Source of the DNA: Williamsia muralis NBRC 105860
Lineage (GTDB): Bacteria > Actinomycetota > Actinomycetes > Mycobacteriales > Mycobacteriaceae
Assembly (NCBI RefSeq): GCF_001598915.1
Contig: NZ_BDAP01000002.1
Span: forward strand, 372,001-436,000
DNA: 64,000 bases
Reading direction: 5' to 3'
Each line of letters opens with the position of its first letter. Position 1 is the stretch's first letter. Shown in pieces: positions 1 to 64,000 of this stretch. The notes under the pieces were generated by a model that saw only the letters and a list, made by a program, of their open reading frames with translations, was not told the origin of the DNA and made no database searches. The position numbers and the translations under genes were made by a program.

Positions 1-1208
1 TCTTTCTGCTTCTCGTCGCCGGTGGTGGCGGGCGCCGGGGCAACCGTGGGAGGTGGCGCGATGGGCGCAGGCGTGCTCGTGGTGGTGGGCGCTGTCTCCG
101 TGGTCACCGGTGCCGGCGCGAGTTGCGGGAGGCTCGAGGTGGAGGCGCTGGTGGTGCTCGGTGTGGTCGCCGGGGCATCGGAGGAATCGGACCCGAGTGT
201 CACCGCCAGGAGCCCGGCGACCACCGCGACAATCGCGGCAGCCACGATCGCTGCTGCCACCAGCGGCCGGCGCCTAGACCGCGACGCGGGTGCCGGTGCC
301 GCTTGTGCTGCGTAGGCAGCAGACGGCGGGATAGGCGAGGTGAATGCCCGGGTCGCCGGCGGAACGGCCGCGGGCATCGGGGGCGCAGCGGGGGGATGCA
401 TCGGTTGAACCAGCAGTGCTCGCCGCATGCTCTCGGCATCGGGGAAACGCGCAACAGGGTCAGGTGCCATCGCACGTTCGATCGTCCCGACGAGCATCGG
501 ATCGGCAGAGGGCGACAGCGCGCGAAGCGGAGTCGCGTCGTGCTGCAAGATGGCCCGCGCCACCGACAAGATGTTGTCGCCGGCAAACGGACGGAACCCG
601 GCGACCATCTCGTAGCCCATGACGCCGACCGCGTACAGATCGTCGGTGACACCGGCCGGTTTGCCCTCGATCCGATCAGGACTGAGGTAGGCCACTGTTC
701 CCAGCACTTCACCGGTCGCGGTCTGGTTCGACTCAGCGGTTTTTGCGATGCCGAAGTCGGTGACCTTCACAGCGCCCGCCGTGCTGAACAGCACGTTCCC
801 GGGTTTGATGTCGCGGTGCAGGACTCCGGCTGCATGCGCGGCGCCGAGGGCGGACAGCACGTCGGCGAGCACCACCCGGACCCGGTCCGGGCTTACGGGA
901 GCCTCGGCGATCTCGTCGGCAAGGGTGCGACCCGGTAGTCGCTCCATGACGATGAACGGGCGACCACCGTCCTCGCCGCTGTCGTACACGGCCACCACAT
1001 TGGGATGATTGATGGTGGCAGCGGTACGGGCTTCGCTCTCGAATCGCAGCCGGATATCGGCGGCCGCGGCCAGATCTGAGCGCAGCACTTTCACCGCCAC
1101 CGGACGTCCGAGTCGCAGATCCCACCCGTCGTACACGTCACCCATGCCGCCGTGGCCGAGCAGACCGCGCAGTTCATAGCGGCCGGCGAGCGTTTCGGGA
1201 GCGGGCAT
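1..1208 (-). CDS. Serine/threonine protein kinase, PknB type (C-terminus cut by window edge)
   Basis: A membrane-anchored eukaryotic-type kinase that would phosphorylate proteins on Ser/Thr. Reading from an ATG at 1208, a glycine-rich loop (LGHGGMG) is followed by the catalytic lysine in VAVKVL (about residue 40), the catalytic loop HRDIKPGN (about 131-138) and DFGIAK (about 151). After the kinase domain come a Pro/Ala-rich juxtamembrane stretch, a basic RSRRR stop, one transmembrane helix (about residues 305-325) and a Thr/Ser/Pro-rich outer segment. The frame is open to base 1, so the sensor end is outside the window and its type (PASTA or other) cannot be seen. It is divergent from the nucleoside phosphorylase. 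Confidence 0.93.
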   Translation of the reverse strand, partial: MPAPETLAGRYELRGLLGHGGMGDVYDGWDLRLGRPVAVKVLRSDLAAAADIRLRFESEARTAATINHPNVVAVYDSGEDGGRPFIVMERLPGRTLADEIAEAPVSPDRVRVVLADVLSALGAAHAAGVLHRDIKPGNVLFSTAGAVKVTDFGIAKTAESNQTATGEVLGTVAYLSPDRIEGKPAGVTDDLYAVGVMGYEMVAGFRPFAGDNILSVARAILQHDATPLRALSPSADPMLVGTIERAMAPDPVARFPDAESMRRALLVQPMHPPAAPPMPAAVPPATRAFTSPIPPSAAYAAQAAPAPASRSRRRPLVAAAIVAAAIVAVVAGLLAVTLGSDSSDAPATTPSTTSASTSSLPQLAPAPVTTETAPTTTSTPAPIAPPPTVAPAPATTGDEKQK

Positions 1209-1350
1209 TCCCTTACGCTAGCGCCCTTTGTTTCGGGTTTCGCGATCGCTAGTGGATTCATCCGCCGGCTGAACTGTCGAGCCCGCTTCGAGTGGCGAGG
1301 CCCCGTGCCCTGTGGGAGCGTGAACGCTCCTGAGGACGGGATGGAAAATC

Positions 1351-2124
1351 GTGTCAGAGCAGATCGTCGATAAGGCTGCCGCGGGGCGTGGTGCCCGGCA
1401 ATACCACATCGGGATAGCGCCCGGCGAGGTCGGAAGCGTGGCGCTGCTGCCAGGGGATCCATTTCGGGTGCCGTTTGTGGCGGAGTTCCTCACCGGCGTC
1501 ACCGAGGTCGCACACAACCGCGAACATCGGACCATGACGGGCATGTATCGCGGGAAGATGATCACCGCGACCTCCACCGGCATGGGTTGTCCTTCCACGG
1601 CGATTGCGGTGGAAGAACTCGCCCGTGTGGGCGTCACATCCATGATCCGCGTGGGCAGCTCGGCCGCACTGCAGCCGGGTATCGCGCCGGGCGACCTTCT
1701 TGTCAGTGAAGGTTCACTCCGTAACGACGGAACCACCGCTGCCTACGTGCACCCGGGGTTTCCGGCGGTGCCCGACATCGGGATTGCCGGCGAACTGCGT
1801 CGCACCGCCGAGTCGATGAGGGAGCAGCGGGGCGGATTCGGCGTCTATTCGGGTATCAACGCCACCGACGACGCCTTTTACGCCGAGGGCCCCGAGTGGA
1901 TAGCGCAGCTGACCGCGATGGGGATTCTCAACGTGGAGATGGAGAGCTCTGCATTGTTCGTGGTGGCGAAGTTGCGCGGTCTGCGTGCGGGGATGGTCTG
2001 CGCCTGCTCGAGCAACCTCCTCGAGGGCGTGAGTGTGTATGACAAGAAGGACTCGGCGCTCAAGGACGGTTGGATGCGCAGCATCGAGGTGGCGCTCGAT
2101 ACCGCTGTGGCACTTGACTTGTGA
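1351..2124 (+). CDS. Nucleoside phosphorylase (uridine phosphorylase-like)
   Basis: A 257-residue enzyme of the PNP/UDP phosphorylase family, which splits nucleosides with phosphate into base and ribose-1-phosphate for salvage. Visible family features are the early LLPGDPFRV phosphate-site segment, the TSTGMGCPSTAIAVEEL signature (about residues 73-89), IRVGSSAAL, and VEMESSALF near residue 195, where the Glu contacts ribose. The sequence resembles uridine phosphorylase more than purine-specific enzymes, but substrate cannot be fixed by eye. The GTG start follows a GGACGGGA ribosome site. The stop abuts the stop of the convergent arylamine acetyltransferase with no gap. Confidence 0.85.
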   Translation: MSEQIVDKAAAGRGARQYHIGIAPGEVGSVALLPGDPFRVPFVAEFLTGVTEVAHNREHRTMTGMYRGKMITATSTGMGCPSTAIAVEELARVGVTSMIRVGSSAALQPGIAPGDLLVSEGSLRNDGTTAAYVHPGFPAVPDIGIAGELRRTAESMREQRGGFGVYSGINATDDAFYAEGPEWIAQLTAMGILNVEMESSALFVVAKLRGLRAGMVCACSSNLLEGVSVYDKKDSALKDGWMRSIEVALDTAVALDL

Positions 2125-2982
2125 CTAGGTGTCCAGAACTTCCTCAACCCGGTCTCGGAGGCCGTTCACGCCGTCGAGGTTGATCCCGAAGTCGCGTTGC
2201 AGCACCTCGATCACCTCATCGGCCGACCCGAGACGGGTACGGGTCGACGAGCCATCGCGTCCGTGTACCGCCAAGTTGCGGCCGCGCAGATTCCACCGCG
2301 CGTCGTCGGTGACCCTGGCCGCACTCAATCCGACCACGAAGACCGACTCCGGATGTGTCGAGACGTACCAGCTCCCGACTTCCAGATCGATCTGCGGCTG
2401 CGGGTCCTCGGTGAACCGGTACAGCGGCTGCCATTCGTCGCGGATCAGCGCTTCGAGCACCAACTCCTGATCGCGCCGTCGGATCCGGTAGGGCTCGTGA
2501 CGAGTCGACTGCACTTCGTCGGTGATCATGTGGATGGGCGATGACAACGTCTGGCCCCCGAAGCCGACGTCGACGAGGTACTTGCCGGCGACACCGGGAA
2601 TGGTGACTGCGCAGACCTGGTGAGTCCGCGCCGGTAAGTGGTCGTCGGCCTGCATCCACACCACGCGCCCGGTCAATGCGTCAACCTCAAAGCCCAACTC
2701 CGACAGTACGTATCGCATCAGGCCGTTGTGTTCATAGCAGTATCCCCCGCGCCCCCGGTGGACCAGCTTCTCGGTCAACGCCGTGGCGCTGAGGTCGGCG
2801 ACGGGCACGCCGAGCAGGGGATCGATGTTCTCGAACGGGATGGTCCGGGTGTGCGCTGCCACCAGCGCGTGCAGTGTTTCGACCGTCGGTGTCGACGGAC
2901 CGGTGTGATGGATGCGCTGAAAGTAGGCGTCGATGTCGAGGCCGGATGAGTTCGTGACCGTGGGTGCCGGAAGTGTGCTCAT
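2125..2982 (-). CDS. nat: Arylamine N-acetyltransferase
   Basis: A 285-residue cytosolic enzyme that moves acetyl (or propionyl) from CoA to arylamines and hydrazines. The Cys-His-Asp triad is intact: Cys82 in RGGYCYEHN, His121 in RTHQVCAV and Asp138 in YLVDVGFGG. Length and motif order fit NAT proteins of mycobacteria and rhodococci, where the enzyme lies near sterol breakdown genes. Only one candidate KstR-like site, about 0.9 kb away, hints at that here. The gene stands alone, convergent with the nucleoside phosphorylase. The start is an ATG at 2982, and I see no better alternative. Confidence 0.93.
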   Translation of the reverse strand: MSTLPAPTVTNSSGLDIDAYFQRIHHTGPSTPTVETLHALVAAHTRTIPFENIDPLLGVPVADLSATALTEKLVHRGRGGYCYEHNGLMRYVLSELGFEVDALTGRVVWMQADDHLPARTHQVCAVTIPGVAGKYLVDVGFGGQTLSSPIHMITDEVQSTRHEPYRIRRRDQELVLEALIRDEWQPLYRFTEDPQPQIDLEVGSWYVSTHPESVFVVGLSAARVTDDARWNLRGRNLAVHGRDGSSTRTRLGSADEVIEVLQRDFGINLDGVNGLRDRVEEVLDT

Positions 2983-3239
2983 GACAAGAATGGTCCAACT
3001 TCAAGTACGGGTGAAGTCAAGGGGTCGGAGGATCCACTGAAAACTGTTGGATAGCGGCCTCCCGAGGGCAATATTCCCTCGGTGTTCTCGTACACGGCAG
3101 ATTTGAGGGAGTAACAGTTCTCGCTCGACGCGCCAGAACAAAACTCTCGCTGAGACAAACCCGTGGCAACCGGCCGTTCGTGTCGTAAGGTCACCGGCGG
3201 TCGAACCCGACCGGCACCGCCATGTCTGGAGTGAGTCAC

Positions 3240-3785
3240 GTGAAAGTCTCTGTAGTCGTCGGAAACCCCAAACCGCAGGCGCGGACCCGCACTGTGGCAG
3301 AGGCGCTGGTGCCGGCGCTGTTGACGCCGGGCAGCTACGACCTCGACGTGATCGAACTCGCCGACTACGCGTCTGAATTGTTCGAGTGGTCGTCGGAGCG
3401 ACTGAAGGCGGTGACCACTGCTGTCGCCGACAGCGACCTGGTGATCTTTGCGACGCCCACCTACAAGGCGTCCTATACGGGTCTGCTCAAAGCGTTCCTC
3501 GACCGCTACGGAACCGATGGGCTGCAGGGAGTGGTCGCGATCCCGGTCTTCACCGGTGGTGATCTCACGCATTCGCTCGCTCCCCAGACCACACTGTTGC
3601 CGCTGCTCGCCGAACTCGGTGCGGTGGTGCCGGGCCGCGGGTTGTACTTCGTGATCGACGATCTGCCCCGACTCAACGAGTTCATCGCCGAAGCTGTTGC
3701 TCGCTACGCGAAGGTGTTTGCGTCTTTGACCGCGGTTGCAGGTGCGGTCGTGGAGGTCGAATCTGCCGACGTATCAGGGAAGTAG
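3240..3785 (+). CDS. NADPH-dependent FMN reductase family protein
   Basis: A flavodoxin-fold protein of about 181 residues that would use NAD(P)H to reduce FMN or another acceptor. The N-terminus VSVVVGNPKPQARTRTVAEA is the family's phosphate-binding loop, and the later FATPTYKASYTGLLKAFLDR segment is the conserved FMN/dimer region of SsuE/MsuE-type reductases. I prefer the GTG at 3240, because GGAGTGAG lies at the right distance before it. An ATG at 3222 would add six residues but has no ribosome site. No sulfonate-utilisation genes are adjacent, so the partner monooxygenase is unknown. Confidence 0.85.
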   Translation: MKVSVVVGNPKPQARTRTVAEALVPALLTPGSYDLDVIELADYASELFEWSSERLKAVTTAVADSDLVIFATPTYKASYTGLLKAFLDRYGTDGLQGVVAIPVFTGGDLTHSLAPQTTLLPLLAELGAVVPGRGLYFVIDDLPRLNEFIAEAVARYAKVFASLTAVAGAVVEVESADVSGK

Positions 3786-3879
3786 CGCCTCGAGGCCGAC
3801 GTGTTCTTCCCGGCGGCCACCGGACGGGTGCGTCGGGAGTCTGTGGGTAGGGCAGGGTGCATTCCCGCGCGACCGAAAC

Positions 3880-3893
3880 TGGAACGTGTTCTA
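3880..3893. promoter_or_regulatory. KstR-like operator
   Basis: The 14-mer TGGAACGTGTTCTA fits TnnAACnnGTTnnA, the motif bound by the TetR-family sterol repressor KstR in mycobacteria and rhodococci. It lies 54 bases before the alpha/beta hydrolase start, inside the 162-base gap after the FMN reductase. The match to every fixed position is seen directly. Binding by KstR is inferred. Confidence 0.5.
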
Positions 3894-3947
3894 CTTGCTG
3901 CACCAGGCGCAGGTAGGCGGGGCGCCGACATCAGGCGGGGGCCAGTT

Positions 3948-4805
3948 ATGGATGAAATCGAACTACAGACCGGTGTGCGAGTAGGCGTGAGTGTGGCTGG
4001 CGAAGGTCAGCCGTTATTACTCCTCGCGGGTCTGGGGATGCCGGCGATCGTCTGGGAGTTCTCCGGCCTATCTACTCAATTGGTCGACGCAGGCTTCTCG
4101 GTGATCAGTTTCAATGCCCGCGGCATTCCGCCGTCATCAGCTCCACCTGCGCCCTACTCGGTCGAGGATCTTGCTGCCGATGCAATCGAGGTTCTGCGGG
4201 AACTCGGACATGATTCGGACGTTGTCGTTGTCGGCTACTCCCTGGGTAGCTACGTTGCCCAAGCCTTGTTGAGGCAACATCCGACTGTCTTTTCCGCAGC
4301 GGTATTGATGGCCGGGCTCGACCCGTCGCCGATCCTCGAGCTGGTCGACACCATGGAGCTCGACCTCATCGAGTCGACGGGGGCGCTGCCGACCGCCGTC
4401 AGTACTTTCGAATTGCTGATGACCACCCTGCCCATCAAAACGGTCCAGGATCCGCAGGCCGTCAGCGGCTGGCAGGACATTCTCGGCGACGACGGTAGCC
4501 GGTGGACCAGTGTCGACGGCCTCGCTGGGCAGCTCTCAGCATCACGAGACTGGTCCCGAGACCGGATCGAACACCTCAATGCGCTTTCGGCCATCGCGGT
4601 TCCTGCTCTGTCCCTTGCGTTCGAACACGACGTCTTCTTCCCGCCGGCCACCGAACGGGCCGCGGCCGGCAGCATTCCTGGATGCGAACACGTCGTAGTT
4701 GCGGATGCAGCGCACGGTGGGTTGAGCACGCACCCCGAGGAACCCGTCAGAGTGATCGTCGACTTCTGTCAACGCGTACGAACAGCGGTCGGCCCCCAAA
4801 CATAG
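3948..4805 (+). CDS. Alpha/beta hydrolase
   Basis: A 285-residue soluble hydrolase. The nucleophile elbow GYSLGS places Ser98. LLLLAGLGMPA is the oxyanion-side loop that replaces the common HGxx, LAFEHDVFFPP carries the likely acid, and DAAHGG carries the catalytic His near the end. The frame stays open upstream to 3801, but the ATG at 3948 follows GCGGGGG and starts just before the first strand, so the shorter form is chosen. The KstR-like motif upstream suggests control by sterols or their breakdown products. The substrate is unknown. Confidence 0.85.
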   Translation: MDEIELQTGVRVGVSVAGEGQPLLLLAGLGMPAIVWEFSGLSTQLVDAGFSVISFNARGIPPSSAPPAPYSVEDLAADAIEVLRELGHDSDVVVVGYSLGSYVAQALLRQHPTVFSAAVLMAGLDPSPILELVDTMELDLIESTGALPTAVSTFELLMTTLPIKTVQDPQAVSGWQDILGDDGSRWTSVDGLAGQLSASRDWSRDRIEHLNALSAIAVPALSLAFEHDVFFPPATERAAAGSIPGCEHVVVADAAHGGLSTHPEEPVRVIVDFCQRVRTAVGPQT

Positions 4806-4885
4806 TCTGTAGCAGCTCACCCTGAACTGGTTCGCGAGAAACTAGCTTGCCGCAGCGAATCGGTCGTATGCGCATGAGCCGAGTA

Positions 4886-4922
4886 TTGACTTCATGCTCA
4901 CTTGAAGTCTTAGCGTCGTGTC
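4886..4922 (+). promoter_or_regulatory. MerR-type promoter and operator, probably leaderless
   Basis: A -35 element TTGACT (4886-4891) and a -10 element TAGCGT (4911-4916) are separated by 19 bases, the long spacer typical of promoters remodelled by MerR-family activators. Between and around them lies a perfect inverted repeat GACTTCA-N8-TGAAGTC (4888-4909). The expected transcription start falls at or next to the ATG at 4923, so the message would be leaderless. Confidence 0.55.
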
Positions 4923-5345
4923 ATGACTCAACAATCAGACCGCATCGTGGCGCCAGAGACCGCTGATGTCAACGCAATCCGAAGGATCATCACCGATGTT
5001 CAAGAGGGGTTCAACAACAACGACCCTGTTCAGATGAACTCGCATCTTGCCGACGACGCGGTCGTCGTGAACGCCCGTGGGGCGGTTCTCGAAGGTCGCC
5101 GGGCAATCGAGGAGTCCACGAAAGATGGCCTGGCGTCGGGGTTTCTGAGAGACGCGACCGCTTACTACGAATTGGTCGATGTCACGCTGCTGGCCCAAGA
5201 CGTCATCGTCGCTCGCAAGAACGCGTGGTCCACCTCGGAGGACGCGCGCGACGGCAGTGCCCCGGAGATGAACGCGTTGTATGTCTTTGTCCGTCGCGAG
5301 GGTCGTTGGGTGATTTGGCGTCGGCAGAACACACTCGTCGTATGA
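4923..5345 (+). CDS. SnoaL/SgcJ-like NTF2-fold protein
   Basis: A 140-residue protein of the NTF2-like superfamily, close in layout to SgcJ/EcaC-type proteins. It shows the helix-rich start (ADVNAIRRIITDVQEGFNNND), the LADDAVVVNARGAVLEGRRAI strand-turn segment and the closing RREGRWVIWRRQNTLV strands. Such proteins are small-molecule isomerases, cyclases or binding proteins, and no catalytic residue can be assigned here. It stands alone behind a MerR-type promoter, which suggests induction by a small ligand or redox stress. Confidence 0.78.
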   Translation: MTQQSDRIVAPETADVNAIRRIITDVQEGFNNNDPVQMNSHLADDAVVVNARGAVLEGRRAIEESTKDGLASGFLRDATAYYELVDVTLLAQDVIVARKNAWSTSEDARDGSAPEMNALYVFVRREGRWVIWRRQNTLVV

Positions 5346-5380
5346 ATCGATCGACGAGCTAGAGGGCCCGCGGTCCCCCG

Positions 5381-6127
5381 TCACAGCAACACACCGCCGG
5401 ATACTTCGATGCGTTCGCCTGTCGCCCAGCGGAACTCGCGGGACACCAGGGCTGAGATCGCGTCGGCGATCTCAGCTGGATCGCCCACTCGCCCGAGCGC
5501 GGTTTGTCCGGACAATCCCGCGCGCATCGCTTCGTCGTCGCGCATGGCTCCGCCATTGAAGTCGGTTGCGGTGGGGCCGGGCGCGATCGAGTTGATCCGG
5601 ATGCCCCGAGGGCCGAGTTCCGCAGCGAGGCTGCGGGTAAGAGCTTCGAGGGCCTTCTTTGATGCGGCGTAGACGGAGGTTGCCGGGCTGACGTGCCGGC
5701 TGAGCGAACTCGATACGTTCACGATGCTTGCCCCTTCCGACAGGTGTGGCAGGAAAGCCTGGGTGACAAAGAGCGGACCGCGGACGTTGACGGCAAAGGT
5801 GGCGTCGAAGTCATCGACCGTGATGGCGTCAAGCGGCGCGAACAGGCCCACCCCGGCGTTGTTGACCAGTACGTCGACGGTACTGGCGCTCCACTCGCGC
5901 TCGATGCCGGCGAGCACGGTGACACGCGCCGCCTCGATGGAGGCGAGGTCCGCGACATCCAGGTGAACCGCGATGGCTTCGCCGCCCAACTCGACGATCT
6001 CATCCACGACCTCGCTTCCACCGCCCCGCGAGGCCGTGACAACTCTGATCTTGTTTCGGGCCAGAGCGAGCGCGGTCGCTCGTCCGAGTCCACGGTTGGC
6101 GCCGGTCACGAGGGCAATACGGGTCAT
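5381..6127 (-). CDS. Short-chain dehydrogenase/reductase
   Basis: A 248-residue classical SDR oxidoreductase. TGANRGLG (residues 8-15) binds the dinucleotide, DVLVNNAGVG and the Ser of VNVSSSLS follow, and the YAASK box supplies Tyr and Lys. The C-terminal GERIEVSGGVLL is also usual. The open frame runs 69 codons further upstream, but the ATG at 6127 follows a GGAG site and starts at the first strand. The upstream extension would run through the divergent promoter. It is probably the target of the divergently encoded TetR regulator. The substrate is unknown. Confidence 0.9.
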   Translation of the reverse strand: MTRIALVTGANRGLGRATALALARNKIRVVTASRGGGSEVVDEIVELGGEAIAVHLDVADLASIEAARVTVLAGIEREWSASTVDVLVNNAGVGLFAPLDAITVDDFDATFAVNVRGPLFVTQAFLPHLSEGASIVNVSSSLSRHVSPATSVYAASKKALEALTRSLAAELGPRGIRINSIAPGPTATDFNGGAMRDDEAMRAGLSGQTALGRVGDPAEIADAISALVSREFRWATGERIEVSGGVLL

Positions 6128-6143
6128 GGCTTCTCCAGTCAGA

Positions 6144-6169
6144 TAAGTAAATGAATACTTACTTGTAAG
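6144..6169. promoter_or_regulatory. Overlapping palindromes, probable TetR operator
   Basis: Between the divergent SDR and TetR genes are two interlocked inverted repeats: TAAGTA-N6-TACTTA (6144-6161) and CTTAC-TT-GTAAG (6158-6169). This layout is common for TetR repressors that control themselves and a divergent reductase gene. Confidence 0.6.
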
Positions 6170-6215
6170 GTAGATCGTGTTGGAATGCCCGTCAACACGA
6201 AGCAGGGAGTGAACC

Positions 6216-6776
6216 ATGGCCCGCGACGCCGAGGCGACCAAGGAACGGATTCTCGCTGCGGCAACCGACGAATTCTCCGCGCACGGATTTGCGGGTGGGC
6301 GAGTAGAGCGGATCGCTGCCAAAGCGCAGAGCAACGTTCGGATGATCTACGCGTACTACGGCGGCAAAAGCGGCTTGTTCGACGCGACCCTGGCAGCGGC
6401 GCTACGTCGGATGGCCGAGAACGTCCCGCCGCGCCCTGAAGACCTTGCCGGTTGGGCCGGTGACGTGTTCGACCATCATCAGCGTTTCCCCGAAGTACTT
6501 CGGCTGAGCATGTGGGCTCAGCTCGAGCGGCCAGAAGCAACTGCTGAGCCCAGCGAGATTTATCGGGACAAGGCACTCGCCGTCGCGACGGACGCGGCCC
6601 AACCATTGTCGGCCGTCGACGTCCTGGTCTTCATCTACGCCATCGCGCAAGCCTGGCAGCTGTCGCCCAAAGGGCTTACCGGACTTGACGAATACGAGAC
6701 TGATGGAGATGGAGTTGCTGCTCACCGGCAATCGGTGGTCACCGCAGTCGAGCGGATGTTGCAGGCCCGATCCTGA
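6216..6776 (+). CDS. TetR family transcriptional regulator
   Basis: A 186-residue repressor. The N-terminal helix-turn-helix (about residues 10-55) is clear: KERILAAATDEFSAHGF, then VERIAAKAQSNVRMIYAYYGGKSGLFDA. The rest is a helical ligand-binding domain with no recognisable signature. The ATG follows GGGAG. It faces the SDR gene across an 88-base gap that holds palindromic sites, so it most likely represses that gene and itself until a ligand, perhaps the SDR substrate, releases it. Confidence 0.92.
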   Translation: MARDAEATKERILAAATDEFSAHGFAGGRVERIAAKAQSNVRMIYAYYGGKSGLFDATLAAALRRMAENVPPRPEDLAGWAGDVFDHHQRFPEVLRLSMWAQLERPEATAEPSEIYRDKALAVATDAAQPLSAVDVLVFIYAIAQAWQLSPKGLTGLDEYETDGDGVAAHRQSVVTAVERMLQARS

Positions 6777-6827
6777 GTCGGAGACGTCTCAGATGCCGCA
6801 CGCCGACCTGCTGCTGAACCCGGTCGC

Positions 6828-7241
6828 CTAATTGATGTTGTACGTGACAGTGTTGTTCGCTGGGGCGGGGTCACCGGTGGTGGACAGCGCGAAGTACGTC
6901 AGGGGCGCCCCGGCGATGTAGCCGCAACCTCCGAAGTATTCGGTCAGCGATTGGCCGGCGGCCATGTTGCCGAGATACCGCGGCGGCCCACCTGCCAGCA
7001 GCGCGACCAGGCTGCTGGGCCCAGCGATGACGTTGTAGGCGGTGTCGGGGCCGCGGTTTGTGACCGTCAGGTGGCAGGTGTCGAAGCTCGAGGAGATTGT
7101 CACAGAAAGGTCAGCGCTGCCCCCACTCGCTGATCCGGATTCCGGTGCGGCAGCGGCGGGGCCGACACCGATTACCAATGCCGCAGCTCCGGCTGCAACG
7201 ACCCCGACGCCGATTGCCCGAACAGTTGTATTCATACGCAT
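6828..7241 (-). CDS. Secreted protein with DUF11/CARDB-like domain
   Basis: A 137-residue exported protein. A signal peptide is clear: a short basic start, a hydrophobic run of Ala/Val/Gly and a cleavage region at PAAAAPES. The mature part contains the pattern CHLTVTNRGPDTAYNV, like the Ig-fold surface repeat DUF11, and ends in PAPANNTVTYNIN. Two mature cysteines could form a disulfide. The start at 7241 is preceded by AAGGGGGC; upstream in-frame starts would bury the signal peptide. The function is unknown, probably at the cell surface. Confidence 0.7.
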   Translation of the reverse strand: MRMNTTVRAIGVGVVAAGAAALVIGVGPAAAAPESGSASGGSADLSVTISSSFDTCHLTVTNRGPDTAYNVIAGPSSLVALLAGGPPRYLGNMAAGQSLTEYFGGCGYIAGAPLTYFALSTTGDPAPANNTVTYNIN

Positions 7242-7481
7242 GGATCTGCCCCCTTGGCCTGTCACTACGCTTTGAACCCGGACTGTACGCCGCACTGCGA
7301 GTGCAACATCGGCAAACTGGAGAAAAGATGTCAAGCGGCAGCTCGTGGACTTGGCGTACCCACCCGGTGCCAACGCAACATTCGTTGATTCACGTAACAG
7401 ATTGCGGCACCATAACTTTCGTGTCGCTGACGAAATAATCCGTGAACACCGCGCTGCCCTGCCGGTCGTTCGATCGCTTCC

Positions 7482-7955
7482 TTACGCTGGGCGGGCAGGT
7501 TGAGTATGCGTCGGCGTCGGTGCTGGAGGGGCGAAAGTGCCTCCTGGACGGTGCGGTTGAACGAAGTGCTGCACAAAGGCAACTAACAAGCCGACGGCCG
7601 CCATCGGAACTGCAAAACCCAACAGAATCCAGAATGACGCCCAGTTTGCTATCGCTATGAATGCCAACACGCCGAATGTGAGGACAACCAGCCACGACAC
7701 CCAGCGCTTCATCGCCAGGGCCGCCACGGCGGGAGGCACTGCCAACATCAGCCCGAGCTGAACCAACGGCCACGAACCAAAGACGCGCAGGATCGAGTCA
7801 TCGCACTGCAGCGCGGCTTGGCTTCCGTCGAGACCCAACTCGCCGGACTTAGAACACGACAGTGACACACCCTCAACTGGCGACATCGCAGTCCAGATCG
7901 TGAATATCACTGCCGCCAGAGCCAAACTCCACCAAACCGCTCTCAGTGCCAGCAC
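7482..7955 (-). CDS. Small integral membrane protein
   Basis: A 157-residue protein with about four hydrophobic helices (near residues 5-24, 62-82, 85-104 and 107-130). An extracytoplasmic loop with two cysteines (SLSCSKSG and LQCDDS) lies between helices 1 and 2. The tail is rich in Pro, Thr and His. I do not recognise a family. It is followed on the same strand by the secreted DUF11-like gene after a gap of about 240 bases in which I see nothing coding. Confidence 0.55.
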   Translation of the reverse strand: MLALRAVWWSLALAAVIFTIWTAMSPVEGVSLSCSKSGELGLDGSQAALQCDDSILRVFGSWPLVQLGLMLAVPPAVAALAMKRWVSWLVVLTFGVLAFIAIANWASFWILLGFAVPMAAVGLLVAFVQHFVQPHRPGGTFAPPAPTPTHTQPARPA

Positions 7956-8046
7956 AAGCGGAGCCTAGCCGTCCTTCTCAGAGCAAGTATTGGTGCGGCC
8001 CCGACGCCGGCCCTCGTGCCGGCGTCGGCCAAGCAGCTCAAACACT

Positions 8047-8934
8047 TCATTGTCCGCCCGCGACACTCGGACCCTGGGCCGTAATGGATTGCGGCGTCAG
8101 CCGCTTTTGATCGGACCCGTCGGGGTTCATCGAGGCGAGCTCGGCGCGAGTCGGGACAGCTATGTCGGTGACGAGTTCACCAGAGTCCGTGGCCGCCCTG
8201 GTGTAAATGATGCGCGACCCGTCAGGTGTGAACGCCGGGCTTATGGCGTAGGTGGCAGTAAGCGCTGTGATGTCACCGCCTGTCACGGGCATCGAATAGA
8301 TCTCCGATCCGTTGTTCCCGCCCCGGTTGCTGGAGAAGACGAGGGTCGAGCCGTCGGGAGAATAGACGGGATCTGCGTTCCAGAACTGATCGCGCAAAAC
8401 GACTCTCGATGGTCCCGGTGCTGTCGGTGCCTCGACGAGATACCCGGAAACGACGAAGATGACGCGCGAGCCATCAGGAGAAAATGCGGGATCGGAGGCC
8501 GCCTCGTGCTGAGCGATGACACGCATATCGGAACCGTCGCTGTCCATGACGTAAATGGCGCCGTTGTTCGCGAAAGCAATGGTGGACTCATCCGGCGAGA
8601 AGGCAGGCTGGTAACCGCCGTCCCGGATTGTCTTGGACTCGCCCGACCCGAGGTCGACCAATTCGATGAGGGTACCGCCGCGGGTATACGCAAGCTGTTT
8701 GCCGGACGGCGACAGGGCGGCGAAGTTTGCGTATTGCATGTCAAACGTGTCATCACGCAGGGTCGGGGTGACTTGGCGTAGGCCACCACCGTCCGCATCG
8801 GCCACAAATACCTGACCCCGTCCGTCGTCGAAAGCAATAAGAACCGGCGTCGGCGCGGGCGGGGCGTCGTCCGCGCATGCTGTCGCGGCCACTAGAACGG
8901 CGATGGCGACGGACACTAACCGGATGAACCGCAT
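8047..8934 (-). CDS. TolB-like beta-propeller lipoprotein
   Basis: A 295-residue lipoprotein. The signal peptide ends in a lipobox-like VAATAC with the acylated Cys at about residue 20. The mature part has repeated WD40-like (PD40) blades marked by SPDGS, SPDES and TPDGS, each followed by hydrophobic strand pairs, as in TolB. It would sit on the outer face of the membrane and probably bind a protein or ligand. No Tol system is next to it, and Tol is not expected in this group, so the name describes only the fold. Confidence 0.8.
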   Translation of the reverse strand: MRFIRLVSVAIAVLVAATACADDAPPAPTPVLIAFDDGRGQVFVADADGGGLRQVTPTLRDDTFDMQYANFAALSPSGKQLAYTRGGTLIELVDLGSGESKTIRDGGYQPAFSPDESTIAFANNGAIYVMDSDGSDMRVIAQHEAASDPAFSPDGSRVIFVVSGYLVEAPTAPGPSRVVLRDQFWNADPVYSPDGSTLVFSSNRGGNNGSEIYSMPVTGGDITALTATYAISPAFTPDGSRIIYTRAATDSGELVTDIAVPTRAELASMNPDGSDQKRLTPQSITAQGPSVAGGQ

Positions 8935-9040
8935 TGGGTGATGATGACATGCTCAGACAAACCGTGATTCGAACTCGCGGTGCTGAGGACGGATGTGAGG
9001 CAGGCCTGGTCAGTGGAGGCATGCTGTTGGTTGAGCTGCT

Positions 9041-9709
9041 TCATCTTTGCGCGAGGCTGGCCTCCAGCATCTCGAGGAGCGATTGCAAAGTGTCAGGGTC
9101 GCCATCAATCTTGACGAGTCCGTTTTCGATGGCCTCGGTTACGGTCATCCGATTGCCGGCGATGGCAGCCATTGTCGGCGGCTCCGTCCAAATGACCGCG
9201 TCTGCGGGCGTTTGAGGCGGCCCCGCTTGGACGCGGGGAGACCCATCTTGAAGTTGTAGTGTCGCAACGCTATTGCCGACGTTGAACTCGAACCTCGAAG
9301 TCATTCCTCGAAGTGATTCCTTGTCGAGCATGCGCGCGAGGAACAGCAGTGACCACTCGGCGTGAAAACTCTCATCAGACTTCGGATCTTCGCTGGTGTG
9401 ATGTCGAGCCCCCCACAACGCCAACGGCACCATCGCGTCTGCGAGTTCTTGGCCGGGGTCGGTCAATTCATAGACGGTCGAAGCGGCAGGCGGGCTCAGG
9501 TACCGCCGCCGGACAATCCCGTCGACCTCGAGTTGTTTGAGTCGCGACGCCAACAAGCTGGTGCCGATGCCGGTCAGCACGTCCGAGAGGTCGGAGTACC
9601 GCTTCGGCCCCGACATCAGCTCGCGCACGATCAGCAACGTCCACCGCTCGCCGACCACATCGAGCGCACGGGAAAGCCCGCAGAACTGGTCGTAGCTACG
9701 TCGCACCAT
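9041..9709 (-). CDS. HxlR family regulator with C-terminal SCP2-like extension
   Basis: A protein of about 222 residues. The first 100 residues are a winged helix of the HxlR type: CGLSRALDVVGERWTLLIVREL, then YSDLSDVLTGIGTSLLASRLKQLE and the wing VYELTDPGQELADAM. The next 110 residues resemble the small sterol-carrier-like ligand domain often attached to such regulators. The start may be the ATG at 9709 or the GTG at 9718. It is divergent from a stress-protein-like gene across an AT-rich control region. Confidence 0.85.
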   Translation of the reverse strand: MVRRSYDQFCGLSRALDVVGERWTLLIVRELMSGPKRYSDLSDVLTGIGTSLLASRLKQLEVDGIVRRRYLSPPAASTVYELTDPGQELADAMVPLALWGARHHTSEDPKSDESFHAEWSLLFLARMLDKESLRGMTSRFEFNVGNSVATLQLQDGSPRVQAGPPQTPADAVIWTEPPTMAAIAGNRMTVTEAIENGLVKIDGDPDTLQSLLEMLEASLAQR

Positions 9710-9734
9710 GGCCACCACCGTACCCCAGGACAGT

Positions 9735-9780
9735 GGTTACAAAAGTGGAGACTTCAATTTTTTACTTGTGCACTTCTAAA
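9735..9780. promoter_or_regulatory. AT-rich divergent control region
   Basis: This stretch between the HxlR gene and the downstream plus-strand gene is much richer in A+T than its surroundings. It carries AAGTG (9743-9747) and its inverse CACTT (9771-9775) around a T-run, with a GTGCAC palindrome at 9768-9773. It is a plausible autoregulatory HxlR operator. No defined consensus was matched. Confidence 0.35.
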
Positions 9781-9891
9781 TCTTATGTAAGAGTCGAATC
9801 AGCACGACGGCCCGCGAGGCAACGTCAACCATCGGCGCCCCCTCGGGTTACACGCAAACCCAGGACCCCTGACACTGTGAGGCGATTGGCC

Positions 9892-10473
9892 ATGGCCGAC
9901 AAGATGCTGTCCCACTTCTATCGAGGCCAGTTCGTGGCCCACACGACAACCCGCCAGGACGGGCCAATTGTTCTCGGCTGCAACGGTTCAGAGGAATCGA
10001 CTCGAGCAATCACAGCAGCAAGCCGATTGGCGGGTGGGCCCGCGGACGTCATTCTCGTGTGCGCGATCAGAGCGCCCTCCCCACCGCCGCGCCCGACCCG
10101 ACTGCACGACGCGTTGAAGGCGGAGGCGTACCTGCTCACCGACCGGGCAACTGTCGATGAAGTCCTGCGCCGAGGTACGGAGGTGGCACTTGTAGCCGGT
10201 CTGCGGCCCCTCGCCGCGCTCTACCTCCGCGGCGATCCCGTCCGCGTGCTGCTCAGCACCGCCGAGCGGTATCAAAGTCCGACCATCATCGCCGGTATGT
10301 CCGGGCAGAGTCCGAGCCGATTGGTACGTCGTCTGGCTCGACGACTACCCAGCGACGTTGCACTCATCGCCACTGACGGAACTACACATCTGCGAAGCCG
10401 GCCGGCGTCAACCACACAATTGCGCAACCAGACGAAGGCATGGCGTGCACTGCACAGGCCTGCGACCGCGTGA
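9892..10473 (+). CDS. Universal-stress-protein-like protein
   Basis: A 193-residue protein with the layout of a divergent UspA domain. It has a first strand PIVLGCNGSEES followed by a helix (ITAASRLAG), then VILVCAI, and later TIIAGMSGQSPSRLVRRLARRLPSDVALIAT where the ATP-loop region lies. The canonical G-x2-G-x9-G pattern is only partly kept. The ATG at 9892 follows GAGGCG; the frame is open further upstream, but that part reads as control DNA. The next gene, 46 bases on, is a small membrane protein that may be co-transcribed. Confidence 0.6.
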   Translation: MADKMLSHFYRGQFVAHTTTRQDGPIVLGCNGSEESTRAITAASRLAGGPADVILVCAIRAPSPPPRPTRLHDALKAEAYLLTDRATVDEVLRRGTEVALVAGLRPLAALYLRGDPVRVLLSTAERYQSPTIIAGMSGQSPSRLVRRLARRLPSDVALIATDGTTHLRSRPASTTQLRNQTKAWRALHRPATA

Positions 10474-10519
10474 AAACACCAGCAAGCCCCGTCAAAAACC
10501 GGAACCAGCAGGAGGAATC

Positions 10520-10933
10520 ATGCACGCGCCATCGATGATGAAAGCCCTTGCCGCCGGACGGATCATTCTCGGCGTGACGTCTCTGGTCGCGCCACGAGCG
10601 TTCGCCACCGCCGTCGGAGTTGTAAGCCCCACCGACGAACTGTCATACATGACGCGCGTGTATGGCGCCCGAGCAGTTGCAATGGGAACCGGCTACCTCA
10701 CCGCCACTCCACACGAGCGGGCACGGTGGGCCAAGCTATCGCTTGCCATCGACATCTCCGACACCACCGCGGGCATCAGTCAGGCGTTCCGGCAACCGAG
10801 TTCGCGCCGACCTGTTGCCCTCATGATCGTTCTCACCGCGACCTATGCCGCCATAGGCCTAGCCGCAGCACGTGCCCAGAGTGTGTGTCTACGTCTGCCC
10901 CGGCGGGCCGCAGTCTGTCGTCGGCGTAACTAG
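10520..10933 (+). CDS. Small membrane protein, DUF4267-like
   Basis: A 137-residue protein with hydrophobic helices near residues 8-25, 45-60 and 95-115 and the pattern YMTRVYGARAVAMGTGYL, typical of small actinobacterial membrane proteins of the DUF4267 type. AGGAGGA lies eight bases before the ATG, one of the best ribosome sites in the window. Its role is unknown. Its stop codon overlaps the stop of a degraded minus-strand fragment. Confidence 0.65.
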   Translation: MHAPSMMKALAAGRIILGVTSLVAPRAFATAVGVVSPTDELSYMTRVYGARAVAMGTGYLTATPHERARWAKLSLAIDISDTTAGISQAFRQPSSRRPVALMIVLTATYAAIGLAAARAQSVCLRLPRRAAVCRRRN

Positions 10934-11091
10934 TTGGACTGCAGGGTGTTTAGGTCACCGGTGGGGACGGAGATCTGTAAAGCCAGGTCGTACCAGTGGT
11001 CCCAAGCGGCTGCGGGTTCAGTGAAATAGGTTGTGCGGGGGCTCGTTCCCAGCCACCGCGAGGCAATGCTGCATACTTCCTCGTAGCCACG
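10930..11091 (-). pseudogene. Possible remnant of a lost gene (C-terminal fragment)
   Basis: On the minus strand, 53 codons between two in-frame stops read as plausible protein (for example WDHWYDLALQISVPTGDL, then NTLQSN and TAG). There is no start codon or ribosome site. The composition looks coding, and the end overlaps the stop of the converging gene by two bases. I do not recognise the family. It could be the tail of a decayed gene next to the frameshifted lipoprotein. Confidence 0.3.
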
Positions 11092-11107
11092 TCATCAGGG
11101 GGACCAC

Positions 11108-11543
11108 ATGAGAACAGCAGGTGTCGCCGCGCTCACCGTTGCCGCATGCGTGCTTGCCGCCTGCACCGAGCGATTCTGGCACGGGGTTTCCCAGCACCTC
11201 CGAAGTGCGGCAGACCGTCACATCATCAAACACCGGCCCACCTGTTCAGATTGATCCTGCGGCCCCCGACGACACCGTCCCTCCACTCCCGATCATCCTC
11301 ACGGTCGACGGTCAGACCTTCACCATCACCGAACGTGACGGCGGGCACGACTACAACTGGGACAACGGCCCCAACCCCGGCTACGGATTCTCGGAAGGTG
11401 CGCTGGAGACCGCGCAAGTCCCAGCAGACCAAGCAACCAAACGTCGACCGCCGCGGCGAGTCGACACACTCGGTCACTACCGCAGCTCGATCCGAGACTT
11501 TCTCAGCTCGATCGACCCCAATACCGGATACCTGGAGGACTAG
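11108..11543 (+). pseudogene. Lipoprotein gene with an apparent frameshift
   Basis: The ATG at 11108 opens a lipoprotein signal, MRTAGVAALTVAACVLAAC, with the lipobox VLAAC and the acylated Cys at residue 19. This frame then stops after 48 codons. From about base 11172 a different frame carries a sensible hydrophilic continuation (TVDGQTFTITERDGGHDYNW, ending NPGYGFSEGALE and FLSSIDPNTGYLED) to a TAG at 11541. One extra base near codon 20 explains both. It may be a true mutation or a base-call error. No family is recognised for the mature part. Confidence 0.55.
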
Positions 11544-11641
11544 AGCACGCCGAGGCCGCACGGCTCACTCAATTCGGTGTTCCCCCGGCCCAACTGACAG
11601 TTGGCGCGCCCAAATGCCCCTGAGGTGGGACCATCACTGGT

Positions 11642-13114
11642 GTGACCGAACTGATCGAGGCCCGCGGCAGCAAAGAGAAGCGGGACCTCGCCCCCCACGT
11701 CGTTGTACTGTTCGGCGCCACAGGTGACCTCGCCCGGCGAAAGCTGTTGCCGGGGCTGTTCCACCTGTTCTTGTCAAAGCTGGCACCCGAGTTGCGAATC
11801 GTCGGTACATCGCTGGACGACTTCGACACCGAGGGGTTCCGGGAGGTCGCGATCAAGGCCTGCAGTGAGTTCTCCAGCAGGATGTTCACGCCTGAGGCTG
11901 CCGCCGAGTTCGCCCAGCACCTGACCTACGTGCCGCAGGGCGACGGGGCTGAGGCGCTCGCGGCCGGCGTACGCGTGCAACTCGATGCGCTCGGCAGCGA
12001 AGCGCGCATGTTGCACTACCTCAGTGTTCCGCCGAAGGCGGCGATGGCAGTGCTGGAGATGCTGCACGCAGCCGATCTCGTCAAGCGATCCCGCGTCATC
12101 ATGGAAAAGCCCTTCGGTACCGACCACGAGAGTGCGGTGGCACTCAACGCCTCCATTCACCGATGGTTCAAGGAAGAGCAGGTCTTTCGTATCGACCACT
12201 TCCTCGGCAAGGAGTCGGCGCAGAACATCTTGGCCTTCCGGTTCGCCAACGGATTGTTCGAACCGATCTGGAACCGCAACTTCATCGACTACATCCAGAT
12301 CGATGTGCCAGAGAAGCTGTCACTGGAGGGCCGCTCCCACTTCTATGAGTCGACAGGCGCGTTTCGGGACATGGTGGTGACACACCTTTTCCAGATCCTG
12401 GCGTTCGTTGCGATGGAACCACCCACCGCTCTGGCGCCGGGACCGATCGGCGAAGAGAAGAACAAGGTCTTCCGATCCATGCGACCGCTCGATCCACGCA
12501 ATGTGGTGCGCGGCCAATACGCCGGCTACCGCGACGAGCCCGGCGTGGCGCCGGAATCCGAGACCGAGACGTTTGTGGCGCTGAAGGCCGAGATCGACAA
12601 CTGGCGCTGGGCCGGCGTGCCGTTCTACCTACGCACGGGCAAGAGCCTCGGCGAAGGCCAGCGCATCATCTCCATCGCCTTCCACGAGCCACCCAAGAGC
12701 ATGTTCCCGCCGGGTTCCGGTGTGGGACAGCAAGGTCCGGACCACCTCACGTTCGATCTGGCCGACGCGTTCAAGGTGTCGCTGTCGTTCTACGGCAAGC
12801 GACCGGGACCGGGTATGAAACTCGACAAGCTGAGTCTGCAGTTCGCCATGCAGGAGACCGATCAGGTGGGACTTGTGCTCGAGGCGTATGAGCGCTTGAT
12901 CCTCGACGCGATGAAGGGCGATCGAACGCTCTACACAACAGCCGAAGGCATCGAGCGTCTGTGGGAGGTCTCGGCGCCGTTGCTCGAGAACCCGCCGCCG
13001 GTGCGCAGCTACGACCAGGGCTCCTGGGGGCCAAACGCCATTCATCAACTCATCGCGCCCCACGCCTGGCGCCTGCCGTTCGAGAGGATCTGGCGCAACA
13101 AGAAACAGAGCTAA
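11642..13114 (+). CDS. zwf: Glucose-6-phosphate 1-dehydrogenase
   Basis: A 490-residue cytosolic enzyme that oxidises glucose-6-phosphate with NADP+ at the entry of the oxidative pentose phosphate pathway. The coenzyme loop FGATGDLARRKLLPGL begins near residue 24. The active-site signature RIDHFLGKES (residues 183-192) is intact, with the catalytic His and Lys, and a KPFG motif precedes it. It starts at GTG 11642 after GAGGTGGGA. It stands alone without opcA, tal or tkt, so a second pathway-clustered copy may exist elsewhere in the genome. Its stop overlaps the stop of the MFS gene by three bases. Confidence 0.95.
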   Translation: MTELIEARGSKEKRDLAPHVVVLFGATGDLARRKLLPGLFHLFLSKLAPELRIVGTSLDDFDTEGFREVAIKACSEFSSRMFTPEAAAEFAQHLTYVPQGDGAEALAAGVRVQLDALGSEARMLHYLSVPPKAAMAVLEMLHAADLVKRSRVIMEKPFGTDHESAVALNASIHRWFKEEQVFRIDHFLGKESAQNILAFRFANGLFEPIWNRNFIDYIQIDVPEKLSLEGRSHFYESTGAFRDMVVTHLFQILAFVAMEPPTALAPGPIGEEKNKVFRSMRPLDPRNVVRGQYAGYRDEPGVAPESETETFVALKAEIDNWRWAGVPFYLRTGKSLGEGQRIISIAFHEPPKSMFPPGSGVGQQGPDHLTFDLADAFKVSLSFYGKRPGPGMKLDKLSLQFAMQETDQVGLVLEAYERLILDAMKGDRTLYTTAEGIERLWEVSAPLLENPPPVRSYDQGSWGPNAIHQLIAPHAWRLPFERIWRNKKQS

Positions 13115-14676
13115 GACCCCTCGCGCGCATACTCTTTCATGAGTCGGCGTTCGTCATCGACCTTGGGATAACCGAAGAACACCACCACGGCGCCGCCCAG
13201 CACCACGGCGATCGCCGCGGCGTAGGCCAGGTGGTCGCCGTGAACAAACGCATCGCGGGCGCCGGCAATGATCTCCTTGCCGTACTCGGGATAACGCTCG
13301 GCCAGCACCTCGGCACTCGAAAACGATTTGGTGAGAGCGGCTTCGGTCTCGTCGGTGACCTTGGACGCGTCGGGCGAATCCGAGATCGACTTGGTGAAGT
13401 CGCGGGCGTATCCGGCGGTCAGGATTGCACCCAGGATGGACTGCATGATGGCCCCACCGAGATCGCGTTGCAGGTCTGACATGCTCGACGCCATACCTGC
13501 GCGCGAGCGTGGCACCGATCCGGTCAGCGACCGCGATGCCGGCGTGCCGGCGAAGCCGACCCCGATCCCGACCAACGCGTACGCCACAGCAATCTGCCAG
13601 TAGTGCGCATCCTCGGTCCACATCGTCAACGCCGCAACGAGACCGGCGAGGATGAACACGAATCCCACCAGCAGAGTGATGCGTGAACCACGCGCCTCGA
13701 CCATCCGGGCGGACAACGGCGCGAAGAGCACCATTCCGATCGCGGCGGGAACGATGGTGGTGCCGGCCTCCAACGTCGAGTACTCCAGCACATTCTGGAG
13801 ATACTGCTGGCCGATGAACATGACACCCATCAGCGTGCCGAACACGACCACGCCACCGAAGGCGGCCACCCAGAAGGTGCGGCGACTGGCAATCGAGAGA
13901 TTGAACAACGGTGTGGGGGCATGACGTTGCCGCACGAAGAACGCGATACCGGCGGCCAGAGAGATCGCGGCGAGTACACCCACCGCCGATCCGGCGCCCG
14001 ACATCGGGATGAAGTTGAGGGCCAGGATCATTGCGCCCACGAACACGATGGACAGCACGCCGCCGAGGTTGTCCACGGACTCAGACGCATCGCCGGAATC
14101 GGATGGTACGAGGAATATCGCGGCCACCAGCGCCACCACGGCCAGCGGCAGTGTCACCAGGAACACCGAGTGCCAGCTGAACACCTCGAGCAATGCACCT
14201 GAAACGATCGGCCCCAGTGAGGAGATCGCGCCACCCAGAGCCGACCACGCGGCGATGGCGCGAGTGCGACTCGGGCCCGACCATAGTGCGGTGATGACGG
14301 CCAGCGTCGTCGGAAAGGCCAGTCCGGCAGCGATTCCGCCCACCAGGCGCGCAGCGAACAGCACCTCGATCGAGGGCGCGAAGCCGGCCACCAACGAGGC
14401 CGGGATCGACAACAACATGCCGAAGACAAGCATTCGTTTACGGCCGTGCCGGTCGCCGAGAGCGCCGAAGTACAGCACGGACGCGGCCAATCCCAGTGAA
14501 TACCCCACTGCGACAAGGTTCAGGCCGGTGGCACCCGCGTCGAAGGCTCTACCGATGTCGGGGAGTGCGACGTTGGCGACCGCAAGGTTGATGTTGGCCA
14601 CCCCGGCGACGAGTATCAGGGTGCCCAGCACCACCTTCGCGCGTGGTGGTGCTTCTGATGTCACGGTGGCCGTCAA
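13111..14676 (-). CDS. MFS drug:H+ antiporter, DHA2 (14-helix) family
   Basis: A membrane exporter of about 521 residues. The first half has the MFS motif GDRHGRKRMLVFG between helices 2 and 3 and a motif-C-like run near GGAISSLGPIVSGALLEVFSWHSVF, which marks antiporters. The number of hydrophobic helices fits DHA2. A loop of about 60 polar residues precedes the last helix. The best start is a TTG at 14676, six bases after GAAGGGAG; a GTG at 14664 and a far upstream ATG are less likely. A hairpin GGTGCC-GG-GGCACC (14694-14707) lies in the leader. The substrate is unknown. Confidence 0.88.
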   Translation of the reverse strand: MTATVTSEAPPRAKVVLGTLILVAGVANINLAVANVALPDIGRAFDAGATGLNLVAVGYSLGLAASVLYFGALGDRHGRKRMLVFGMLLSIPASLVAGFAPSIEVLFAARLVGGIAAGLAFPTTLAVITALWSGPSRTRAIAAWSALGGAISSLGPIVSGALLEVFSWHSVFLVTLPLAVVALVAAIFLVPSDSGDASESVDNLGGVLSIVFVGAMILALNFIPMSGAGSAVGVLAAISLAAGIAFFVRQRHAPTPLFNLSIASRRTFWVAAFGGVVVFGTLMGVMFIGQQYLQNVLEYSTLEAGTTIVPAAIGMVLFAPLSARMVEARGSRITLLVGFVFILAGLVAALTMWTEDAHYWQIAVAYALVGIGVGFAGTPASRSLTGSVPRSRAGMASSMSDLQRDLGGAIMQSILGAILTAGYARDFTKSISDSPDASKVTDETEAALTKSFSSAEVLAERYPEYGKEIIAGARDAFVHGDHLAYAAAIAVVLGGAVVVFFGYPKVDDERRLMKEYAREGS

Positions 14677-14706
14677 GGGTGGCTCCCTTCGTCGGTGCCG
14701 GGGCAC

Positions 14707-14721
14707 CAGACAAGCAGTCTG
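14707..14721. promoter_or_regulatory. Inverted repeat upstream of the MFS exporter
   Basis: CAGAC-AAGCA-GTCTG is a perfect 5-base palindrome with a 5-base spacer, about 30 bases before the exporter's TTG start. It could bind a repressor. No regulator gene is adjacent. Confidence 0.3.
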
Positions 14722-14875
14722 ACTCGATGGTGATCGAACGAACATCCACATGAAAAACAACAGGGTGCGCAAAGAGTATCCCGCGACCGGGCGCGCAGCT
14801 CAGGGTTTGATCGTCGAACTGTTCCGCAGTCTTCGGGCTGTGTTCATCGAAGCAACCCAGGGAAACGGCCTGCGA

Positions 14876-15757
14876 TCACAAGCCCAGCGTCGACCGGATG
14901 ATCGCGGCCAACTCCAGTGGGGCGTCGCTCTGCACCGAGTGCCCCGCTCCGGGTACCGAGGTCACTTCGGTGCCCGGCCGTCGACGGACGATCTCGGCGG
15001 CATCGTCGTCTGTGACAAAAGCCGACGCACCGCCGCGGACCAGCGTGAGGGGAATGGTGCTGGCCGACAAGGCATCCCAGAGTGGCCCGGGTTCGATGCT
15101 CTCGCGCATCTTGTCGTAGCGCCACTGCACGCGGCCGTCGTCGAGCTCGCGGGTGTTGTGGATGACCCCGCGACGGATCGACGACCTGCTGCGTCCGGGT
15201 GCCGCTGCGGCGGTGAGCTCGATCAGTTCGTCGCGGCTGTCGTACGTGTCGGGTCCGCTGACCAGCGCTACAGTGCCTCGATCGGCTCCGCTCAGTTGCT
15301 CAACCCGTTTTGGCGATTCGGGGCTCACGTCGACGATCAGGGCCCGTCGGATGAGGCGGGGCTCGAGTGCGGTGATGGCGATGGTGGTGAGTCCGCCCAA
15401 CGACATCCCGACAACCAGTTCGGCGTCGGGGGCGAGGTCACGGATGACCGGAGCGACGGCGAGGGCATTCGGTTGCGGACGGTAGTCGTGGTCTTCTCGC
15501 CAGCCGGAGTGGCCGTGCCCCGGCAGATCGACGGCCAGCGCCGGCAGGCCCAGTGCCAGGATCACGCTGTCCCAGGTGTGGGCGTTCTGTCCGCCACCAT
15601 GGAGGAAGACGATGCGGGGGGACTCGGCGGTCCACTGGACGCTGCTGACCACGTTGCCATCCACATCGGTGTCGATGCGGGTCACCTCGGGGATGGGATC
15701 GAGGTCGATATCCAGTTCGGCAGCGTTCTCGGTCAGGAGGTCGAACTCCGAAGCCAT
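14876..15757 (-). CDS. Alpha/beta hydrolase
   Basis: A 293-residue hydrolase. The oxyanion segment FLHGGGQNAHTWD (about residues 51-63), DLPGHGHS (about 77-84), the nucleophile elbow VGMSLGG with Ser119 and the final VPGAGHSVQSD with the catalytic His all fit the epoxide-hydrolase/lactonase branch. There is no signal peptide, so it acts in the cytoplasm. It lies upstream of the MFS exporter on the same strand after a gap of about 200 bases, which holds the exporter's control region. Confidence 0.88.
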   Translation of the reverse strand: MASEFDLLTENAAELDIDLDPIPEVTRIDTDVDGNVVSSVQWTAESPRIVFLHGGGQNAHTWDSVILALGLPALAVDLPGHGHSGWREDHDYRPQPNALAVAPVIRDLAPDAELVVGMSLGGLTTIAITALEPRLIRRALIVDVSPESPKRVEQLSGADRGTVALVSGPDTYDSRDELIELTAAAAPGRSRSSIRRGVIHNTRELDDGRVQWRYDKMRESIEPGPLWDALSASTIPLTLVRGGASAFVTDDDAAEIVRRRPGTEVTSVPGAGHSVQSDAPLELAAIIRSTLGL

Positions 15758-15850
15758 GGTGCCCCTTCCACATCGATGGTGATGTGAAGGCTACGGGTCA
15801 GAGACATCGTGCCGCCACCGTTCCGGGCCGTTACGAGAGCCCGAACCCGG

Positions 15851-16207
15851 TCAGTCGGTCCGGTTTTTCAGCCGACTCATCCAGTCGGCCGGCACGCGAT
15901 CACTCGGACCCGGCGTCGCCTGATCGACGGGGTGCGCGTGCGGCGGAGCGAGTTCGGGGCCGCGGTAGTAGTCATTGGTGGCGTAATTCCAGAACCAATC
16001 CTCACCAGGTTCGAACGACTGGATGACGGCATGACCCGTGTCGGCGGCATGATGTGAGGCGTGCCGGGACAGCGAATCATCGCAGCAGCCAACGTGACCG
16101 CACGTTGCGCACCGGCGTAGGTGGAACCACCAGCTACCCGTCTGGTCGCATTCGACGCAACCGGAACCGCTGGGCGGCACCGACGGGTTGATGTCTGGAG
16201 TTGTCAT
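15851..16207 (-). CDS. UBP-type zinc finger domain protein
   Basis: A 118-residue protein in which a zf-UBP (ubiquitin hydrolase-type) zinc finger takes up most of the length. GCVECDQTGSWWFHLRRC is followed by CATCGHVGCCDDSLSRHA, then HHAADTGHAVIQSF. The Cys and His ligands are in the expected order. The pattern DWFWNYATNDYY after the finger is usual in the bacterial versions, which occur widely in actinobacteria without any ubiquitin system. Its partner is unknown. The hydrolase downstream is on the same strand, about 90 bases away. Confidence 0.85.
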   Translation of the reverse strand: MTTPDINPSVPPSGSGCVECDQTGSWWFHLRRCATCGHVGCCDDSLSRHASHHAADTGHAVIQSFEPGEDWFWNYATNDYYRGPELAPPHAHPVDQATPGPSDRVPADWMSRLKNRTD

Positions 16208-16318
16208 TCCGGGCCCTCTCGCTCATCGATCGTTACTCGACCACAAGATCAGTGTTCGATCGTTTGCGCATCTTGTCCACCGCGGATCGCGTCCACCGCG
16301 TAGCCCCACCAGACCGAC

Positions 16319-16492
16319 TCAGCCGACATTGCGCCCCTTGTTGCCTCGATCGAGCAGGTCGAGTTCGAGCTCGGTACGGGCCCGGCTCATCCCAGATCCG
16401 GCGTCGAAAGACGCCCGCGGCGACGTGCGATTTTGATACGTCGCAATCAATCCGGCAACCACGGCCGGCCCCAAGATCACCAAGATGTCCAT
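16319..16492 (-). CDS. Small single-helix membrane protein
   Basis: A 57-codon frame from ATG 16492 begins with a hydrophobic helix (MDILVILGPAVVAGLIATYQ) and continues as a charged cytoplasmic tail with SRARTELELDLLDRGNKGR. The topology is sensible and the frame is clean, but the ribosome site is weak. Other minus-strand frames over this stretch lack such organisation. The function is unknown. Confidence 0.45.
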   Translation of the reverse strand: MDILVILGPAVVAGLIATYQNRTSPRASFDAGSGMSRARTELELDLLDRGNKGRNVG

Positions 16493-16681
16493 GGCAGCAA
16501 CTATCCGTTCGAATACATCGCGCCAACAGTGTCTGAATTGACAGTATTGGCAAATATCCTGCCAAGCGATCGCTCGGCAGTGTTTGTGCAGGCCAGGACA
16601 GTGTCGGCGGTTCAGATGGCGCGGGGCAACCGATTTTCCGTGCGTGAGCCGCTCGGAGTCGACCGTTTGTGGGACAGGCGG

Positions 16682-18865
16682 CTAACTGCTCGGTCGGCTC
16701 AGTGGGGACGGAGTGGACGGCTCAGCAGCGCCGTACATCAGTTCGAGTTCGCCGAGATACGCGCATGTGCCGATCAGTGGTCGCGCAGTGGCCATGTCCA
16801 ATGGGTGATCGGCGGTGTCCGCGCGCAGAGCCGAGACAGCATCTTCGGCGATCCCGACTCCGCCGTCGGTGTGCGGCGTGTGGCCGGTCCGGATCTTGTC
16901 GGTGTGGCGCCTGACCACCGCCCGAAGTCGCGGATGGCCGTTTGGGTCGGGCGGCAACGGGAGGTCTGCGATCGAATCGGCGACCACCCGGAGGCGAGTG
17001 GCGTGTCCGAAAGCTCGGAGCATGGGCGTTCGCTCGTCTGTGGGCCCACCACTTTCTGAAAGATATTGGCGTGCTGCGTCATCGGCGGTGCGATAAGCAA
17101 TGACACTCAGGTTGCGATGCTTGGTGACGTCGGCGTTCGCCGAGGGGTCGGCGGCCCGGAGCAATCGGCCCACCACAACATCGAGGTACTGCAGGTACTG
17201 GCCGGTTGCGCCGTCGATGGCCGCACGTGCCGTCGCTGCGACACCTCGGGGCCAGAGGAGAAACGAGACCACCACTGCCACTGCGCATCCGATGGCAACG
17301 TCCTCGACGCGGATCAGGCCCACGTGCCAACCGCTGGGCTTGAGAATGTTGAACATGGTGATCACCAGCACCGTGAACGCGGCTTGACCGGCGGCAAAGG
17401 AGAAGACCTTGGGAATGTAGGCGGCTCCGAAAGCTGCAAACGGAAGCAGAACCCACAACAGGGTGCCGTTGGTACCCAACACGACGACGATGGCTCCGCC
17501 TATGACAAACCCCGCGGTGGTTCCCGCCACTGCCCGTACGACTTTCGAGCCCGTGGTCAGGGCGCTACTGCGCAGAACCGACATCGCGCCCAGCACCACC
17601 CAGAACCCGTGCTGCACCGGCACCATCTGAATGAGGGCCACTGCGGCAGCGAGGCCCACACCGGTGCGCAGGGCGTTGCGGGCGATCACAGACCGGGCTA
17701 TGACGACCGACGACGCGGCTTTTCGGGTGGCCTCGACTTCGGACAGCACGAGATCTGCTGCGCCGGTCGGTGGCAACTGCCTGCCCAGCACCTTGGCGAT
17801 CATCGGCCGCGCATCGGCAGCAGACGACCACGCGATGGTCCGCCCGACGAGAGCCACTGTTGTGCCGACGGTGTGAACCGTGAGCAGTCGGGCGCCAGTG
17901 GCCTCCGCCTCGGACTCGCTCGGTTCGGCGGCGATCTGTTCGACGTTGTGACCGAATCGGTTTCGCAACACCGAGGTCAGGTCCGTTGCTGTGCAGACGA
18001 GTCGTTGCCGATACAGGTCATCGTCTTCTGTTGACCGCCCTTCGCCGAGCACCTCGACGCAACGACGCAGGACCGCCGAGGCCGGGTCTCGGACTTCTTC
18101 GAGTAACCGGTTCTGGCCGTGAGTGGTCTGAGCGGCAAGCCATTCGAGGTCGTCCACCACGCGCGCCAGAGCTCGACTGCCGGCCGTGAGCCCCGTAGGT
18201 CGGCTGTCGGTACCCAGGTACACCTGACGCAGTTTGTTCATCGCGTCCATGACTCGCGCGGTGGACGCGGTGTCGGTGTCGCTCATGGCGATGTGTTGGG
18301 CAAGGGCATCGCAGACTTCCCGGGCCCGGCGGCGCAGCGCATCGTGGTGATCCGGGGGCAGGAGATACAGCGCAGCCGGGATGCAGAACACCAGGGCCAG
18401 AGTCCAACCCAGCAGTCGGTCGGAGATGGGGCCGACATCGGGAACTGCCACCGGCAGGACAAACGCGAGGAGAGCAGCTCGCTGGCCCGCGGCGAAACTC
18501 GAACTGAGAATGGCCAGGTACGACACCACCACCCCGACCACCAGCATCGAGACCACGCCCACCCATGCAGGCGCCGCCAGAATCGTTCCGACGGTGATGA
18601 ATACGTATCCCACCACAGCGAGGCCGGCGAAGCTGACGGCACGTCGAGTGCGGTTGCCCGGGAAGTCGACCAGCACCAGGAGCGCAATGGTGCCGAAGAT
18701 GGCGAACAACGGAGTCTGGGGGCCGCCGACATGCACGGCGATGGCAGCCACGATCGGGACGATGATCGCGGTGCGAACCGCCCTCCGCAGCGCATCGAAA
18801 CCGTGGTCGCGCGAACGCGCGGCCGCAGGCAGCGAGCGCAGTCGACGCGGGACGGGCAAGCCCAT
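16682..18865 (-). CDS. FUSC family membrane protein (aromatic acid exporter-like)
   Basis: A protein of about 727 residues with two similar halves, each a hydrophobic bundle followed by a helical cytoplasmic region, as in FUSC/YccS/AaeB proteins. The second bundle contains the pattern HGFWVVLGAMSVLRSSALTT, close to the family's conserved segment, followed by RAVAGTTAGFVIGG. The first bundle begins at PLFAIFGTIALLVLVDFPG. Such proteins are thought to export aromatic acids or small lipids. The ATG at 18865 is preferred to a GTG at 18898; neither has a strong ribosome site. Confidence 0.85.
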   Translation of the reverse strand: MGLPVPRRLRSLPAAARSRDHGFDALRRAVRTAIIVPIVAAIAVHVGGPQTPLFAIFGTIALLVLVDFPGNRTRRAVSFAGLAVVGYVFITVGTILAAPAWVGVVSMLVVGVVVSYLAILSSSFAAGQRAALLAFVLPVAVPDVGPISDRLLGWTLALVFCIPAALYLLPPDHHDALRRRAREVCDALAQHIAMSDTDTASTARVMDAMNKLRQVYLGTDSRPTGLTAGSRALARVVDDLEWLAAQTTHGQNRLLEEVRDPASAVLRRCVEVLGEGRSTEDDDLYRQRLVCTATDLTSVLRNRFGHNVEQIAAEPSESEAEATGARLLTVHTVGTTVALVGRTIAWSSAADARPMIAKVLGRQLPPTGAADLVLSEVEATRKAASSVVIARSVIARNALRTGVGLAAAVALIQMVPVQHGFWVVLGAMSVLRSSALTTGSKVVRAVAGTTAGFVIGGAIVVVLGTNGTLLWVLLPFAAFGAAYIPKVFSFAAGQAAFTVLVITMFNILKPSGWHVGLIRVEDVAIGCAVAVVVSFLLWPRGVAATARAAIDGATGQYLQYLDVVVGRLLRAADPSANADVTKHRNLSVIAYRTADDAARQYLSESGGPTDERTPMLRAFGHATRLRVVADSIADLPLPPDPNGHPRLRAVVRRHTDKIRTGHTPHTDGGVGIAEDAVSALRADTADHPLDMATARPLIGTCAYLGELELMYGAAEPSTPSPLSRPSS

Positions 18866-19011
18866 GGCGTGATGGTAACGGCAGGAGTCCGATTCCACGG
18901 GGCAACGGTGGCCGACGTCGAGATCGATGTCGTGCGGCGCCGCAATCGCCTAACGTGGGTTGGGCGAGAGATCAGAAACCCTCGCCGAGCAGAACGAGAA
19001 TGGAGATTCGC

Positions 19012-19221
19012 ATGAGCGACAACGTCTACCGCGTCACCGAGATCGTCGGGTCGTCGACAACAAGTACCGACGATGCGATCAAGACCGCGATAGCCCGGGC
19101 CAACAAGTCGCTGCGCAACGTGGATTGGTTCGAGGTGATCGAGACCCGAGGACACGTGGAGAACGGAGAGCTCGCGCACTTCCAGGTCACCCTGAAGGTC
19201 GGTTTCAAACTGGAGGACTGA
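19012..19221 (+). CDS. Dodecin (copy 1)
   Basis: A 69-residue flavin-storage protein that assembles into hollow dodecamers and holds pairs of riboflavin, FMN or FAD. The sequence is full-family length. It starts MSDNVYRVTEIVGSS, keeps the flavin-stacking Trp in VDWFEVIETRG and ends HFQVTLKVGFKLED. The ATG follows GGAG. By my hand alignment it shares 55 of 69 residues with the second dodecin at 39804-40013. It converges with the MerR gene with only 12 bases between. Confidence 0.95.
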   Translation: MSDNVYRVTEIVGSSTTSTDDAIKTAIARANKSLRNVDWFEVIETRGHVENGELAHFQVTLKVGFKLED

Positions 19222-19233
19222 GGAGTTCCATCG

Positions 19234-19608
19234 TCAGTCGAGGTCGTCGAGTATGCCGATGAACTCGGTGGCGTAGTCGACGTGGGTGAGCAGGCGTTCG
19301 TAGCGGTTTCGGGCGTCGGCTCTCACCTCGTCGATGACGGTACGGGCAGCGGGATCCGGCTTGTCGGAACCGTGCAGTGCATCCACGGCGCGTAAGAACG
19401 TGCGCATCTCGTCGAGGCTGTAGCCCAGTGGTTTCATCCGCCGGATGATCAGCAGACGTCGCACATCGTCTTCGGTGTAGAGCCGGAAGTTGCCTTCGGT
19501 GCGGGCTGTCGGTGCCACCAGATCGATGTCTTCGTAATGGCGCAGAGTCCGGACCGACAGGCCGAGCCGATCGGCAACCTCGCCCACCTTCATGCGGTCG
19601 CCGGCCAT
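19234..19608 (-). CDS. MerR family regulator coupled to a SulP transporter
   Basis: A 124-residue MerR regulator. The winged helix (MKVGEVADRLGLSVRTLRHY) is followed by EDIDLVAPTARTEGNFRLYT, the arm DDVRRLLIIRRMKPLGYSLDEM, and a helical effector region without metal-binding cysteines, so a metal sensor is unlikely. Its ATG overlaps the TGA of the SulP gene in the form TGATG, so translation is probably coupled. A start at the internal Met6 is also possible. It probably controls its own operon, where a perfect inverted repeat lies upstream of sulP. Confidence 0.88.
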   Translation of the reverse strand: MAGDRMKVGEVADRLGLSVRTLRHYEDIDLVAPTARTEGNFRLYTEDDVRRLLIIRRMKPLGYSLDEMRTFLRAVDALHGSDKPDPAARTVIDEVRADARNRYERLLTHVDYATEFIGILDDLD

Positions 19609-21140
19609 CAGTCGGATGCGCCGAGTCGACCCGACAACCGTTCGAGGCGCGCGAGCCCCGCGCCCTCCAGCCCGACGATCGTGGCCTGTTTGCCACGCGT
19701 CCGGTACTTACCCAGTACGGCATCGAGACTGGCGACCGTCGACGCATCCCAGACGTCGGCATCGCTCAGGTCGATGATGACCCTGTCGGGATCGCCCGCA
19801 TAGTCGAACTGATAGACCAGGTCATTGCTCGACGCGAAGAACAGCTGTCCGGTGACCCGGTAGCGACGCACCTCGGCGAAATCGGCACTCTCGGGGTCGT
19901 TTTCGGTGACCGGCGTGACCGTGGTGAGATGTGCGACCCGGCGGGCGAACAACACCATCGCGGTGAGCACGCCGAGAACGACGCCGATGGCGAGATTGCT
20001 GGTGAAAACCGTTGCGACAACGGTGACCAGCATGACAAGAGTTTCCGGAAACGGCATCACCCGCAGGGTTCGGGGATGGACGCTGTGCCAGTCGAACGTA
20101 CCGACTGACACCATGATCATCACGGCGACCAGGGCGGCCATCGGGATGACACCGACGATGTCGCCGAGAACCACCACAAGGATCAACAGGAACAACCCCG
20201 CGAGGAACGTCGACAGCCTGGTTCGCGCGCCCGATTGCTTGACGTTGATCATCGTCTGACCGATCATCGCGCAGCCACCCATGCCGCCGAAGAACCCGGT
20301 GACGACGTTGGCCACTCCTTGGCCCCACCCTTCGCGGGTCTTGTCGGAGTGTGTGTCGGTGATGTCGTCGACCAGCTTGGCTGTCATCAGCGACTCCATC
20401 AGTCCCACGAGGGCCATCGCCAGTGCGTAAGGCGCGATGACCGACAGGGTGTGCATCGTGAACGGCACATCGGGGATCAACAGGGACGGTAGCGAATCGG
20501 GCAATGCGCCTTCGTTTTCCACCGAGGGGACATCCCAGCCGAACGCAGTGACCAGCACCGTCAAACCCACGATCGCCACAAGTGGGGAGGGAATAGCCGT
20601 GGTGAGCCGGGGCAACAGCACGATGATCGCCAAACCCGTTGCCACCAGGGGATAGACGAGCCAGGGGATGTCGTCGCCGATGAGATGCGGCAGTTGGGCT
20701 CCGAAGATGAGAATTGCCAACGCGTTGACGAACCCGGTCATCACGCTGCGGGGGATGAAGCGCATCAACTTGGCGATACCGATCACGCTGAGCGCGATCT
20801 GGAAGATGCCGGCGAGGATGACCGTGGCGATGAGGTAGTCGAGTCCGTAGTCGTCGACGATCGGCGCCACGACAAGCGCAACAGCGCCGGTGGCCGCGGA
20901 GATCATCGCCGGCCGGCCTCCGACCACGGCGATGGTGACGGCCATGGTGAACGACGCGAACAGCCCCACACGCGGGTCGACCCCGGCGATGATCGAGAAC
21001 GAGATGGCCTCGGGGATCAGCGCGAGCGCCACCACCAGACCTGCCAGCACCTCCCGCCGGAGATCGCGTGGTGAACGCACGAGCGCGCGCACCGTCGCCG
21101 GCGGGTTCTGAGAATGGGTGACGGAGTTCGTGCTGGGCAC
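19608..21140 (-). CDS. SulP family anion transporter with STAS domain
   Basis: A 510-residue inner-membrane carrier for sulfate, bicarbonate or another anion. The N-terminal half begins with the family pattern [32 protein letters not shown] follows, and about 10-12 helices can be counted. From about residue 415 a cytoplasmic STAS domain follows, containing [20 protein letters not shown], the site of the usual phosphorylatable Ser/Thr. The GTG at 21140 follows GAAAGGAC. No carbonic anhydrase or sulfate-assimilation gene is near, so the anion is open. It is coupled to the downstream MerR gene. Confidence 0.92.
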
Positions 21141-21205
21141 GCGCGTCCTTTCGAGCAGATGTGGGCAGTCGGGAGTGATGACCGGCAGACGTGGCCGGGA
21201 CGCCC

Positions 21206-21232
21206 GCAAACCTACCGTAACGAGAGGTTTGC
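21206..21232. promoter_or_regulatory. Inverted repeat upstream of sulP
   Basis: GCAAACCT-N11-AGGTTTGC is a perfect 8-base inverted repeat 66 bases upstream of the SulP start and 27 bases past the end of the amidohydrolase gene. It lacks a T-run on either side, so an operator, perhaps for the MerR protein of the operon, is as likely as a terminator. Confidence 0.4.
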
Positions 21233-21258
21233 CCCAACCCGTGCTGGCGCGATCGCCG

Positions 21259-22776
21259 TTACAGGGCCAGGTGAACGGGCCGGCCACGGACGACGGTGGC
21301 GGCGACCCCGAGTGCGCGCAGACGAGCGCCCATCTGTGTCGACGAACCCGATGCGATCGGATTGTCGTCGAGCAGCACCACGTCGCCCCGACTGCCCACT
21401 GCCACCGTGGTCTGCCCATCAGTACTGGCCGAAAGGGCTTGCGCCGGGGTGAGCGCCTCATCGGGGTTCCACGGCTCGGTTGTCGCGTCGGCGCCCCGAT
21501 CGACGGCTGCTGCCATCGCGATCCTCGGGTCGAGCGGGGCAACCGGTGCATCGGAGCCGAGCGCGAGTGTGACACCGCCCCGCAGCATCGAACGAAGGGC
21601 GAAACAACGGTCGGTGCGGTCGGACCAGCATTGCCGGGCCACCTCCCGGTCGTCGACCAGATGGGCCGGCTGGACACTCGCCCGTACGCCCAGTTCTCGC
21701 ATCCGCCGGATGTCGTCGTGGCGGATGAGTTGCACGTGTTCGATGCCGCCGCGCGCGCCGGTTGCCTCGAACGCGCTCAGTGCCTGGCCCACCGCAGCAT
21801 CACCGATGGCGTGCAAGGCGATGTCCATACCGCCGCGGTGCCCACGGGAGAGCAACTCCACGAGGGACTGGTGGTCGTACGCCTGGTGGCCGAGTGTGTG
21901 GTGTTCGGTGTCGGTATAGGGCTCGCAGCAGAACGCGGTGCGGGTGTTGAGCGACCCGTCCGAGAAGATCTTCAACGGACCCATGGTCAGCAACCCTCGT
22001 CCGTCGGCGAGTTCGCTGCCCGTTCGCAGACCTGCCGCCAGGACATCGTCGAGTCTGTCGGGATACGTCACCGGCCGGATGCGGATCTGGTCGATACCGC
22101 GGGCAAATCGCTCCGGCCACTCCAGGTAGCCCGCAGCCATCTCGAAGTCGACGACACCGACAACACCTTTGCTCGCTGCGTCCGAGATGGTCGCGCGCAG
22201 CAGGTCGTCGATGTTCTCCGATGCGGCGGTCAGGGCGCTGACATGGTGTTGCAGATCGAACCACTCGGACTCGAGAAGTGGCCCGCCGCGAAGCGGAACC
22301 CCCAGAAGTGCAAGAGCTTTGGTGTTCAGCCAGCCGGTGTGACCGTCGCCGCTGGCCAGGATGACCGGATGGGATCCGCTGACGGTGTCGAGCATGGCAG
22401 CGGTTGGCTGTTCGGGCCAGGTGGCCGTTCGGAATCCGTAGCCGACGATCGCGCCGGACCTCCAGGGGTGGGGCAGTGACGCCACGTGGTCGGCGACGAT
22501 GCGCAGCACGTCACCAGGACTTGAAGTGCCGGATACGTCCAGTTTGGAACGGCTTTGGGCCCACCAGGTGAGGTGAGCGTGCTGGTCCCAGAGTCCGGGG
22601 ATGGCCCAGCGGCCGTCGGCGTCGATCACCGTCTCTGCGCCGCGTGGGCGAAGCCCGGCAGCGATCTCGGTCACCGTTCCGTCGTCGATCCGGATGTCGA
22701 CGGGGAGATCTGTGGGGGTTGGTCGGCCGACCGGAACCAATCGCGCACTGCGGATCAGAGTGGATGAGACGGTCAT
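21259..22776 (-). CDS. Amidohydrolase family protein (YtcJ-like)
   Basis: A 505-residue metal-dependent hydrolase of the amidohydrolase superfamily. The metal-binding DQHAHLTWW motif sits near residue 65. The YtcJ subgroup features GPLKIFSDGSLNTRTAF, LHAIGDAAV, GGIEHVQL and GSDAPVAPLDPR follow in order, the last with the final metal/catalytic Asp. Such proteins act on amides or formamides, but the true substrate is rarely known. It is divergent from the acyl-CoA ligase over 65 bases. The SulP/MerR pair follows downstream on the same strand. Confidence 0.88.
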   Translation of the reverse strand: MTVSSTLIRSARLVPVGRPTPTDLPVDIRIDDGTVTEIAAGLRPRGAETVIDADGRWAIPGLWDQHAHLTWWAQSRSKLDVSGTSSPGDVLRIVADHVASLPHPWRSGAIVGYGFRTATWPEQPTAAMLDTVSGSHPVILASGDGHTGWLNTKALALLGVPLRGGPLLESEWFDLQHHVSALTAASENIDDLLRATISDAASKGVVGVVDFEMAAGYLEWPERFARGIDQIRIRPVTYPDRLDDVLAAGLRTGSELADGRGLLTMGPLKIFSDGSLNTRTAFCCEPYTDTEHHTLGHQAYDHQSLVELLSRGHRGGMDIALHAIGDAAVGQALSAFEATGARGGIEHVQLIRHDDIRRMRELGVRASVQPAHLVDDREVARQCWSDRTDRCFALRSMLRGGVTLALGSDAPVAPLDPRIAMAAAVDRGADATTEPWNPDEALTPAQALSASTDGQTTVAVGSRGDVVLLDDNPIASGSSTQMGARLRALGVAATVVRGRPVHLAL

Positions 22777-22841
22777 GGCGCCCAGCTTCTCACGACAGAT
22801 ATGCGTTCGAGATACTTGGACTTCCTATAAAGTTTGTTCCC

Positions 22842-24371
22842 ATGAGCACAATGTTTCGTGCCAGTACCGTCGACGGCATCCTCCGGCGGAGTGCGGCCAA
22901 ATTTCCTGATCGGATCGCACTCCGGTTCGCCGATCGCTCGTGGTCCTATCGCGATCTCGATGCCGCTGTCAGCAGGGCCGCGGGACACCTCCGGTCGATC
23001 GGCCTGAGCGGAGGTGATCGGGTCGCGGCGTACGGCACCAACTCCGACGCCTACCTCATCGGGTTTTTGGCCTGTGCCCGCGCCGGACTGGTCCATGTAC
23101 CTGTCAACTATGCGCTGAAGGGTGGCGAGCTCGAATACCTCGTCGGGCAGTCGGGAAGTCGTGCGGTGCTGGTGGACCCGGCACTTCGGCCGGGCCTCAC
23201 GCCTGTCGCCGAATCGCTGCGTGTCGAGCACGTCATTGCTCTACGTGACGACACGGATTCGCTACTGGCGTGGTGCAGTTCGGGAGACATCCCGGACATC
23301 GACGATCCGGTTGACGAGACCAGCCTCGTGCAATTGCTCTACACCTCGGGAACCACGTCGAAACCCAAGGGCGCGATGATGACCCACGGCGCCATGGTCC
23401 ACGAATACGTGTCTTCGGTGATGGCGCTCGCCTTCACCGACTCGGACAATCCGCTCATCTGCATGCCGCTCTACCACTCGGCGGGCATGCACGTGTTCAT
23501 GCTCCCGTACCTGTCGGTGGGAGCCACGATCAGCCTCATGGAGACCCCGGACATCCCGGAGATCCTGCGGCGCATCGAAAGCGAGAAGATCGGGTCGCTG
23601 TTCCTGGCGCCGACCGTGTGGGTTCCGCTGGCCGGTCATCCCGATCTCGAGACCCGCGATCTCTCGACCCTGCGTAAGGCCCAGTACGGTGCCTCCATCA
23701 TGCCGGTCACCGTGCTGAACCGGCTACGCGAACGCTACCCCGACATCGCCTTCTACAACTGCTTCGGCCAGTCCGAAATCGGCCCGCTGGCAACGGTTCT
23801 GCAACCCGAAGAGCACGAAGATCGGCCGGCATCGTGTGGCCGAGCTGTGTTCTTTGTCGAGACGCGAGTGGTGGACACCGACGGCAACGACGTTGCCGAC
23901 GGCACCCCGGGTGAGGTGCTCTACCGCTCTCCGCAACTGTGCCAAGGCTATTGGGACAATCCCGCGGCCACCGAGGAAGCGTTCCGAGATGGCTGGTTCC
24001 ATTCCGGTGACCTGGTAACTCGTGACGCGCAGGGCTACATCACCGTGGTCGACCGGATCAAAGACGTCATCAACACCGGTGGGATCTTGGTGGCATCCCG
24101 TGAAGTCGAAGATGCGGTGTACACCCATCCCGGTGTCGCGGAGGTCGCAGTGATCGGTACACCGGATGAGAAGTGGATCGAGGCGATCACTGCAGTGGTG
24201 GTGCTGCGTCCGGACGCAGGCGACGTGTCGCCCGATGATCTGATCGCTCACGTCAAAGAGCAGATCGCCCCCTTCAAAGTGCCGAAACGCGTTGTGTTCG
24301 TGGATGAACTGCCGCGGAATCAGAGTGGGAAGCTGCTCAAGCGGGAACTGCGCAGCGGACTGCAGGACTAG
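22842..24371 (+). CDS. Acyl-CoA synthetase (fatty-acid-CoA ligase family)
   Basis: A 509-residue adenylating enzyme that activates a carboxylic acid to its CoA thioester through an acyl-AMP. The ATP loop QLLYTSGTTSKPKGAMMTH is near residues 163-181, FGQSEIGPLAT supplies the A5 motif, GWFHSGDLVTRDAQGYITVVD the A7/A8 hinge, and NQSGKLLKREL the catalytic Lys at the end. The ATG at 22842 has no ribosome site, but a TATAAA box lies at 22826-22831, so a very short leader is possible. It is followed after ten bases by a PPOX-type flavin protein. Confidence 0.92.
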   Translation: MSTMFRASTVDGILRRSAAKFPDRIALRFADRSWSYRDLDAAVSRAAGHLRSIGLSGGDRVAAYGTNSDAYLIGFLACARAGLVHVPVNYALKGGELEYLVGQSGSRAVLVDPALRPGLTPVAESLRVEHVIALRDDTDSLLAWCSSGDIPDIDDPVDETSLVQLLYTSGTTSKPKGAMMTHGAMVHEYVSSVMALAFTDSDNPLICMPLYHSAGMHVFMLPYLSVGATISLMETPDIPEILRRIESEKIGSLFLAPTVWVPLAGHPDLETRDLSTLRKAQYGASIMPVTVLNRLRERYPDIAFYNCFGQSEIGPLATVLQPEEHEDRPASCGRAVFFVETRVVDTDGNDVADGTPGEVLYRSPQLCQGYWDNPAATEEAFRDGWFHSGDLVTRDAQGYITVVDRIKDVINTGGILVASREVEDAVYTHPGVAEVAVIGTPDEKWIEAITAVVVLRPDAGDVSPDDLIAHVKEQIAPFKVPKRVVFVDELPRNQSGKLLKRELRSGLQD

Positions 24372-24381
24372 ACTGCAACCC

Positions 24382-24864
24382 ATGGCCAGAACAGTTGCGA
24401 CCACCACAGACGTCGAACGCGAAGCGCTGCTGGACTTTGTCCGGCCGCGGCACCACATGCTGCTCAGTACCGTCCGATCCGATGGCAGTCCGCAGCTATC
24501 GCCGGTCACCGGAGGAGTGGACGAGGAAGGCCGCATCGTCATATCGACATACCCCGGCCGCGCCAAGACGGCGAACGCCCGCCGCAACAGCTCGGTGAGC
24601 GTGTGTGTGGTGTCCGACGAATGGAACGGCGCCTGGGTCCAGGTCGATGGAACCGCCGAGGTGCTCGACATGCCGGAGGCCGAAGATGCACTTGTCGACT
24701 ACTTTCGCAGCATCTCCGGTGAGCACCCCGACTGGGACGATTACCGCAAGGCGATGCGTGTGCAAGGCAAGTCGCTGATTCGCATTACCCCGTCGCGCTG
24801 GAGTCCCATTGCCACCGGCGGATTTCCGGAAGACGTGGCTACCCGCCTCGACGCACAGGACTGA
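24382..24864 (+). CDS. PPOX-class F420/FMN-dependent oxidoreductase
   Basis: A 160-residue split-barrel protein of the pyridoxamine-phosphate-oxidase-like group, many of which use F420 in actinobacteria. The pattern HHMLLSTVRSDGSPQLSPVTGG, then RIVISTYPGRAKTANARRN, fits the TIGR03618/TIGR03667-type proteins, with cofactor-contacting Arg and Lys. The ending ITPSRWSPIATGG is also usual. It begins ten bases after the acyl-CoA ligase and is surely in the same transcript. A strong hairpin follows at 24900. The substrate is not known. Confidence 0.85.
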   Translation: MARTVATTTDVEREALLDFVRPRHHMLLSTVRSDGSPQLSPVTGGVDEEGRIVISTYPGRAKTANARRNSSVSVCVVSDEWNGAWVQVDGTAEVLDMPEAEDALVDYFRSISGEHPDWDDYRKAMRVQGKSLIRITPSRWSPIATGGFPEDVATRLDAQD

Positions 24865-24899
24865 CTGCGGCGGAGATTGTCCACGCACCGTCTTGTGCA

Positions 24900-24927
24900 C
24901 CGCGCACGGGTTTGAACCGGTGCGCGG
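24900..24927. terminator. Bidirectional hairpin between convergent genes
   Basis: CCGCGCAC pairs with GTGCGCGG, and inside it GGTT-TG-AACC forms a second perfect stem across a single G-G mismatch. It lies between the PPOX gene (+) and the HTH citrate synthase (-) and probably ends both transcripts. Confidence 0.65.
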
Positions 24928-24968
24928 CGATCAAAACGGTGCGACGGCGCCTACGACACACATTCTGC

Positions 24969-26228
24969 TCACGGGGCAGGTGGTCGCACCCCGACGTAGA
25001 CACCCTGCGGCCGGAACCGCAGTCTCGGCTCCTCGTACTCCTCGATGGCGTGGGCAACCCATCCTGCGATCCGCGCGATCGCGAAGATCGTCTCGGCCGC
25101 GTCAGGCGCCATGTCGAAGCGGACCGCGATCGCGGCCAGTGCCATATCCGAATTGAGGAACGCGGCATCGGTCTGGCCGGCGATACCCCGCAACTCTTCG
25201 ATGGTTCGGATGACTTTCCGGTTGCCGCCGGTGGTGGTGGCCATCAACTCGAACAGGGCCTCGGCTCGCGGATCGTGGTCCCGGTACACCACGTGGCCGA
25301 ATCCAGGTGTGGCCTGGTCTGGCCCCGACCACAGCGCCAATGCACTCGAAGAATTGTCCAGAGCATCGGCCAGGAATCGTGACGCCCTGGTGGCGGCACC
25401 TCCGTGCAACGGCCCGTCGAGCGCACCGAGTCCCGCGGTGACGACCGAATAGATGCTGCCGCGCGCGCTCGCGGCCACCCTGGCCGCGACCGTGCTCGCA
25501 GTCAGGTCGTGGTCGGCCAGCAAGACCAGCGCGGCGTTCAGCAAGCGGACACGGCCGCGGTTGGCCGGGATCGGGGTGAGCCGCGGCCACAGCCTCGCCG
25601 CGAGTGATGGCCCGATTGCGTCCTGACCAGAGGCGACAGGTAAACAATCGACCACCGTGTCGAGAATGCCGGCGGCCTTGCGGGTCACCACATCGTGGGT
25701 GAGTTGGTGGCGGAGGTTGTCGCGGGATCCGAGTACGCCGATGGCCATTCTGACCATGTCGACACGGCGGCGTGCGGGGTTGCTGAGGGCTCTCAACTGT
25801 TTGATCACACTGCCGGGCAGCATGTTTCGACCCCAACCGGGCTCACTCTGCCACAGCATTGCGGCAACTGCCTCGAAGTCCACCGAGGTGGCGAGCACGG
25901 CGGCATCCTGGCCACGGTAGTAGAGGTGATCGTCGTCGAGCAGTGTGATCTGGGTTCGGATACGTTCGACGACCCCTGCCGGTGGTCGGCCGGCGGAACG
26001 CCGGGTCAATGCGTCCACCTCGTCGACGGCGAACACGCTGCCCCGGACCCCGTCGACGGCAGCGCTGGTCAACAGCCCCCGACTCACGTAGGCGTACACG
26101 GTTTGCGTTTTGACGCCGAGCACCCGGGCGACTTGCGCGGTGGTGAGGTAGTCGCGTCCATCGTGTCGCAGCGGTGTGGGTCGCCGCCGACGGTGATGGG
26201 CCACGTGGTCGGTCGATCGAACTGCCAT
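24969..26228 (-). CDS. Citrate synthase family protein with N-terminal helix-turn-helix
   Basis: A 419-residue fusion. Residues about 26-52 form a MerR-like helix-turn-helix (LTTAQVARVLGVKTQTVYAY, then VSRGLL). The rest is a citrate synthase fold with GPLHGGAATRASRF, PGFGHVVYRDHDPRAEALF and IARIAGWVAHAIEEYE, which keep the active-site His pair and Arg. It condenses, or once condensed, acetyl- or propionyl-CoA with oxaloacetate; a regulatory role is possible because of the DNA-binding domain. GAAGGGA precedes the ATG. It is divergent from a second citrate synthase, which it may regulate. Confidence 0.88.
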   Translation of the reverse strand: MAVRSTDHVAHHRRRRPTPLRHDGRDYLTTAQVARVLGVKTQTVYAYVSRGLLTSAAVDGVRGSVFAVDEVDALTRRSAGRPPAGVVERIRTQITLLDDDHLYYRGQDAAVLATSVDFEAVAAMLWQSEPGWGRNMLPGSVIKQLRALSNPARRRVDMVRMAIGVLGSRDNLRHQLTHDVVTRKAAGILDTVVDCLPVASGQDAIGPSLAARLWPRLTPIPANRGRVRLLNAALVLLADHDLTASTVAARVAASARGSIYSVVTAGLGALDGPLHGGAATRASRFLADALDNSSSALALWSGPDQATPGFGHVVYRDHDPRAEALFELMATTTGGNRKVIRTIEELRGIAGQTDAAFLNSDMALAAIAVRFDMAPDAAETIFAIARIAGWVAHAIEEYEEPRLRFRPQGVYVGVRPPAP

Positions 26229-26246
26229 CGTCGAGGTCCCTTCACA

Positions 26247-26259
26247 TTGATTCGATCAA
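26247..26259. promoter_or_regulatory. Palindrome between the divergent citrate synthases
   Basis: TTGAT-TCG-ATCAA is a perfect palindrome 19 bases upstream of the HTH citrate synthase start, inside the 100-base divergent promoter. It is a candidate operator for that protein's DNA-binding domain or for an acetate/propionate regulator. Confidence 0.4.
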
Positions 26260-26328
26260 CATTGACACATAGCAACTACCGGTCGAATGTGATTGCCAGA
26301 CAACCACACTTATGGATCGGAGATTCAC

Positions 26329-27456
26329 ATGTCGGTGATGGTCGCCCCGCCGGGGTTGAGCAACGTCGTGGTCGCGGATACCGCGATCGGTGATGTACGT
26401 GGTGACGAGGGCTTCTATCAGTATCGCCAGTACTCGGCCATCGACCTGGCCAGGACGAAGACGTTCGAAGAAGTGTGGTTCCTGTTCGTCTACGGTCGCC
26501 TTCCGGACCCCGACGAGCTGGACACGTTTGTCGTCACGACGCGGGCCCTTCGCGCGATTCCAGCGGAATTGTCGTCGCTGTTACGCACGATCGCCCTGGC
26601 CGGCAGTGAACGGCAGATGCTCGCGCGACTACGCACCGTGTTGTCGGCAGCCGCGGCAGCCACATCGGTTGTACCGCTGTGGGATGCCGGTCCAGATCAA
26701 AGGATTGCCGACTCGCTGGCCGCCACTGCGATGACGCCGACCATCCTTGCCGCCTTGCACAGGATTCGAGCGGGTGAGGATCCGCTACCACCGCGCGACG
26801 ACCTTTCGACCGCAGAGAACTGGCTGTACGGATTGACCGGCAAGGAACCCGAGCCGGAGCGTGCACGAGCGATCGAGCAGTACCTGATCGCCACCGTGGA
26901 CCACGGATTCAATGCATCGACGTTCACCGCCCGGGTGATCGCGTCGACCGGCGCCGATGTCTTCAGCGCGGTGTGTGGGGCGCTCGGCGCATTTTCCGGA
27001 CCTCTGCACGGCGGCGCGCCTGATCGGGCACTCGATGCGCTCGACGAGATCGCCGAGACCGGCGATGCGACCGCCTGGGCCGAAGCCCAGCTGGCGGGGC
27101 GTAGCCGCATCATGGGTTTCGGTCACGCGGTGTACCGCACCAACGACCCGAGGTCGGACCTGTTGCGCGACATCGCGTCCCGACTCGGTGGACCGCTGGC
27201 CGAGTTCGCCATCGATGTGGAGAAGGATGTGGTCGCGGTGTTGGCCGAGGCCTATCCGGATCGTCCTCTGTACGCGAACGTCGAGTTCTATGCCGGGGTC
27301 GTCATGGACAGTTGCGGAGTGCCCCGACAGATGTTCACACCCACCTTCGCGGTGAGCCGGATGGTGGGCTGGTGCGCCAATATTCTGGAGCAGGCCGAGG
27401 ACCGCAAGATCATTCGGCCGAGCGCCCGATACGTCGGCCCACCGGTTGTCCGGTGA
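26329..27456 (+). CDS. Citrate synthase (second, without HTH)
   Basis: A 375-residue citrate synthase that makes citrate (or 2-methylcitrate) from oxaloacetate and an acyl-CoA. Catalytic features are GPLHGGAPDRALDALD, MGFGHAVYRTNDPRSDLL and NVEFYAGVVMDSCGVP with the catalytic Asp. The N-terminal VVVADTAIGDVRGDEGFYQY is the usual short-type start. The ATG at 26329 follows GGAG. It pairs divergently with the HTH-containing citrate synthase. No prpB or prpD is adjacent, so the choice between citrate and methylcitrate is open. Confidence 0.92.
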   Translation: MSVMVAPPGLSNVVVADTAIGDVRGDEGFYQYRQYSAIDLARTKTFEEVWFLFVYGRLPDPDELDTFVVTTRALRAIPAELSSLLRTIALAGSERQMLARLRTVLSAAAAATSVVPLWDAGPDQRIADSLAATAMTPTILAALHRIRAGEDPLPPRDDLSTAENWLYGLTGKEPEPERARAIEQYLIATVDHGFNASTFTARVIASTGADVFSAVCGALGAFSGPLHGGAPDRALDALDEIAETGDATAWAEAQLAGRSRIMGFGHAVYRTNDPRSDLLRDIASRLGGPLAEFAIDVEKDVVAVLAEAYPDRPLYANVEFYAGVVMDSCGVPRQMFTPTFAVSRMVGWCANILEQAEDRKIIRPSARYVGPPVVR

Positions 27457-27463
27457 GCCCGGT

Positions 27464-27492
27464 GGACCCGGCGAGGTGATCTCGCCGGGTCC
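27464..27492. terminator. Terminator hairpin
   Basis: A perfect 12-base stem GGACCCGGCGAG / CTCGCCGGGTCC with a 5-base loop starts seven bases after the citrate synthase stop and lies 25 bases from the stop of the convergent DoxX-like gene. It should end both transcripts. Confidence 0.75.
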
Positions 27493-27517
27493 AGGTGTCG
27501 GGTGACATCGTGTGTGA

Positions 27518-27949
27518 TCAGCGCACCAGCGGCATGATCGAACGAACCGTTGCGCTGCGCAGCCACAGGCCGGACCACACTGCGATGCCGACGACGACTG
27601 GCAAGAAAATGCCTGCGCTGAGCGACTTTTCATCGATCATGTGGGATGTGGTCGCGCCGCCGAAGTATCCGGTCAGAAGTACCGCACCGAGAATCGCGGT
27701 CCGCGGGTACAGATACAACGCAAGGCACCCCAGCATCACCACGCCCATGGCAACGATGTCGCCGTCGGTGAAGCCGAGCTCGTACGACGCCTTCGTCACC
27801 TCTTCCGGCAATGCCAGGTGCGAGATAGCGTCGACGAGCAGCAAGATGCTGACGAGTCCGGTCACCACTCGTCCGGCAATCTGAGACCTCCGGCTGATGG
27901 TGGACGTGGTCTGGCTGGACGTGGCTGGGTTGTCGGCGATGGCGGTCAT
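27518..27949 (-). CDS. DoxX-like membrane protein
   Basis: A 143-residue protein with four hydrophobic helices. The first holds RVVTGLVSILLLVDAISHLA; the later ones hold MGVVMLGCLALYLYPRTAIL and GAVLLTGYFGGATTSHM, a pattern typical of the DoxX_2/DoxX-like group. AGGAGCG precedes the ATG at 27949. Such proteins occur near redox and stress functions, but their activity is not established. An upstream Met at 28000 in the same frame has no comparable ribosome site. Confidence 0.8.
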   Translation of the reverse strand: MTAIADNPATSSQTTSTISRRSQIAGRVVTGLVSILLLVDAISHLALPEEVTKASYELGFTDGDIVAMGVVMLGCLALYLYPRTAILGAVLLTGYFGGATTSHMIDEKSLSAGIFLPVVVGIAVWSGLWLRSATVRSIMPLVR

Positions 27950-28122
27950 GATGCGCTCCTGGGGTTGTGGCGGTTTGTCGGTCTTGTGAAGTGAGACCAT
28001 GCCGGAACGCAGAAGTAATCGCCGGGAGCAGCGCCGGTTGTTGTTGTACAGGCGGAGGCAAATGGTCTCGTCCCGCTGAAAAATGACTTAACTCTCAGCT
28101 CTTGGAGCAGCACAATGGCCGG

Positions 28123-28482
28123 ATGCAGTCAGAAGCATCAGAGCGCGAGTGCCCAACTCGGTTTCATGTCACGTCCGCAAAGAATCGTGCGTCCATCTCT
28201 CGGAGCGGGTTGGACTGGCGGCTCATGGGCGCCGCACGTGGAATTGCCGGTTCGGATCGACCGGAGCAAGAGGGGTGCTTCCTCGCTGCCAATGAGTACG
28301 AGTGTGACTGGTTCGTTCGAATGAACAACACCGGTGGGCCTGTTGACGTGTGGGAGGTGAGCGGCGTTGACGCCGATACCTTGGTCGAGTCACCTCAGGG
28401 GTACTACTTCTTCCCCGGTGTGGTCGGCCGCGATCGGGTTCGGCTGGTCCAACGCGACATCCCGCCCGTCAACCGCCGATGA
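28123..28482 (+). CDS. Small ADP-ribosyltransferase-fold-like protein
   Basis: A protein of about 119 residues. The N-terminal pattern FHVTSAKNRASISRSGLDWR, then GCFLAANEYECDWFVRM and DVWEV, and the end FFPGVVGRDRVRLVQRDIPP resemble the compact ART-like fold seen in KptA/DarT-related proteins (a Y/F-H-x-T start, a mid-domain residue that stacks on NAD, and a final strand). A third strand motif with a catalytic Glu cannot be placed with confidence. The start could also be the TTG at 28102. There is no partner antitoxin next to it. Confidence 0.5.
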   Translation: MQSEASERECPTRFHVTSAKNRASISRSGLDWRLMGAARGIAGSDRPEQEGCFLAANEYECDWFVRMNNTGGPVDVWEVSGVDADTLVESPQGYYFFPGVVGRDRVRLVQRDIPPVNRR

Positions 28483-28508
28483 ACTCCTACCCGACCGGGG
28501 TCGGAGAC

Positions 28509-29459
28509 TCAGCCGGTGAAGGGTGGGACGAACTCGCATCCCACTGCCTGCGGGTGTGCCGGGTCGAGCGCATTCAGGACGAACTGCGCCGCCCGGCGAG
28601 ATCCCGCGATGCCGGTGTGCTCGGAGTAGTCCAGTGAACAACCATCTTGCACAACGATGTTCGTGGCGTTCTCAGCTCGCAGCTCCCCGCTCGTATACGG
28701 AACGACGAGTTCGTCGAAGCGGGTCATGATGTTGGTGTATGTGATGTCGGGGTCATAGAGGCCATCGCGCTGCAACTTCTTGAGCATGTCCGAACCCTTG
28801 GTCATCTGCAGGCACGCCGCGCAGATGGCCCCGATGGTCTGCTGCTGAACCTGGTCTATCCCAAGCGCTTTGGCATAGGCAGCGATCTCACCGGCCGCGG
28901 CGACGTTGGTGCCGTTCCACAACGGCGCCAGAGAGATGTACTTGTCGACCTTGTCGGCTCCACCCAGGAACTTGATCCAGTAGGTGGGCATCAAGGTGCC
29001 CTGTGAATGCCCCACGATGTCGACCTTGGCAGCGCCGGTCGATGCGCGCACCCTGTCGACAAAGGCGGCCAATTCGGCGGCACTCTTGTCGATGGATGCG
29101 AAGCCGCCAAGTGCGCTGATCGGCCACGGTGCCCACGGGATGGCGCCATAGGTCAAGGCGAAGACGCAGTAGCCGTTGTTCGCAAGCAGCGGCGCGTAGG
29201 TACCCCAGTTGGTCTGGGCACCCCCGCCCGTACCGTGCACAAGAACGACAGGCCGCGGATGTTCGGGAGTCGGCTTGCAATTCCAGTCGTTGGACCCGGG
29301 CAGGGAGCCGCCGGGCCGAGTGAGTTCGCTGGGGATACCGGCGAAGAAGTTGTAGTCGACGGGCAATGGATCCTTCGCCGCCACCGGACCGGTCCCGAAC
29401 ACCGTCCCCAGGGTCAACACGAGAGCAGCGATCACCCCGGCGATCTTCGCTCGTTGCAT
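28509..29459 (-). CDS. Secreted lipase/esterase (alpha/beta hydrolase)
   Basis: An exported lipase of about 316 residues. After a Sec signal peptide (AALVLTLGTVFGTGPVAAKD) come VVLVHGTGGGAQTNWG (oxyanion loop), VDIVGHSQGT (Ser nucleophile), RFDELVVPYTSG (Asp) and DYSEHTGIAGS (His), a full triad. Paired cysteines in ICAACLQM and in NDWNC and VQDGC suggest disulfides outside the cell. The layout matches actinobacterial triacylglycerol lipases. The ATG at 29459 is chosen because GGGAG precedes it; one at 29477 has none. Confidence 0.88.
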   Translation of the reverse strand: MQRAKIAGVIAALVLTLGTVFGTGPVAAKDPLPVDYNFFAGIPSELTRPGGSLPGSNDWNCKPTPEHPRPVVLVHGTGGGAQTNWGTYAPLLANNGYCVFALTYGAIPWAPWPISALGGFASIDKSAAELAAFVDRVRASTGAAKVDIVGHSQGTLMPTYWIKFLGGADKVDKYISLAPLWNGTNVAAAGEIAAYAKALGIDQVQQQTIGAICAACLQMTKGSDMLKKLQRDGLYDPDITYTNIMTRFDELVVPYTSGELRAENATNIVVQDGCSLDYSEHTGIAGSRRAAQFVLNALDPAHPQAVGCEFVPPFTG

Positions 29460-29571
29460 TCTGCTCCCACTGCCCATCGCAACTGGTTAGCTACGATTCG
29501 AGGATAACCGGCAGCTCAGGCGGGGTGTCGGGATCGGTGAATCTGGCAGGAGTTCCCGACGGGTGGGACAG

Positions 29572-29949
29572 TCACTGGTTGTCGTAGGCGGCGCGGGCGG
29601 CATAGACCACGTCCATGTTCGACTGCACCAGTTCGATCAGACCGTGCAGCCGTTCGGCGATCTCCCGGCCCAGCGGCGTCAGCTCGTATTCGACCTTGGG
29701 TGGGATGGCCTCGAGCACCGTGCGAGTGAGCATGCCGTCGCGTTCGAGGTTTTGCAGTGTCCGCGAGAGCATCCGTTCGCTGACTCCGTCGACTCGTCGG
29801 CGGAGTGCGTTGAATCGATAACTGCCCTCGGCGAGTGCCGCGAGAACCAGCAACCCCCAGCGACCGGTGACGTCCTGGAGGGTCTCGCGGGATGAACAGT
29901 CGCGCGCGAAGACGTCTGCTTCGAGAGAGTTGTCCACCTGGTCGGCCAT
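29572..29949 (-). CDS. qorR: HxlR family redox-sensing regulator (QorR-like)
   Basis: A 125-residue winged-helix repressor. The N-terminal Cys in FARDCSSRETLQDVTGRW matches the position of the redox-active Cys known in QorR/YodB-type HxlR proteins. RFNALRRRVDGVSERMLSRT is the recognition region and VEYELTPLGREIAERLHG the wing. It is divergent from a qorB-like gene, the same pairing as ytfH/ytfG in Escherichia coli and qorR/qor2 in Corynebacterium. A quinone or disulfide stress signal probably lifts repression. The symbol is by analogy. Confidence 0.82.
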   Translation of the reverse strand: MADQVDNSLEADVFARDCSSRETLQDVTGRWGLLVLAALAEGSYRFNALRRRVDGVSERMLSRTLQNLERDGMLTRTVLEAIPPKVEYELTPLGREIAERLHGLIELVQSNMDVVYAARAAYDNQ

Positions 29950-29995
29950 TGCTCCACGATAACCCAGCTGTGACCAGGATGGTTACTCACCGGCT

Positions 29996-30018
29996 TGCGC
30001 TTACTAAAAGTAAGTGCA
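29996..30018. promoter_or_regulatory. QorR-type operator
   Basis: TGCGCTTAC-TAAAA-GTAAGTGCA is a 23-base inverted repeat with one mismatch in nine pairs; the core CTTAC-N5-GTAAG is perfect. It sits between the divergent HxlR and reductase genes, where an autoregulating HxlR dimer would bind. Confidence 0.65.
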
Positions 30019-30066
30019 TACTGAAACGGTAGCGCTGAGAACGGCGCTTGAGACGGAGGATTTGAA

Positions 30067-30924
30067 ATGCCAACAGCGGTCACCGGTGCCACCGGCCAAC
30101 TGGGAACACTTGTCATCGACAATCTTCTCGATCGAGGTGTGCCATCGACCGAGATCGTCGCAGTGGTCCGAGACGCCTCGAAGGCCACAGCCCTGCAGGA
30201 CAAAGGCGTCGACGTTCGATCTGCCGACTACGACGATCCGGCGGCACTACGTGCGGCGCTGACGGGAGTGGACAAACTGCTTCTCGTGTCGGGCTCGGAG
30301 GTCGGCCGACGGGTTGCTCAGCACATCAACGTCATCGACGCGGCCGAACAGTCAGGCGTCCAGCTGATCGCGTACACGAGTCTGCTGAACGCGGACCGGA
30401 GCAACATCTCCCTCGCCCCTGAGCACCAGGCCACCGAAGCCCGCCTTGCCGAGTCGTCGGTGCCCACCGTGCTGCTACGGAACGGTTGGTACTGGGAGAA
30501 CTATGTGGCAGCCATCCCTCAGGCGGTCGAGTCCGGGAAACTGTACGGCGCTGCGGGCGAAGGACGTCTCGCGGCTGCGACCCGGGGCGACTTCGCCGCC
30601 GCCGCAGCCGCAGTTCTGACGCTCGACGATCAGGGCGGCAAGATCTACGAACTCGGTGGTGGCGAACGCCTCACCTATGCCGAGTTCGCCAAGGCCATCA
30701 GTGAGATCTCCGGCGCAGAAGTGACGTACCAGGACCTCCCGCAGGCCGACTACGCCGCCGCACTGGAGCAGGCCGGCCTGCCGGGTCCGGTCGCCGCGAT
30801 GCTTGCCGATGCGGACGCCGGCATCTCGCGCGGCGAGCTGGACACGGCAAGTGGTGACCTGCAAGCACTCATCGGACGAGAGTCGACCCCGGTCTCCGAG
30901 GTCATCAGGTCGGTTCTCAACTGA
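30067..30924 (+). CDS. qorB: NmrA-like NAD(P)H:quinone oxidoreductase (QorB type)
   Basis: A 285-residue extended SDR of the NmrA-like branch. The dinucleotide loop AVTGATGQLGTLVIDNLL is at the very start. VSGSEVGRRVAQHINVIDAA and RNGWYWENYVAAIPQAVESG are conserved in YtfG/QorB enzymes, which reduce quinones with NAD(P)H. The start has a strong GGAGG site. The gene is divergent from a QorR-like repressor with a clear palindromic operator between them, so induction by electrophiles or quinones is likely. Confidence 0.88.
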   Translation: MPTAVTGATGQLGTLVIDNLLDRGVPSTEIVAVVRDASKATALQDKGVDVRSADYDDPAALRAALTGVDKLLLVSGSEVGRRVAQHINVIDAAEQSGVQLIAYTSLLNADRSNISLAPEHQATEARLAESSVPTVLLRNGWYWENYVAAIPQAVESGKLYGAAGEGRLAAATRGDFAAAAAAVLTLDDQGGKIYELGGGERLTYAEFAKAISEISGAEVTYQDLPQADYAAALEQAGLPGPVAAMLADADAGISRGELDTASGDLQALIGRESTPVSEVIRSVLN

Positions 30925-30942
30925 GCTCCGCCACAGAGTCGC

Positions 30943-31689
30943 TCAGCGGATAATCCGGGCGTAGAGGTCAGCCAGCTCGTCCACTGCCTGCGCCACATCC
31001 ATCGCCGCAGAACCCGATCGGCGTAGAGCCGCCGTGAGGGCAGTGGTGTCCAACTCGGACAACACGTCGATCGGCGGTGGATGTGGCAGTCCGGGCATCT
31101 GTCGCCCGTCGCCGTAGAAGTCGATATCGACCGGTGGTGCAGGGGCTTCGTCAGGCTCGGCCGAATCGGCTGATGGTGCGTCCCGCAGGTGGGCCAGCAA
31201 GACGCCGAGTTCAACTCCCATCACGGTGAGCAGGGTGCTGGGCTCCTTGTCGATCGCTGCCGCGATCTCGAAACACACCGACAACACGTGGATGCAGCGG
31301 TCACTGTCGTCGGGGCACGTGCAATCGACTCGCAGATCCGACGCCTCGGTCGGGATCACCAGCGAACCGAGCAACTGCGGTTGCTTGCCGCGGGTCAGGG
31401 CGACGAGATCGTCCGTCTTGCCTTCATGCCGCAGCATGGAGACGACAGTCGCCGGATCGGCTGCGAGCGTATTGATCTCCACCTCGAAGGGGTCGAGCTG
31501 GCTACCCTGCACCAGGGCGCTGACCCGGCCCGACCGCATCACCAGGTCTATGACGTTGCGGTCCCGAAAGTAGCTGCGCGCCTTGACGATCTTCCGCTGT
31601 TCGGCAGTCGGCTCGACGGCCAGCAGAAAAGCCTTGGACCACGGCGTGAGGCCGTAACCGCGTTCAGGCGCCTTCTTCTTGCGGCTCAT
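30943..31689 (-). CDS. SWIM zinc finger protein
   Basis: A 248-residue protein with a SWIM-type zinc site: VDCTCPDDSDRCIHVLSV supplies CxC followed by CxH at about residues 124-135. The N-terminus (SRKKKAPERGYGLTPWSKAF) is the usual start of the partner protein coded next to actinobacterial SNF2 helicases. Its ATG overlaps the stop of the helicase gene as ATGA, so the two are translationally coupled and probably form a complex acting on nucleoprotein. The exact task is not known. Confidence 0.9.
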   Translation of the reverse strand: MSRKKKAPERGYGLTPWSKAFLLAVEPTAEQRKIVKARSYFRDRNVIDLVMRSGRVSALVQGSQLDPFEVEINTLAADPATVVSMLRHEGKTDDLVALTRGKQPQLLGSLVIPTEASDLRVDCTCPDDSDRCIHVLSVCFEIAAAIDKEPSTLLTVMGVELGVLLAHLRDAPSADSAEPDEAPAPPVDIDFYGDGRQMPGLPHPPPIDVLSELDTTALTAALRRSGSAAMDVAQAVDELADLYARIIR

Positions 31690-34574
31690 TCGCTCACCGC
31701 CTCATCCTGCAGGCGCATCAGCTCATAGAGCTCATCGTCGCCGGTGTCGGCCAGCCAGTTCTCGCCGGTGGCGACGGTCAGCTCCGACAGCTCACGTTTG
31801 TCGGAGATGAGCTGGTCGATGCGCTCCTCCAAGGTTCCGACGCAGACGAACTTGCGTACCTCCACACGGCGCTCCTGGCCGATTCGGTACACGCGGTCGG
31901 TGGCCTGGTTCTCGACGGCGGGATTCCACCAGCGATCAAAGTGCACAACATGATTGGCGGCGGTGAGATTGAGACCGGTGCCGCCGGCCTTGAGCGACGC
32001 CATCATCACAGGCGGCCCGTCCGCCTCGCCGAACTCGGCGACCAGTTTGTCACGCGCCGGGCGGCTGAGGCCTCCGTGCAGGAACGACAGGGGATGGCCC
32101 AGTCGGTCGGACAACCATGGTTCGAGCATGGTGCCGAACGCGGTGAACTGGGTGAAGACCAGCGCCCGCTCGCCGTCGGCGACGATGTTCTCGAGCATGT
32201 CCGCCAGCAATTCGACCTTGCCCGAGCGGTGTTCGTTCCGGCGGAGGATGGGAGAGCCGTCGCCGAGATAGTGCGCGGGATGGTTGCAGATCTGTTTGAG
32301 TCGGGTCAGGGCGGCGAACACCGTTCGGCGTCGTTCACTACCGGGCTGACGGCTCTCGCCCTTTCCGAGGGCATCCATCAGGTCGTCGATGACGGCGCGG
32401 TAGAGCCCGGCCTGCTCGACGGTGAGGTTTGCCCGAACGGTCAGCTCGGTCTTCTCCGGTAGATCGGAGATCACGCTGGGATCGGTTTTGACCCGCCGCA
32501 GGATGAACGGCGAGGTGACCGCCGACAGCCTGCGTACCGCATCCCGATCACGTTCGCGCTCAATGGGTTCGGCGTAGCGGTTCTTGAACACCGAGGCGGT
32601 GCCCAGCAGTCCGGGATTGACCAGGTCGATGACCGAACGAAGATCTTCGAGCCGGTTCTCCACCGGGGTGCCCGTGAGAGCGACGCGGTGACGGGCCGAC
32701 ATCGCCCGCACCGCTTTGGACTGGGCGGTGTTCACGTTCTTGATGTGCTGGGCTTCGTCCACCACGAGGCGGTCCCACTTCACCGCGCTCAGCAGCGCCC
32801 GGTCGCGCGAAGCGATCGCAAACGTCGTGATGACAACATCCACCTTTGCCGCCGCCGGTTCGAGGTGCCCCTTGGTAAGGCGGCCTGGTCCGTGATGGAC
32901 CAGCACTGTGAGGTGGGGCGCGAACTTGGTGATCTCTCGTTCCCAGTTACCCACCACCGACATCGGGCACACCAAAAGCGTTGTGCGCGAACCGGCATCA
33001 TCTGGTGCTCTTTCGCCGCAGATCAGGGCGAGCACCTGGATGGTTTTACCCAGCCCCATGTCGTCGGCGAGCACCGCGCCGATGCCGAGCGAACTCAGAT
33101 GCCTCAGCCATTCCATCCCACGGTGTTGGTAGGGCCTGAGTTCGGCACGCAACGATGCGGGAGCCTCGAGCGGCGGTGGGGCCAGTTGCCCACCGCGCTT
33201 GATGTCGTCGAGCCATGCCAGACCTTCCACCCGCCCGACCGGTAGTGGCAGCCGGTCGTCTCCGTCGGTGACGAGGTTGAAGAGCTCACCCATGTCGGCC
33301 GGCTGTCCGGACTCGGCCAGTGCCCGCTGGGTCTGGATGAACGCAGCCGACCTCGACAAGGCCGCGTTGTCGGCGCGCACCCACTTGCCGCGGATCCTGA
33401 CCAGATCACCCTTCTGGCGCGCCAGTGCCTCGAGTTCGGACGCGTCGAGAATGTCGTCGCCCAAGGCCAATTGCCATTGGAAGTCCCGAATCTCGCCGAG
33501 CCCCACCATGACAGCGCGAGAACGCGGCCCACCCTCGGGCTTGCCCCGCAGCGTCAGGGTCGGCCTCACATGGGCGATGGACCGGGGGAGCAGTACCTCG
33601 AACCCGGCGTCCGCCAACGCGGCGACTCCGGTGTCGAGCAGAGCCAGCACCGTGTCGGTGGAGAGCAGGAAATCCAGGGAGTGGTGGTCGTGGTGGGCGG
33701 CCTTGAGGTCGGGAAAGGCGCGAACGGCTCCGGCGACCTCGGTGGTGATCTCATCGATCTGGTGGGGATCCAGCCGGCGCAGCTCCACGGGTTGATCCGG
33801 ACGGTCCATGGTTCGCCGGCACACCTGCAGGCGCCACCGGGTCACCAGGTCGGAGTCGTCGTTGTCGTCTTCTTCGGGCTCGCACAGCCGGAGCACCAGC
33901 GCGGACTCGCCCTGCCGGAGGCCATCGGCCCAGCTGGCCCACGCAGCCGCCGCGGACGCGGCCCGTTCCGCCGACATTTCCGGAGAATCGGTGTCCGGCA
34001 GCAGACCTCGGACCAGGCTCGACCGCACTGAATGGGGGGCGATGTCGGAGCAGCGGATGCGGCAGAGGTGGTCGGTCATCTCGCCGCAGAAGTCCATGAT
34101 GGCGGTGGAATCGCCGTTCTCCAGGATCACCGGTGGCGCCGACGCGATGGCCGTGGAGAGCCAGGCCCGCCAGCCCGCCGTGGTGAGCGGAGCCCAGCGT
34201 ACTGCCCACTCGCCGGCGACCCGATTCACCGCCGGAGCGACGGCCCCGGCGCTGACGAAACGCTCGGTGGATTCCAAAAGGAAACGGTAATAACGTAATT
34301 CGCCACCGACGGCAGGATCGTCATTCACTGACCGCAGGAGGTCGCAGGAGGCCGCCGGGCCCAGTGTCAGTGATGAGACGTCGCGACGGGTGGGCCCGGG
34401 GCCGGCAACGGTGATGGTGCGCCGCAGTGACCGTCCCGACACCGCTGTGGCGATCGGCTCCGGTAGGCCGTCGGGCACGTGGCCGGTGCACGGTTGGCCG
34501 TCTGCGTCGGTGAACCACAGCGACAACCCCACCCCTGAGCGCCACAAAGCGTGCGCCGCCGCTGTCGCAACCAC
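31686..34574 (-). CDS. SNF2-family DEAD/DEAH-box helicase/ATPase
   Basis: A 962-residue Swi2/Snf2 ATPase. An N-terminal bacterial SNF2-associated region of about 480 residues precedes the motor. Walker A is in LADDMGLGKTIQVLALICGE, Walker B in VVDEAQHIKN, motif III in LTGTPVENRLEDL, and motifs V and VI in KAGGTGLNL and QATDRVYRIGQ. It uses ATP to move on double-stranded DNA and displace proteins. It starts at GTG 34574 without a strong ribosome site and is overlapped by the downstream SWIM gene (ATGA). Confidence 0.93.
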   Translation of the reverse strand: MVATAAAHALWRSGVGLSLWFTDADGQPCTGHVPDGLPEPIATAVSGRSLRRTITVAGPGPTRRDVSSLTLGPAASCDLLRSVNDDPAVGGELRYYRFLLESTERFVSAGAVAPAVNRVAGEWAVRWAPLTTAGWRAWLSTAIASAPPVILENGDSTAIMDFCGEMTDHLCRIRCSDIAPHSVRSSLVRGLLPDTDSPEMSAERAASAAAAWASWADGLRQGESALVLRLCEPEEDDNDDSDLVTRWRLQVCRRTMDRPDQPVELRRLDPHQIDEITTEVAGAVRAFPDLKAAHHDHHSLDFLLSTDTVLALLDTGVAALADAGFEVLLPRSIAHVRPTLTLRGKPEGGPRSRAVMVGLGEIRDFQWQLALGDDILDASELEALARQKGDLVRIRGKWVRADNAALSRSAAFIQTQRALAESGQPADMGELFNLVTDGDDRLPLPVGRVEGLAWLDDIKRGGQLAPPPLEAPASLRAELRPYQHRGMEWLRHLSSLGIGAVLADDMGLGKTIQVLALICGERAPDDAGSRTTLLVCPMSVVGNWEREITKFAPHLTVLVHHGPGRLTKGHLEPAAAKVDVVITTFAIASRDRALLSAVKWDRLVVDEAQHIKNVNTAQSKAVRAMSARHRVALTGTPVENRLEDLRSVIDLVNPGLLGTASVFKNRYAEPIERERDRDAVRRLSAVTSPFILRRVKTDPSVISDLPEKTELTVRANLTVEQAGLYRAVIDDLMDALGKGESRQPGSERRRTVFAALTRLKQICNHPAHYLGDGSPILRRNEHRSGKVELLADMLENIVADGERALVFTQFTAFGTMLEPWLSDRLGHPLSFLHGGLSRPARDKLVAEFGEADGPPVMMASLKAGGTGLNLTAANHVVHFDRWWNPAVENQATDRVYRIGQERRVEVRKFVCVGTLEERIDQLISDKRELSELTVATGENWLADTGDDELYELMRLQDEAVSE

Positions 34575-34625
34575 GTCAACATGGTGGCACGCCGGTGCGA
34601 CAGCGGGCGCCGAGCGGGCCGCTGA

Positions 34626-35378
34626 TCACTTCCAGCGTGCGAGTACCTCGCCTGCGCGTTCGGCCAAGACCATCTGCAGGATCGGGCCGAAGCTGACCCG
34701 GGCGACACCGAGCGCGGCCAGGGCTGCCTTGTCGTCGTTGGCGGGGTGACCGATCGCGTTGACCGGGAGGGGGAGCTCGGCGGTGAGGCGCTTGTGGACG
34801 TCGTCGGAGTGGAAGCCGACGGGGTAGAGCACGTCGGCGCCGGCGGCGGCCGCCAGTTTCAAGCGGTCGATGGCGCGGTCGACGCGGTCGTTCTCATCGC
34901 CGACCTGTTTGACGAACAGGTCGGTGCGGGCGTTGATCACCACGTGCGTGTCGGTGGCGTCCGATGCTGCACGCAGTGCTCCGACGAAGTCGGCGTGCTC
35001 CTGTGCCTCACGCAGACGACCACCTTCGCTGTGCACGGTGTCCTCGATGTTCAGACCGACGGCGCCGACGCTGAGCAGGCCATCGATCAGGCGCTTGGGG
35101 TCTTCGCCGTAGCCGGACTCGATGTCGACCGAGATCGGTACGTCGACAGCTTCGGTGATCTGCTTGATGCGGGTGATCAACTCGTCGAAGGTGATGCCTT
35201 CGTTGTCGGCCTTGCCGATCGAGTCCGACACCGGGTGACTGCCCACGGTGAGGGCCGTGAACCCGGCGGACACGGCGAGATTCGCCGACCACGCATCCCA
35301 CACCGTCGGGAGGATCACCGGATTTCCTGGCTGGTGGAGTTCGAGCAGAGTGGTTGCCTTGCTTGCGAGATCAGTCAT
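34626..35378 (-). CDS. Isocitrate lyase/PEP mutase family protein
   Basis: A 250-residue TIM-barrel protein of the PEP mutase/isocitrate lyase superfamily. Family features are LPTVWDAWSANLAVSAGFTAL, the metal-site segment VPISVDIESGYGEDP, NIEDTVH, and INARTDLFVK. The flexible catalytic KKCGH-type loop of isocitrate lyase is not present, as usual for this short subgroup (oxaloacetate hydrolase or carboxyphosphonoenolpyruvate-mutase-like). The ATG at 35378 follows AGGAACC; longer in-frame starts lack a ribosome site. It lies upstream of the SNF2 gene on the same strand, 51 bases away. Confidence 0.88.
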   Translation of the reverse strand: MTDLASKATTLLELHQPGNPVILPTVWDAWSANLAVSAGFTALTVGSHPVSDSIGKADNEGITFDELITRIKQITEAVDVPISVDIESGYGEDPKRLIDGLLSVGAVGLNIEDTVHSEGGRLREAQEHADFVGALRAASDATDTHVVINARTDLFVKQVGDENDRVDRAIDRLKLAAAAGADVLYPVGFHSDDVHKRLTAELPLPVNAIGHPANDDKAALAALGVARVSFGPILQMVLAERAGEVLARWK

Positions 35379-35583
35379 GGTTCCTACAACTACGCCCGTC
35401 TGAGCGGCCATTCCATCAGTTCCCACATGCTGGACGCGCGAACCGACGCCGCCCGGTTCTGATGTGGTCTGCATCTCACCGAGCAATCTCGCGATGCTTC
35501 GATGCCGAATTGACAGAGTGACATTTTCGCAGCCTGTTCACCTATCGTTTCGTACCGCCCACTAACTTCTCGGGAGACGCCGC

Positions 35584-35689
35584 ATGCACTTCATCCGGAG
35601 GTGGTGGCGGCAACCGTTCGACTATCAGTGGACGCTGAACTACCACCGCTCGCGCGGGTCCCTGGTCGTCAACCGCCAAGCCGTCGGGG
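35584..35689 (+). other. Probable original N-terminus of the diguanylate cyclase, out of frame
   Basis: The ATG at 35584 has a good GGGAG site and reads MHFIRRWWRQPFDYQWTLNY, the kind of start common in actinobacterial GGDEF proteins. This frame then leaves the membrane domain. The frame used by the cyclase has a stop at about 35636, and after it reads RAGPWSSTAKPSGMWSFFYG. One extra base near 35660 would join the two. Confidence 0.5.
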
Positions 35690-36721
35690 ATGTGGTCGTT
35701 CTTCTACGGGGTGGCAGCGCTGCTGTCGCTGGGGTCGCCGGCCGGTCCACGCGAGACCATCGCCGCCCAAGGTGCGGTCGCGGTTGCTGCGGTCAGCAGC
35801 ATGGTCGTCGGCCTGGCTTGGCTCCGGGGCCCGTGGCCGTCCAGGCGAGGTGCGCAGCTGTTCCTCATCTACTCCGACCTGGGTGTTGCGGTGGTGCTGT
35901 TCACGTTCGTCGACCCGTTCATCGCGATGACCGGCTGCGTGTTGTTCGCGGTGACCGCCGCCCACATCAGCGCATTCCACAGCCCACGATGGCTGGCCGC
36001 GCACCTGGTGTTTGCCACGTCGACCACGGTCGCGTTGTACCTCAAGGTGCTGGTCACTCCCGGACAAGATCTATTCATCGCATCCGCTCTGCTCGCCGTC
36101 TTGCTATCGGTTCTGTTGTCGGCGCCGATCATGATGCAGTCCGGCCTGCTGAACCTCGGCCACGACGCCAGCGATGCGTTTCGCGATCACCTGACGCAGC
36201 TCCGCAATCGTCGCGGCCTGGAAGTGGACTTCCCCCAGCTGCGCTTCGACGGTCCCCGGACCTTGCTGGCCGTGCTGATGCTGGACATCGACGAGTTCAA
36301 GACGGTGAACGATCAGCACGGGCACCACGCGGGCGACACCGTCCTCGCGCTCGCCGCCTCCAGACTTTCCGCGACGGCGGGTCCGGCAGCGCTGGTGGCC
36401 CGGGTCGGTGGCGAGGAGTTCGCGGTCGCCGTCACGGGCTCAGTCGAGCAGCTGGTCGACCTCGCCGAACGGCTCCGGATCGTGCTGCGCAACCCGCATG
36501 ACGCCTACCCGATCACGGTGAGCGTCGGGGTTGCCGTGGCGGCGCACTGCATGACCAAGTCCGGACGCCTTCGACCGACGATCGCTCTGCTGAGTGCACT
36601 TGCTCCGTCGGCTGACGCCGCGATGTACCAGTCGAAGAAACGCGGAGGAGATGCGGTGACCTTGGCGCCACCCGCCCTCGAGCACGATCTGCCGCCGAAG
36701 AACGCCGGGGTCGACCGATGA
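35690..36721 (+). CDS. Membrane diguanylate cyclase (GGDEF domain)
   Basis: A membrane enzyme that makes cyclic di-GMP from two GTP. Five or six hydrophobic helices (residues about 1-150) precede the GGDEF domain. DHLTQLRNRRGLE is the DxLT-type entry, LMLDIDEFKTVNDQHGHHAGD holds metal and base contacts, and RVGGEEFAVAV is an intact active GGEEF. The ending MYQSKKRGGD is usual. The in-frame ATG at 35690 lacks a proper ribosome site and starts at the first helix, and the upstream sequence suggests a frameshift, so the native protein probably began at 35584. Confidence 0.82.
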   Translation: MWSFFYGVAALLSLGSPAGPRETIAAQGAVAVAAVSSMVVGLAWLRGPWPSRRGAQLFLIYSDLGVAVVLFTFVDPFIAMTGCVLFAVTAAHISAFHSPRWLAAHLVFATSTTVALYLKVLVTPGQDLFIASALLAVLLSVLLSAPIMMQSGLLNLGHDASDAFRDHLTQLRNRRGLEVDFPQLRFDGPRTLLAVLMLDIDEFKTVNDQHGHHAGDTVLALAASRLSATAGPAALVARVGGEEFAVAVTGSVEQLVDLAERLRIVLRNPHDAYPITVSVGVAVAAHCMTKSGRLRPTIALLSALAPSADAAMYQSKKRGGDAVTLAPPALEHDLPPKNAGVDR

Positions 36722-36795
36722 GTTGAGGGCAGACCGGTGGTCGGTATTGGCAAGGCGATGACCATCGGCGGTGACCGCCGGCGAGGAGGATCGAC

Positions 36796-37179
36796 ATGCT
36801 CGACATCAACAACGCGTTCAGTGGGTTCGCGGTCAAGGACATCGAGGCGGCTCGGAGTTTTTACTCCGAGACACTCGGCCTGGAGGTCGAGGACGGCCCG
36901 ATGGGGTTGCTCAACCTTCACCTGACCGGCAGCACCAACGTGCTGGTGTATCCCAAGCCCGACCACGAACCGGCAGTGTTCACCATTCTCAACTTCGAGG
37001 TCCCAGACATCGATGCGGCGGTGACCGCGCTGACCGAACGAGGGGTCGAGTTCGACCGCTACGACGACTTCGACCAAGACGAGCGGGGGATCTTTCGTGG
37101 GTCTCGAAACGACCAGGGCCCGGACATCGCATGGTTCCGTGATCCCTCAGGGAATGTGCTGTCGATCATCGGGGTGTGA
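36796..37179 (+). CDS. VOC family (glyoxalase/bleomycin-resistance-like) protein
   Basis: A 127-residue vicinal-oxygen-chelate protein made of two beta-alpha-beta3 units. NAFSGFAVKDIEAARSFYSE and then TLGLEVED are the first unit. FEVPDIDAAVTALTERGVEF and IAWFRDPSGNVLSIIG are the second, the last with the metal-ligand Glu replaced by Ser in the usual position. Function is not fixed by sequence; many are resistance or isomerase proteins. GAGGAGG precedes the ATG. It lies 74 bases after the diguanylate cyclase. Confidence 0.85.
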   Translation: MLDINNAFSGFAVKDIEAARSFYSETLGLEVEDGPMGLLNLHLTGSTNVLVYPKPDHEPAVFTILNFEVPDIDAAVTALTERGVEFDRYDDFDQDERGIFRGSRNDQGPDIAWFRDPSGNVLSIIGV

Positions 37180-37288
37180 CGGCCGGCGGTGAGGCTGTCG
37201 CTTCGGCACCCTGATCGCTAGTAAGGCCCGTGAGTCGAACAGATGAACATTCCGCGATAGGCGACACGAGTTTGCGATACGCGGCAGA

Positions 37289-37585
37289 ATGTACAGTGTG
37301 ACTTTTCTTGAGCGGCCGAGTCGCCAATCGCAGGGCAGGCCAGTGCTGGTCCGTCGTGACGCGCCGCAGACGGTTCCTCGGGAGATGACCGGGCTGCTGT
37401 GGGACCCCACCGTCGGGGGCCACCGGCCGACGCGCCCCTCTGTCACGCGCGCGACCCGCGACGACACGCCCCGCGAGACACCGCGCATCTCCGTCACGGG
37501 CAGCGACCTGACGATGTTGCTGTCGATGTCGGGGCTGCTGGGCGGAGTGCTCGGGGTGGTCGGGCTGATCGAGCTCAACTTCTGA
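37289..37585 (+). CDS. Small protein with C-terminal membrane helix
   Basis: A frame of 98 codons: an Arg/Pro/Thr-rich polar region (residues 1-70) followed by one hydrophobic helix (LTMLLSMSGLLGGVLGVVGL, then IELNF). A start at GTG 37298 is as likely as the ATG at 37289, and no clear ribosome site is seen. A tail-anchored layout and a clean stop nine bases before the stop of the convergent GAF-ANTAR gene favour a real gene. No family is recognised. Confidence 0.42.
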   Translation: MYSVTFLERPSRQSQGRPVLVRRDAPQTVPREMTGLLWDPTVGGHRPTRPSVTRATRDDTPRETPRISVTGSDLTMLLSMSGLLGGVLGVVGLIELNF

Positions 37586-37593
37586 GCTCGTGC

Positions 37594-38364
37594 TCAGTGG
37601 TCTTCCAGGTCGAGGGTGCGCAGGTTCATCCGCCGGGCGACCACATCGTCCGCGACGTCTTTGAGTGAGCGATCGTGCCGGAAAGAGAATGCCCGCAACC
37701 TGGCCAGCCCTTCGTCGGCAGAAACGGCCAATTGGGCGGCCACCATGCCGGATGCGAGGTAGACATCTGACCGGGAGAACCTGTCCGTGGTGTGGTCTTG
37801 TGCGTGACTCATATCGGCTGCCGCGGTGGCAACCCGGTCGTCGTAGTCACCCTGGGTGGCGAGGTAGTCGTGCCAATTGCGGGTCACCGTGTAACCGGCA
37901 GTGGAGGCTGCGGCAGTCGCGGCCGCGTGCTGCTGGGGATTCAGTTCACCGGCGGTCCGCCGGTACAGCTCGAGGACGGCCAGAGGCGTGCCGCCGGCAG
38001 CAACCGGGAAGGCGAACAGTGCCCGTGCGCCCAGTCCGATGGCCTCCCCGATGAAGGTTGGCCACCTGCTGCCGCTGTGATTGTCCAGGTCGGCGAGCAG
38101 GTGGGCGTCGTCGTTCTCATAGGCATCCAGGCAAGGGCCTTCGCCCAGCGTGAACTGCAGATCGTCCAACCGCTGAGCCACCGAGTCCGTGGCGTACACC
38201 AGGTCTCGGACCCGGCTGGAGGTGGTCAACAGAGTCAGGGCGGCGCCATCGACTCCTGCGGCATCCAGGACCCCCTCGCAGAGCGGGGCCAGGCCCGTGG
38301 AGACCGGACCGCATCCCACAAAACTGTTGCCGCCGCGATCGTCGCCAGCTTGCCAACTGCCCAT
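37594..38364 (-). CDS. GAF-ANTAR transcription antiterminator
   Basis: A 256-residue protein with an N-terminal GAF sensor (about residues 20-165, with LGEGPCLDAYENDDAHLLADL and ARALFAFPVAAGGTPLAVLELY) and a C-terminal ANTAR helix bundle (about 190-250, with SDVYLASGMVAAQLAVSADE, then ALARLRAFSFRHDRSLKDVADDVV-type helices). ANTAR domains bind paired RNA hairpins and prevent termination, usually in response to a GAF signal. AGGGAG precedes the ATG. No matching RNA target was found next to it. Confidence 0.85.
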   Translation of the reverse strand: MGSWQAGDDRGGNSFVGCGPVSTGLAPLCEGVLDAAGVDGAALTLLTTSSRVRDLVYATDSVAQRLDDLQFTLGEGPCLDAYENDDAHLLADLDNHSGSRWPTFIGEAIGLGARALFAFPVAAGGTPLAVLELYRRTAGELNPQQHAAATAAASTAGYTVTRNWHDYLATQGDYDDRVATAAADMSHAQDHTTDRFSRSDVYLASGMVAAQLAVSADEGLARLRAFSFRHDRSLKDVADDVVARRMNLRTLDLEDH

Positions 38365-38548
38365 CGGTCTCCCTTCCCGCTGCCGGACTCGACTTTTGTG
38401 ACTACCGGACGCGCCATGCCCGATTGCGCCGCGATTTACTTCGTGTCTGTGTCAAACCATCTATAGCGAATAACCGCGAGTGCGGACGGCCAAACATGGC
38501 CTAAAAGCGCTGCATTGCAGTGCTTTCGGAAGTCGGTTTCCTCGGGCG

Positions 38549-39679
38549 TCAGCCAGACTGCACTGTCACCCGTTTGATGCGGTCGTCGCCGTCTCGTGCA
38601 TCCCCACGACCGTCGGTGTTGTTGGTGAGCAACCAGAGCGACCCGTCGCGCGCAACGGTGATATCTCGCACCCGTCCGAACTCGCCGACGACGAGGTCGC
38701 GCCCTGTCTCGGGGGCGGCCACCGGAACGGCGCGGATGCGCTCACCGCGCAGGTTGGCGATGTAGATGGTGTTCTCGGCGATGGTCATCCCGCTGGGGCT
38801 GGCGTCGTCGGGATCCCACTGCTGAACAGGATCGATGTAGGTGCTGTCGGACTGTTCGCTCTTCCCCTCCACGCGGGGCCAACCGTAGTTGCCACCCTTT
38901 CTGATGACGTTGAGTTCGTCCCAGGTGTCCTGGCCGTACTCGGATGAGAACATCGTGCCGTCGGCTGCCCAGGCGATTCCCTGAACATTGCGATGTCCGA
39001 GCGACCACATCGGGCTGCCGGCTGTCGGATTGTCAGCGGGCACGTCTCCATCCGGGGTGATCCGCAGGATCTTGCCGGAGAGACTGCCGGGATCTTGCGC
39101 TTTCGGCCGGTCCTGGGCGTCGCCGGTGGAGATGTAGAGCATGCCGTCGGGACCGAATGCAATACGGCCGCCGTTGTGGGTTCGTCCGCCCGGGATGCCG
39201 GCAAGAACGGGTTCGACGGGGCCGAGTCCGAGATTCCCGGCCGATCCGGTGAGGCGATATCTCACCACGCGGTTGTCCCCGTCGTCGCTGGTGAAGTAGA
39301 CGTACAGAAACTCCTCCCGCACGGCGAGACCGAGCAACCCGCCTTCGCCTGCGGGTGCGACATCGGCCACCGCGCCCACCACCCGGGTGCGGTCGCGGAC
39401 GACTTCGAGGATGTTGCCGGAGTCGCGTTCGCTGATGAGCGGTGCATCTCCGGCGAAGACGATCGACCACGGCGCGTCGAGCCCGGTGACGACATCTGCG
39501 GGTTCGTCCGCAGGAGCGGTGCTCGCCGATGGCTGGCTCGGATCGGCCGACGACCCGGTCGAACCGGAAGACTCAGTGGAACCGGCCGACTGCGCGGGTC
39601 CGTCGGCGTTGTCCGAGGCGCTGCATCCGGCGACGAGCACGGCGCCTGCGAGTACAAACGCGGCGAGTCTGTGTGTCAT
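38549..39679 (-). CDS. PQQ-type sugar (glucose/sorbosone) dehydrogenase lipoprotein
   Basis: A 376-residue exported lipoprotein. The lipobox VLVAGC gives the acylated Cys near residue 19, followed by a Ser/Thr/Gly-rich linker to about residue 60. The beta-propeller then starts VVTGLDAPWSIVFAGD. GGLLGLAVREEFLYVYF, RTHNGGRIAFGPDGMLYIST, GKILRITPDGDVPADNP and YGQDTWDELNVIRKGGNYGW are the soluble glucose dehydrogenase blades, with the catalytic His in RTHNGG. It would oxidise aldose sugars at the membrane surface. Confidence 0.9.
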   Translation of the reverse strand: MTHRLAAFVLAGAVLVAGCSASDNADGPAQSAGSTESSGSTGSSADPSQPSASTAPADEPADVVTGLDAPWSIVFAGDAPLISERDSGNILEVVRDRTRVVGAVADVAPAGEGGLLGLAVREEFLYVYFTSDDGDNRVVRYRLTGSAGNLGLGPVEPVLAGIPGGRTHNGGRIAFGPDGMLYISTGDAQDRPKAQDPGSLSGKILRITPDGDVPADNPTAGSPMWSLGHRNVQGIAWAADGTMFSSEYGQDTWDELNVIRKGGNYGWPRVEGKSEQSDSTYIDPVQQWDPDDASPSGMTIAENTIYIANLRGERIRAVPVAAPETGRDLVVGEFGRVRDITVARDGSLWLLTNNTDGRGDARDGDDRIKRVTVQSG

Positions 39680-39803
39680 GAGCGCTTCCGGTCGGTGGAG
39701 TTGGCCGGTCGAACGCGCCGTTGCCGGCGGCGGGCGTGTCTGTTCCGTTGGGTCCCTGGCAAAACGGTACCCGGACGCCGCGCCGCCGACCTGTCCGCGC
39801 AGG

Positions 39804-40013
39804 TCAGTCGGCCAGCTTGAAACCGACCTTCACCGTCACCTGGAAGTGGGCGATCTCGCCGTTCTCCACATGGCCACGGGTTTCGACCACCTGGAACCAG
39901 TCGATGTTCTTCAGGGTTTCAGCGGCGCGGGACAGCGCGGTCTTGATCGCGTCATCAGAGCTGGTCCTCGAGGAACCGACGATCTCGGTGACCCGATACA
40001 CGTTGTCGCTCAT
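39804..40013 (-). CDS. Dodecin (copy 2)
   Basis: A 69-residue flavin-binding dodecin of full length, MSDNVYRVTEIVGSS to VKVGFKLAD, with the flavin-stacking Trp in IDWFQVVETRG. It differs from copy 1 (19012-19221) at 14 of 69 positions by my hand alignment, mostly by conservative exchanges. AGGAACG precedes the ATG. It lies upstream of the sugar dehydrogenase on the same strand, with 124 bases between. It stores flavin in the cytoplasm. Confidence 0.95.
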   Translation of the reverse strand: MSDNVYRVTEIVGSSRTSSDDAIKTALSRAAETLKNIDWFQVVETRGHVENGEIAHFQVTVKVGFKLAD

Positions 40014-40195
40014 ACTTCTCGTTCCTGTTGAAGGGTGGATCCGGCTGTGGCTCAGCCTCGACACCGGGAGATGCCGACTGTCTCAGCCTTGCCATGCCGG
40101 CGAGACAACGCAACCATTACGGCACGGGAGATTCCATCAGCGCGCCGCATACTCTCGCTGCCGGTCGTCGGCGCCGCCGCACTCCAGCGCTGCAA

Positions 40196-41113
40196 CTAGT
40201 AGTCGGCACCGGGCCGGACCACCGCGAGCATGTCGCCGCCTGCCGTAAAGCGTCGGAGATTCTCGGCGAGCCACGGCGCCATCGTGCGGGTCAGACCCGC
40301 GGACGGATTGGCCACGTGCGGGGTGATGATCACATTCGGCAGATCCCACAGCGGGTCGTTGGCGTCGGGCGGCTCCGGATCGGTCACGTCGAGGGCGGCG
40401 CCTGCGATCTCTCCGGCCACCAATGCGTCCCGGAGGGCGACTTCGTCGACGAGTGGACCGCGCGCCACATTGATCAACCAGGCATGTCGGGGCAGCGCAG
40501 CAAGCGTGCGGGCGTTGATGAGATGACGGGTCTCGTCGGTGGCCGGAGCCGCGAGCACCACGTGGTCGACCAGGCCCCAGACTTCGTCGATCCTGCTAGC
40601 CGGCAGCGTCGTCGACGCGCCCTCGACGGGCCGGCCGGATCTGTTGACCGCGATCACCTGGGCTCCGCAGGCGTTCAACCGGGGTATCAGCGACCGGGCG
40701 ATGCCACCGGCACCGATGATCCCGACCGTGGAGCCGTGTAGCGACCGCACAGCCGGGTCGATGGCCTTCTCATCCCAGTGCCGTAGGACGGCGACGTTGA
40801 TCTGGCGAAGGCCGGCCAGCAAGAGCGCGAGGGCGTGCTCGGCGACGTTCTCGGCGTAGAACCCTGACGCATTGGTCCAGATCCGCCGATCGTCGAGCAA
40901 CCCCGCGCGCAGGAATGACTCGATGCCCGCCAGCCGCAGCTGCACCCACTCGATGGTGTCGGGCAGCGGATCGGGGAAACCGTCGACGTTGCCGATCCAC
41001 ACGAGGGCACGCGCCTCGGCAAGGTCGGCGAGGGTGCCACCGGCGGACGCGATGGCTTCGGCGAGGTGGGGATCGGAATGGGGCAGCAGAGCCACCGGGA
41101 TGGGGGCGGTCAT
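40196..41113 (-). CDS. D-isomer-specific 2-hydroxyacid dehydrogenase
   Basis: A 305-residue NAD(P)-dependent dehydrogenase that interconverts 2-hydroxy and 2-oxo acids. The Rossmann loop [20 protein letters not shown] is mid-protein. [18 protein letters not shown] carries the Arg, DVTDPEPP the Glu, and [10 protein letters not shown] the catalytic His, so the Arg-Glu-His set is complete. The ATG overlaps the stop of the RNase HI gene as ATGA, so translation is coupled. The substrate is unknown; glyoxylate/hydroxypyruvate types are closest. Confidence 0.9.
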
Positions 41114-41595
41114 CCGGCCACCTGGCCCGTCGGGCCGCCGTCGCGCAGTGCCCGAGCAGCGGTGGTGGCCAGCTGGTCGGCGATCTCGTTGTAGTGGTCG
41201 CCGGCGTGACCCTTGACCCAGCGCCACTCCACATCATGGCGAGCGCACTGGGCGATCAGTTCACGCCAGAGCTCGCTGTTCTTGACCGGCTTCTTGTCCT
41301 TGGTGAGCCAGCCGTTGTTCTGCCAGCCGGTCGCCCACTTCATGATCCCGTTGCGCACGTAGGTGCTGTCGGTATAGAGGATGACCTTCGATGGCTTCTT
41401 GAGCGCCTCGAGTCCCTTGATGGCCCCGGTCAATTCCATCTTGTTGTTGGTGGTCGCCGGATCGGCACCCGACAACTGTTTCTCGTGGTTCTTGTACCGC
41501 AGCACCGCGCCCCATCCGCCCGGCCCTGGATTGCCGAGGCATGCTCCGTCGGTCGAGATCTCGATCGGAGTCGCCATGTCGATGTCGTCGGCCAT
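41110..41595 (-). CDS. rnhA: Ribonuclease HI
   Basis: A 161-residue nuclease that cuts the RNA strand of RNA-DNA hybrids. The four acidic metal ligands are visible: Asp in [19 protein letters not shown], Glu in [10 protein letters not shown], Asp in LYTDSTYV and Asp in YNEIADQLA. The basic handle [19 protein letters not shown] and the RWVKGHAGD histidine loop are also present. The ATG at 41595 begins the domain; longer frames upstream run through the promoter. It is coupled to the downstream hydroxyacid dehydrogenase by a 4-base overlap. Confidence 0.95.
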
Positions 41596-41693
41596 GGCGA
41601 AGAGGCTACCGTCGCGTCGAGACCGAATGCAGCAGCCCGACTGCCGCACACCCGAGCCGGTGACCGCAGGCTCAGATCCCCGGGAGGTAGCAC

Positions 41694-42716
41694 GTGCCCA
41701 CCTTCGACCTTCGTGACCTGGACGCCCCCGTGATCGGCGCCCCGATGGCCGGTGGGCCCAGCACGCCGGCGCTTGCGGCTGCGGTGACAAACGCCGGGGG
41801 TATGGGTTTTCTGGCCGGAGCCCTGTTGAACGGCGAGAAGCTGGCCGCGGACATCCAGGAGGCGAGGTCTCTGACGTCGGGGCCGTTGGGGGTCAATCTC
41901 TTTGTCCCGCAACCAAATGCTGGTGATCCGGCGCAGATCGAGGCTTACGCAGCAGAACTCGCGCCACTGGCAGACAAGTTCGGTGCTTCGCTCGGTGAGC
42001 CGCGATACGACGACGACGCCTGGGCGGAGAAGATCGAGGTGTTGCTCGACCTCAAGCCCGACGCGGTGTCCTTCACCTTCGGATGTGCCACGGCCGACGA
42101 GATCCGGCGACTGGCCGATGCGGGCATCTTCACGCTCGGCACCGTGACCACGGCGACCGAGGCAGACATCGCACTCGGCCGTGGAGTCGACGCGCTGGTG
42201 GCGCAGGGCCCAGGCGCCGGTGGGCATCGCGGGACCTTCGACCCCACCGCTGAACCCGCACCGGGCAGTCTCGACGAGCTCCTCGCCGACGTGGTCGGGC
42301 GGGGAGTCGATGTGGTCGCGACCGGAGGGATCACGACTTCTGAGGAAGTGAGCCGGGTGCTCGCCCTCGGCGCACGGGCGGTCCAGGTGGGCACGGCGTT
42401 CCTGCTCGCCGACGAGGCGGGGACCAATGCCGTGCACCGCGCCGCCCTGGTGGATCCCGAGTTCACGACGACGGGAGTCACGCGAGCGTTCTCGGGCCGC
42501 TACGCGAGGGGGCTTCACAACCGGTTCATGCAAGAGCACGACGCTTCCGCGCCGTTCGCGTACCCGCAGATCCACCATCTGACCGGGCCCATGCGGAAGG
42601 CTGCGGTCGCTGCGGGTGATCCGCACGCCACCAACCTCTGGGCCGGTACGGACTTTCGAAACGCCACCTCCGGTACGGCCGAATCCATCGTGGCCAGGCT
42701 CGTCTCGGCCCTCTGA
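41694..42716 (+). CDS. Nitronate monooxygenase
   Basis: A 340-residue FMN TIM-barrel enzyme that oxidises alkyl nitronates such as propionate-3-nitronate, a natural toxin. Features are [20 protein letters not shown] and [11 protein letters not shown] at the start, [23 protein letters not shown] (phosphate and catalytic-His region) and [20 protein letters not shown], then [12 protein letters not shown]. The GTG start follows GGGAGG. It is divergent from the RNase HI gene, 98 bases away. Confidence 0.9.
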
Positions 42717-43027
42717 GGTTGTCCTGGGCCGTTCGCTGATCCACCCAGATGGCTTGGTGAGCTGACTTCGAGACCCAATGGATCTTGACACCCGGCGTTG
42801 TAACGTACAAAGTCAGGTGAACGCATGGTTACAGACGGCGGCGCCTGACGGCCCCGCCGACGTCCAGTGTACGGCTGTGCACTGAAATGAATCCACACAG
42901 CCTTCGTATTTTTGCAGGCAGCGGTAGTTTCGCCCCCTTGTGGGTGCACGTGCGTTTACTGTATTTTTACTGAGAATCTTCAGTCGAGTGGATTCGGCCC
43001 AGTGTGGTGTGAGGTGGCGGGGAGTCG
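42717..43027. promoter_or_regulatory. Intergenic control region before the three-gene membrane operon
   Basis: About 310 bases without a supported gene. Near the end are two TTTACTG direct repeats (42955-42961 and 42966-42972), 11 bases apart or one helical turn, followed by ACTGA-N6-TCAGT (42969-42984). They lie 44-73 bases before the ATG at 43028 and are a plausible activator or repressor site. I see no riboswitch or terminator in it. Confidence 0.35.
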
Positions 43028-44863
43028 ATGTTGACACAAGGTGAGCACGTGCTGGCGGCGTCCGAAGGTGGCGGAGCGGCACTGGATCAGGTCTTCGCCG
43101 TGAGCGCGGCTGCCGGGGTGGTCTCGGTGATGCTGCTCTGGGTGGGCTATCTCCACCGAACCCGGAAGATCACCTGGCTTGCATCTGTAGCCGAGTGGGC
43201 CGGTCGCCGCCTGAACCGCCCGCCATGGGCTGCGCTACCCATATTCCTGTTCACCAGCACCATCATCTGCGCCCTGTTCGGGTTCATCTGGGACGTCAGT
43301 CTGCATATCGGCAAGGGTCGCGACGAGGGTCCGCTGGCAAACCCCGCTCACTACTTCATCCTGGTCGGTCTGTTCCTGCTCTTCATCGCGGGGATGTTGG
43401 CCGTCTTCCTGCCGTACGACAAGCCAGGTCCGGCGGCCATTCGCATCACGCGCACCTGGTACGCACCGGTCGGCGGGGTACTGATGGCCGGCTGTGGCTT
43501 CTACGCGTTGGTCGGGTTCCCCCTCGACGACATCTGGCACCGCATGTTCGGCCAGGACGTCACCCTGTGGGGCCCGACTCATCTGATGTTGATCGGTGGT
43601 GCAGGACTGTCGCTGATCGCAGTGGTGCTGCTCGACCGCGAGGGGCGCGCCGCCATGGGCGAGAATGCGCCGGCCGACGGGTGGGGCAACTGGCTCACCC
43701 GGTGCATGGCCTTCGGCGGACTTGTCATCGGCCTGTCGGTCTTCCAGATCGAATACGACTTCGGTGTCGAGCAGTTCCGGCTTGTCCTGCAACCCATGAT
43801 GATCGCCGGTGCGGCAGCTTTTGCCCTGGTCGCGGTACGTATGACCCTGGGGCCCGGATCCGCAATCGCCGCAGCACTATTCGCAATCGCCATCAGGGGG
43901 ATCGTCGCGCTGGTCGTCGGTCCCGCACTCGGAGCGCCGATCAGCTTCTTCGCGCTGTATCTCGGCCCGGCCGTGGTGGTCGAATTGCTGGCCCTGACCC
44001 CGTTGATACGACGGCCGGTGTTGTTCGGGGCTGTCTCCGGCCTCGGCGTCGCCACCCTCGGTTTGTGGATCGAGTCGTGGTGGATCGATGCGGTGTACCA
44101 CTACCCGTGGCCGACCGGGATGTGGGCAGAAGCCCTGGCCATGGCGATCCCGGTCAGCATCGCCACCGGTGTGTGCGGCGCTCTGCTGGCCGTCATCTTG
44201 CGAGGTGAGCCGCTGCCGCGTCCCCGCCTGAGCGCTGTGGCAGTGGTGCTCACGGTCCTGATCGTCGGAGGGGCCGTTGCCAACGGGTTGCGCACTGAAG
44301 TGCCGGAGAATGCCCGCGCCACAATCACACTCACCGATGTGCCGAGCACTGACGGCCGCATGGTGACGGCCGAGGTGACAATCGACCCGCCGGGGCTGGT
44401 CAGTGACGACCCCGAATGGGTGTCGATCCTCTCGTGGCAGGGTGGCATCGAGAACGACCGCGGTCTCTTCATCGATCCGCTCGAACGCGTCGGTGCCGGT
44501 ATCTACCGCTCCACGGAGCCGGTGCCGGTGTCGGGGACGTGGAAAACGCTTCTGCGCGTGCAGGACGGCACGACGATGACCGCCGTGCCGATCTTCTTGC
44601 CCGCCGACCCGGGAATCGGGGCTCCTGAGGTGGCTGCGGATTCGACGATGACACGTGAGTTCATGCCCGAGATCAAGATCTTGCAGCGGGAGCGCAGCTT
44701 CGACTACCCGAGCTGGCTGTTCATGGTCGCCGGCCTGGTGGTGTTGGCGTGCTCGTTGATCTTGATCGCAGCGCTGGCGTGGGGCGCAGGCCGGATCAAC
44801 AACAAGCAGCAGGAGACCGGGGCCCGTACGGACTCGCGACCGACAGTGCAACCGCAGACCTGA
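43028..44863 (+). CDS. Large polytopic membrane protein, first gene of a three-gene operon
   Basis: A 611-residue protein. About 11 hydrophobic helices fill residues 20-415, followed by an exported domain of about 130 residues (TITLTDVPSTDGRMVTAEVT through VPIFLPADPGIG) of beta-rich type, one more helix (LFMVAGLVVLACSLILIAAL) and a short Gln/Thr-rich tail. His and Asp residues in helices (DVSLHIGKG, DDIWHRMFGQD, WGPTHLMLIGG) could bind metal or heme. GGGGAG precedes the ATG. Its stop overlaps the next gene as TGATG. No family is recognised with certainty. Confidence 0.7.
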   Translation: MLTQGEHVLAASEGGGAALDQVFAVSAAAGVVSVMLLWVGYLHRTRKITWLASVAEWAGRRLNRPPWAALPIFLFTSTIICALFGFIWDVSLHIGKGRDEGPLANPAHYFILVGLFLLFIAGMLAVFLPYDKPGPAAIRITRTWYAPVGGVLMAGCGFYALVGFPLDDIWHRMFGQDVTLWGPTHLMLIGGAGLSLIAVVLLDREGRAAMGENAPADGWGNWLTRCMAFGGLVIGLSVFQIEYDFGVEQFRLVLQPMMIAGAAAFALVAVRMTLGPGSAIAAALFAIAIRGIVALVVGPALGAPISFFALYLGPAVVVELLALTPLIRRPVLFGAVSGLGVATLGLWIESWWIDAVYHYPWPTGMWAEALAMAIPVSIATGVCGALLAVILRGEPLPRPRLSAVAVVLTVLIVGGAVANGLRTEVPENARATITLTDVPSTDGRMVTAEVTIDPPGLVSDDPEWVSILSWQGGIENDRGLFIDPLERVGAGIYRSTEPVPVSGTWKTLLRVQDGTTMTAVPIFLPADPGIGAPEVAADSTMTREFMPEIKILQRERSFDYPSWLFMVAGLVVLACSLILIAALAWGAGRINNKQQETGARTDSRPTVQPQT

Positions 44864-45096
44864 TGGGCGACAACAACGTCCAATATCTGGCCGGCCACTC
44901 GCTGCTGTTGGCCGCGCCGGCGTTCTTCCCGGCGCTCATCCTGGTGATCGTCATCGTGGTCATCGCAGTCAGGGATCGACGGCGCGGCGACGATGACGGG
45001 CCCGGTCTCGATGGGGACATCGAGCACGACACCATCGAGCAGGACGGTGACGGATACGTTCGCGGCGACGGAAGCGCCGGAGACACCCGCGGATGA
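44863..45096 (+). CDS. Small single-helix membrane protein, middle gene of operon
   Basis: A 77-residue protein with one membrane helix (LLLAAPAFFPALILVIVIVV, then IAVRDRRRGDDD), a basic stop and an Asp/Glu/Gly-rich acidic cytoplasmic tail. Its ATG overlaps the preceding stop by one base (TGATG) and its stop overlaps the next start by four (ATGA), so all three are made together. It could be an assembly or linking subunit for the two large membrane proteins. Confidence 0.72.
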   Translation: MGDNNVQYLAGHSLLLAAPAFFPALILVIVIVVIAVRDRRRGDDDGPGLDGDIEHDTIEQDGDGYVRGDGSAGDTRG

Positions 45097-46421
45097 TCGT
45101 TGCGCATGGCCTGGGCGGATCCGAGGACCTGCCCATCCCGTACACATCTGTGCTCATCGGTGGGGCTTGGGCGCTGACGTTCTCGTTCGCGGTGGTGGTT
45201 TTCGCATGGCGTACACCGAGGTTCGGTCCGGACAAACCAGGTCGGCCGGCACCGCTGTGGGTTGATCGCGTCGTCGATTCTTGGGTGACGCGCACCGTGG
45301 CGTCGGTGATGGCTCTGGTGTTCGCGGTGTGGGTGATGATGGCCGGGGTCTTCGGGCCGGATTCGGACGACAACCCTTTCGCGGGAAGCTTTTACGTTCT
45401 TCTCTGGGTGGGGCTTGTTGTTCTGTCCGTGCTGATCGGTCCGGTGTGGCGGGTCATCTCGCCGATCCGCACCGTCTATCGACTCGGTAGCCGAGTGCTC
45501 GGCCGATCGCGATCCAGCCGCACGGGCGGCTACCCCACGACGTGGGGTTACTGGCCCGCAGCCATCGGTTTGTTTGCTTTCGTCTGGCTCGAACTCGCCT
45601 CACCTGAGCCGGATTCGGTCCCGGCCATCCGGATCTGGCTGCTCTGCTACGTGGTGCTCATGGTCGCAGGCGCTGCCGTCTGGGGAGACCGCTGGCTCAC
45701 CAGGTCCGACCCGTTCGACGTGTACAGCGTTGTCGCTTCCCGTCTTTCGGTATTCGGCCGTGACCGGGCAACCGGGCGGATCGTCGTCGGGAACCCGATG
45801 AATCACCTGACCACGCTTCCGATTCTGCCCGGCACGGTGGTTCTGCTGTCGGTGCTGCTCGGCTCCACCGCTTTCGACAGCTTCTCCGACTTTCCCCAGT
45901 GGAAGGACTATGTGGAGTCGATCGGCGGCGGAGATGTGGGCTCCTCGGCGGCACACACCCTTGCCCTTGTCGTTTTCATCGCGGTGGTGTTCGGAACCTT
46001 CACCTTCGCCACCCGCGCCACCGGTGGCGTTAGTGCGGCTCAGCGACAAGCACTTCCGGGCCAACTGGCACACACGCTGATCCCCATCGTGATCGGGTAC
46101 GTGCTGGCCCACTATCTGCAATACCTGGTGGAGAAGGGGCAGGAGACGTTCCTGGCCCTCGGCGATCCACTCGGCCGAGGGTGGAATGTGCTGTGGCTTC
46201 AGGACGCCCACCCCGGTTATGTTCTCTCACAACACCCGACGGTGGCGGCCACGCTCAAGGTCGGGTTTGTCCTCGGCGGTCACATCGCAGCAGTCATAGC
46301 CGCGCACGATGCGTCGTTACGACTTCTTCCGGCTCGTCACCAGCGCACCGGGCAGTTGGCGCTGTTGCTGACGATGGTTGCCTACACCTTCCTCGGTCTG
46401 TACCTGCTGTTCGGTGGTTGA
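45093..46421 (+). CDS. Polytopic membrane protein, third gene of operon (possibly FedB-like)
   Basis: A 442-residue protein with about 10 hydrophobic helices. It starts MIVAHGLGGSEDLPIPYTSV, with a His before the first helix, and has AHTLIPIVIGYVLAHYLQYL and HPGYVLSQHP later, so several helices carry His. From memory, proteins of this size and start are often labelled fenitrothion hydrolase subunit in actinobacterial genomes, after the two-part membrane enzyme FedAB; that label is uncertain. It converges with the GH16 gene, eight bases away. Confidence 0.65.
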   Translation: MIVAHGLGGSEDLPIPYTSVLIGGAWALTFSFAVVVFAWRTPRFGPDKPGRPAPLWVDRVVDSWVTRTVASVMALVFAVWVMMAGVFGPDSDDNPFAGSFYVLLWVGLVVLSVLIGPVWRVISPIRTVYRLGSRVLGRSRSSRTGGYPTTWGYWPAAIGLFAFVWLELASPEPDSVPAIRIWLLCYVVLMVAGAAVWGDRWLTRSDPFDVYSVVASRLSVFGRDRATGRIVVGNPMNHLTTLPILPGTVVLLSVLLGSTAFDSFSDFPQWKDYVESIGGGDVGSSAAHTLALVVFIAVVFGTFTFATRATGGVSAAQRQALPGQLAHTLIPIVIGYVLAHYLQYLVEKGQETFLALGDPLGRGWNVLWLQDAHPGYVLSQHPTVAATLKVGFVLGGHIAAVIAAHDASLRLLPARHQRTGQLALLLTMVAYTFLGLYLLFGG

Positions 46422-46429
46422 CCGCCCGG

Positions 46430-47209
46430 TCAGGCGTAGCCACGAAGATGATCAATCACCATTTCTGGCACCAGATCATCGTCGGCGCCGTTGGATCGCT
46501 CCGGGAAGTCGAAGACGGCCAGCATCATCTGCATGGGATAGGTCGGGGGATTCACGCATCGCCGTACAAACGTGCCGTCGACGTAGAACTCGACTGCATC
46601 GGTGGTCCACTCGACCGCGTAGTCATGGAAGTCGCCCACATCGATGGGCAGCACAGTCGTCGTGAAATCGTCGACCACCGACGGATCGCGAAAAGGATGC
46701 AGACCGGTACCCACCGCCGCAGCAGACGGCGACGAGGTGATGGCGTCACCGAAGATCTCGGCCACACAGATCTCGGCGCTGCGCTCGGGAATGTCTTCAA
46801 GGCCCACCATCCACCAGGCGAACATGGATCTGGGCGAGACGGTGGCACGCATCCGCATCTCTAAGTAGCCGCCCGCCGGCGTCCAGCCGCGAAACTCCGG
46901 TTGGTGCTCGCGCACCACGGCCCCGTCGAAAGGCGGTTGCTGTCCCAGGGTGCTGCCGACAGCTCCGGATCCGTTGCCCGACTGGATACCGGACACTCTT
47001 ATCGGGGAGTGCTCGCCTGCCAGCCACAGCGGCTGCTCCGGTGGGATGGACAGATACAGACAGGAGTCGGAGATCCTGTAGGTGGCCGCGGTGTGCGCCC
47101 GCGAACTCCAGGCGGGCAAGTAGTGCGGGGACCACACGGCCGGGTCCAACTCGTGGTTGTCGAACTCCTCGGAGAAGGTCAGGCGTCGGCCGCCGATGTC
47201 GGTGACCAC
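46430..47209 (-). CDS. Glycoside hydrolase family 16-like protein with altered active site
   Basis: A 259-residue beta-jelly-roll protein of the GH16 (laminarinase/kappa-carrageenase clan) type. RLTFSEEFDNHELDPAVWSP at the start, GYLEMRMRATVSPRSMFAWW, FHDYAVEWTTDAVEFYVDG and MQMMLAVFDFPE are all family strands. The active-site motif, normally ExDxxE, reads EICVAE (residues 146-151): both Glu are present but the Asp is Cys. No signal peptide is seen, so it would act inside the cell. It starts at GTG 47209, five bases after a small acidic protein gene. Confidence 0.82.
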   Translation of the reverse strand: MVTDIGGRRLTFSEEFDNHELDPAVWSPHYLPAWSSRAHTAATYRISDSCLYLSIPPEQPLWLAGEHSPIRVSGIQSGNGSGAVGSTLGQQPPFDGAVVREHQPEFRGWTPAGGYLEMRMRATVSPRSMFAWWMVGLEDIPERSAEICVAEIFGDAITSSPSAAAVGTGLHPFRDPSVVDDFTTTVLPIDVGDFHDYAVEWTTDAVEFYVDGTFVRRCVNPPTYPMQMMLAVFDFPERSNGADDDLVPEMVIDHLRGYA

Positions 47210-47214
47210 GTGAG

Positions 47215-47364
47215 TTACTGCCCGTCCGTGGAACCTTCGGTTCCACCCAGAGCATGACCGCGGTTGATCTCGTGCCCGTGCTCGCCGGCCTCGTAGACCG
47301 CGGCTTGTCTCAAGAGCTCATCGGTCTCGCCGATGGGCTCTTCGTCTTCGAATGGAAAGGTCAT
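47215..47364 (-). CDS. Small acidic protein (copy 1)
   Basis: A 49-residue acidic hydrophilic protein, MTFPFEDEEPIGETDELL to HALGGTEGSTDGQ, with GAGGA before its ATG at 47364. It shares 31 of 49 residues with a second gene at 58005-58154 by hand alignment, with no gaps, so it is a real conserved family. There is no helix long enough for a membrane and no cysteine. It directly precedes and probably shares a transcript with the GH16-like gene. The function is unknown. Confidence 0.75.
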   Translation of the reverse strand: MTFPFEDEEPIGETDELLRQAAVYEAGEHGHEINRGHALGGTEGSTDGQ

Positions 47365-47450
47365 CGATCCTCGCTGGTGATGGTCACGTGCTGATCCCAC
47401 CGTACGTCGCCACCTGCTGTTGCCGACCGAAAAGCATTCGAAGGACCGAG

Positions 47451-47894
47451 TCAGGCGAGGACCACTGTTCCGTCGGCCTCGACGTGCCAGCCGGGGTTGT
47501 GCGCGATCTCCCAGATGAGGCCGTTGGGATCACGCACCTGTGCGTGGAAGATGCCACCGAAAGCGCCCGGTTGTGGCGGTTTGAGCAAGGACGCGCCGGC
47601 CGCGACCATGGCGTCGGCGACGGCCCGGACAGCATCCCGACTGTCGACGTTGTGAGCGACTGTTGCGCCGGATATCGATGGGGCGGCCGCCACGCCGATG
47701 TCCTCGGCGAACTTGCCGGCCTCGAAGAACCCGAGGACAACGCCGGGCGCGATCTGGAAGAAGATGATCTCGTTCTCCACGTCCATCAGCGGCTTCCATG
47801 CGAGCCCGTTCACGTAGAACTGCCGTGCGGCGTCGAGGTCGGCGGTGGCGAAGGTCAGGAAGTGGATCTGCTGGTCGAGTTGCACCCTTCTCAC
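47451..47894 (-). CDS. VOC family protein
   Basis: A 147-residue vicinal-oxygen-chelate protein. HFLTFATADLDAARQFYVNG is the first beta-alpha unit, VVLGFFEAGKFAEDIGV follows, then VAHNVDSRDAVRAVADAMVA and HAQVRDPNGLIWEIAHNPGW, the last with a Glu in the metal-ligand position. This resembles glyoxalase-like proteins of unknown substrate. The GTG start is not supported by a strong ribosome site; a GTG three codons later is possible. It is followed on the same strand by the small acidic protein gene. Confidence 0.85.
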   Translation of the reverse strand: MRRVQLDQQIHFLTFATADLDAARQFYVNGLAWKPLMDVENEIIFFQIAPGVVLGFFEAGKFAEDIGVAAAPSISGATVAHNVDSRDAVRAVADAMVAAGASLLKPPQPGAFGGIFHAQVRDPNGLIWEIAHNPGWHVEADGTVVLA

Positions 47895-47949
47895 GCTAGG
47901 TCAGGGCGGCCACGGTCTCGTGAACGTTTCGGACATTGCGCAGGCGATG

Positions 47950-48948
47950 TCAACGGGAAGGGATCAGGTACGGGATCACCCGGACGTAGACGACCATGCC
48001 GACCACCTCGACCAGAGTCTGCGTGACCACCACGGCCGCTGCCAGTTCGTAGCCCGCCGGTAGGGCGAGGGCCAGCGGGAGAACCACGAGTGAGTTGCGG
48101 GTGGCACCGCTGAAGACCAGCGCGCGGCGACCGGGGTTGTCGAACGCGAACCTCGAGGCCACCCAGCGACCCACAAAAGCCATCACGACCAGGAAGAGAA
48201 CGTAGAACGGCACAACCGCGACGACGTCACCGAGGCTGCCGGACACCTTCGGTATCTGCGACGCGACAACCACGAGCAGCACGATGACCATCAGCGGCAC
48301 CATGGTGGCTGTTGCCCCTGAACGAATTCGACGCGCGAGCGGGAAACGCACCGCCAGCGTCTGGGTGGCCCACGCGAGCAGCAGTGGCACCACGATGAGG
48401 ATCACAAAAGCCTCGATGAGAGGTCGTACCGCGATGATCTGGGCAAGGTCCGAGCCCAGGAACACGGCAAGGTAGACCGGTAACAACATCATCTGCGCCA
48501 ACAGCAGCAGTGGCGTCGCAGCCAGCAACCGATGTGCGCTGCCCCCTGCGAGCCCGGAGAACACGATCACGTAATCGATACAGGGACTGAGCAGCACGAG
48601 CAGCACCCCGAACCGGACTGCCTGGTCGTCCGGCAAGAACACGAACATCGCCGCGACCACCAACGGGACGATGGCGAAGTTGAGTACTCCGACACCGACC
48701 AGGAACCGGCGGTCTCGCAGCGACCGGGCGAGGTCACGGGTGGGGATCTGCAGAAACGTCACGTAGAGGAGCGCGCCGAGAGCCGGGTTGATGGCCCAGT
48801 CCAGCGACTCGCCGGCGCCCGGTGCGACGAGGCCGAGAACGATGCCGGCAGCGATAGCCGCCACGTAGACAATCACTTGCCGGCGGTCGAGGACCTCGAT
48901 CAACGTCGACAGTCGATGACGCACTGCCCCTCGCTTTCTGGTCCGCAC
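47950..48948 (-). CDS. Arsenite/bile-acid:sodium symporter superfamily permease
   Basis: A membrane protein of about 332 residues with ten hydrophobic helices. LLSPCIDYVIVFSGLAGGSA and LVFSGATRNSLVVLPLALAL are close to the conserved unwound-helix motifs of the BASS/ACR3 group; the Cys in SPCIDYV is the position used by Acr3 arsenite exporters. It lacks ars neighbours (no ArsR or ArsC), so the substrate is unsure. The start could be GTG 48948 or a GTG eight codons later; both have poorly spaced purine-rich sites. Confidence 0.85.
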   Translation of the reverse strand: MRTRKRGAVRHRLSTLIEVLDRRQVIVYVAAIAAGIVLGLVAPGAGESLDWAINPALGALLYVTFLQIPTRDLARSLRDRRFLVGVGVLNFAIVPLVVAAMFVFLPDDQAVRFGVLLVLLSPCIDYVIVFSGLAGGSAHRLLAATPLLLLAQMMLLPVYLAVFLGSDLAQIIAVRPLIEAFVILIVVPLLLAWATQTLAVRFPLARRIRSGATATMVPLMVIVLLVVVASQIPKVSGSLGDVVAVVPFYVLFLVVMAFVGRWVASRFAFDNPGRRALVFSGATRNSLVVLPLALALPAGYELAAAVVVTQTLVEVVGMVVYVRVIPYLIPSR

Positions 48949-49019
48949 GATCCTCTCAGGGCGACCGGCGGGGTCCGTTGTCGGATGCGAAGTTCGGTCG
49001 CAGGATCGATAATTGGACC

Positions 49020-49253
49020 ATGACCACTCTGAGCAACATCCCTCCGGACGAGGTGGAGCGAATGCTCGACTTCGCGCGGCGGTGGTACCCGTACGGCGGA
49101 GGGTCGGCCGACGACATCCTGGTGGAGTTCGGCATCGGGGAGCGGGACTACTTCGAGCGCCTCACCGATGTGCTCGACACCGATCAGGTCGGTAGGCACG
49201 ACCAGTCCGTCGTCGCCGCGATCCGTCAGGTGTGCACCCGCCGCCTCGCATGA
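49020..49253 (+). CDS. DUF3263-like small protein
   Basis: A 77-residue helical protein, PPDEVERMLDFARRWYPYGGG, SADDILVEFGIGERDYFERL and DQSVVAAIRQVCTRRL, which matches the shape of DUF3263, a family of short actinobacterial proteins with a helix-turn-helix-like core. It starts at ATG 49020, divergent from the permease. The following small gene begins 71 bases on. The function is unknown; DNA binding is possible. Confidence 0.75.
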   Translation: MTTLSNIPPDEVERMLDFARRWYPYGGGSADDILVEFGIGERDYFERLTDVLDTDQVGRHDQSVVAAIRQVCTRRLA

Positions 49254-49288
49254 CTGCGCCGGTGTTGAACTGGGCTTCCCATCTGGGT

Positions 49289-49324
49289 CGGACAGGAACT
49301 ATAGAGCGGCTACAATTTTGCGCC
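49289..49324 (+). promoter_or_regulatory. Promoter of a probable leaderless gene
   Basis: TACAAT at 49311-49316 is a good actinobacterial -10 element (TAnnnT). CGGACA at 49289-49294 is a fair -35 at 16 bases. The expected start of transcription falls at the ATG at 49325, which has no ribosome site. Confidence 0.45.
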
Positions 49325-49537
49325 ATGACCTCCGGGCAGTGGGAGCAGGACTCGAACGAGGCGCAGGCAACGTATTTCGCCGCCCAACTCGAGTTGTGGG
49401 CAACGCAGATCGAAGACGAGCTGACCAACAACAAGGTGTCGGCGGAGACGCACTCGCGCAAACGGTTCGAGCTGTACGAGGTCCGTCGACAGATCGATGC
49501 ACTTCGCCGACGATTTCCGGCCGCCTTCAGCGTCTGA
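49325..49537 (+). CDS. Small conserved helical protein
   Basis: A 70-residue charged protein, MTSGQWEQDSNEAQATYFAA, QLELWATQIEDELTNNK, and KRFELYEVRRQIDALRRRFP. It is likely a two-helix coiled coil. I do not recognise a named family. Starting at ATG 49325 it appears leaderless. In-frame starts upstream overlap the DUF3263 gene. Two hairpins follow it at 49591-49651. Confidence 0.6.
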   Translation: MTSGQWEQDSNEAQATYFAAQLELWATQIEDELTNNKVSAETHSRKRFELYEVRRQIDALRRRFPAAFSV

Positions 49538-49590
49538 GGCGTCAATGATGCTCGGGCGAGCGGGTTTTCGTGACACGCGGTCGGTGCCTT

Positions 49591-49651
49591 CCTCGGTTGC
49601 GCCGAGGTCTTACCGATGGGCGATTTCTCCACACGGCCGGTGAAAGGCCGT
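49591..49651. terminator. Two hairpins after the small helical gene
   Basis: CCTCGG-TTGCG-CCGAGG (49591-49607) and ACGGCC-N7-GGCCGT (49633-49651) are perfect 6-base stems, 54 and 96 bases past the stop, with no T-run. They may act as a terminator or as leader structure for the next gene, which starts at 49771. The rest of this 233-base gap shows nothing else. Confidence 0.35.
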
Positions 49652-49770
49652 CGGCTCACGTACGATTGCGCCGCCAGGAAGTCGAGACGACGCGCTTCGA
49701 GTCACGTCGAGGTGTGGCCCGAGCCGGCCTGCCCGTGATTCCACCGCGTGACGACGAGTAGGAGCCGGCG

Positions 49771-50745
49771 ATGACCGCCGAAGCAACGACAACAAACAAC
49801 GCCGCAACGGTGATCATCGGTCAGAAGGTCAACCCCGGAACCGAACGTGCATTCGCCATCTGGCAGGACGACATGAATGCCGCGGCCGCCCGCTACCCAG
49901 GATTCATCGCCGCCGAGACGGCTCAGCCGACAGACGTGCAGCCCGACTGGGTGGTGGTGTATCGCTTCGACTCGGTGGCTCACGTGCAGGCCTGGATCAA
50001 CAGCGCCACACGGCAAGAACATCTCGACAAGGGCCGGGAGTATTTCGACGGCCCCGCGACGCAACAGGTCATCACCGGTGGCGCGGCCCCGGTGGATCCG
50101 CTTGTCACCGTGGTGGTGACACACCGGGTCTCGCCGGAACACATCGACGACTTCCTCGAATGGCAGGGCCGCATGCGCGAGGCCGAGACCGGGTTCAAGG
50201 GGTTTCGCGGCACCGAACTGTTCCGGCCCATCGAGGGCCTGCAGAACGAGTGGACGGCGTTGTACCGCTTCGACAGTGCCGCCGACCTGGATGCCTGGCT
50301 CACCTCACGTGAGCGGCAGGTCCTGCTGGACGAGGGCAAGAAGTTCAACGAGTTCGAGTTGCGCACCATCGACAACTCATTCGGCAGCTGGTTTGCGTTC
50401 GACCAAGACGGTCATCGTGCGCCGATACCGTCCGACACGAAGATGTCCACTGCCGTCTGGGTCGGTCTCTACCCCACCGTGGTGCTGCTGTCGCTTGCCC
50501 TTTCGCCCTTGGGGATGCCGCTGTGGCTGGGGCTCTTGATCGGCAACCTGCTGTCGAGCTTTGTGATGACGTTCTTCACGATGCCGTACTACGTCAACAA
50601 GATCCTCGGTCACTGGTTGTACCCGACACCGAACACGCCGAAGAAGCAGACCAATCTGCGCGGGTTCGCTGTGATCGCAGGCGTGATGGCGCTGTGGACT
50701 GTGGTGTTCTACCTCGTCACGGTGGTGTTCTGGACGCTGCCATGA
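49771..50745 (+). CDS. Double ABM-domain membrane protein
   Basis: A 324-residue fusion of two antibiotic-biosynthesis-monooxygenase-like (dimeric alpha+beta barrel) domains and a membrane anchor. Domain 1 (about residues 12-100) has ATVIIGQKVNPGTERAFAIW and WVVVYRFDSVAHVQAW; domain 2 (about 108-195) has VTVVVTHRVSPEHIDDFLEW and WTALYRFDSAADLDAW. Three hydrophobic helices follow (about 225-245, 248-268 and 300-322). The two domains together could form one intramolecular barrel dimer on the inner face of the membrane. The ATG follows AGGAG. The substrate is unknown; heme or quinone chemistry is possible. Confidence 0.8.
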   Translation: MTAEATTTNNAATVIIGQKVNPGTERAFAIWQDDMNAAAARYPGFIAAETAQPTDVQPDWVVVYRFDSVAHVQAWINSATRQEHLDKGREYFDGPATQQVITGGAAPVDPLVTVVVTHRVSPEHIDDFLEWQGRMREAETGFKGFRGTELFRPIEGLQNEWTALYRFDSAADLDAWLTSRERQVLLDEGKKFNEFELRTIDNSFGSWFAFDQDGHRAPIPSDTKMSTAVWVGLYPTVVLLSLALSPLGMPLWLGLLIGNLLSSFVMTFFTMPYYVNKILGHWLYPTPNTPKKQTNLRGFAVIAGVMALWTVVFYLVTVVFWTLP

Positions 50746-50755
50746 CGATGGCCGA

Positions 50756-51505
50756 TCAGAACTGGGTCCGTTCGAGCCAGGTGTCCCACACCTGACGGTC
50801 GCCGAGGATCTCGATGTCCGCTTCCTCCGCCGTCTTCCGGCGGCTGATCGCGAGCAGTAGGTTCGTTGCCTGCCCCCGCACGGCTGTGTCTGCCTTCGCA
50901 TGGCGGTGGTCCCACACCACCGCTCCTTCGTCGCCGCGGATGAACCACTCACCGGCCGAGCCGAGATCGGCCTCGGCAGCGTGCAGGTGCAGCGTGGCCC
51001 CGTCGTTCAGGGGAGAGGTCGGGCCTGCCGGTCGCGCCGCGATCAAAGCCAGCCACTCGGAGACGCCGTCGGCGGCAAGATCGGGTCGTTCATGGTACGG
51101 AATCCCAAGTGCCAGTTCGGCATCGGCGCGGTGCACCGTGGATTCGTGGAGGCGCCGCCGGATCCACCACGACGCGGGCTGTGGCCCGGTGAATGTCCAC
51201 ACAGGGGTGTCGGGGCCGGTCTCGGCGACAGCGTCGACGAGTGTTCGAACGCCTTCATGGAACCACTCGATGGCACCGTCGAGATCTTCCGGTGGCTTGC
51301 CGTTCGGCACCTGGCGCGGGTCGGCCGGGCTGTCACGTTTTTCGCCCACGATCTGCGCCGCCCAGCGATCTCCACGTCCGACGTGCCGGAACAACTGCTG
51401 GATCGTCCACTCGGGGCAGGTGGGCACGGGCTGCGTGAAGTCGGCGTCCCGGATCGCCTCGCCGAAGAGCCGGTTCTGTTCTACAAGTGCATCGGTGTAG
51501 TCCAC
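50756..51505 (-). CDS. Maleylpyruvate isomerase/TIGR03083 family protein
   Basis: A protein of about 249 residues of the DinB-like, mycothiol-linked family. VPTCPEWTIQQLFRHVGRGDRW is the typical first metal/thiol segment with its His, and RRLHESTVHRADAEL gives the second His with Asp. The C-terminal half has the SCP2-like part found in many members. It would use mycothiol or another thiol as cofactor. The start is unsure: GTG 51505 begins the domain, GTG 51562 is the longest form. It converges with the ABM gene, with ten bases between. Confidence 0.8.
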   Translation of the reverse strand: MDYTDALVEQNRLFGEAIRDADFTQPVPTCPEWTIQQLFRHVGRGDRWAAQIVGEKRDSPADPRQVPNGKPPEDLDGAIEWFHEGVRTLVDAVAETGPDTPVWTFTGPQPASWWIRRRLHESTVHRADAELALGIPYHERPDLAADGVSEWLALIAARPAGPTSPLNDGATLHLHAAEADLGSAGEWFIRGDEGAVVWDHRHAKADTAVRGQATNLLLAISRRKTAEEADIEILGDRQVWDTWLERTQF

Positions 51506-51581
51506 GATCGGACAGTACCGCGTGGGTGTGACGGGTCGGGTGGCGTCGCCCGAACCTGACACCGGGCAGCCTGGTGGCCGC

Positions 51582-53066
51582 TCACCCGGCGGCAGGCACA
51601 GTGGCCGTCACACTCGTTGTCGACCATCGGCCGTCACGTTTGGTCACCGTGTTCACGGTGCCGTCAGCCGCGGTCACCTTCAGCGTCACGTCGTCGGCCC
51701 ACTCGAGTTGCGCGGCTCGGAGATCACCACGGTATTCCTCTGTGCCGCTCTGCTTGTCACCGATGGTGACCGTTCCATCGTTCGCCGAGGCGACGTAGGT
51801 TCCTGCGGGTGAGGTTGTCTCGGGAACCGACGTGAGGGTGGTCGCGGACGTAGGTGCCGGACTTGCTGTGGGTTCCTCGCTGAGTGGGGTTGACGGTGGT
51901 GGTGTGCTGCTCGTGGTCGGGGCTGGGGACGCAGTCGAGGTCGACGTGGCGGGCGCCTGCGACAACGTGGTGGTGGTAGGCGCCTGCGTTGTTGTCGCGG
52001 AGGGTAATTGGGTGGTCGTGGTCTGGGCGGGTGCTGAACGTGCGGCGGCGGTCCCTGAGGGTGTTCCGTTCGTTTCCCCGCAGGTCGTGGTGAAGAACCC
52101 TTCCTGGATGCGAATCGTCAGCTTTCCGGTCGACAGGAAGTTGCCCACTTTGCTGCGCAGGTCAATGTTGTAGATGGCGGCCAAGGGAAACCACGGGGTG
52201 TTGTAAGTGATGGTCTGAGTAGCCGTGATGGCGGTCGAGGCGATCTTCACATGCGTCCTTGTTGCGCCACCGGCCACGTTGGTGAGAGAGAGTTCGTAGT
52301 CGTAGCTGTGGTTGCTGACCGGGTTAGGCCACGACAGTACGATATTCGGGTAGGTATTCGTGCAGGTCAACGAGGTGGGTACGATCGGACGGCCCGCTGA
52401 CACGGTGCCGGTCGCGGTGGCGGAGTCGTTGAGCGCTGCGAGGGTGTTGTTCGTCCGAACGTAACCGGTCACCGCGGTGGCGACCACGGTCAACACGATC
52501 ACCGCCTGTACCGCGAGCGTCGCGTTACGTGAGCGCGGGGACGACGATGCTGCATGCCGGCCTGGGTTCGATCGGTGAATCAGCCTGTCCGGCCGGAATG
52601 CCGCGGACAACAGCCCGAGGGTCAGTAGGGTGGCGACCGCCCACGAGTAGGGACTGGTAAACCAGCTCAACACGTAACCGAGATTCGGAACATGGAACAA
52701 GACGCGGTCGACTGTGACTGCGGTATACGGCTCAGGATCGTTGATGCTGTTCGCGTCGCCCCGCAGGGTCATGGTGGCCGAGTTGCCGACGCGTGAGTCG
52801 ATCGAGACCACCCTGTGTGTGATGCGGGTTCCGTCTGGGCGGGACACACTGACGATGTCGCCGGGGGCAAGCTCGGCTGCGGAGACCGAACGCGCGATGG
52901 CGACGTCGCCAGTGGCGATAGCCGGAGACATCGAGTCTGAGCGAAAAACCAACGGCGACAGACCGAATGCGACGCTCGCGAGCGCGACGATCACACACAG
53001 CAGGCCGGCCAGTGCCCCTACGGTGAGGGTGACCTCGATGGCGTATTTCTTCGTCCGGTCGCTCAT
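51582..53066 (-). CDS. SipW-type signal peptidase I fused to a Thr-rich outer region (SipW-C)
   Basis: A 494-residue fusion. Residues 1-165 are an S26B signal peptidase of the SipW/archaeal kind: one N-terminal helix, FRSDSMSPAIATGDVAIARS with Ser45, ITHRVVSID with His84 in place of the bacterial Lys, LRGDANSINDPEPY, and a second helix. After a third helix comes an exterior beta-rich domain (about 250-375), a stalk very rich in Thr, Pro, Ser and Ala (about 380-440) and a small beta end domain. It is the last gene of the seven-gene operon, one base after the preceding stop. Confidence 0.85.
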   Translation of the reverse strand: MSDRTKKYAIEVTLTVGALAGLLCVIVALASVAFGLSPLVFRSDSMSPAIATGDVAIARSVSAAELAPGDIVSVSRPDGTRITHRVVSIDSRVGNSATMTLRGDANSINDPEPYTAVTVDRVLFHVPNLGYVLSWFTSPYSWAVATLLTLGLLSAAFRPDRLIHRSNPGRHAASSSPRSRNATLAVQAVIVLTVVATAVTGYVRTNNTLAALNDSATATGTVSAGRPIVPTSLTCTNTYPNIVLSWPNPVSNHSYDYELSLTNVAGGATRTHVKIASTAITATQTITYNTPWFPLAAIYNIDLRSKVGNFLSTGKLTIRIQEGFFTTTCGETNGTPSGTAAARSAPAQTTTTQLPSATTTQAPTTTTLSQAPATSTSTASPAPTTSSTPPPSTPLSEEPTASPAPTSATTLTSVPETTSPAGTYVASANDGTVTIGDKQSGTEEYRGDLRAAQLEWADDVTLKVTAADGTVNTVTKRDGRWSTTSVTATVPAAG

Positions 53067-53067
53067 G

Positions 53068-53643
53068 TCAGATACCTGCGCCGGCGTTGAAGGTGAACAC
53101 AACGGAACCGGACGTGCCGGCCAGGCCGGCCAGTGCCGTGATCGGGAGGCTGAGTTGAAGGCACAGTGCGTCGGTCCCTCCGGAAGCTGCGACCGGTCCA
53201 CGCCCGGTGAAGAATGCCGTCGCCGTGCTGGTGATGGTCGCGCTGGTGGTGAGTGTGGTTCCGGTACCGCAGGTTCCGTTGGTCGCCGTCGCTCCGGCCA
53301 CCACCTTGAGCGTCATGCCCTGGCCGAGCGCGTTGGCACTGGACACCAGCGCGTTGTAGGTGAACGCCGCCGATCCGGTATTGCTCACGGTGATGACTTT
53401 CGCGGCCGACTGCCCCGGCAGGAGACCCACGGGAGCGAACGCGAAAGACGCGGTCTCTGTGCCGTTGTCGAGGATGTGGATATCGATGGTGGCAGTGGTG
53501 AACACACCTGATTGAGTGCTCACAGTGGACGACCAGAGGGCCATCGTGCCCACCACGCTGATGCCGATGACCATCCCGATCGATAAGATCGCGCGAAGTC
53601 GTCGACTGATCAGCGCTGAGGTCAGAGCTCGCAACCAGGACAT
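53068..53643 (-). CDS. SipW-dependent (TasA-like) secreted protein 4
   Basis: A 191-residue exported protein. A basic start and a hydrophobic helix lead to TMALWSSTVSTQ, the A-x-W-S motif typical of the alternate signal peptide cut by SipW enzymes. The mature part is beta-rich: FTTATIDIHILDNGTETASF and VITVSNTGSAAFTYNALVSS, as in camelysin/TasA-like fibre proteins, with three cysteines. GAGGAG lies before both a GTG (53646) and this ATG. It overlaps the signal peptidase B gene upstream. Confidence 0.82.
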   Translation of the reverse strand: MSWLRALTSALISRRLRAILSIGMVIGISVVGTMALWSSTVSTQSGVFTTATIDIHILDNGTETASFAFAPVGLLPGQSAAKVITVSNTGSAAFTYNALVSSANALGQGMTLKVVAGATATNGTCGTGTTLTTSATITSTATAFFTGRGPVAASGGTDALCLQLSLPITALAGLAGTSGSVVFTFNAGAGI

Positions 53644-54233
53644 CACGTTGGGCTCCTCGAAGCGCGCCGCTCGCGCACGGAACCCACGAATTGGGTTGCA
53701 GCGTAGAGAACCAGAACACTCGCAAGGACGTAGACGAGGATGAGGCGGGTCGAACCGCTGACCCAGTTGTTCACGTAGCCGAGATACGGGATCGCGTACC
53801 AGAGTTTTCCACGGACTTGCTCCGACACCACCGGGTTGGCATCGGGGACGGCCACGGCATCACCTTGCGTGGTGAGTAGCTGGTTGCCTTGCTGATCGAA
53901 GGTGAAGCCGACGACCCGGTGGGTGATCACATCGGATTTGTCCGACTCCATCTGATAGGTGACGACGTCCCCGATCGCCAGTTCCGTCGTGTCGACCTTC
54001 TGTACGACGATGAGCGTTCCTGGTGGGTACCCGGGCTTCATGGACGAGGTGAGGACTGTGTACGGCTGAGCGCCCGCAATTTTCGGTAGCACGATGGCCG
54101 CGAGCAGAATCGCCACCAGGATCATCAAGATAAGCCACGTGATGATCTGCAGGGTCCACCACAGCGGCCCGGTACGATGCCCACGGCCCGAGCTCGCAGG
54201 CAGTGCGGATGTGCTGGCATGTTCTGTGATCAT
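53643..54233 (-). CDS. SipW-type signal peptidase I (SipW-B)
   Basis: A 196-residue membrane protease. After a long N-terminal helix, YTVLTSSMKPGYPPGTLIVV carries the catalytic Ser64 and DVITHRVVGF carries His105 in place of the usual Lys, the mark of SipW-type enzymes. TTQGDAVAVPDANPV is the conserved acidic segment and a C-terminal helix follows. Its ATG overlaps the stop of the upstream secreted-protein gene (ATGA) and its own stop overlaps the start of the downstream one. It should mature the neighbouring TasA-like proteins. Confidence 0.9.
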   Translation of the reverse strand: MITEHASTSALPASSGRGHRTGPLWWTLQIITWLILMILVAILLAAIVLPKIAGAQPYTVLTSSMKPGYPPGTLIVVQKVDTTELAIGDVVTYQMESDKSDVITHRVVGFTFDQQGNQLLTTQGDAVAVPDANPVVSEQVRGKLWYAIPYLGYVNNWVSGSTRLILVYVLASVLVLYAATQFVGSVRERRASRSPT

Positions 54234-54817
54234 GATCGCGTCTGTTCGGTTCCGAAGGCGAACAGCACTGTGTAGGTGGCCGATACGGTGCCCGTACCGG
54301 GTGGATTCACCGATGTCAGAGCGCTCCTGATGCACCAGCTTTCGGTTGCACCCTTGGCCAGTGAACGCCACGGGCTGGTGGCGGCGGTGGTGGAGCTGGT
54401 GGCGCTGAACGCCGTGAAAGCCGTGACTCCCGGCAGCACGCCGGTACTGCACGTGGCCCCCGCCCCCATCACCGTTCCGGAGAGTGACACGGTGACGCCC
54501 GGGCCGGACGTGACCTGCGGCCCGGCACTGTTGAGTTTGTACCGCAGCGGTGTGCTGCCGGCGTTCGTGACCGCCAGCGGTGCCTGGTTCTGCTGACCCG
54601 GCAGGATCCCGGATCCGTTCAGTCCCGCGAACTGGTAGGTGGAGCCAGAACCGGTTCCCGCCACCAATTTCAGTTGCCCGGTGTTGACCGTGGTGGTTGC
54701 AGTGGTTCCCTGATCAGACCAGAGGGCATCGGTCGATCGCACTGCCGCCAGAGACAGTGCGACGATCGCTCCCAGTGTCGCTACGACCAGAAGCCGGGCG
54801 AGAACCGGCCGCATCAT
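54230..54817 (-). CDS. SipW-dependent (TasA-like) secreted protein 3
   Basis: A 195-residue exported protein. LARLLVVATLGAIVALSLAA leads to STDALWSDQGTT, the alternate signal-peptide motif. The mature part is Ser/Thr/Gly-rich and beta-type, with LAVTNAGSTPLRYKLNS, like the N-G-S/T turn segments of TasA/camelysin. Two cysteines (GATCSTG, ESWCIRS) may form a disulfide. It follows the previous secreted-protein gene by two bases and overlaps the SipW-B gene by four. Confidence 0.82.
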   Translation of the reverse strand: MMRPVLARLLVVATLGAIVALSLAAVRSTDALWSDQGTTATTTVNTGQLKLVAGTGSGSTYQFAGLNGSGILPGQQNQAPLAVTNAGSTPLRYKLNSAGPQVTSGPGVTVSLSGTVMGAGATCSTGVLPGVTAFTAFSATSSTTAATSPWRSLAKGATESWCIRSALTSVNPPGTGTVSATYTVLFAFGTEQTRS

Positions 54818-54819
54818 GA

Positions 54820-55353
54820 TCAGGGACGAACTTGGTTCAGGCTGACGGACATACCGGACACGTTCACCGGCGAGACCTGGCTGGTGGTGCCTGTGACATC
54901 AGCAAACGCAACAGTGACTTTGACGATGACGGTGTGTGGGGTGCCGGGCGCGATCGTGATGGCACCACCGGTCGCCGTAGTACCGTCCACCGAAGCTGCC
55001 GGGGTGATCGTCACGCCGGTCGGCGGGGTTCCCGCGGTACCGGGATTGACGGTGACCTGAGCCTTCATGTTCTTTCCTGTGGCTGTTGCCGTGTAACTGG
55101 AGGTGTATTCCCACGTGTCGCGCGGAACCAGGAGATCGATCAGGGGGTTGATGGCAGTTCCGCCCACGATTCCGTCAGTCGAGACGTCCTTCCACGCGGA
55201 CGTTCCGGTTGCCGTCAATTTGAGCTCCCCAGAGGTCAGGTTTCCCGGGGTGCTCGATGCCGAGTCACTCCAGAGTGCGTAGGAACCTGCACCGCCGAGC
55301 AGAACGACGACAGCGGCACCGGCGGCGAGGGCGCCCTTGGCATTGCGGTTCAC
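54820..55353 (-). CDS. SipW-dependent (TasA-like) secreted protein 2
   Basis: A 177-residue exported protein that starts GTG, KGALAAGAAVVVLLGGAGSY, then ALWSDSASS. This is the alternate-type signal peptide (TIGR04089-like). The mature part starts TPGNLTSGELKLTATG, like TasA-family mature N-termini, and continues as beta strands rich in Thr and Val without cysteine. The start overlaps the stop of SipW-A as GTGA, so the pair is coupled. Confidence 0.87.
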   Translation of the reverse strand: MNRNAKGALAAGAAVVVLLGGAGSYALWSDSASSTPGNLTSGELKLTATGTSAWKDVSTDGIVGGTAINPLIDLLVPRDTWEYTSSYTATATGKNMKAQVTVNPGTAGTPPTGVTITPAASVDGTTATGGAITIAPGTPHTVIVKVTVAFADVTGTTSQVSPVNVSGMSVSLNQVRP

Positions 55354-56051
55354 TTTTCGGCCTCTTCTACTTGCAGACGCTCGTCAGAGCTACTGATCGG
55401 GTTGGGGGTGAGATCACCCTGGTGGACAGACGAATGCTGTCCGGTTCGCGCGGAGTCAGAAGGCAAGGTGTCGGGTCCGTCGTTGTCCAACTTCTTATGT
55501 CGTGCCCGGCGTCCGTCTCGTAGAGCTCCGGCGGTCATGAACATTGCGTAGGAGAACAATCCGATCACCAGCACACCGATGGTCCACGCTCTTTGTTGAC
55601 CGGTGAGCCAGTTGTTGACGTAGCCGAGATAGGGGACGCTATACCAGACCTCGCCACGAACTTGCTCGGCGACAACTGGTTTCGCGTCTGGACTGTCGTT
55701 GGCGTCGCCGCGCGTCACAAATGCGCGCTCGCCTTTCGCGTTCTGTGTCGTCGACACAATCCGGTGCGTGACCACCGCCGACTGCCCGGTCTGCAACTGG
55801 TAGGTGATCGGCAACCCGATGCGTAGTTCTTTTGCCTCAACGGGTTTGACCACGATCAAGGTCCCGGGTGGATACGTCGGTTTCATGGAACCGGTCAACA
55901 CGGTGAAGCGCTCCGCGCCGGCGATCGCGGGAACGAGGATGACGAGGACCAACAGCGCGAGCATTCCGAGCAGCAGTGACCAACTCACTGTTGTTCGGAT
56001 CCACCACCACAGTCCGGTGGGCTCGTGCGTTGAGTTGTCGTCGGCGGTCAT
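55350..56051 (-). CDS. SipW-type signal peptidase I (SipW-A)
   Basis: A 233-residue membrane protease. The N-terminal helix (about residues 21-44) is followed by FTVLTGSMKPTYPPGTLIVV with Ser55, VVTHRIVSTT with His96 in place of Lys, FVTRGDANDSPDAKPV, and a second helix (about 155-175). The last 55 residues are a polar tail rich in Asp, Ser and Glu, not found in SipW-B. It lies 39 bases after the first secreted-protein gene and is coupled to the second. Confidence 0.9.
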   Translation of the reverse strand: MTADDNSTHEPTGLWWWIRTTVSWSLLLGMLALLVLVILVPAIAGAERFTVLTGSMKPTYPPGTLIVVKPVEAKELRIGLPITYQLQTGQSAVVTHRIVSTTQNAKGERAFVTRGDANDSPDAKPVVAEQVRGEVWYSVPYLGYVNNWLTGQQRAWTIGVLVIGLFSYAMFMTAGALRDGRRARHKKLDNDGPDTLPSDSARTGQHSSVHQGDLTPNPISSSDERLQVEEAEK

Positions 56052-56090
56052 GGCTGTTGGTCTGCCGCGGGAGCGAATAGGCTTGGCTGC

Positions 56091-56657
56091 CTACGGCGCC
56101 GGGTTGGTGTTCTGTGTCAAGACGAGCTGGGTGGCGGCAAGATTGACGGTCTGGGTCTGAGCCGTCGTCCCGTCAGTCAGGGGGTCGAATGTCATTGTCA
56201 CCGAGACCACGATCGGCTGGTCGGCGTCCAGAGCTGCCGGAGTGATCTGAACTCCGGAATCATCACTCGGCAGTTCGACGCCGTTCGCTGTCACGCTCAC
56301 GACAGGCGGATTCAAAGCGTCTTCCAGTTCTTGGTCGCCTGTCACCCCGCCGACGTCGGCGGTCAGGGTTGCCGTCAGGTTGTCGCCGGTGGCGTTGACA
56401 GCCGTCTCGCAGGTGTAGGACACCACATCACCCGGGACGATCCGGAACGCGTCGATGTCGGTGATCGTGGTGCCACCATGATTAACGTCGGTCCAAGTTC
56501 CGTCGCCGGTGCAGTCATCAAGCGAAAGCGTGCCAGAGCTGATGGCTGCGTCGGGGGTACTACTGGAGTCATTCCAGTAGGCCAGACTGCCGGCCCCGCC
56601 GAGTAGAAGTATGGCTCCCGCGCCGGCGGCAGCTGCAGCTTTGGTTTGCTTTTTCAT
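56091..56657 (-). CDS. SipW-dependent (TasA-like) secreted protein 1, first gene of operon
   Basis: A 188-residue exported protein. KKQTKAAAAAGAGAILLLGG, then AGSLAYWNDSSSTPDAA, is the alternate-type signal peptide with its W-N-D motif. The mature part starts AISSGTLSLDDC and is an acidic beta-type domain with two cysteines. It is the promoter-proximal gene of the seven-gene operon, so probably the most abundant product and the best candidate for the main fibre or matrix subunit. AAGAG precedes the ATG. Confidence 0.87.
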   Translation of the reverse strand: MKKQTKAAAAAGAGAILLLGGAGSLAYWNDSSSTPDAAISSGTLSLDDCTGDGTWTDVNHGGTTITDIDAFRIVPGDVVSYTCETAVNATGDNLTATLTADVGGVTGDQELEDALNPPVVSVTANGVELPSDDSGVQITPAALDADQPIVVSVTMTFDPLTDGTTAQTQTVNLAATQLVLTQNTNPAP

Positions 56658-56975
56658 ATCGGCTCTTTTCGGTTGTTTTTCTAACGTACCCCCTTATACC
56701 TAATTAGCACCATTTTGTTACCGGTTAAATATTGTTGGGTAGGCAGTGCTTACGGGGTGAGAATCTGCCGACTGAGCTGGGAAGATGTCTTTCTGCCCCA
56801 CGCGCACCATTGTTGGTCCACCGCTACGACGCCCTCGATGAGGAAATAGTTTCCGTAGCGTTTTCGGCTTTATTGACAAAACTATCTATTTCGCACATTT
56901 GCGAGTAGGGTTGCGTGTTTTTTGGTGTTGCGAACCGAAATGATTTCACAAATGCCCGGGCTCAGGTGGTCATGG
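56658..56975. promoter_or_regulatory. AT-rich control region of the SipW operon
   Basis: This 318-base stretch is clearly poorer in G+C than the rest of the window. On the operon strand a TATAAG element is at about 56692-56697, close to the first ATG. Further up are TCGCA-CATT-TGCGA (56891-56904), a perfect inverted repeat, and a TTGACA-like element on the plus strand at 56874-56879. No gene is supported in it. It suggests tight regulation of the operon. Confidence 0.45.
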
Positions 56976-57875
56976 TCAATGCACCACGAGCACCGAACAA
57001 TCCGCGTGGTGGATCAGACTCTGGCTGACTGAACCCAGCACGGCCCCGGCGAGTTTGCCGTGCCCACGACTGCCCACGACCACGAGTTGTGCGGATCGGG
57101 AGAGTTCCTTGAGCCCCTTGGCCGGCCCGGTGTCGGTGTAGATCTTGTTGACGTGGGCCCCGGGGAAACGCGCGCGCAACGGTGCGACCAATTCGTCCAA
57201 CTTCTGTTCCTGGTTGGATTGCAACAGGTGCAGCAGGTTCCAGTCGACCGGCCCCTCGCAGTAGCCGAGGCCGACCGCGGCGCCGGTCTCCCACATGTGC
57301 GCAACCGTCACCGGTGCGCGCAGCGTGTCGGCGACCTCGAACGCCGAATCCAGCGCGCGCGTCGAGTTCTCCGACTCGTCCACTCCGACAACAACGGGTA
57401 GCGTCTCGTCGGTGTCGGGGCAGGCCGTCCTGCGCCACACCAAGACCGGGCAGCGCGAGTTGTTGACGATCCGGATCACATGGCCGCCGAGGATGAGATC
57501 GCTTGCCGCGCTGGTCCAGTGAGATCCGATGACCACCAACCTCGCAGTGGCCGAGACTTTTTCGAACGCCGGACCGACGGCCTCGTTCACGATGTGCCGC
57601 TCGACGGTCAGATCAGGATGCACCGCCCGGATGGCGGATTCCGCCTCGTCGATCTTCTTGCGGCCCTCCTCGGCGAGTTCGGTGGCCAAGGCCTCGGGCG
57701 TGAACACCATGGCGTTGGCGAAGTACCAGTCGATCCGAGGTATCGCGTGGAAGAGGGACAGAGGCGAATGGCTTGCTGCGGCATAGTCCGCCGCCCATCG
57801 GGCGGCGCCGAGTGCGGCCTCGGAGCCATCGATCCCCACGACGATGGCCGGTGCGTTGCTGGCGTCGGTGTTCAT
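56976..57875 (-). CDS. Tandem universal stress protein
   Basis: A 299-residue protein of two UspA domains. The second has the canonical ATP loop VVGSRGHGKLAGAVLGSVSQ (G-x2-G-x9-G-S). In the first the loop reads VIGSHWTSAASDLILGGH and lacks the second Gly, so ATP binding there is doubtful. Domain starts are VVGIDGSEAALGAARWAADY and VVGVDESENSTRALDSAFEV. Such tandem proteins in actinobacteria respond to hypoxia and stationary phase. It lies 129 bases downstream of the second small acidic protein gene. Confidence 0.92.
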   Translation of the reverse strand: MNTDASNAPAIVVGIDGSEAALGAARWAADYAAASHSPLSLFHAIPRIDWYFANAMVFTPEALATELAEEGRKKIDEAESAIRAVHPDLTVERHIVNEAVGPAFEKVSATARLVVIGSHWTSAASDLILGGHVIRIVNNSRCPVLVWRRTACPDTDETLPVVVGVDESENSTRALDSAFEVADTLRAPVTVAHMWETGAAVGLGYCEGPVDWNLLHLLQSNQEQKLDELVAPLRARFPGAHVNKIYTDTGPAKGLKELSRSAQLVVVGSRGHGKLAGAVLGSVSQSLIHHADCSVLVVH

Positions 57876-58004
57876 CTCACATCCTCGGTCCGGTGAACCG
57901 GATGATGAGGCCAGCGGATCGCTGGAAACAGTGCCCGGCTCGCTTCGAACCCTATGTCGGCGGTGTCGGCGACATCAACGGATTCAGGTCCGCGACGCGG
58001 TCAT

Positions 58005-58154
58005 CTACTGACCGTCGGACGTGCCCTCGCTGCCACCGAGAGCATGGTCGCGTTCTTCCCCGGTGCCTTCTTCACCTGCTTCGTACGTCTTCTTCTGCTC
58101 GGCTGTCTCGTCGGTTTCGCCGACAGGCTCTTCGTTTTCATGCGGAAAGGTCAT
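58005..58154 (-). CDS. Small acidic protein (copy 2)
   Basis: A 49-residue acidic protein, MTFPHENEEPVGETDETAEQ to HALGGSEGTSDGQ, with GAGAGGA before the ATG. It matches copy 1 (47215-47364) at 31 of 49 positions with no gaps; the ends are most alike and the middle varies. No cysteine, no membrane helix. It stands upstream of the universal stress protein gene on the same strand, which hints at a stress or stationary-phase role, but the function is unknown. Confidence 0.75.
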   Translation of the reverse strand: MTFPHENEEPVGETDETAEQKKTYEAGEEGTGEERDHALGGSEGTSDGQ

Positions 58155-58310
58155 GGGGTCCTCTCATCGGTACACGTCGTCCTGTGGTGACCACCGTACG
58201 GAAGGGGTGGGCCGCGGACCGAAAACTATTACCCCGGAGGTCATCGCTCCAACCCACCGCGGCGCAGCAGCATGGTCATCACAACATCAACGCAAGACGA
58301 AGGAGATGCG

Positions 58311-58685
58311 ATGACCGAGATGACCGCCCTGGTCGACGACTACCTGAGCGCCTGGAACGAAACCGATCCAGGCGCACGGCGAGCAATCGTCGAGAAGGTC
58401 TGGGACCCCGAGGGTGTCTACACCGATCCGCTCGCTTCGGTGACGGGCACAGAAGCGATCGATCAGGTGCTCGCCGGCGCTCAGCAACAATTCGCGGGGA
58501 TGCGGTTCGTTCGGGGTGACGTGTTCGAGACGCACCACAACATCGCCCGCTTCACCTGGGAACTGGTTCCGGAGAGCGGAGTAGAGGCAGTGGTGATCGG
58601 CTTCGACGTGGTCGCGGTGAACGACGAGAAGATCACCAGCGTCTATGGGTTCATCGACAAGATGCCGGGCCAGACAGCTATGTGA
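58311..58685 (+). CDS. SnoaL-like NTF2-fold protein
   Basis: A 124-residue protein of the NTF2-like group. VDDYLSAWNETDPGARRAIV starts the helix pair, VWDPEGVYTDPLASVTGTEA is the typical SnoaL segment, and ENGVEAV-type strands lead to IGFDVVAVNDEKITSVYGFI and DKMPG. GAAGGAGATG precedes the ATG. The function may be isomerase, binding or none. Its last eight bases overlap the end of the convergent SDR gene. Confidence 0.85.
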   Translation: MTEMTALVDDYLSAWNETDPGARRAIVEKVWDPEGVYTDPLASVTGTEAIDQVLAGAQQQFAGMRFVRGDVFETHHNIARFTWELVPESGVEAVVIGFDVVAVNDEKITSVYGFIDKMPGQTAM

Positions 58686-59439
58686 TGGTGAGGCCGCCGT
58701 CGACCACGATGGTCTGCCCGGTGACATACCCGCCGGCCGGTGAGGCGAGCCAGACCGCGGTGGCCGCGAGTTCTTCGGGATCGCCACTGCGGGGCAGTAC
58801 CTGTCGGGCAGCCATCTGCTGCAGATAGCCGTCGGGGTACTGGGCGGTCATCTCGGACTCGAAGAATCCAGGGGCGATCGCGTTCACCCGGATGCCTTTT
58901 CGCGATCCCCACTGCTGCGCCAGATCGCGGGTGAGCCCCGAGATGGCGGCCTTGCTCGCGGAGTAGGCGGCCTGCGGAAGGCCTGCGGTGGTGATGCCGA
59001 GGACGCTCGAGATGTTGACGATCGAGCTTCCCGGCTTCATCACCCGGCCGCAGGCCTGTGCGGCCCAGTAGGAACCGTTGAGATTGATGTCGATGACCGA
59101 CCGGAATTGCTCGGGAGTCTCCCGGGTGGCCGGCACGGCCGTCCCCACTCCGGCGTTGTTGATCAAGACATCCACCTGGCCGAACTCGGTCATGGCAGCC
59201 TCGACCATCGCGGTGGCCTGTTCGACCTGCGTGATGTCGGTGACCACCGACAGGGAGGTGCCTCCCACAGACTCGACCAGCGCGGCGGTCTTCTCGAGCT
59301 TGTCGGCGCGGCGGGCAGCGAGCACCACGCGGGCTCCGGCCTCAGCGAACCCCTTGGCGAAAGCAACCCCCAAGCCGGACGAGGCGCCGGTGACGATCAC
59401 CACCCGGTCATCGAGCCGAAAGCGGTCGAGCACGGTCAT
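58678..59439 (-). CDS. Short-chain dehydrogenase/reductase (FabG-like)
   Basis: A 253-residue classical SDR. VIVTGASSGLGVAFAKGFAE is the coenzyme loop, VDVLINNAGVG and IVNISSVLG precede the YSASKAAISGL box with Tyr and Lys, and IRVNAIAPGFFESEMT and VTGQTIVVDGGLTIT close it. GAGGAG lies before ATG 59439; a longer frame to 59622 runs through the divergent promoter. It is divergent from an HTH regulator that may control it. The substrate is unknown. Confidence 0.92.
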   Translation of the reverse strand: MTVLDRFRLDDRVVIVTGASSGLGVAFAKGFAEAGARVVLAARRADKLEKTAALVESVGGTSLSVVTDITQVEQATAMVEAAMTEFGQVDVLINNAGVGTAVPATRETPEQFRSVIDINLNGSYWAAQACGRVMKPGSSIVNISSVLGITTAGLPQAAYSASKAAISGLTRDLAQQWGSRKGIRVNAIAPGFFESEMTAQYPDGYLQQMAARQVLPRSGDPEELAATAVWLASPAGGYVTGQTIVVDGGLTIT

Positions 59440-59550
59440 GAGAACTCCTCTTCGATCGTCGAACACCCACCCACGGGCAGCAGTCGAACTTGCGCTCGGT
59501 GCAAAACCCGCAGTCCATAATGCTGACAGATCAACCCGGGAGATCAGTAC

Positions 59551-60345
59551 ATGACCGAAGAACAGCGTTACCTTTTCGGTGACCTGCTGCGGCAGTGGCG
59601 CACCACCCGCAAGGTGCCGCAACTGGAGCTCGCGTCAGCGGCCGACGTCTCCGCGCGGCATCTGAGTTTCCTGGAGACCGGCCGGTCGGTGCCGAGCCGC
59701 GCGATGGTGCTCAAACTGGCCGAGCATCTCGATGTGCCGCTGCGTGAGCGCAACCAGATGTTGCTCGCCGCCGGATATGCCCCGTCCTACGGTGAGACGC
59801 CGCTCGACGGTTCCCGAATGACCATGGTGCGGAGCGCTTTACGTCAGGTGCTGGCCGCGACCGAACCGTACCCGGCCTTGGCGGTGGACCGGCACTGGAA
59901 TCTCGTGGACGCCAACGCAGCGGTTGCTGCCTTCACCGACGGTGCTCCCGACGACCTGCTGGAACCCCCGTTCAACGTGCTCGAGTTCAGCCTCGACCCG
60001 CGGGGGCTCGGGTCCAGGATCATCAACCATCGGCAGTGGCGCAGGCACTTGTTCGAACGACTCGACCGGCAGATCAGGGTGACCGGCGACCCGGAATTGA
60101 AAGCACTGCTGGCCCGCCTCCAGCGGTATCCGGTGCCCGACGCCGACGAGGATGCCGACGCAGATGCCACCCTCTCCGGCGATGTTGCAATCTACCTGAG
60201 GCTGCGCAGCGACCAGGGTGAGCTGTCGTTCTTCAGCACGGTCACCACGTTCGGTACGCCTCTCGACGTGACGGTCGACGAACTCAGCGTCGAGAGCTTC
60301 TATCCGGCCGACGACAAGACGGCGGAGTTCCTGCGACTTCGCTGA
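59551..60345 (+). CDS. HTH regulator with MmyB-like ligand domain
   Basis: A 264-residue regulator. The Xre-type HTH (about residues 8-62: LRQWRTTRKVPQLELASAAD, then VSARHLSFLETGRSVPSRAM) is followed by an MmyB-like PAS-fold domain with YPALAVDRHWNLVDANAAVA and NVLEFSLDPRGL. In these proteins the second domain binds a fatty-acid-like ligand. The end FFSTVTTFGTPLDVTVDELS, then ESFYPADDKT, is characteristic. It is divergent from the SDR gene across 111 bases and probably regulates it. Confidence 0.9.
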   Translation: MTEEQRYLFGDLLRQWRTTRKVPQLELASAADVSARHLSFLETGRSVPSRAMVLKLAEHLDVPLRERNQMLLAAGYAPSYGETPLDGSRMTMVRSALRQVLAATEPYPALAVDRHWNLVDANAAVAAFTDGAPDDLLEPPFNVLEFSLDPRGLGSRIINHRQWRRHLFERLDRQIRVTGDPELKALLARLQRYPVPDADEDADADATLSGDVAIYLRLRSDQGELSFFSTVTTFGTPLDVTVDELSVESFYPADDKTAEFLRLR

Positions 60346-60410
60346 TCGGTGACGCGGGGAATGCACGGCTGCGGTGAGCGTTGGCATCGAGGGAGAGAAA
60401 GAGGCGAACC

Positions 60411-60788
60411 ATGTCGAGAACGCAATTGATCCCTGGCCCCGACCATCCGATCACGGTGGAACCGAGCACCGACTCGGTGACCGTGACCGCAGGCGGCACG
60501 CTCGTCGCCGACACCGACAAGACGCTCACCCTGCGTGAGGCGTCCTACCCGCCGGTGGCTTACGTGCCGCTGGCTGCGGTCGATCCAAAAGTGCTGCAAC
60601 GCAGCGACACCGAGAGCTACTGCCCGTTCAAGGGCAACGCCTCCTACTTCGATGTCATCACCGACGAAGGCGTCATCAAAGATGCAGCCTGGACGTACGA
60701 GGAGCCCTACGACGCGGTCGCGCCGATCGCCGGGCACCTCGCCTTCTATCCCGACCGGGTCGACATCTCTGTTGACCCTGCGAGCTGA
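60411..60788 (+). CDS. DUF427 domain protein
   Basis: A 125-residue protein that is almost entirely a DUF427 domain. VTVTAGGTLVADTDKTLTLR, SYPPVAYVPLAAVDPKVLQR and TESYCPFKGNASYFDV (the conserved CPFKG segment) are all present. The fold is a small beta-tent; the activity is unknown. The ATG at 60411 follows AGAGGCG. It lies 65 bases after the HTH regulator on the same strand and converges with the reductase, with four bases between the stops. Confidence 0.9.
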   Translation: MSRTQLIPGPDHPITVEPSTDSVTVTAGGTLVADTDKTLTLREASYPPVAYVPLAAVDPKVLQRSDTESYCPFKGNASYFDVITDEGVIKDAAWTYEEPYDAVAPIAGHLAFYPDRVDISVDPAS

Positions 60789-60792
60789 GTCC

Positions 60793-61815
60793 TCAGAACC
60801 CGCCGGCCACCCGCACCACGGCCCGGCCTGAGAACTCTCCCGCGCGAACCTGGTCGATCACGCCGACGACGTCTTTGACGTCGACCTCTGACACGATGTG
60901 CTCGAGGTGCCTGGGGGCGAGCGGTCCGGCAAGTGCAGCCCAGATGGTTCGTCGAGGCTCGATCGGCATCTGCACCGAATCCATGCCGAGCAGGGCGACA
61001 CCGCGCAGGATGAACGGCAGCACGGTGGTGGCCAACGCAGGTCCGCCGGTCAGGCCGCTGGCCGCCACGGCGCCGCCGTACTTGATGCCGCTCAGCACCT
61101 CGGCGAGCGTCTTGCCGCCGACACAGTCGACGGCGCCCGCCCACTGGGCCTTGCCGAGCGGGCGGGGTTTGGCATCCGGGTCCAGTGGCAGTCGGCCGAT
61201 GACGTCGGCGGCACCGAGTTGTCGCAGCCGATCGCCCGCGTCCGCCTTGCCCGTGGACGCGACCACCTCGAAGCCCTGACCCGCCAGGATGTCGACGCTG
61301 ACCGAACCGACGCCGCCGGTCGCGCCGGTCACCAGTACCGGGCCGTCGGCGGGGGAGATCCCGCGATCGAGCAAGGCTTGCACGCTCATCGCCGCGGTGA
61401 ACCCGGCGGTCCCGATCGCGGCACCGTCGCGTGGCGAGAGTTCCCCGAGGGCAACCACCCAGTCGGCCGGAACGCGTGCGTACTCGGCGTAGCCGCCGTG
61501 GCGACCGGTGCCGATCTCGTAGCCGTGGGCAAGAACCAGATCGCCGACCGCGAAGTCGGGTGACTTCGATTCCACGACCTCGCCGGTGAGGTCGATGCCG
61601 GGAACGATCGGATAATCGCGTACCACACCACCTTTCGGCGTCAGAGCGAGCGCGTCTTTGTAGTTGACACTGGAGTACAACACCCGGATGGTGACGTCGC
61701 CGGTGGTCGCGGTCGGAGTGCCACCCTCGGGCAAGAACGATTCGTCCACGGTCTCGATCGCGGTCTCGATACCGTCGTCGGTCTGTCGCGCCACCAGGGC
61801 TGAGAACTGATCCAT
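60793..61815 (-). CDS. AcuI/YhdH-type zinc-free MDR reductase
   Basis: A 340-residue medium-chain reductase of the acrylyl-CoA reductase (YhdH/YhfP/AcuI) group. VLYSSVNYKDALALTPKGGV, PIVPGIDLTGEVVES and AIGTAGFTAAMSVQALLDRG are diagnostic for this group. VLVTGATGGVGSVSVDILAG is the NADPH loop, and RRTIWAALAGPLAP follows near the end. There are no zinc-ligand cysteines. It would reduce an enoyl thioester or quinone such as acrylyl-CoA with NADPH. The ATG is at 61815. Confidence 0.9.
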   Translation of the reverse strand: MDQFSALVARQTDDGIETAIETVDESFLPEGGTPTATTGDVTIRVLYSSVNYKDALALTPKGGVVRDYPIVPGIDLTGEVVESKSPDFAVGDLVLAHGYEIGTGRHGGYAEYARVPADWVVALGELSPRDGAAIGTAGFTAAMSVQALLDRGISPADGPVLVTGATGGVGSVSVDILAGQGFEVVASTGKADAGDRLRQLGAADVIGRLPLDPDAKPRPLGKAQWAGAVDCVGGKTLAEVLSGIKYGGAVAASGLTGGPALATTVLPFILRGVALLGMDSVQMPIEPRRTIWAALAGPLAPRHLEHIVSEVDVKDVVGVIDQVRAGEFSGRAVVRVAGGF

Positions 61816-61962
61816 GAAGCGACGTTAACGCCACCCACGGCACGATGGGACGACGGGGGAGCCCGAACGTATGAACTCACGCCGCAGGCGGCACACCCCT
61901 GTCGTCGGCATCGCAGGGCTGGCACCATCGATGGCGGATCATCAGCGGAAGAAAGGTCAGAA

Positions 61963-63162
61963 ATGCCCAGCCCCGTCACTCTTGTTCCATCGCCGGACTC
62001 GCACGACGCCCGCCGCATCAGCGCGTTGCTGATCAACGGTGAACGCACCGACAGGGTCTCGACCACGGCAAACGTTCCCCTGGCGGATGATGCGACGCCG
62101 TGGCTGGCGCCCGCAACCCTGATCGGGATGCGGAACAAACGTGACGTGGTGGTGTACGGCGACGTCAGCGAGACAGCGGTGCAGGGGAGCGTCAAAGCCC
62201 AGGACACCCTCGGTTCGTGGTTTCCCGACATCTTGGACGAGGTGACGATCACGGCCCCGATGGCGGTCGAGACCACCAGGTCCTCCGGCCGGCGCGGGGT
62301 GGGCGCATTCTTCTCTGGTGGCGTGGATTCGTACTACACCACGCTCAAACACCTCGACGAGATCACGCATCTCATCTTCATCCACGGTTTCGACATCGAT
62401 CTGTCCAACAACGATCTCGCCGAACGTACCCTCGACGCCTTGCGGAAATCGGCGGCCGAACTGGGTAAAGAGCTCATCGAGGTGAAGACGGATCTGCGCG
62501 GCCGGCTCGACCGCAACCGGCTCAACTGGGGGCTGCAGGGCCACGGTGCGCTGCTGGCGCACGTCGGGATCGCGTTGTCGACCGTGGTCGAAAAGATCTA
62601 CGTCCCTTCGAGTTACACCGCCGACCAGTTGCACCCATGGGGTACCCATCCCGACTTGGATGGGCATTGGTCCAGCGACGCGGTCGAGTTCGTCCACGAC
62701 GGGGTCGAGGCGAGTCGGGCGGCGAAGATGGAGAAGTTCATCGAGGAAGACGCCGCGATGAACAATCTGCGAGTGTGCTGGTGGAACCAGGACAACGCCT
62801 ACAACTGCGGCGAATGTGAAAAGTGCCTGCGCACCATGATCAATCTCTACATCGCCGGTGGTCTCGAGCGGTGCGCCACGTTGCCCGACAACATCTCCAT
62901 CGAGGCGATCGACCGGTTGCACTTCAATCGCGATGCGAAACTCTTTGTGGCAGAGAATCTTGCCGAACTGCGGGCCGGCGACATCGACGACCCGGAGCTC
63001 GAAGCGGCGCTACAACGGGTTCTCGACAGGTCGAAGTTCAAGGACTTCACGACGATGGCGAAGTTCGTGGCAATCGGTGTGAAGAACATCCTTACACCGC
63101 AAGGTGTGCGATTCCTGATCGGTCTCTACCGGCCGGCTCTGAACAAAGACCTGGCCGCCTGA
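61963..63162 (+). CDS. QueC-like PP-loop ATPase of unknown substrate
   Basis: A 399-residue protein. An N-terminal region of about 110 residues without a recognised domain leads to FFSGGVDSYYTTLKHL, a clear PP-loop (SGGxDS at residues 118-123) that makes an acyl-adenylate with ATP. Further on, a four-Cys set (Cys272, 282, 285, 288; CWWNQDNAYNCGECEKCLRT) matches the zinc site of QueC, the 7-cyano-7-deazaguanine synthase. No queD, queE or queF is near and the length exceeds QueC, so the substrate is open. AAAGGTC precedes the ATG. Confidence 0.72.
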   Translation: MPSPVTLVPSPDSHDARRISALLINGERTDRVSTTANVPLADDATPWLAPATLIGMRNKRDVVVYGDVSETAVQGSVKAQDTLGSWFPDILDEVTITAPMAVETTRSSGRRGVGAFFSGGVDSYYTTLKHLDEITHLIFIHGFDIDLSNNDLAERTLDALRKSAAELGKELIEVKTDLRGRLDRNRLNWGLQGHGALLAHVGIALSTVVEKIYVPSSYTADQLHPWGTHPDLDGHWSSDAVEFVHDGVEASRAAKMEKFIEEDAAMNNLRVCWWNQDNAYNCGECEKCLRTMINLYIAGGLERCATLPDNISIEAIDRLHFNRDAKLFVAENLAELRAGDIDDPELEAALQRVLDRSKFKDFTTMAKFVAIGVKNILTPQGVRFLIGLYRPALNKDLAA

Positions 63163-63178
63163 AAACAGCAACAACGAC

Positions 63179-63214
63179 GTCGGCCGCGACCCAGAGCTCT
63201 GGGGCGCGGCCGAC
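63179..63214. terminator. Strong bidirectional terminator
   Basis: GTCGGCCGCG pairs with CGCGGCCGAC, and inside it CCCAGAGCTCTGGG is itself a perfect palindrome, separated from the outer stem by an A-G mismatch. ACAAC and GTTGT outside it may add a third pairing. It separates the convergent PP-loop and mycolyltransferase genes. Confidence 0.8.
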
Positions 63215-63228
63215 GGACTGTTGTGGGA

Positions 63229-64000
63229 CTAGACGCCCAGCGAAGGAGCGAGCGTTCCGTACCAGGATTCTTTGAGGCGGTCCTCCCAGTGGGTCCACCA
63301 GTGCACACCCTCCGGCGTGATGTGGACCTGCGGGTTGACCCCGGCGACACGAAGACTGGCGACGTAGAGCTGGCTGCTGATCGACGCCGCGGTCTCCAGA
63401 GGCACCATCTGGGAGAACTTGATCGGGTCGAACGACGGGCTCGCCGGGTTGAAGATCGGGTTCGTCCGCGGCGAACCCGCACCTGAGGACACGTACACAC
63501 GCTTGCCACGCAGGTTTCCGGTGTGCAACGAGGGGTCGTTCGCCGTCCAGGCTCCGGCCGGCCACAGGCCCCACATGTTCACCGGGTTGCCGCCCATCTC
63601 GAGCACGGATGCGGCGATGCCCTGTGCAAACCCCGGGGTGCTGACCGTGGGGTAGCCGCTGTACGACGCGACGCCCTGGTAGAAGTTGGGGTGTTTGGAA
63701 GCAAGGTTCAACGCGGAGGTGCCGCTCATCGAGAGTCCGGCAATGGCGTTGCGCCGGTTGTCGCTGTTGAACGCCGACTTCAGGTAGGCAGGCAGTTCCC
63801 GGGTGAGGAAGGTTTCCCACTTCTGCCGGCCCAGGGTCGGGTCGTCGCGCTGCCAGTCGGTGTAGAAACTGCCGCCGCCGCCGAACGGGATTGCCACATT
63901 CACGTTCTTGCCCGCGAAGAACTGCTGCACATCGGTCTCGATGAGCCAGCCGCTGTTGTTGTTGGGTGCACGCAGGCCGTCGAGCAGGTAGAGGGTGGCG
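63229..64000 (-). CDS. Mycolyltransferase/esterase, antigen 85 family (N-terminus outside window)
   Basis: The last 257 residues of an alpha/beta hydrolase of the antigen 85/Fbp group, which moves mycolic acids onto trehalose and arabinogalactan outside the cell. TLYLLDGLRAPNNNSGWLIE, IPFGGGGSFYTDW and the nucleophile elbow AGLSMSGTSALNLA with its Ser are diagnostic, and HWWTHWEDRL carries the catalytic His. The frame is open to base 64000, so the signal peptide is not seen. It is strong evidence for a mycolic-acid-containing actinobacterium. Confidence 0.93.
   Translation of the reverse strand, partial: ATLYLLDGLRAPNNNSGWLIETDVQQFFAGKNVNVAIPFGGGGSFYTDWQRDDPTLGRQKWETFLTRELPAYLKSAFNSDNRRNAIAGLSMSGTSALNLASKHPNFYQGVASYSGYPTVSTPGFAQGIAASVLEMGGNPVNMWGLWPAGAWTANDPSLHTGNLRGKRVYVSSGAGSPRTNPIFNPASPSFDPIKFSQMVPLETAASISSQLYVASLRVAGVNPQVHITPEGVHWWTHWEDRLKESWYGTLAPSLGV

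Follow-up and report, generated by a model that had tools for sequence, protein, structure and literature searches.

Seven collinear genes for SipW-type peptidases and their substrates

The window analysed here is a 64,000-nucleotide stretch of DNA from Williamsia muralis NBRC 105860, and its minus strand carries seven collinear genes between positions 51582 and 56657, the existence and coordinates of which, given in a first-pass annotation, we could confirm. Four of these genes encode free substrates: P0007 (56091..56657, 188 aa) and P0005 (54820..55353, 177 aa) are A-type, P0004 (54230..54817, 195 aa) is B-type, and P0002 (53068..53646, 192 aa) is C-type and TasA/BsaA-like by profile. Two encode free SipW-type peptidases, P0006 (55350..56051, 233 aa) and P0003 (53643..54233, 196 aa), and the last, P0001 (51582..53066, 494 aa), encodes a fusion of a SipW-type peptidase with a SipW-type secreted protein. 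From P0007 to P0001, the junctions are a gap of 39 bases, an overlap of 4, a gap of 2, two overlaps of 4 and a gap of 1; the reported coupling through short overlaps and gaps of 1–39 bases therefore stands, except for a TGATG overlap, which is absent, the junction reading TGA-TC-ATG. Promoter, terminator and Rfam scans gave no signal above chance.

All three peptidases exceed the curated cut-off of TIGR02228 (51.85 bits), with scores of 64.4 bits for P0001, 95.4 for P0003 and 93.4 for P0006, and each carries S-M and T-H-R motifs, in which His replaces the Lys of P-type enzymes; the claim of three S26B Ser/His peptidases that lack a catalytic Lys is thereby upheld. Among the substrates, both A-type proteins surpass the curated cut-offs of TIGR04089 (60 bits) and TIGR04088 (19 bits): P0007 scores 162 bits (E 1.5e-47) and 30.7 bits (2.3e-7) respectively, and P0005 scores 113 bits (1.6e-32) and 26 bits. 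As whole proteins, P0002, P0004 and P0001 fall under both cut-offs (P0004 matches TIGR04089 at 6e-4). Searched in six frames with TIGR04088, the signal of P0002 scores 22.6 bits and a site internal to P0001 19.5 bits, both above 19, and P0004 has no entry. P0004 is recognised by the B profile at 1e-91 and by the C profile at 2e-15, although it is itself a row of the B profile. The signal of P0007 contains GGAGSLA/YWND; an aromatic P2' is described as poorly handled by LepB in the part of PMC10269814 drawn on here, and an ordinary LepB is also encoded in the genome.

The annotation had proposed dedicated SipW-type peptidases with alternate-signal substrates, a reading against which a lack of SipW or alternate-signal profile matches would have spoken. 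TIGR02228, TIGR04088 and TIGR04089 are all matched above cut-off and the profile search supports the proposal. Four secreted proteins had been counted; P0007, P0005, P0004 and P0002 do match substrate profiles, but a fifth cognate, inside P0001, had been overlooked. We therefore read the operon as having five predicted SipW-type cognates, one of them in cis, because P0001 carries a SipW-type motif and an outer domain behind its peptidase.

Architecture and internal motif of the fused peptidase

P0001 is rightly described as a peptidase but is more than that. Its peptidase domain (residues 21-158, 52593..53006) is the stretch matched by TIGR02228, and S45, H84 and D104 are invariant in 9/9 alignment rows. 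Behind the second membrane segment follow, in order, a third membrane segment found by hydropathy scan and preceded by a basic linker (residues about 182-200, 52467..52523), a SipW-type motif TLA/ALNDSATATGTVSAGRP with predicted P1 A210 and P2' L212 (residues 208-227, 52386..52445), an Fn3-like domain with invariant C235 and C329 (52071..52379), a Ser/Thr/Pro-rich linker (51813..52034) and a C-terminal tail domain that is conserved in a 7-row alignment (51582..51812), all on the minus strand. In a PDB profile search the Fn3-like domain retrieved mostly Fn3-type chains (best E 0.0081), and Pfam fn3 matched only one of nine members (E 0.071); its two cysteines are kept in 25/25 fused proteins. 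The tail is weakly WD40-blade-like, the PDB search yielding WD40 chains largely by repeated counting of a single 17-residue stretch. The fused open reading frame was verified in seven genera of the actinobacterial family, and a profile of the outer segment matches genomes in 15 of the 31 genera sampled. Alignment of the fused segment with the B and C families by hhalign gave a probability of only 8.5%.

The internal site was scored with a matrix built only from 27 stand-alone substrates. In P0001 it is the best of 313 sites in the extension (P=0.0038); across 13 fused proteins the motif outscores every other site of the extension in nine, with P<0.05 in eight and no significance in five, and in 12 further fused proteins it is not significant in eight. 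Isolated from the peptidase, the P0001 segment matches TIGR04088 (E 0.0051) and no other NCBIfam model up to E 10; isolated fused segments match TIGR04088 at E up to 10 in five of nine cases, and whole fused proteins in only one of nine. The corresponding site in a paralogue of P0001 from the same genome reaches 16.4 bits in the six-frame search, below the cut-off of 19.

The predicted P1 Ala is kept in 24/25 fused proteins, and a T-D-S-A-T run is also conserved; P2' is Leu in 17/25 and aromatic (Y, F or W) in 8/25, and P1' is Pro in 6/25. The site may accordingly be uncut, because of the Leu at P2' and the Pro at P1'. One quite possible reading, short of a probable one, is that the segment is never cut and forms a permanent outer domain that holds or presents substrates, the motif being a relic of the fusion or a donor-strand-like segment. 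The P1' Pro of six members and the loss of an aromatic P2' in 17 favour it, as does the naming of a non-Pro P1' among the traits of efficient secretion in the part of PMC10269814 cited, but the conservation of the P1 Ala and the T-D-S-A-T run, and the aromatic P2' of the remaining eight, count against it. The P1 Ala and the aromatic P2' of those eight point the other way, towards self-cleavage of the fused protein, either in cis or between copies, which would free the Fn3-like domain, linker and tail as a fifth secreted subunit while the membrane part stays an ordinary peptidase. We regard this as a realistic alternative of about equal standing. It would be in keeping with the peptidase-free homologue in the related genome L180, which has an N-terminal SipW-type signal of its own, and with three of the four L008-type loci, where the arrangement is unfused and a gene for a separate LAAWGD protein lies directly after the peptidase gene; the Pro and Leu substitutions speak against it, the motif being kept yet drifted from that of free substrates.

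A simpler pattern, A-x-[FWY]-[STN] behind the third membrane segment, was found within the family in one of eight proteins against 0.5 expected, which is chance level, because P2' is mostly Leu. Beyond the family the same pattern occurred in 6 of 35 proteins, where shuffling predicts 3.9, likewise at chance, and we therefore claim no wider class of fusions. For this survey of long peptidase frames (400 aa or more), 60 were fetched of at least 72 matches. When 43 extended peptidases from all families were scored with the matrix, five reached P<0.01: four of this family and L103. By eye, similar extensions are seen in L054 (Microbacterium hydrothermale), L058, L064, L071, L081 and L085, and many other long frames are unlike them.

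A conserved five-gene module and an additional pair

P0005 is, by synteny, the first gene of a complete five-gene module, in which P0003 is the free peptidase by profile score and tree. Gene content, gene order, the fusion, its motif and the conserved residues can be observed directly in the sequence: the order A, B, peptidase, C, fused peptidase is found in 12 of 13 module loci and is permuted in the remaining one. In the peptidase tree the 13 fused enzymes form one group with moderate support (87/84), and a branch supported at 100/100 splits them from the 14 free ones. The idea of one peptidase per substrate group does not survive this comparison: the conserved unit consists of two peptidases, one free and one fused, with three free substrates, and the third peptidase is an extra copy nearest another module type. 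Nor is the system special to this genome: in a sample of 301 genomes of the same actinobacterial family, TIGR04089 has matches in 101.

The additional peptidase, P0006, is nearest by tree path to the peptidases of a second module type (type II), and P0007 groups with type II A proteins with support of 98/97, a placing unaffected by the entry of P0005 into the A tree as 82 residues only. On these placements P0007 and P0006 are an extra substrate-peptidase pair, nearest type II. The pair may be a working addition and not a remnant, so that the strain would have two main subunits, the second processed separately, a reading that we hold to be realistic although not the likelier one; both genes are intact and close together, but the type II B, C and fused partners, present in the five type II modules of the genus, are absent here.

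A putative fibre system and its relation to known systems

The description of the secreted proteins as TasA-like holds weakly, and for the C family only. Against 177,635 PDB sequences, the C-family profile places TasA at ranks 1 and 2 with borderline values (E 0.01 and 0.013), mainly through one 50-residue stretch, and the archaeal bundling protein AbpX at ranks 4 and 5 (E 0.11 and 0.12); many rows of the C set extend into the signal region, and the TasA match falls in the mature part. A smaller B/C alignment finds TasA at E 0.37, and a smaller A alignment does not retrieve it from the PDB. Of 27 C-type members, PF12389 (camelysin) matches seven (E down to 1.8e-6), the TasA model two (down to 2.8e-5) and TIGR04090 (BsaA) nine at E 0.01 or better; no protein of the window exceeds the PF12389, TasA or BsaA cut-offs, so that of the profile checks proposed for the secreted proteins TIGR04089 and TIGR04088 are passed by P0005 and P0007, and TasA and camelysin are not reached. 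Profile alignment did not show homology of the A family to TasA (hhalign probability 0.6%, no global alignment), and a plasmid search with a TasA fragment gave no match. The A family keeps an aromatic P2', V-P-x-D, F and L-x-Q in 16/16, residues of the kinds that make up the 'proline box' of TasA (F29, P62, F200 and Q232, in the part of PMC10151520 consulted for TasA), a pairing made by pattern and not by confident alignment. P-G is kept in 27/27 C-type proteins.

The A, B and C proteins could instead be separate, monomeric wall or adhesion proteins that share a secretion route and form no joint fibre. We consider this unlikely. Clear similarity to TasA is confined to C, as such a reading would lead one to expect: B scores 4.6 bits where its best shuffle reaches 3.9, and A scores 9.0 where its best shuffle reaches 8.4; but the order is fixed in 12 of 13 modules, the B and C profiles recognise each other's members, and BsaA, whose model matches a third of the C-type members as above, polymerises into filaments outside the cell and depends on SipW for its export, according to the relevant part of PMC7395162.

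Our preferred interpretation, to which we give somewhat better than even credence, is that the operon encodes a SipW/TasA-type secretion and fibre module with the fused peptidase as fibre initiator or anchor. The A-, B- and C-type proteins would cross the membrane by Sec, and their signals, (G)-T-x-A/x-W-S-D, would suit the Ser/His peptidases and not ordinary LepB. Once cut, a step we infer together with fibre formation and the initiator role, the subunits would most likely assemble extracellularly by donor-strand exchange, as TasA does. The Fn3-like outer domain of P0001 appears to have an N-terminal segment of the sort found in the free subunits, and peptidase-free copies of this domain with N-terminal SipW-type signals occur in L180 and L183; since the peptidase lies in one chain with an outer-surface protein bearing the same kind of cutting site, the enzyme may start or anchor the fibre, and may thus combine the tasks that SipW and the initiator TapA share out in Bacillus. 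P0001 would cut the subunits, C first because C is its fixed neighbour, and would present the first subunit, either tethered or self-released, on its long linker through the wall; the P0007-P0006 pair would contribute one more A-type subunit and a peptidase of its own.

More tentatively still, and below the two alternatives for the internal site in our estimation, P0001 may be a signal peptidase with a built-in subunit for starting fibres, uniting in one polypeptide the roles of SipW and a TapA-like initiator of Bacillus. The enzyme would then cut incoming subunits and pass them to its own outer domain, coupling processing and filament growth at one membrane point; a P1' Pro would leave the initiator tethered as a permanent anchor, and an aromatic P2' would allow its release. 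Donor-strand fibres of the TasA-like kind have been described in Bacillus and archaea, and this actinobacterial family includes mycolic-acid genera. The conserved candidate fibre system seen here would have to send its fibres across an unusual wall, and the P0001 fusion could explain how processing is coupled to the start of a fibre. Among the titles and abstract starts listed by searches of the open PubMed Central literature, none dealt with a signal peptidase fused to a substrate, or with SipW modules in mycolic-acid actinobacteria.

Among known systems, TIGR04089 (exp_by_SipW_III) includes P0007 and P0005 above cut-off, but the model covers the substrate only, leaving out both the module of five genes and the fused peptidase. 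AbpX (PDB 9rhp, 9sj2) is a match of the C family that is not significant alone. P0002, like the nine C-type members, matches TIGR04090 of the sipW-bsaABC system of Clostridium perfringens at E 0.01 or better (4.8e-5), at 23 bits against a curated cut-off of 60; no peptidase-substrate fusion such as P0001 is mentioned in the part of PMC7395162 that concerns that system. TapA is described in the cited part of PMC10151520 as a complete Ig domain, an initiator that donates its own N-terminal strand. It is absent among the seven PDB matches of the fused segment, in a PDB copy for which a TapA chain was not established, and the likeness of the P0001 outer domain to it is in a function-like sense only. 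In the tapA-sipW-tasA operon of Bacillus subtilis a Ser/His SipW-type peptidase likewise stands beside alternate-signal substrates, whereas the module described here has two kinds of peptidase, one of them extended by an Fn3-like outer domain, and three substrate families, A, B and C, of which the C-type proteins carry one cysteine in 27/27 members and a second in 25/27.

The seven-gene operon and its five-gene module

The seven-gene operon described in the first-pass annotation was recovered as seven minus-strand genes filling 51582-56657, encoding in order of transcription P0007 (188 aa), P0006 (233 aa), P0005 (177 aa), P0004 (195 aa), P0003 (196 aa), P0002 (192 aa) and P0001 (494 aa). In profile searches P0001, P0003 and P0006 passed the cut-off of TIGR02228, the SipW-type peptidase model, and these peptidases are extra because an ordinary LepB is encoded elsewhere in the genome (C3:103698; TIGR02227, 122.5 bits). 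Of the four small secreted proteins to which an alternate signal had been attributed, P0005 and P0007 passed the cut-offs of both TIGR04089 and TIGR04088; P0004 matched TIGR04089 and P0002 matched TIGR04090 (BsaA) below cut-off. P0002 (53068-53646) also has a weak match to NCBIfam NF053671, 'bindosome assembly system protein BasC' (E 0.0026).

Loci from this genome, from the genus Williamsia and from three further genera in the family were searched with profiles for each substrate family (A, P0005 and P0007; B, P0004; C, P0002), for the peptidase, and for the outer domain and tail of the fused peptidase P0001. Twelve of 13 module loci keep the order A-B-peptidase-C-fused peptidase, namely the locus in the window, a second one in the same genome (C4:544.6-548.4 kb), eight modules in other Williamsia (three of type I, five of type II), L055 and L057; the order is permuted in the remaining one, L056. 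Both the gene order and the fusion are direct observations. Of nine Williamsia genomes, seven have one or more modules. Outside these 13 loci, L183 of another genus (G384:C1:2195000-2213500) is a tandem module array in which the order is also permuted and copies lack the free peptidase. Repeats of its 3.2-kb unit share 99.8-99.9% identity, and there are more divergent copies at 78-94%; in two copies the outer domain is present but the peptidase half is absent. Recent amplification may explain the array, as may an assembly effect.

In the peptidase tree, 14 free peptidases split from the rest (support 100/100), while 13 fused peptidases form one group with moderate support (87/84), adjoining the free peptidases of L008, a third type of locus. 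The peptidases closest to P0006 are those of type II modules, and P0007 clusters with the A proteins of type II (98/97). In our interpretation the operon combines a complete module of type I with a type II head pair lacking its B, C and fused partners.

Origin of the C-terminal half of P0001

Behind the peptidase domain of P0001 (residues 21-158) come a run of basic residues and a third hydrophobic segment (approximately 182-200), then the sequence TLA-ALNDSATATGTVSAGRP, an outer domain in which two cysteines are invariant, a linker of Ser, Thr and Pro, and a 76-residue C-terminal tail weakly resembling a WD40 blade. A PDB profile search with the outer domain returned mostly Fn3-type chains (best E 0.0081), and Pfam fn3 matched one of nine members (E 0.071).

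In a six-frame search the internal site of P0001 scored 19.5 bits against TIGR04088 (cut-off 19) and that of its own-genome paralogue P0008 16.4 bits, below cut-off. TIGR04088 was the sole NCBIfam model to match the isolated P0001 segment up to E 10 (E 0.0051) and, at the same limit, matched five of nine isolated segments, although on whole fused proteins it appeared in only one of nine. Sequences of 27 stand-alone substrates, and no others, supplied a position matrix that was applied to 13 fused proteins along their C-terminal extensions, with P obtained by shuffling. The site behind the third segment was the best of the whole extension in nine of the 13, with P<0.01 in five and P<0.05 in eight (values that are not independent, the proteins being related) and P=0.0038 for P0001; among 12 further fused proteins it reached P<0.05 in four and ranked first in four (the third segment being misplaced in L179). 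Ala stands at the predicted P1 position in 24 of 25 fused proteins, P0001 included, and in the remaining one this position is a gap; the column is one of 8 among 414 kept in at least 24 of the 25.

Three peptidase-free ORFs, a single one in L180 and an identical pair in L183, also encode the outer domain, and their N-terminal signals read GTVAAFTDVASA and GTAAAFTDTASA. In L180 the gene starts cleanly by itself; residues upstream of the L183 ORFs still resemble the linker of fused genes, so these may be fused genes minus their peptidase half. In three of four L008-type loci a separate protein with a TLAAWGD signal (open frame 598-607 aa) directly follows the peptidase gene, and a script search found none behind that of the fourth. 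L008 itself (C4:53.5-57 kb of this genome) comprises a C-type substrate, a peptidase and a separate 606-aa LAAWGD protein with a Ser/Thr/Pro linker. This protein looks like an unfused counterpart of P0001; its outer domain gave no match to the fused-segment profile. Together, the TIGR04088 matches, the matrix, the P1 Ala, the peptidase-free ORFs and the L008-type loci support a probable origin of P0001's C-terminal half in a secreted protein of SipW type.

At P2' the 27 stand-alone substrates have Trp (26) or Phe (1), and the 25 fused proteins have Leu (17), Tyr (5), Phe (2) or Trp (1), with Pro at P1' in six. PMC10269814 describes LepB as coping badly with an aromatic P2', other residues from P3 to P4' mattering too, and names a P1' without Pro as a feature of efficient secretion. 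Drift of the fused proteins at P2' and P1' suggests that the domain may be released in some lineages and remain tethered in others.

Distribution of the fused peptidase

When a collection of named genomes was scanned, P0001 had three close homologues (W. limnetica, W. soli and W. sp. 1138) and a single weak match, in Microbacterium. Of 298 genomes sampled from the order, 194 gave a TIGR02228 match at E <=0.001, 103 of them over cut-off; within the family, the fused outer segment matched 76 of 301 genomes (15 of 31 genera sampled) and TIGR04089 matched 101 (17 of 31). In 12 of 13 further outer-segment loci examined, peptidase and outer domain share one ORF, the exception being L180, and a B/C-type ORF lies within the DNA analysed around the locus in all 13. 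The 25 aligned fused ORFs come from seven genera, as their genomes are labelled.

Microbacterium hydrothermale has a two-gene version (L054, about 7214-9065), in which a SipW-type substrate (YAAFSD) directly precedes a peptidase that is extended C-terminally by WATLADASAA and has a domain that can be aligned with the one in P0001. Long peptidase ORFs of other families (L064, L071, L081, L103) have a C-terminal extension, which looks LamG-like by eye, behind A-x-F or similar motifs; the motif behind their third segment was not significant as a class in a motif test. Clavibacter michiganensis plasmids NZ_CP021037.1 and NZ_CP011046.1, predicted to be mobilizable, carry an annotated alternate-type signal peptide domain protein similar to P0007.

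Possible relationship to TasA and other SipW-dependent systems

The proposed TasA-like nature of the secreted proteins was weakly supported, and for the C family only. TasA was the top PDB match of an initial profile built from 15 B and C proteins (E 0.37) and was not among the PDB matches of a profile of nine A proteins. With the C family (27 sequences), TasA took the first two places among 177,635 PDB sequences (E 0.01 and 0.013), an unrelated chain the third (E 0.076) and AbpX the fourth and fifth (E 0.11 and 0.12). The C profile scored TasA at 18.9 bits, a value reached by none of 999 shuffles (best 7.0); A and B were weaker, at 9.0 bits (best shuffle 8.4) and 4.6 bits (best shuffle 3.9). 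At E <=0.01, TIGR04088 matched 17 of the 27 C-type members, TIGR04090 nine, TIGR04089 seven and the TasA model two; camelysin PF12389 matched seven.

PMC10151520 describes a conserved 'proline box' between TasA protomers (F29, P62, F200, Q232). All 16 A-type proteins retain an aromatic residue at P2', the V-P-x-D motif, a Phe and, C-terminally, L-x-Q; all 27 C-type proteins retain P-G. In our own reading, made outside any confident alignment, these residues may pair with the proline box.

Known systems offer a model for how such a module could work. B. subtilis TapA, according to PMC10151520, is a complete Ig domain, donates its N-terminal strand and is unlikely to be in the filament beyond its start; in C. 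perfringens, as PMC7395162 reports, BsaA requires SipW for export and polymerises outside the cell, although a tagged, signal-less BsaA produced in E. coli polymerises unaided. By analogy with both, we infer that A, B and C would be cut by P0003 and P0001 and would build a fibre, which the outer domain of P0001 might start or anchor. Both SipW-type peptidases and substrates of the TIGR04089 family are already known kinds of protein; a five-gene module in which a peptidase is fused to a substrate was not among the papers listed by searches of open PubMed Central literature.
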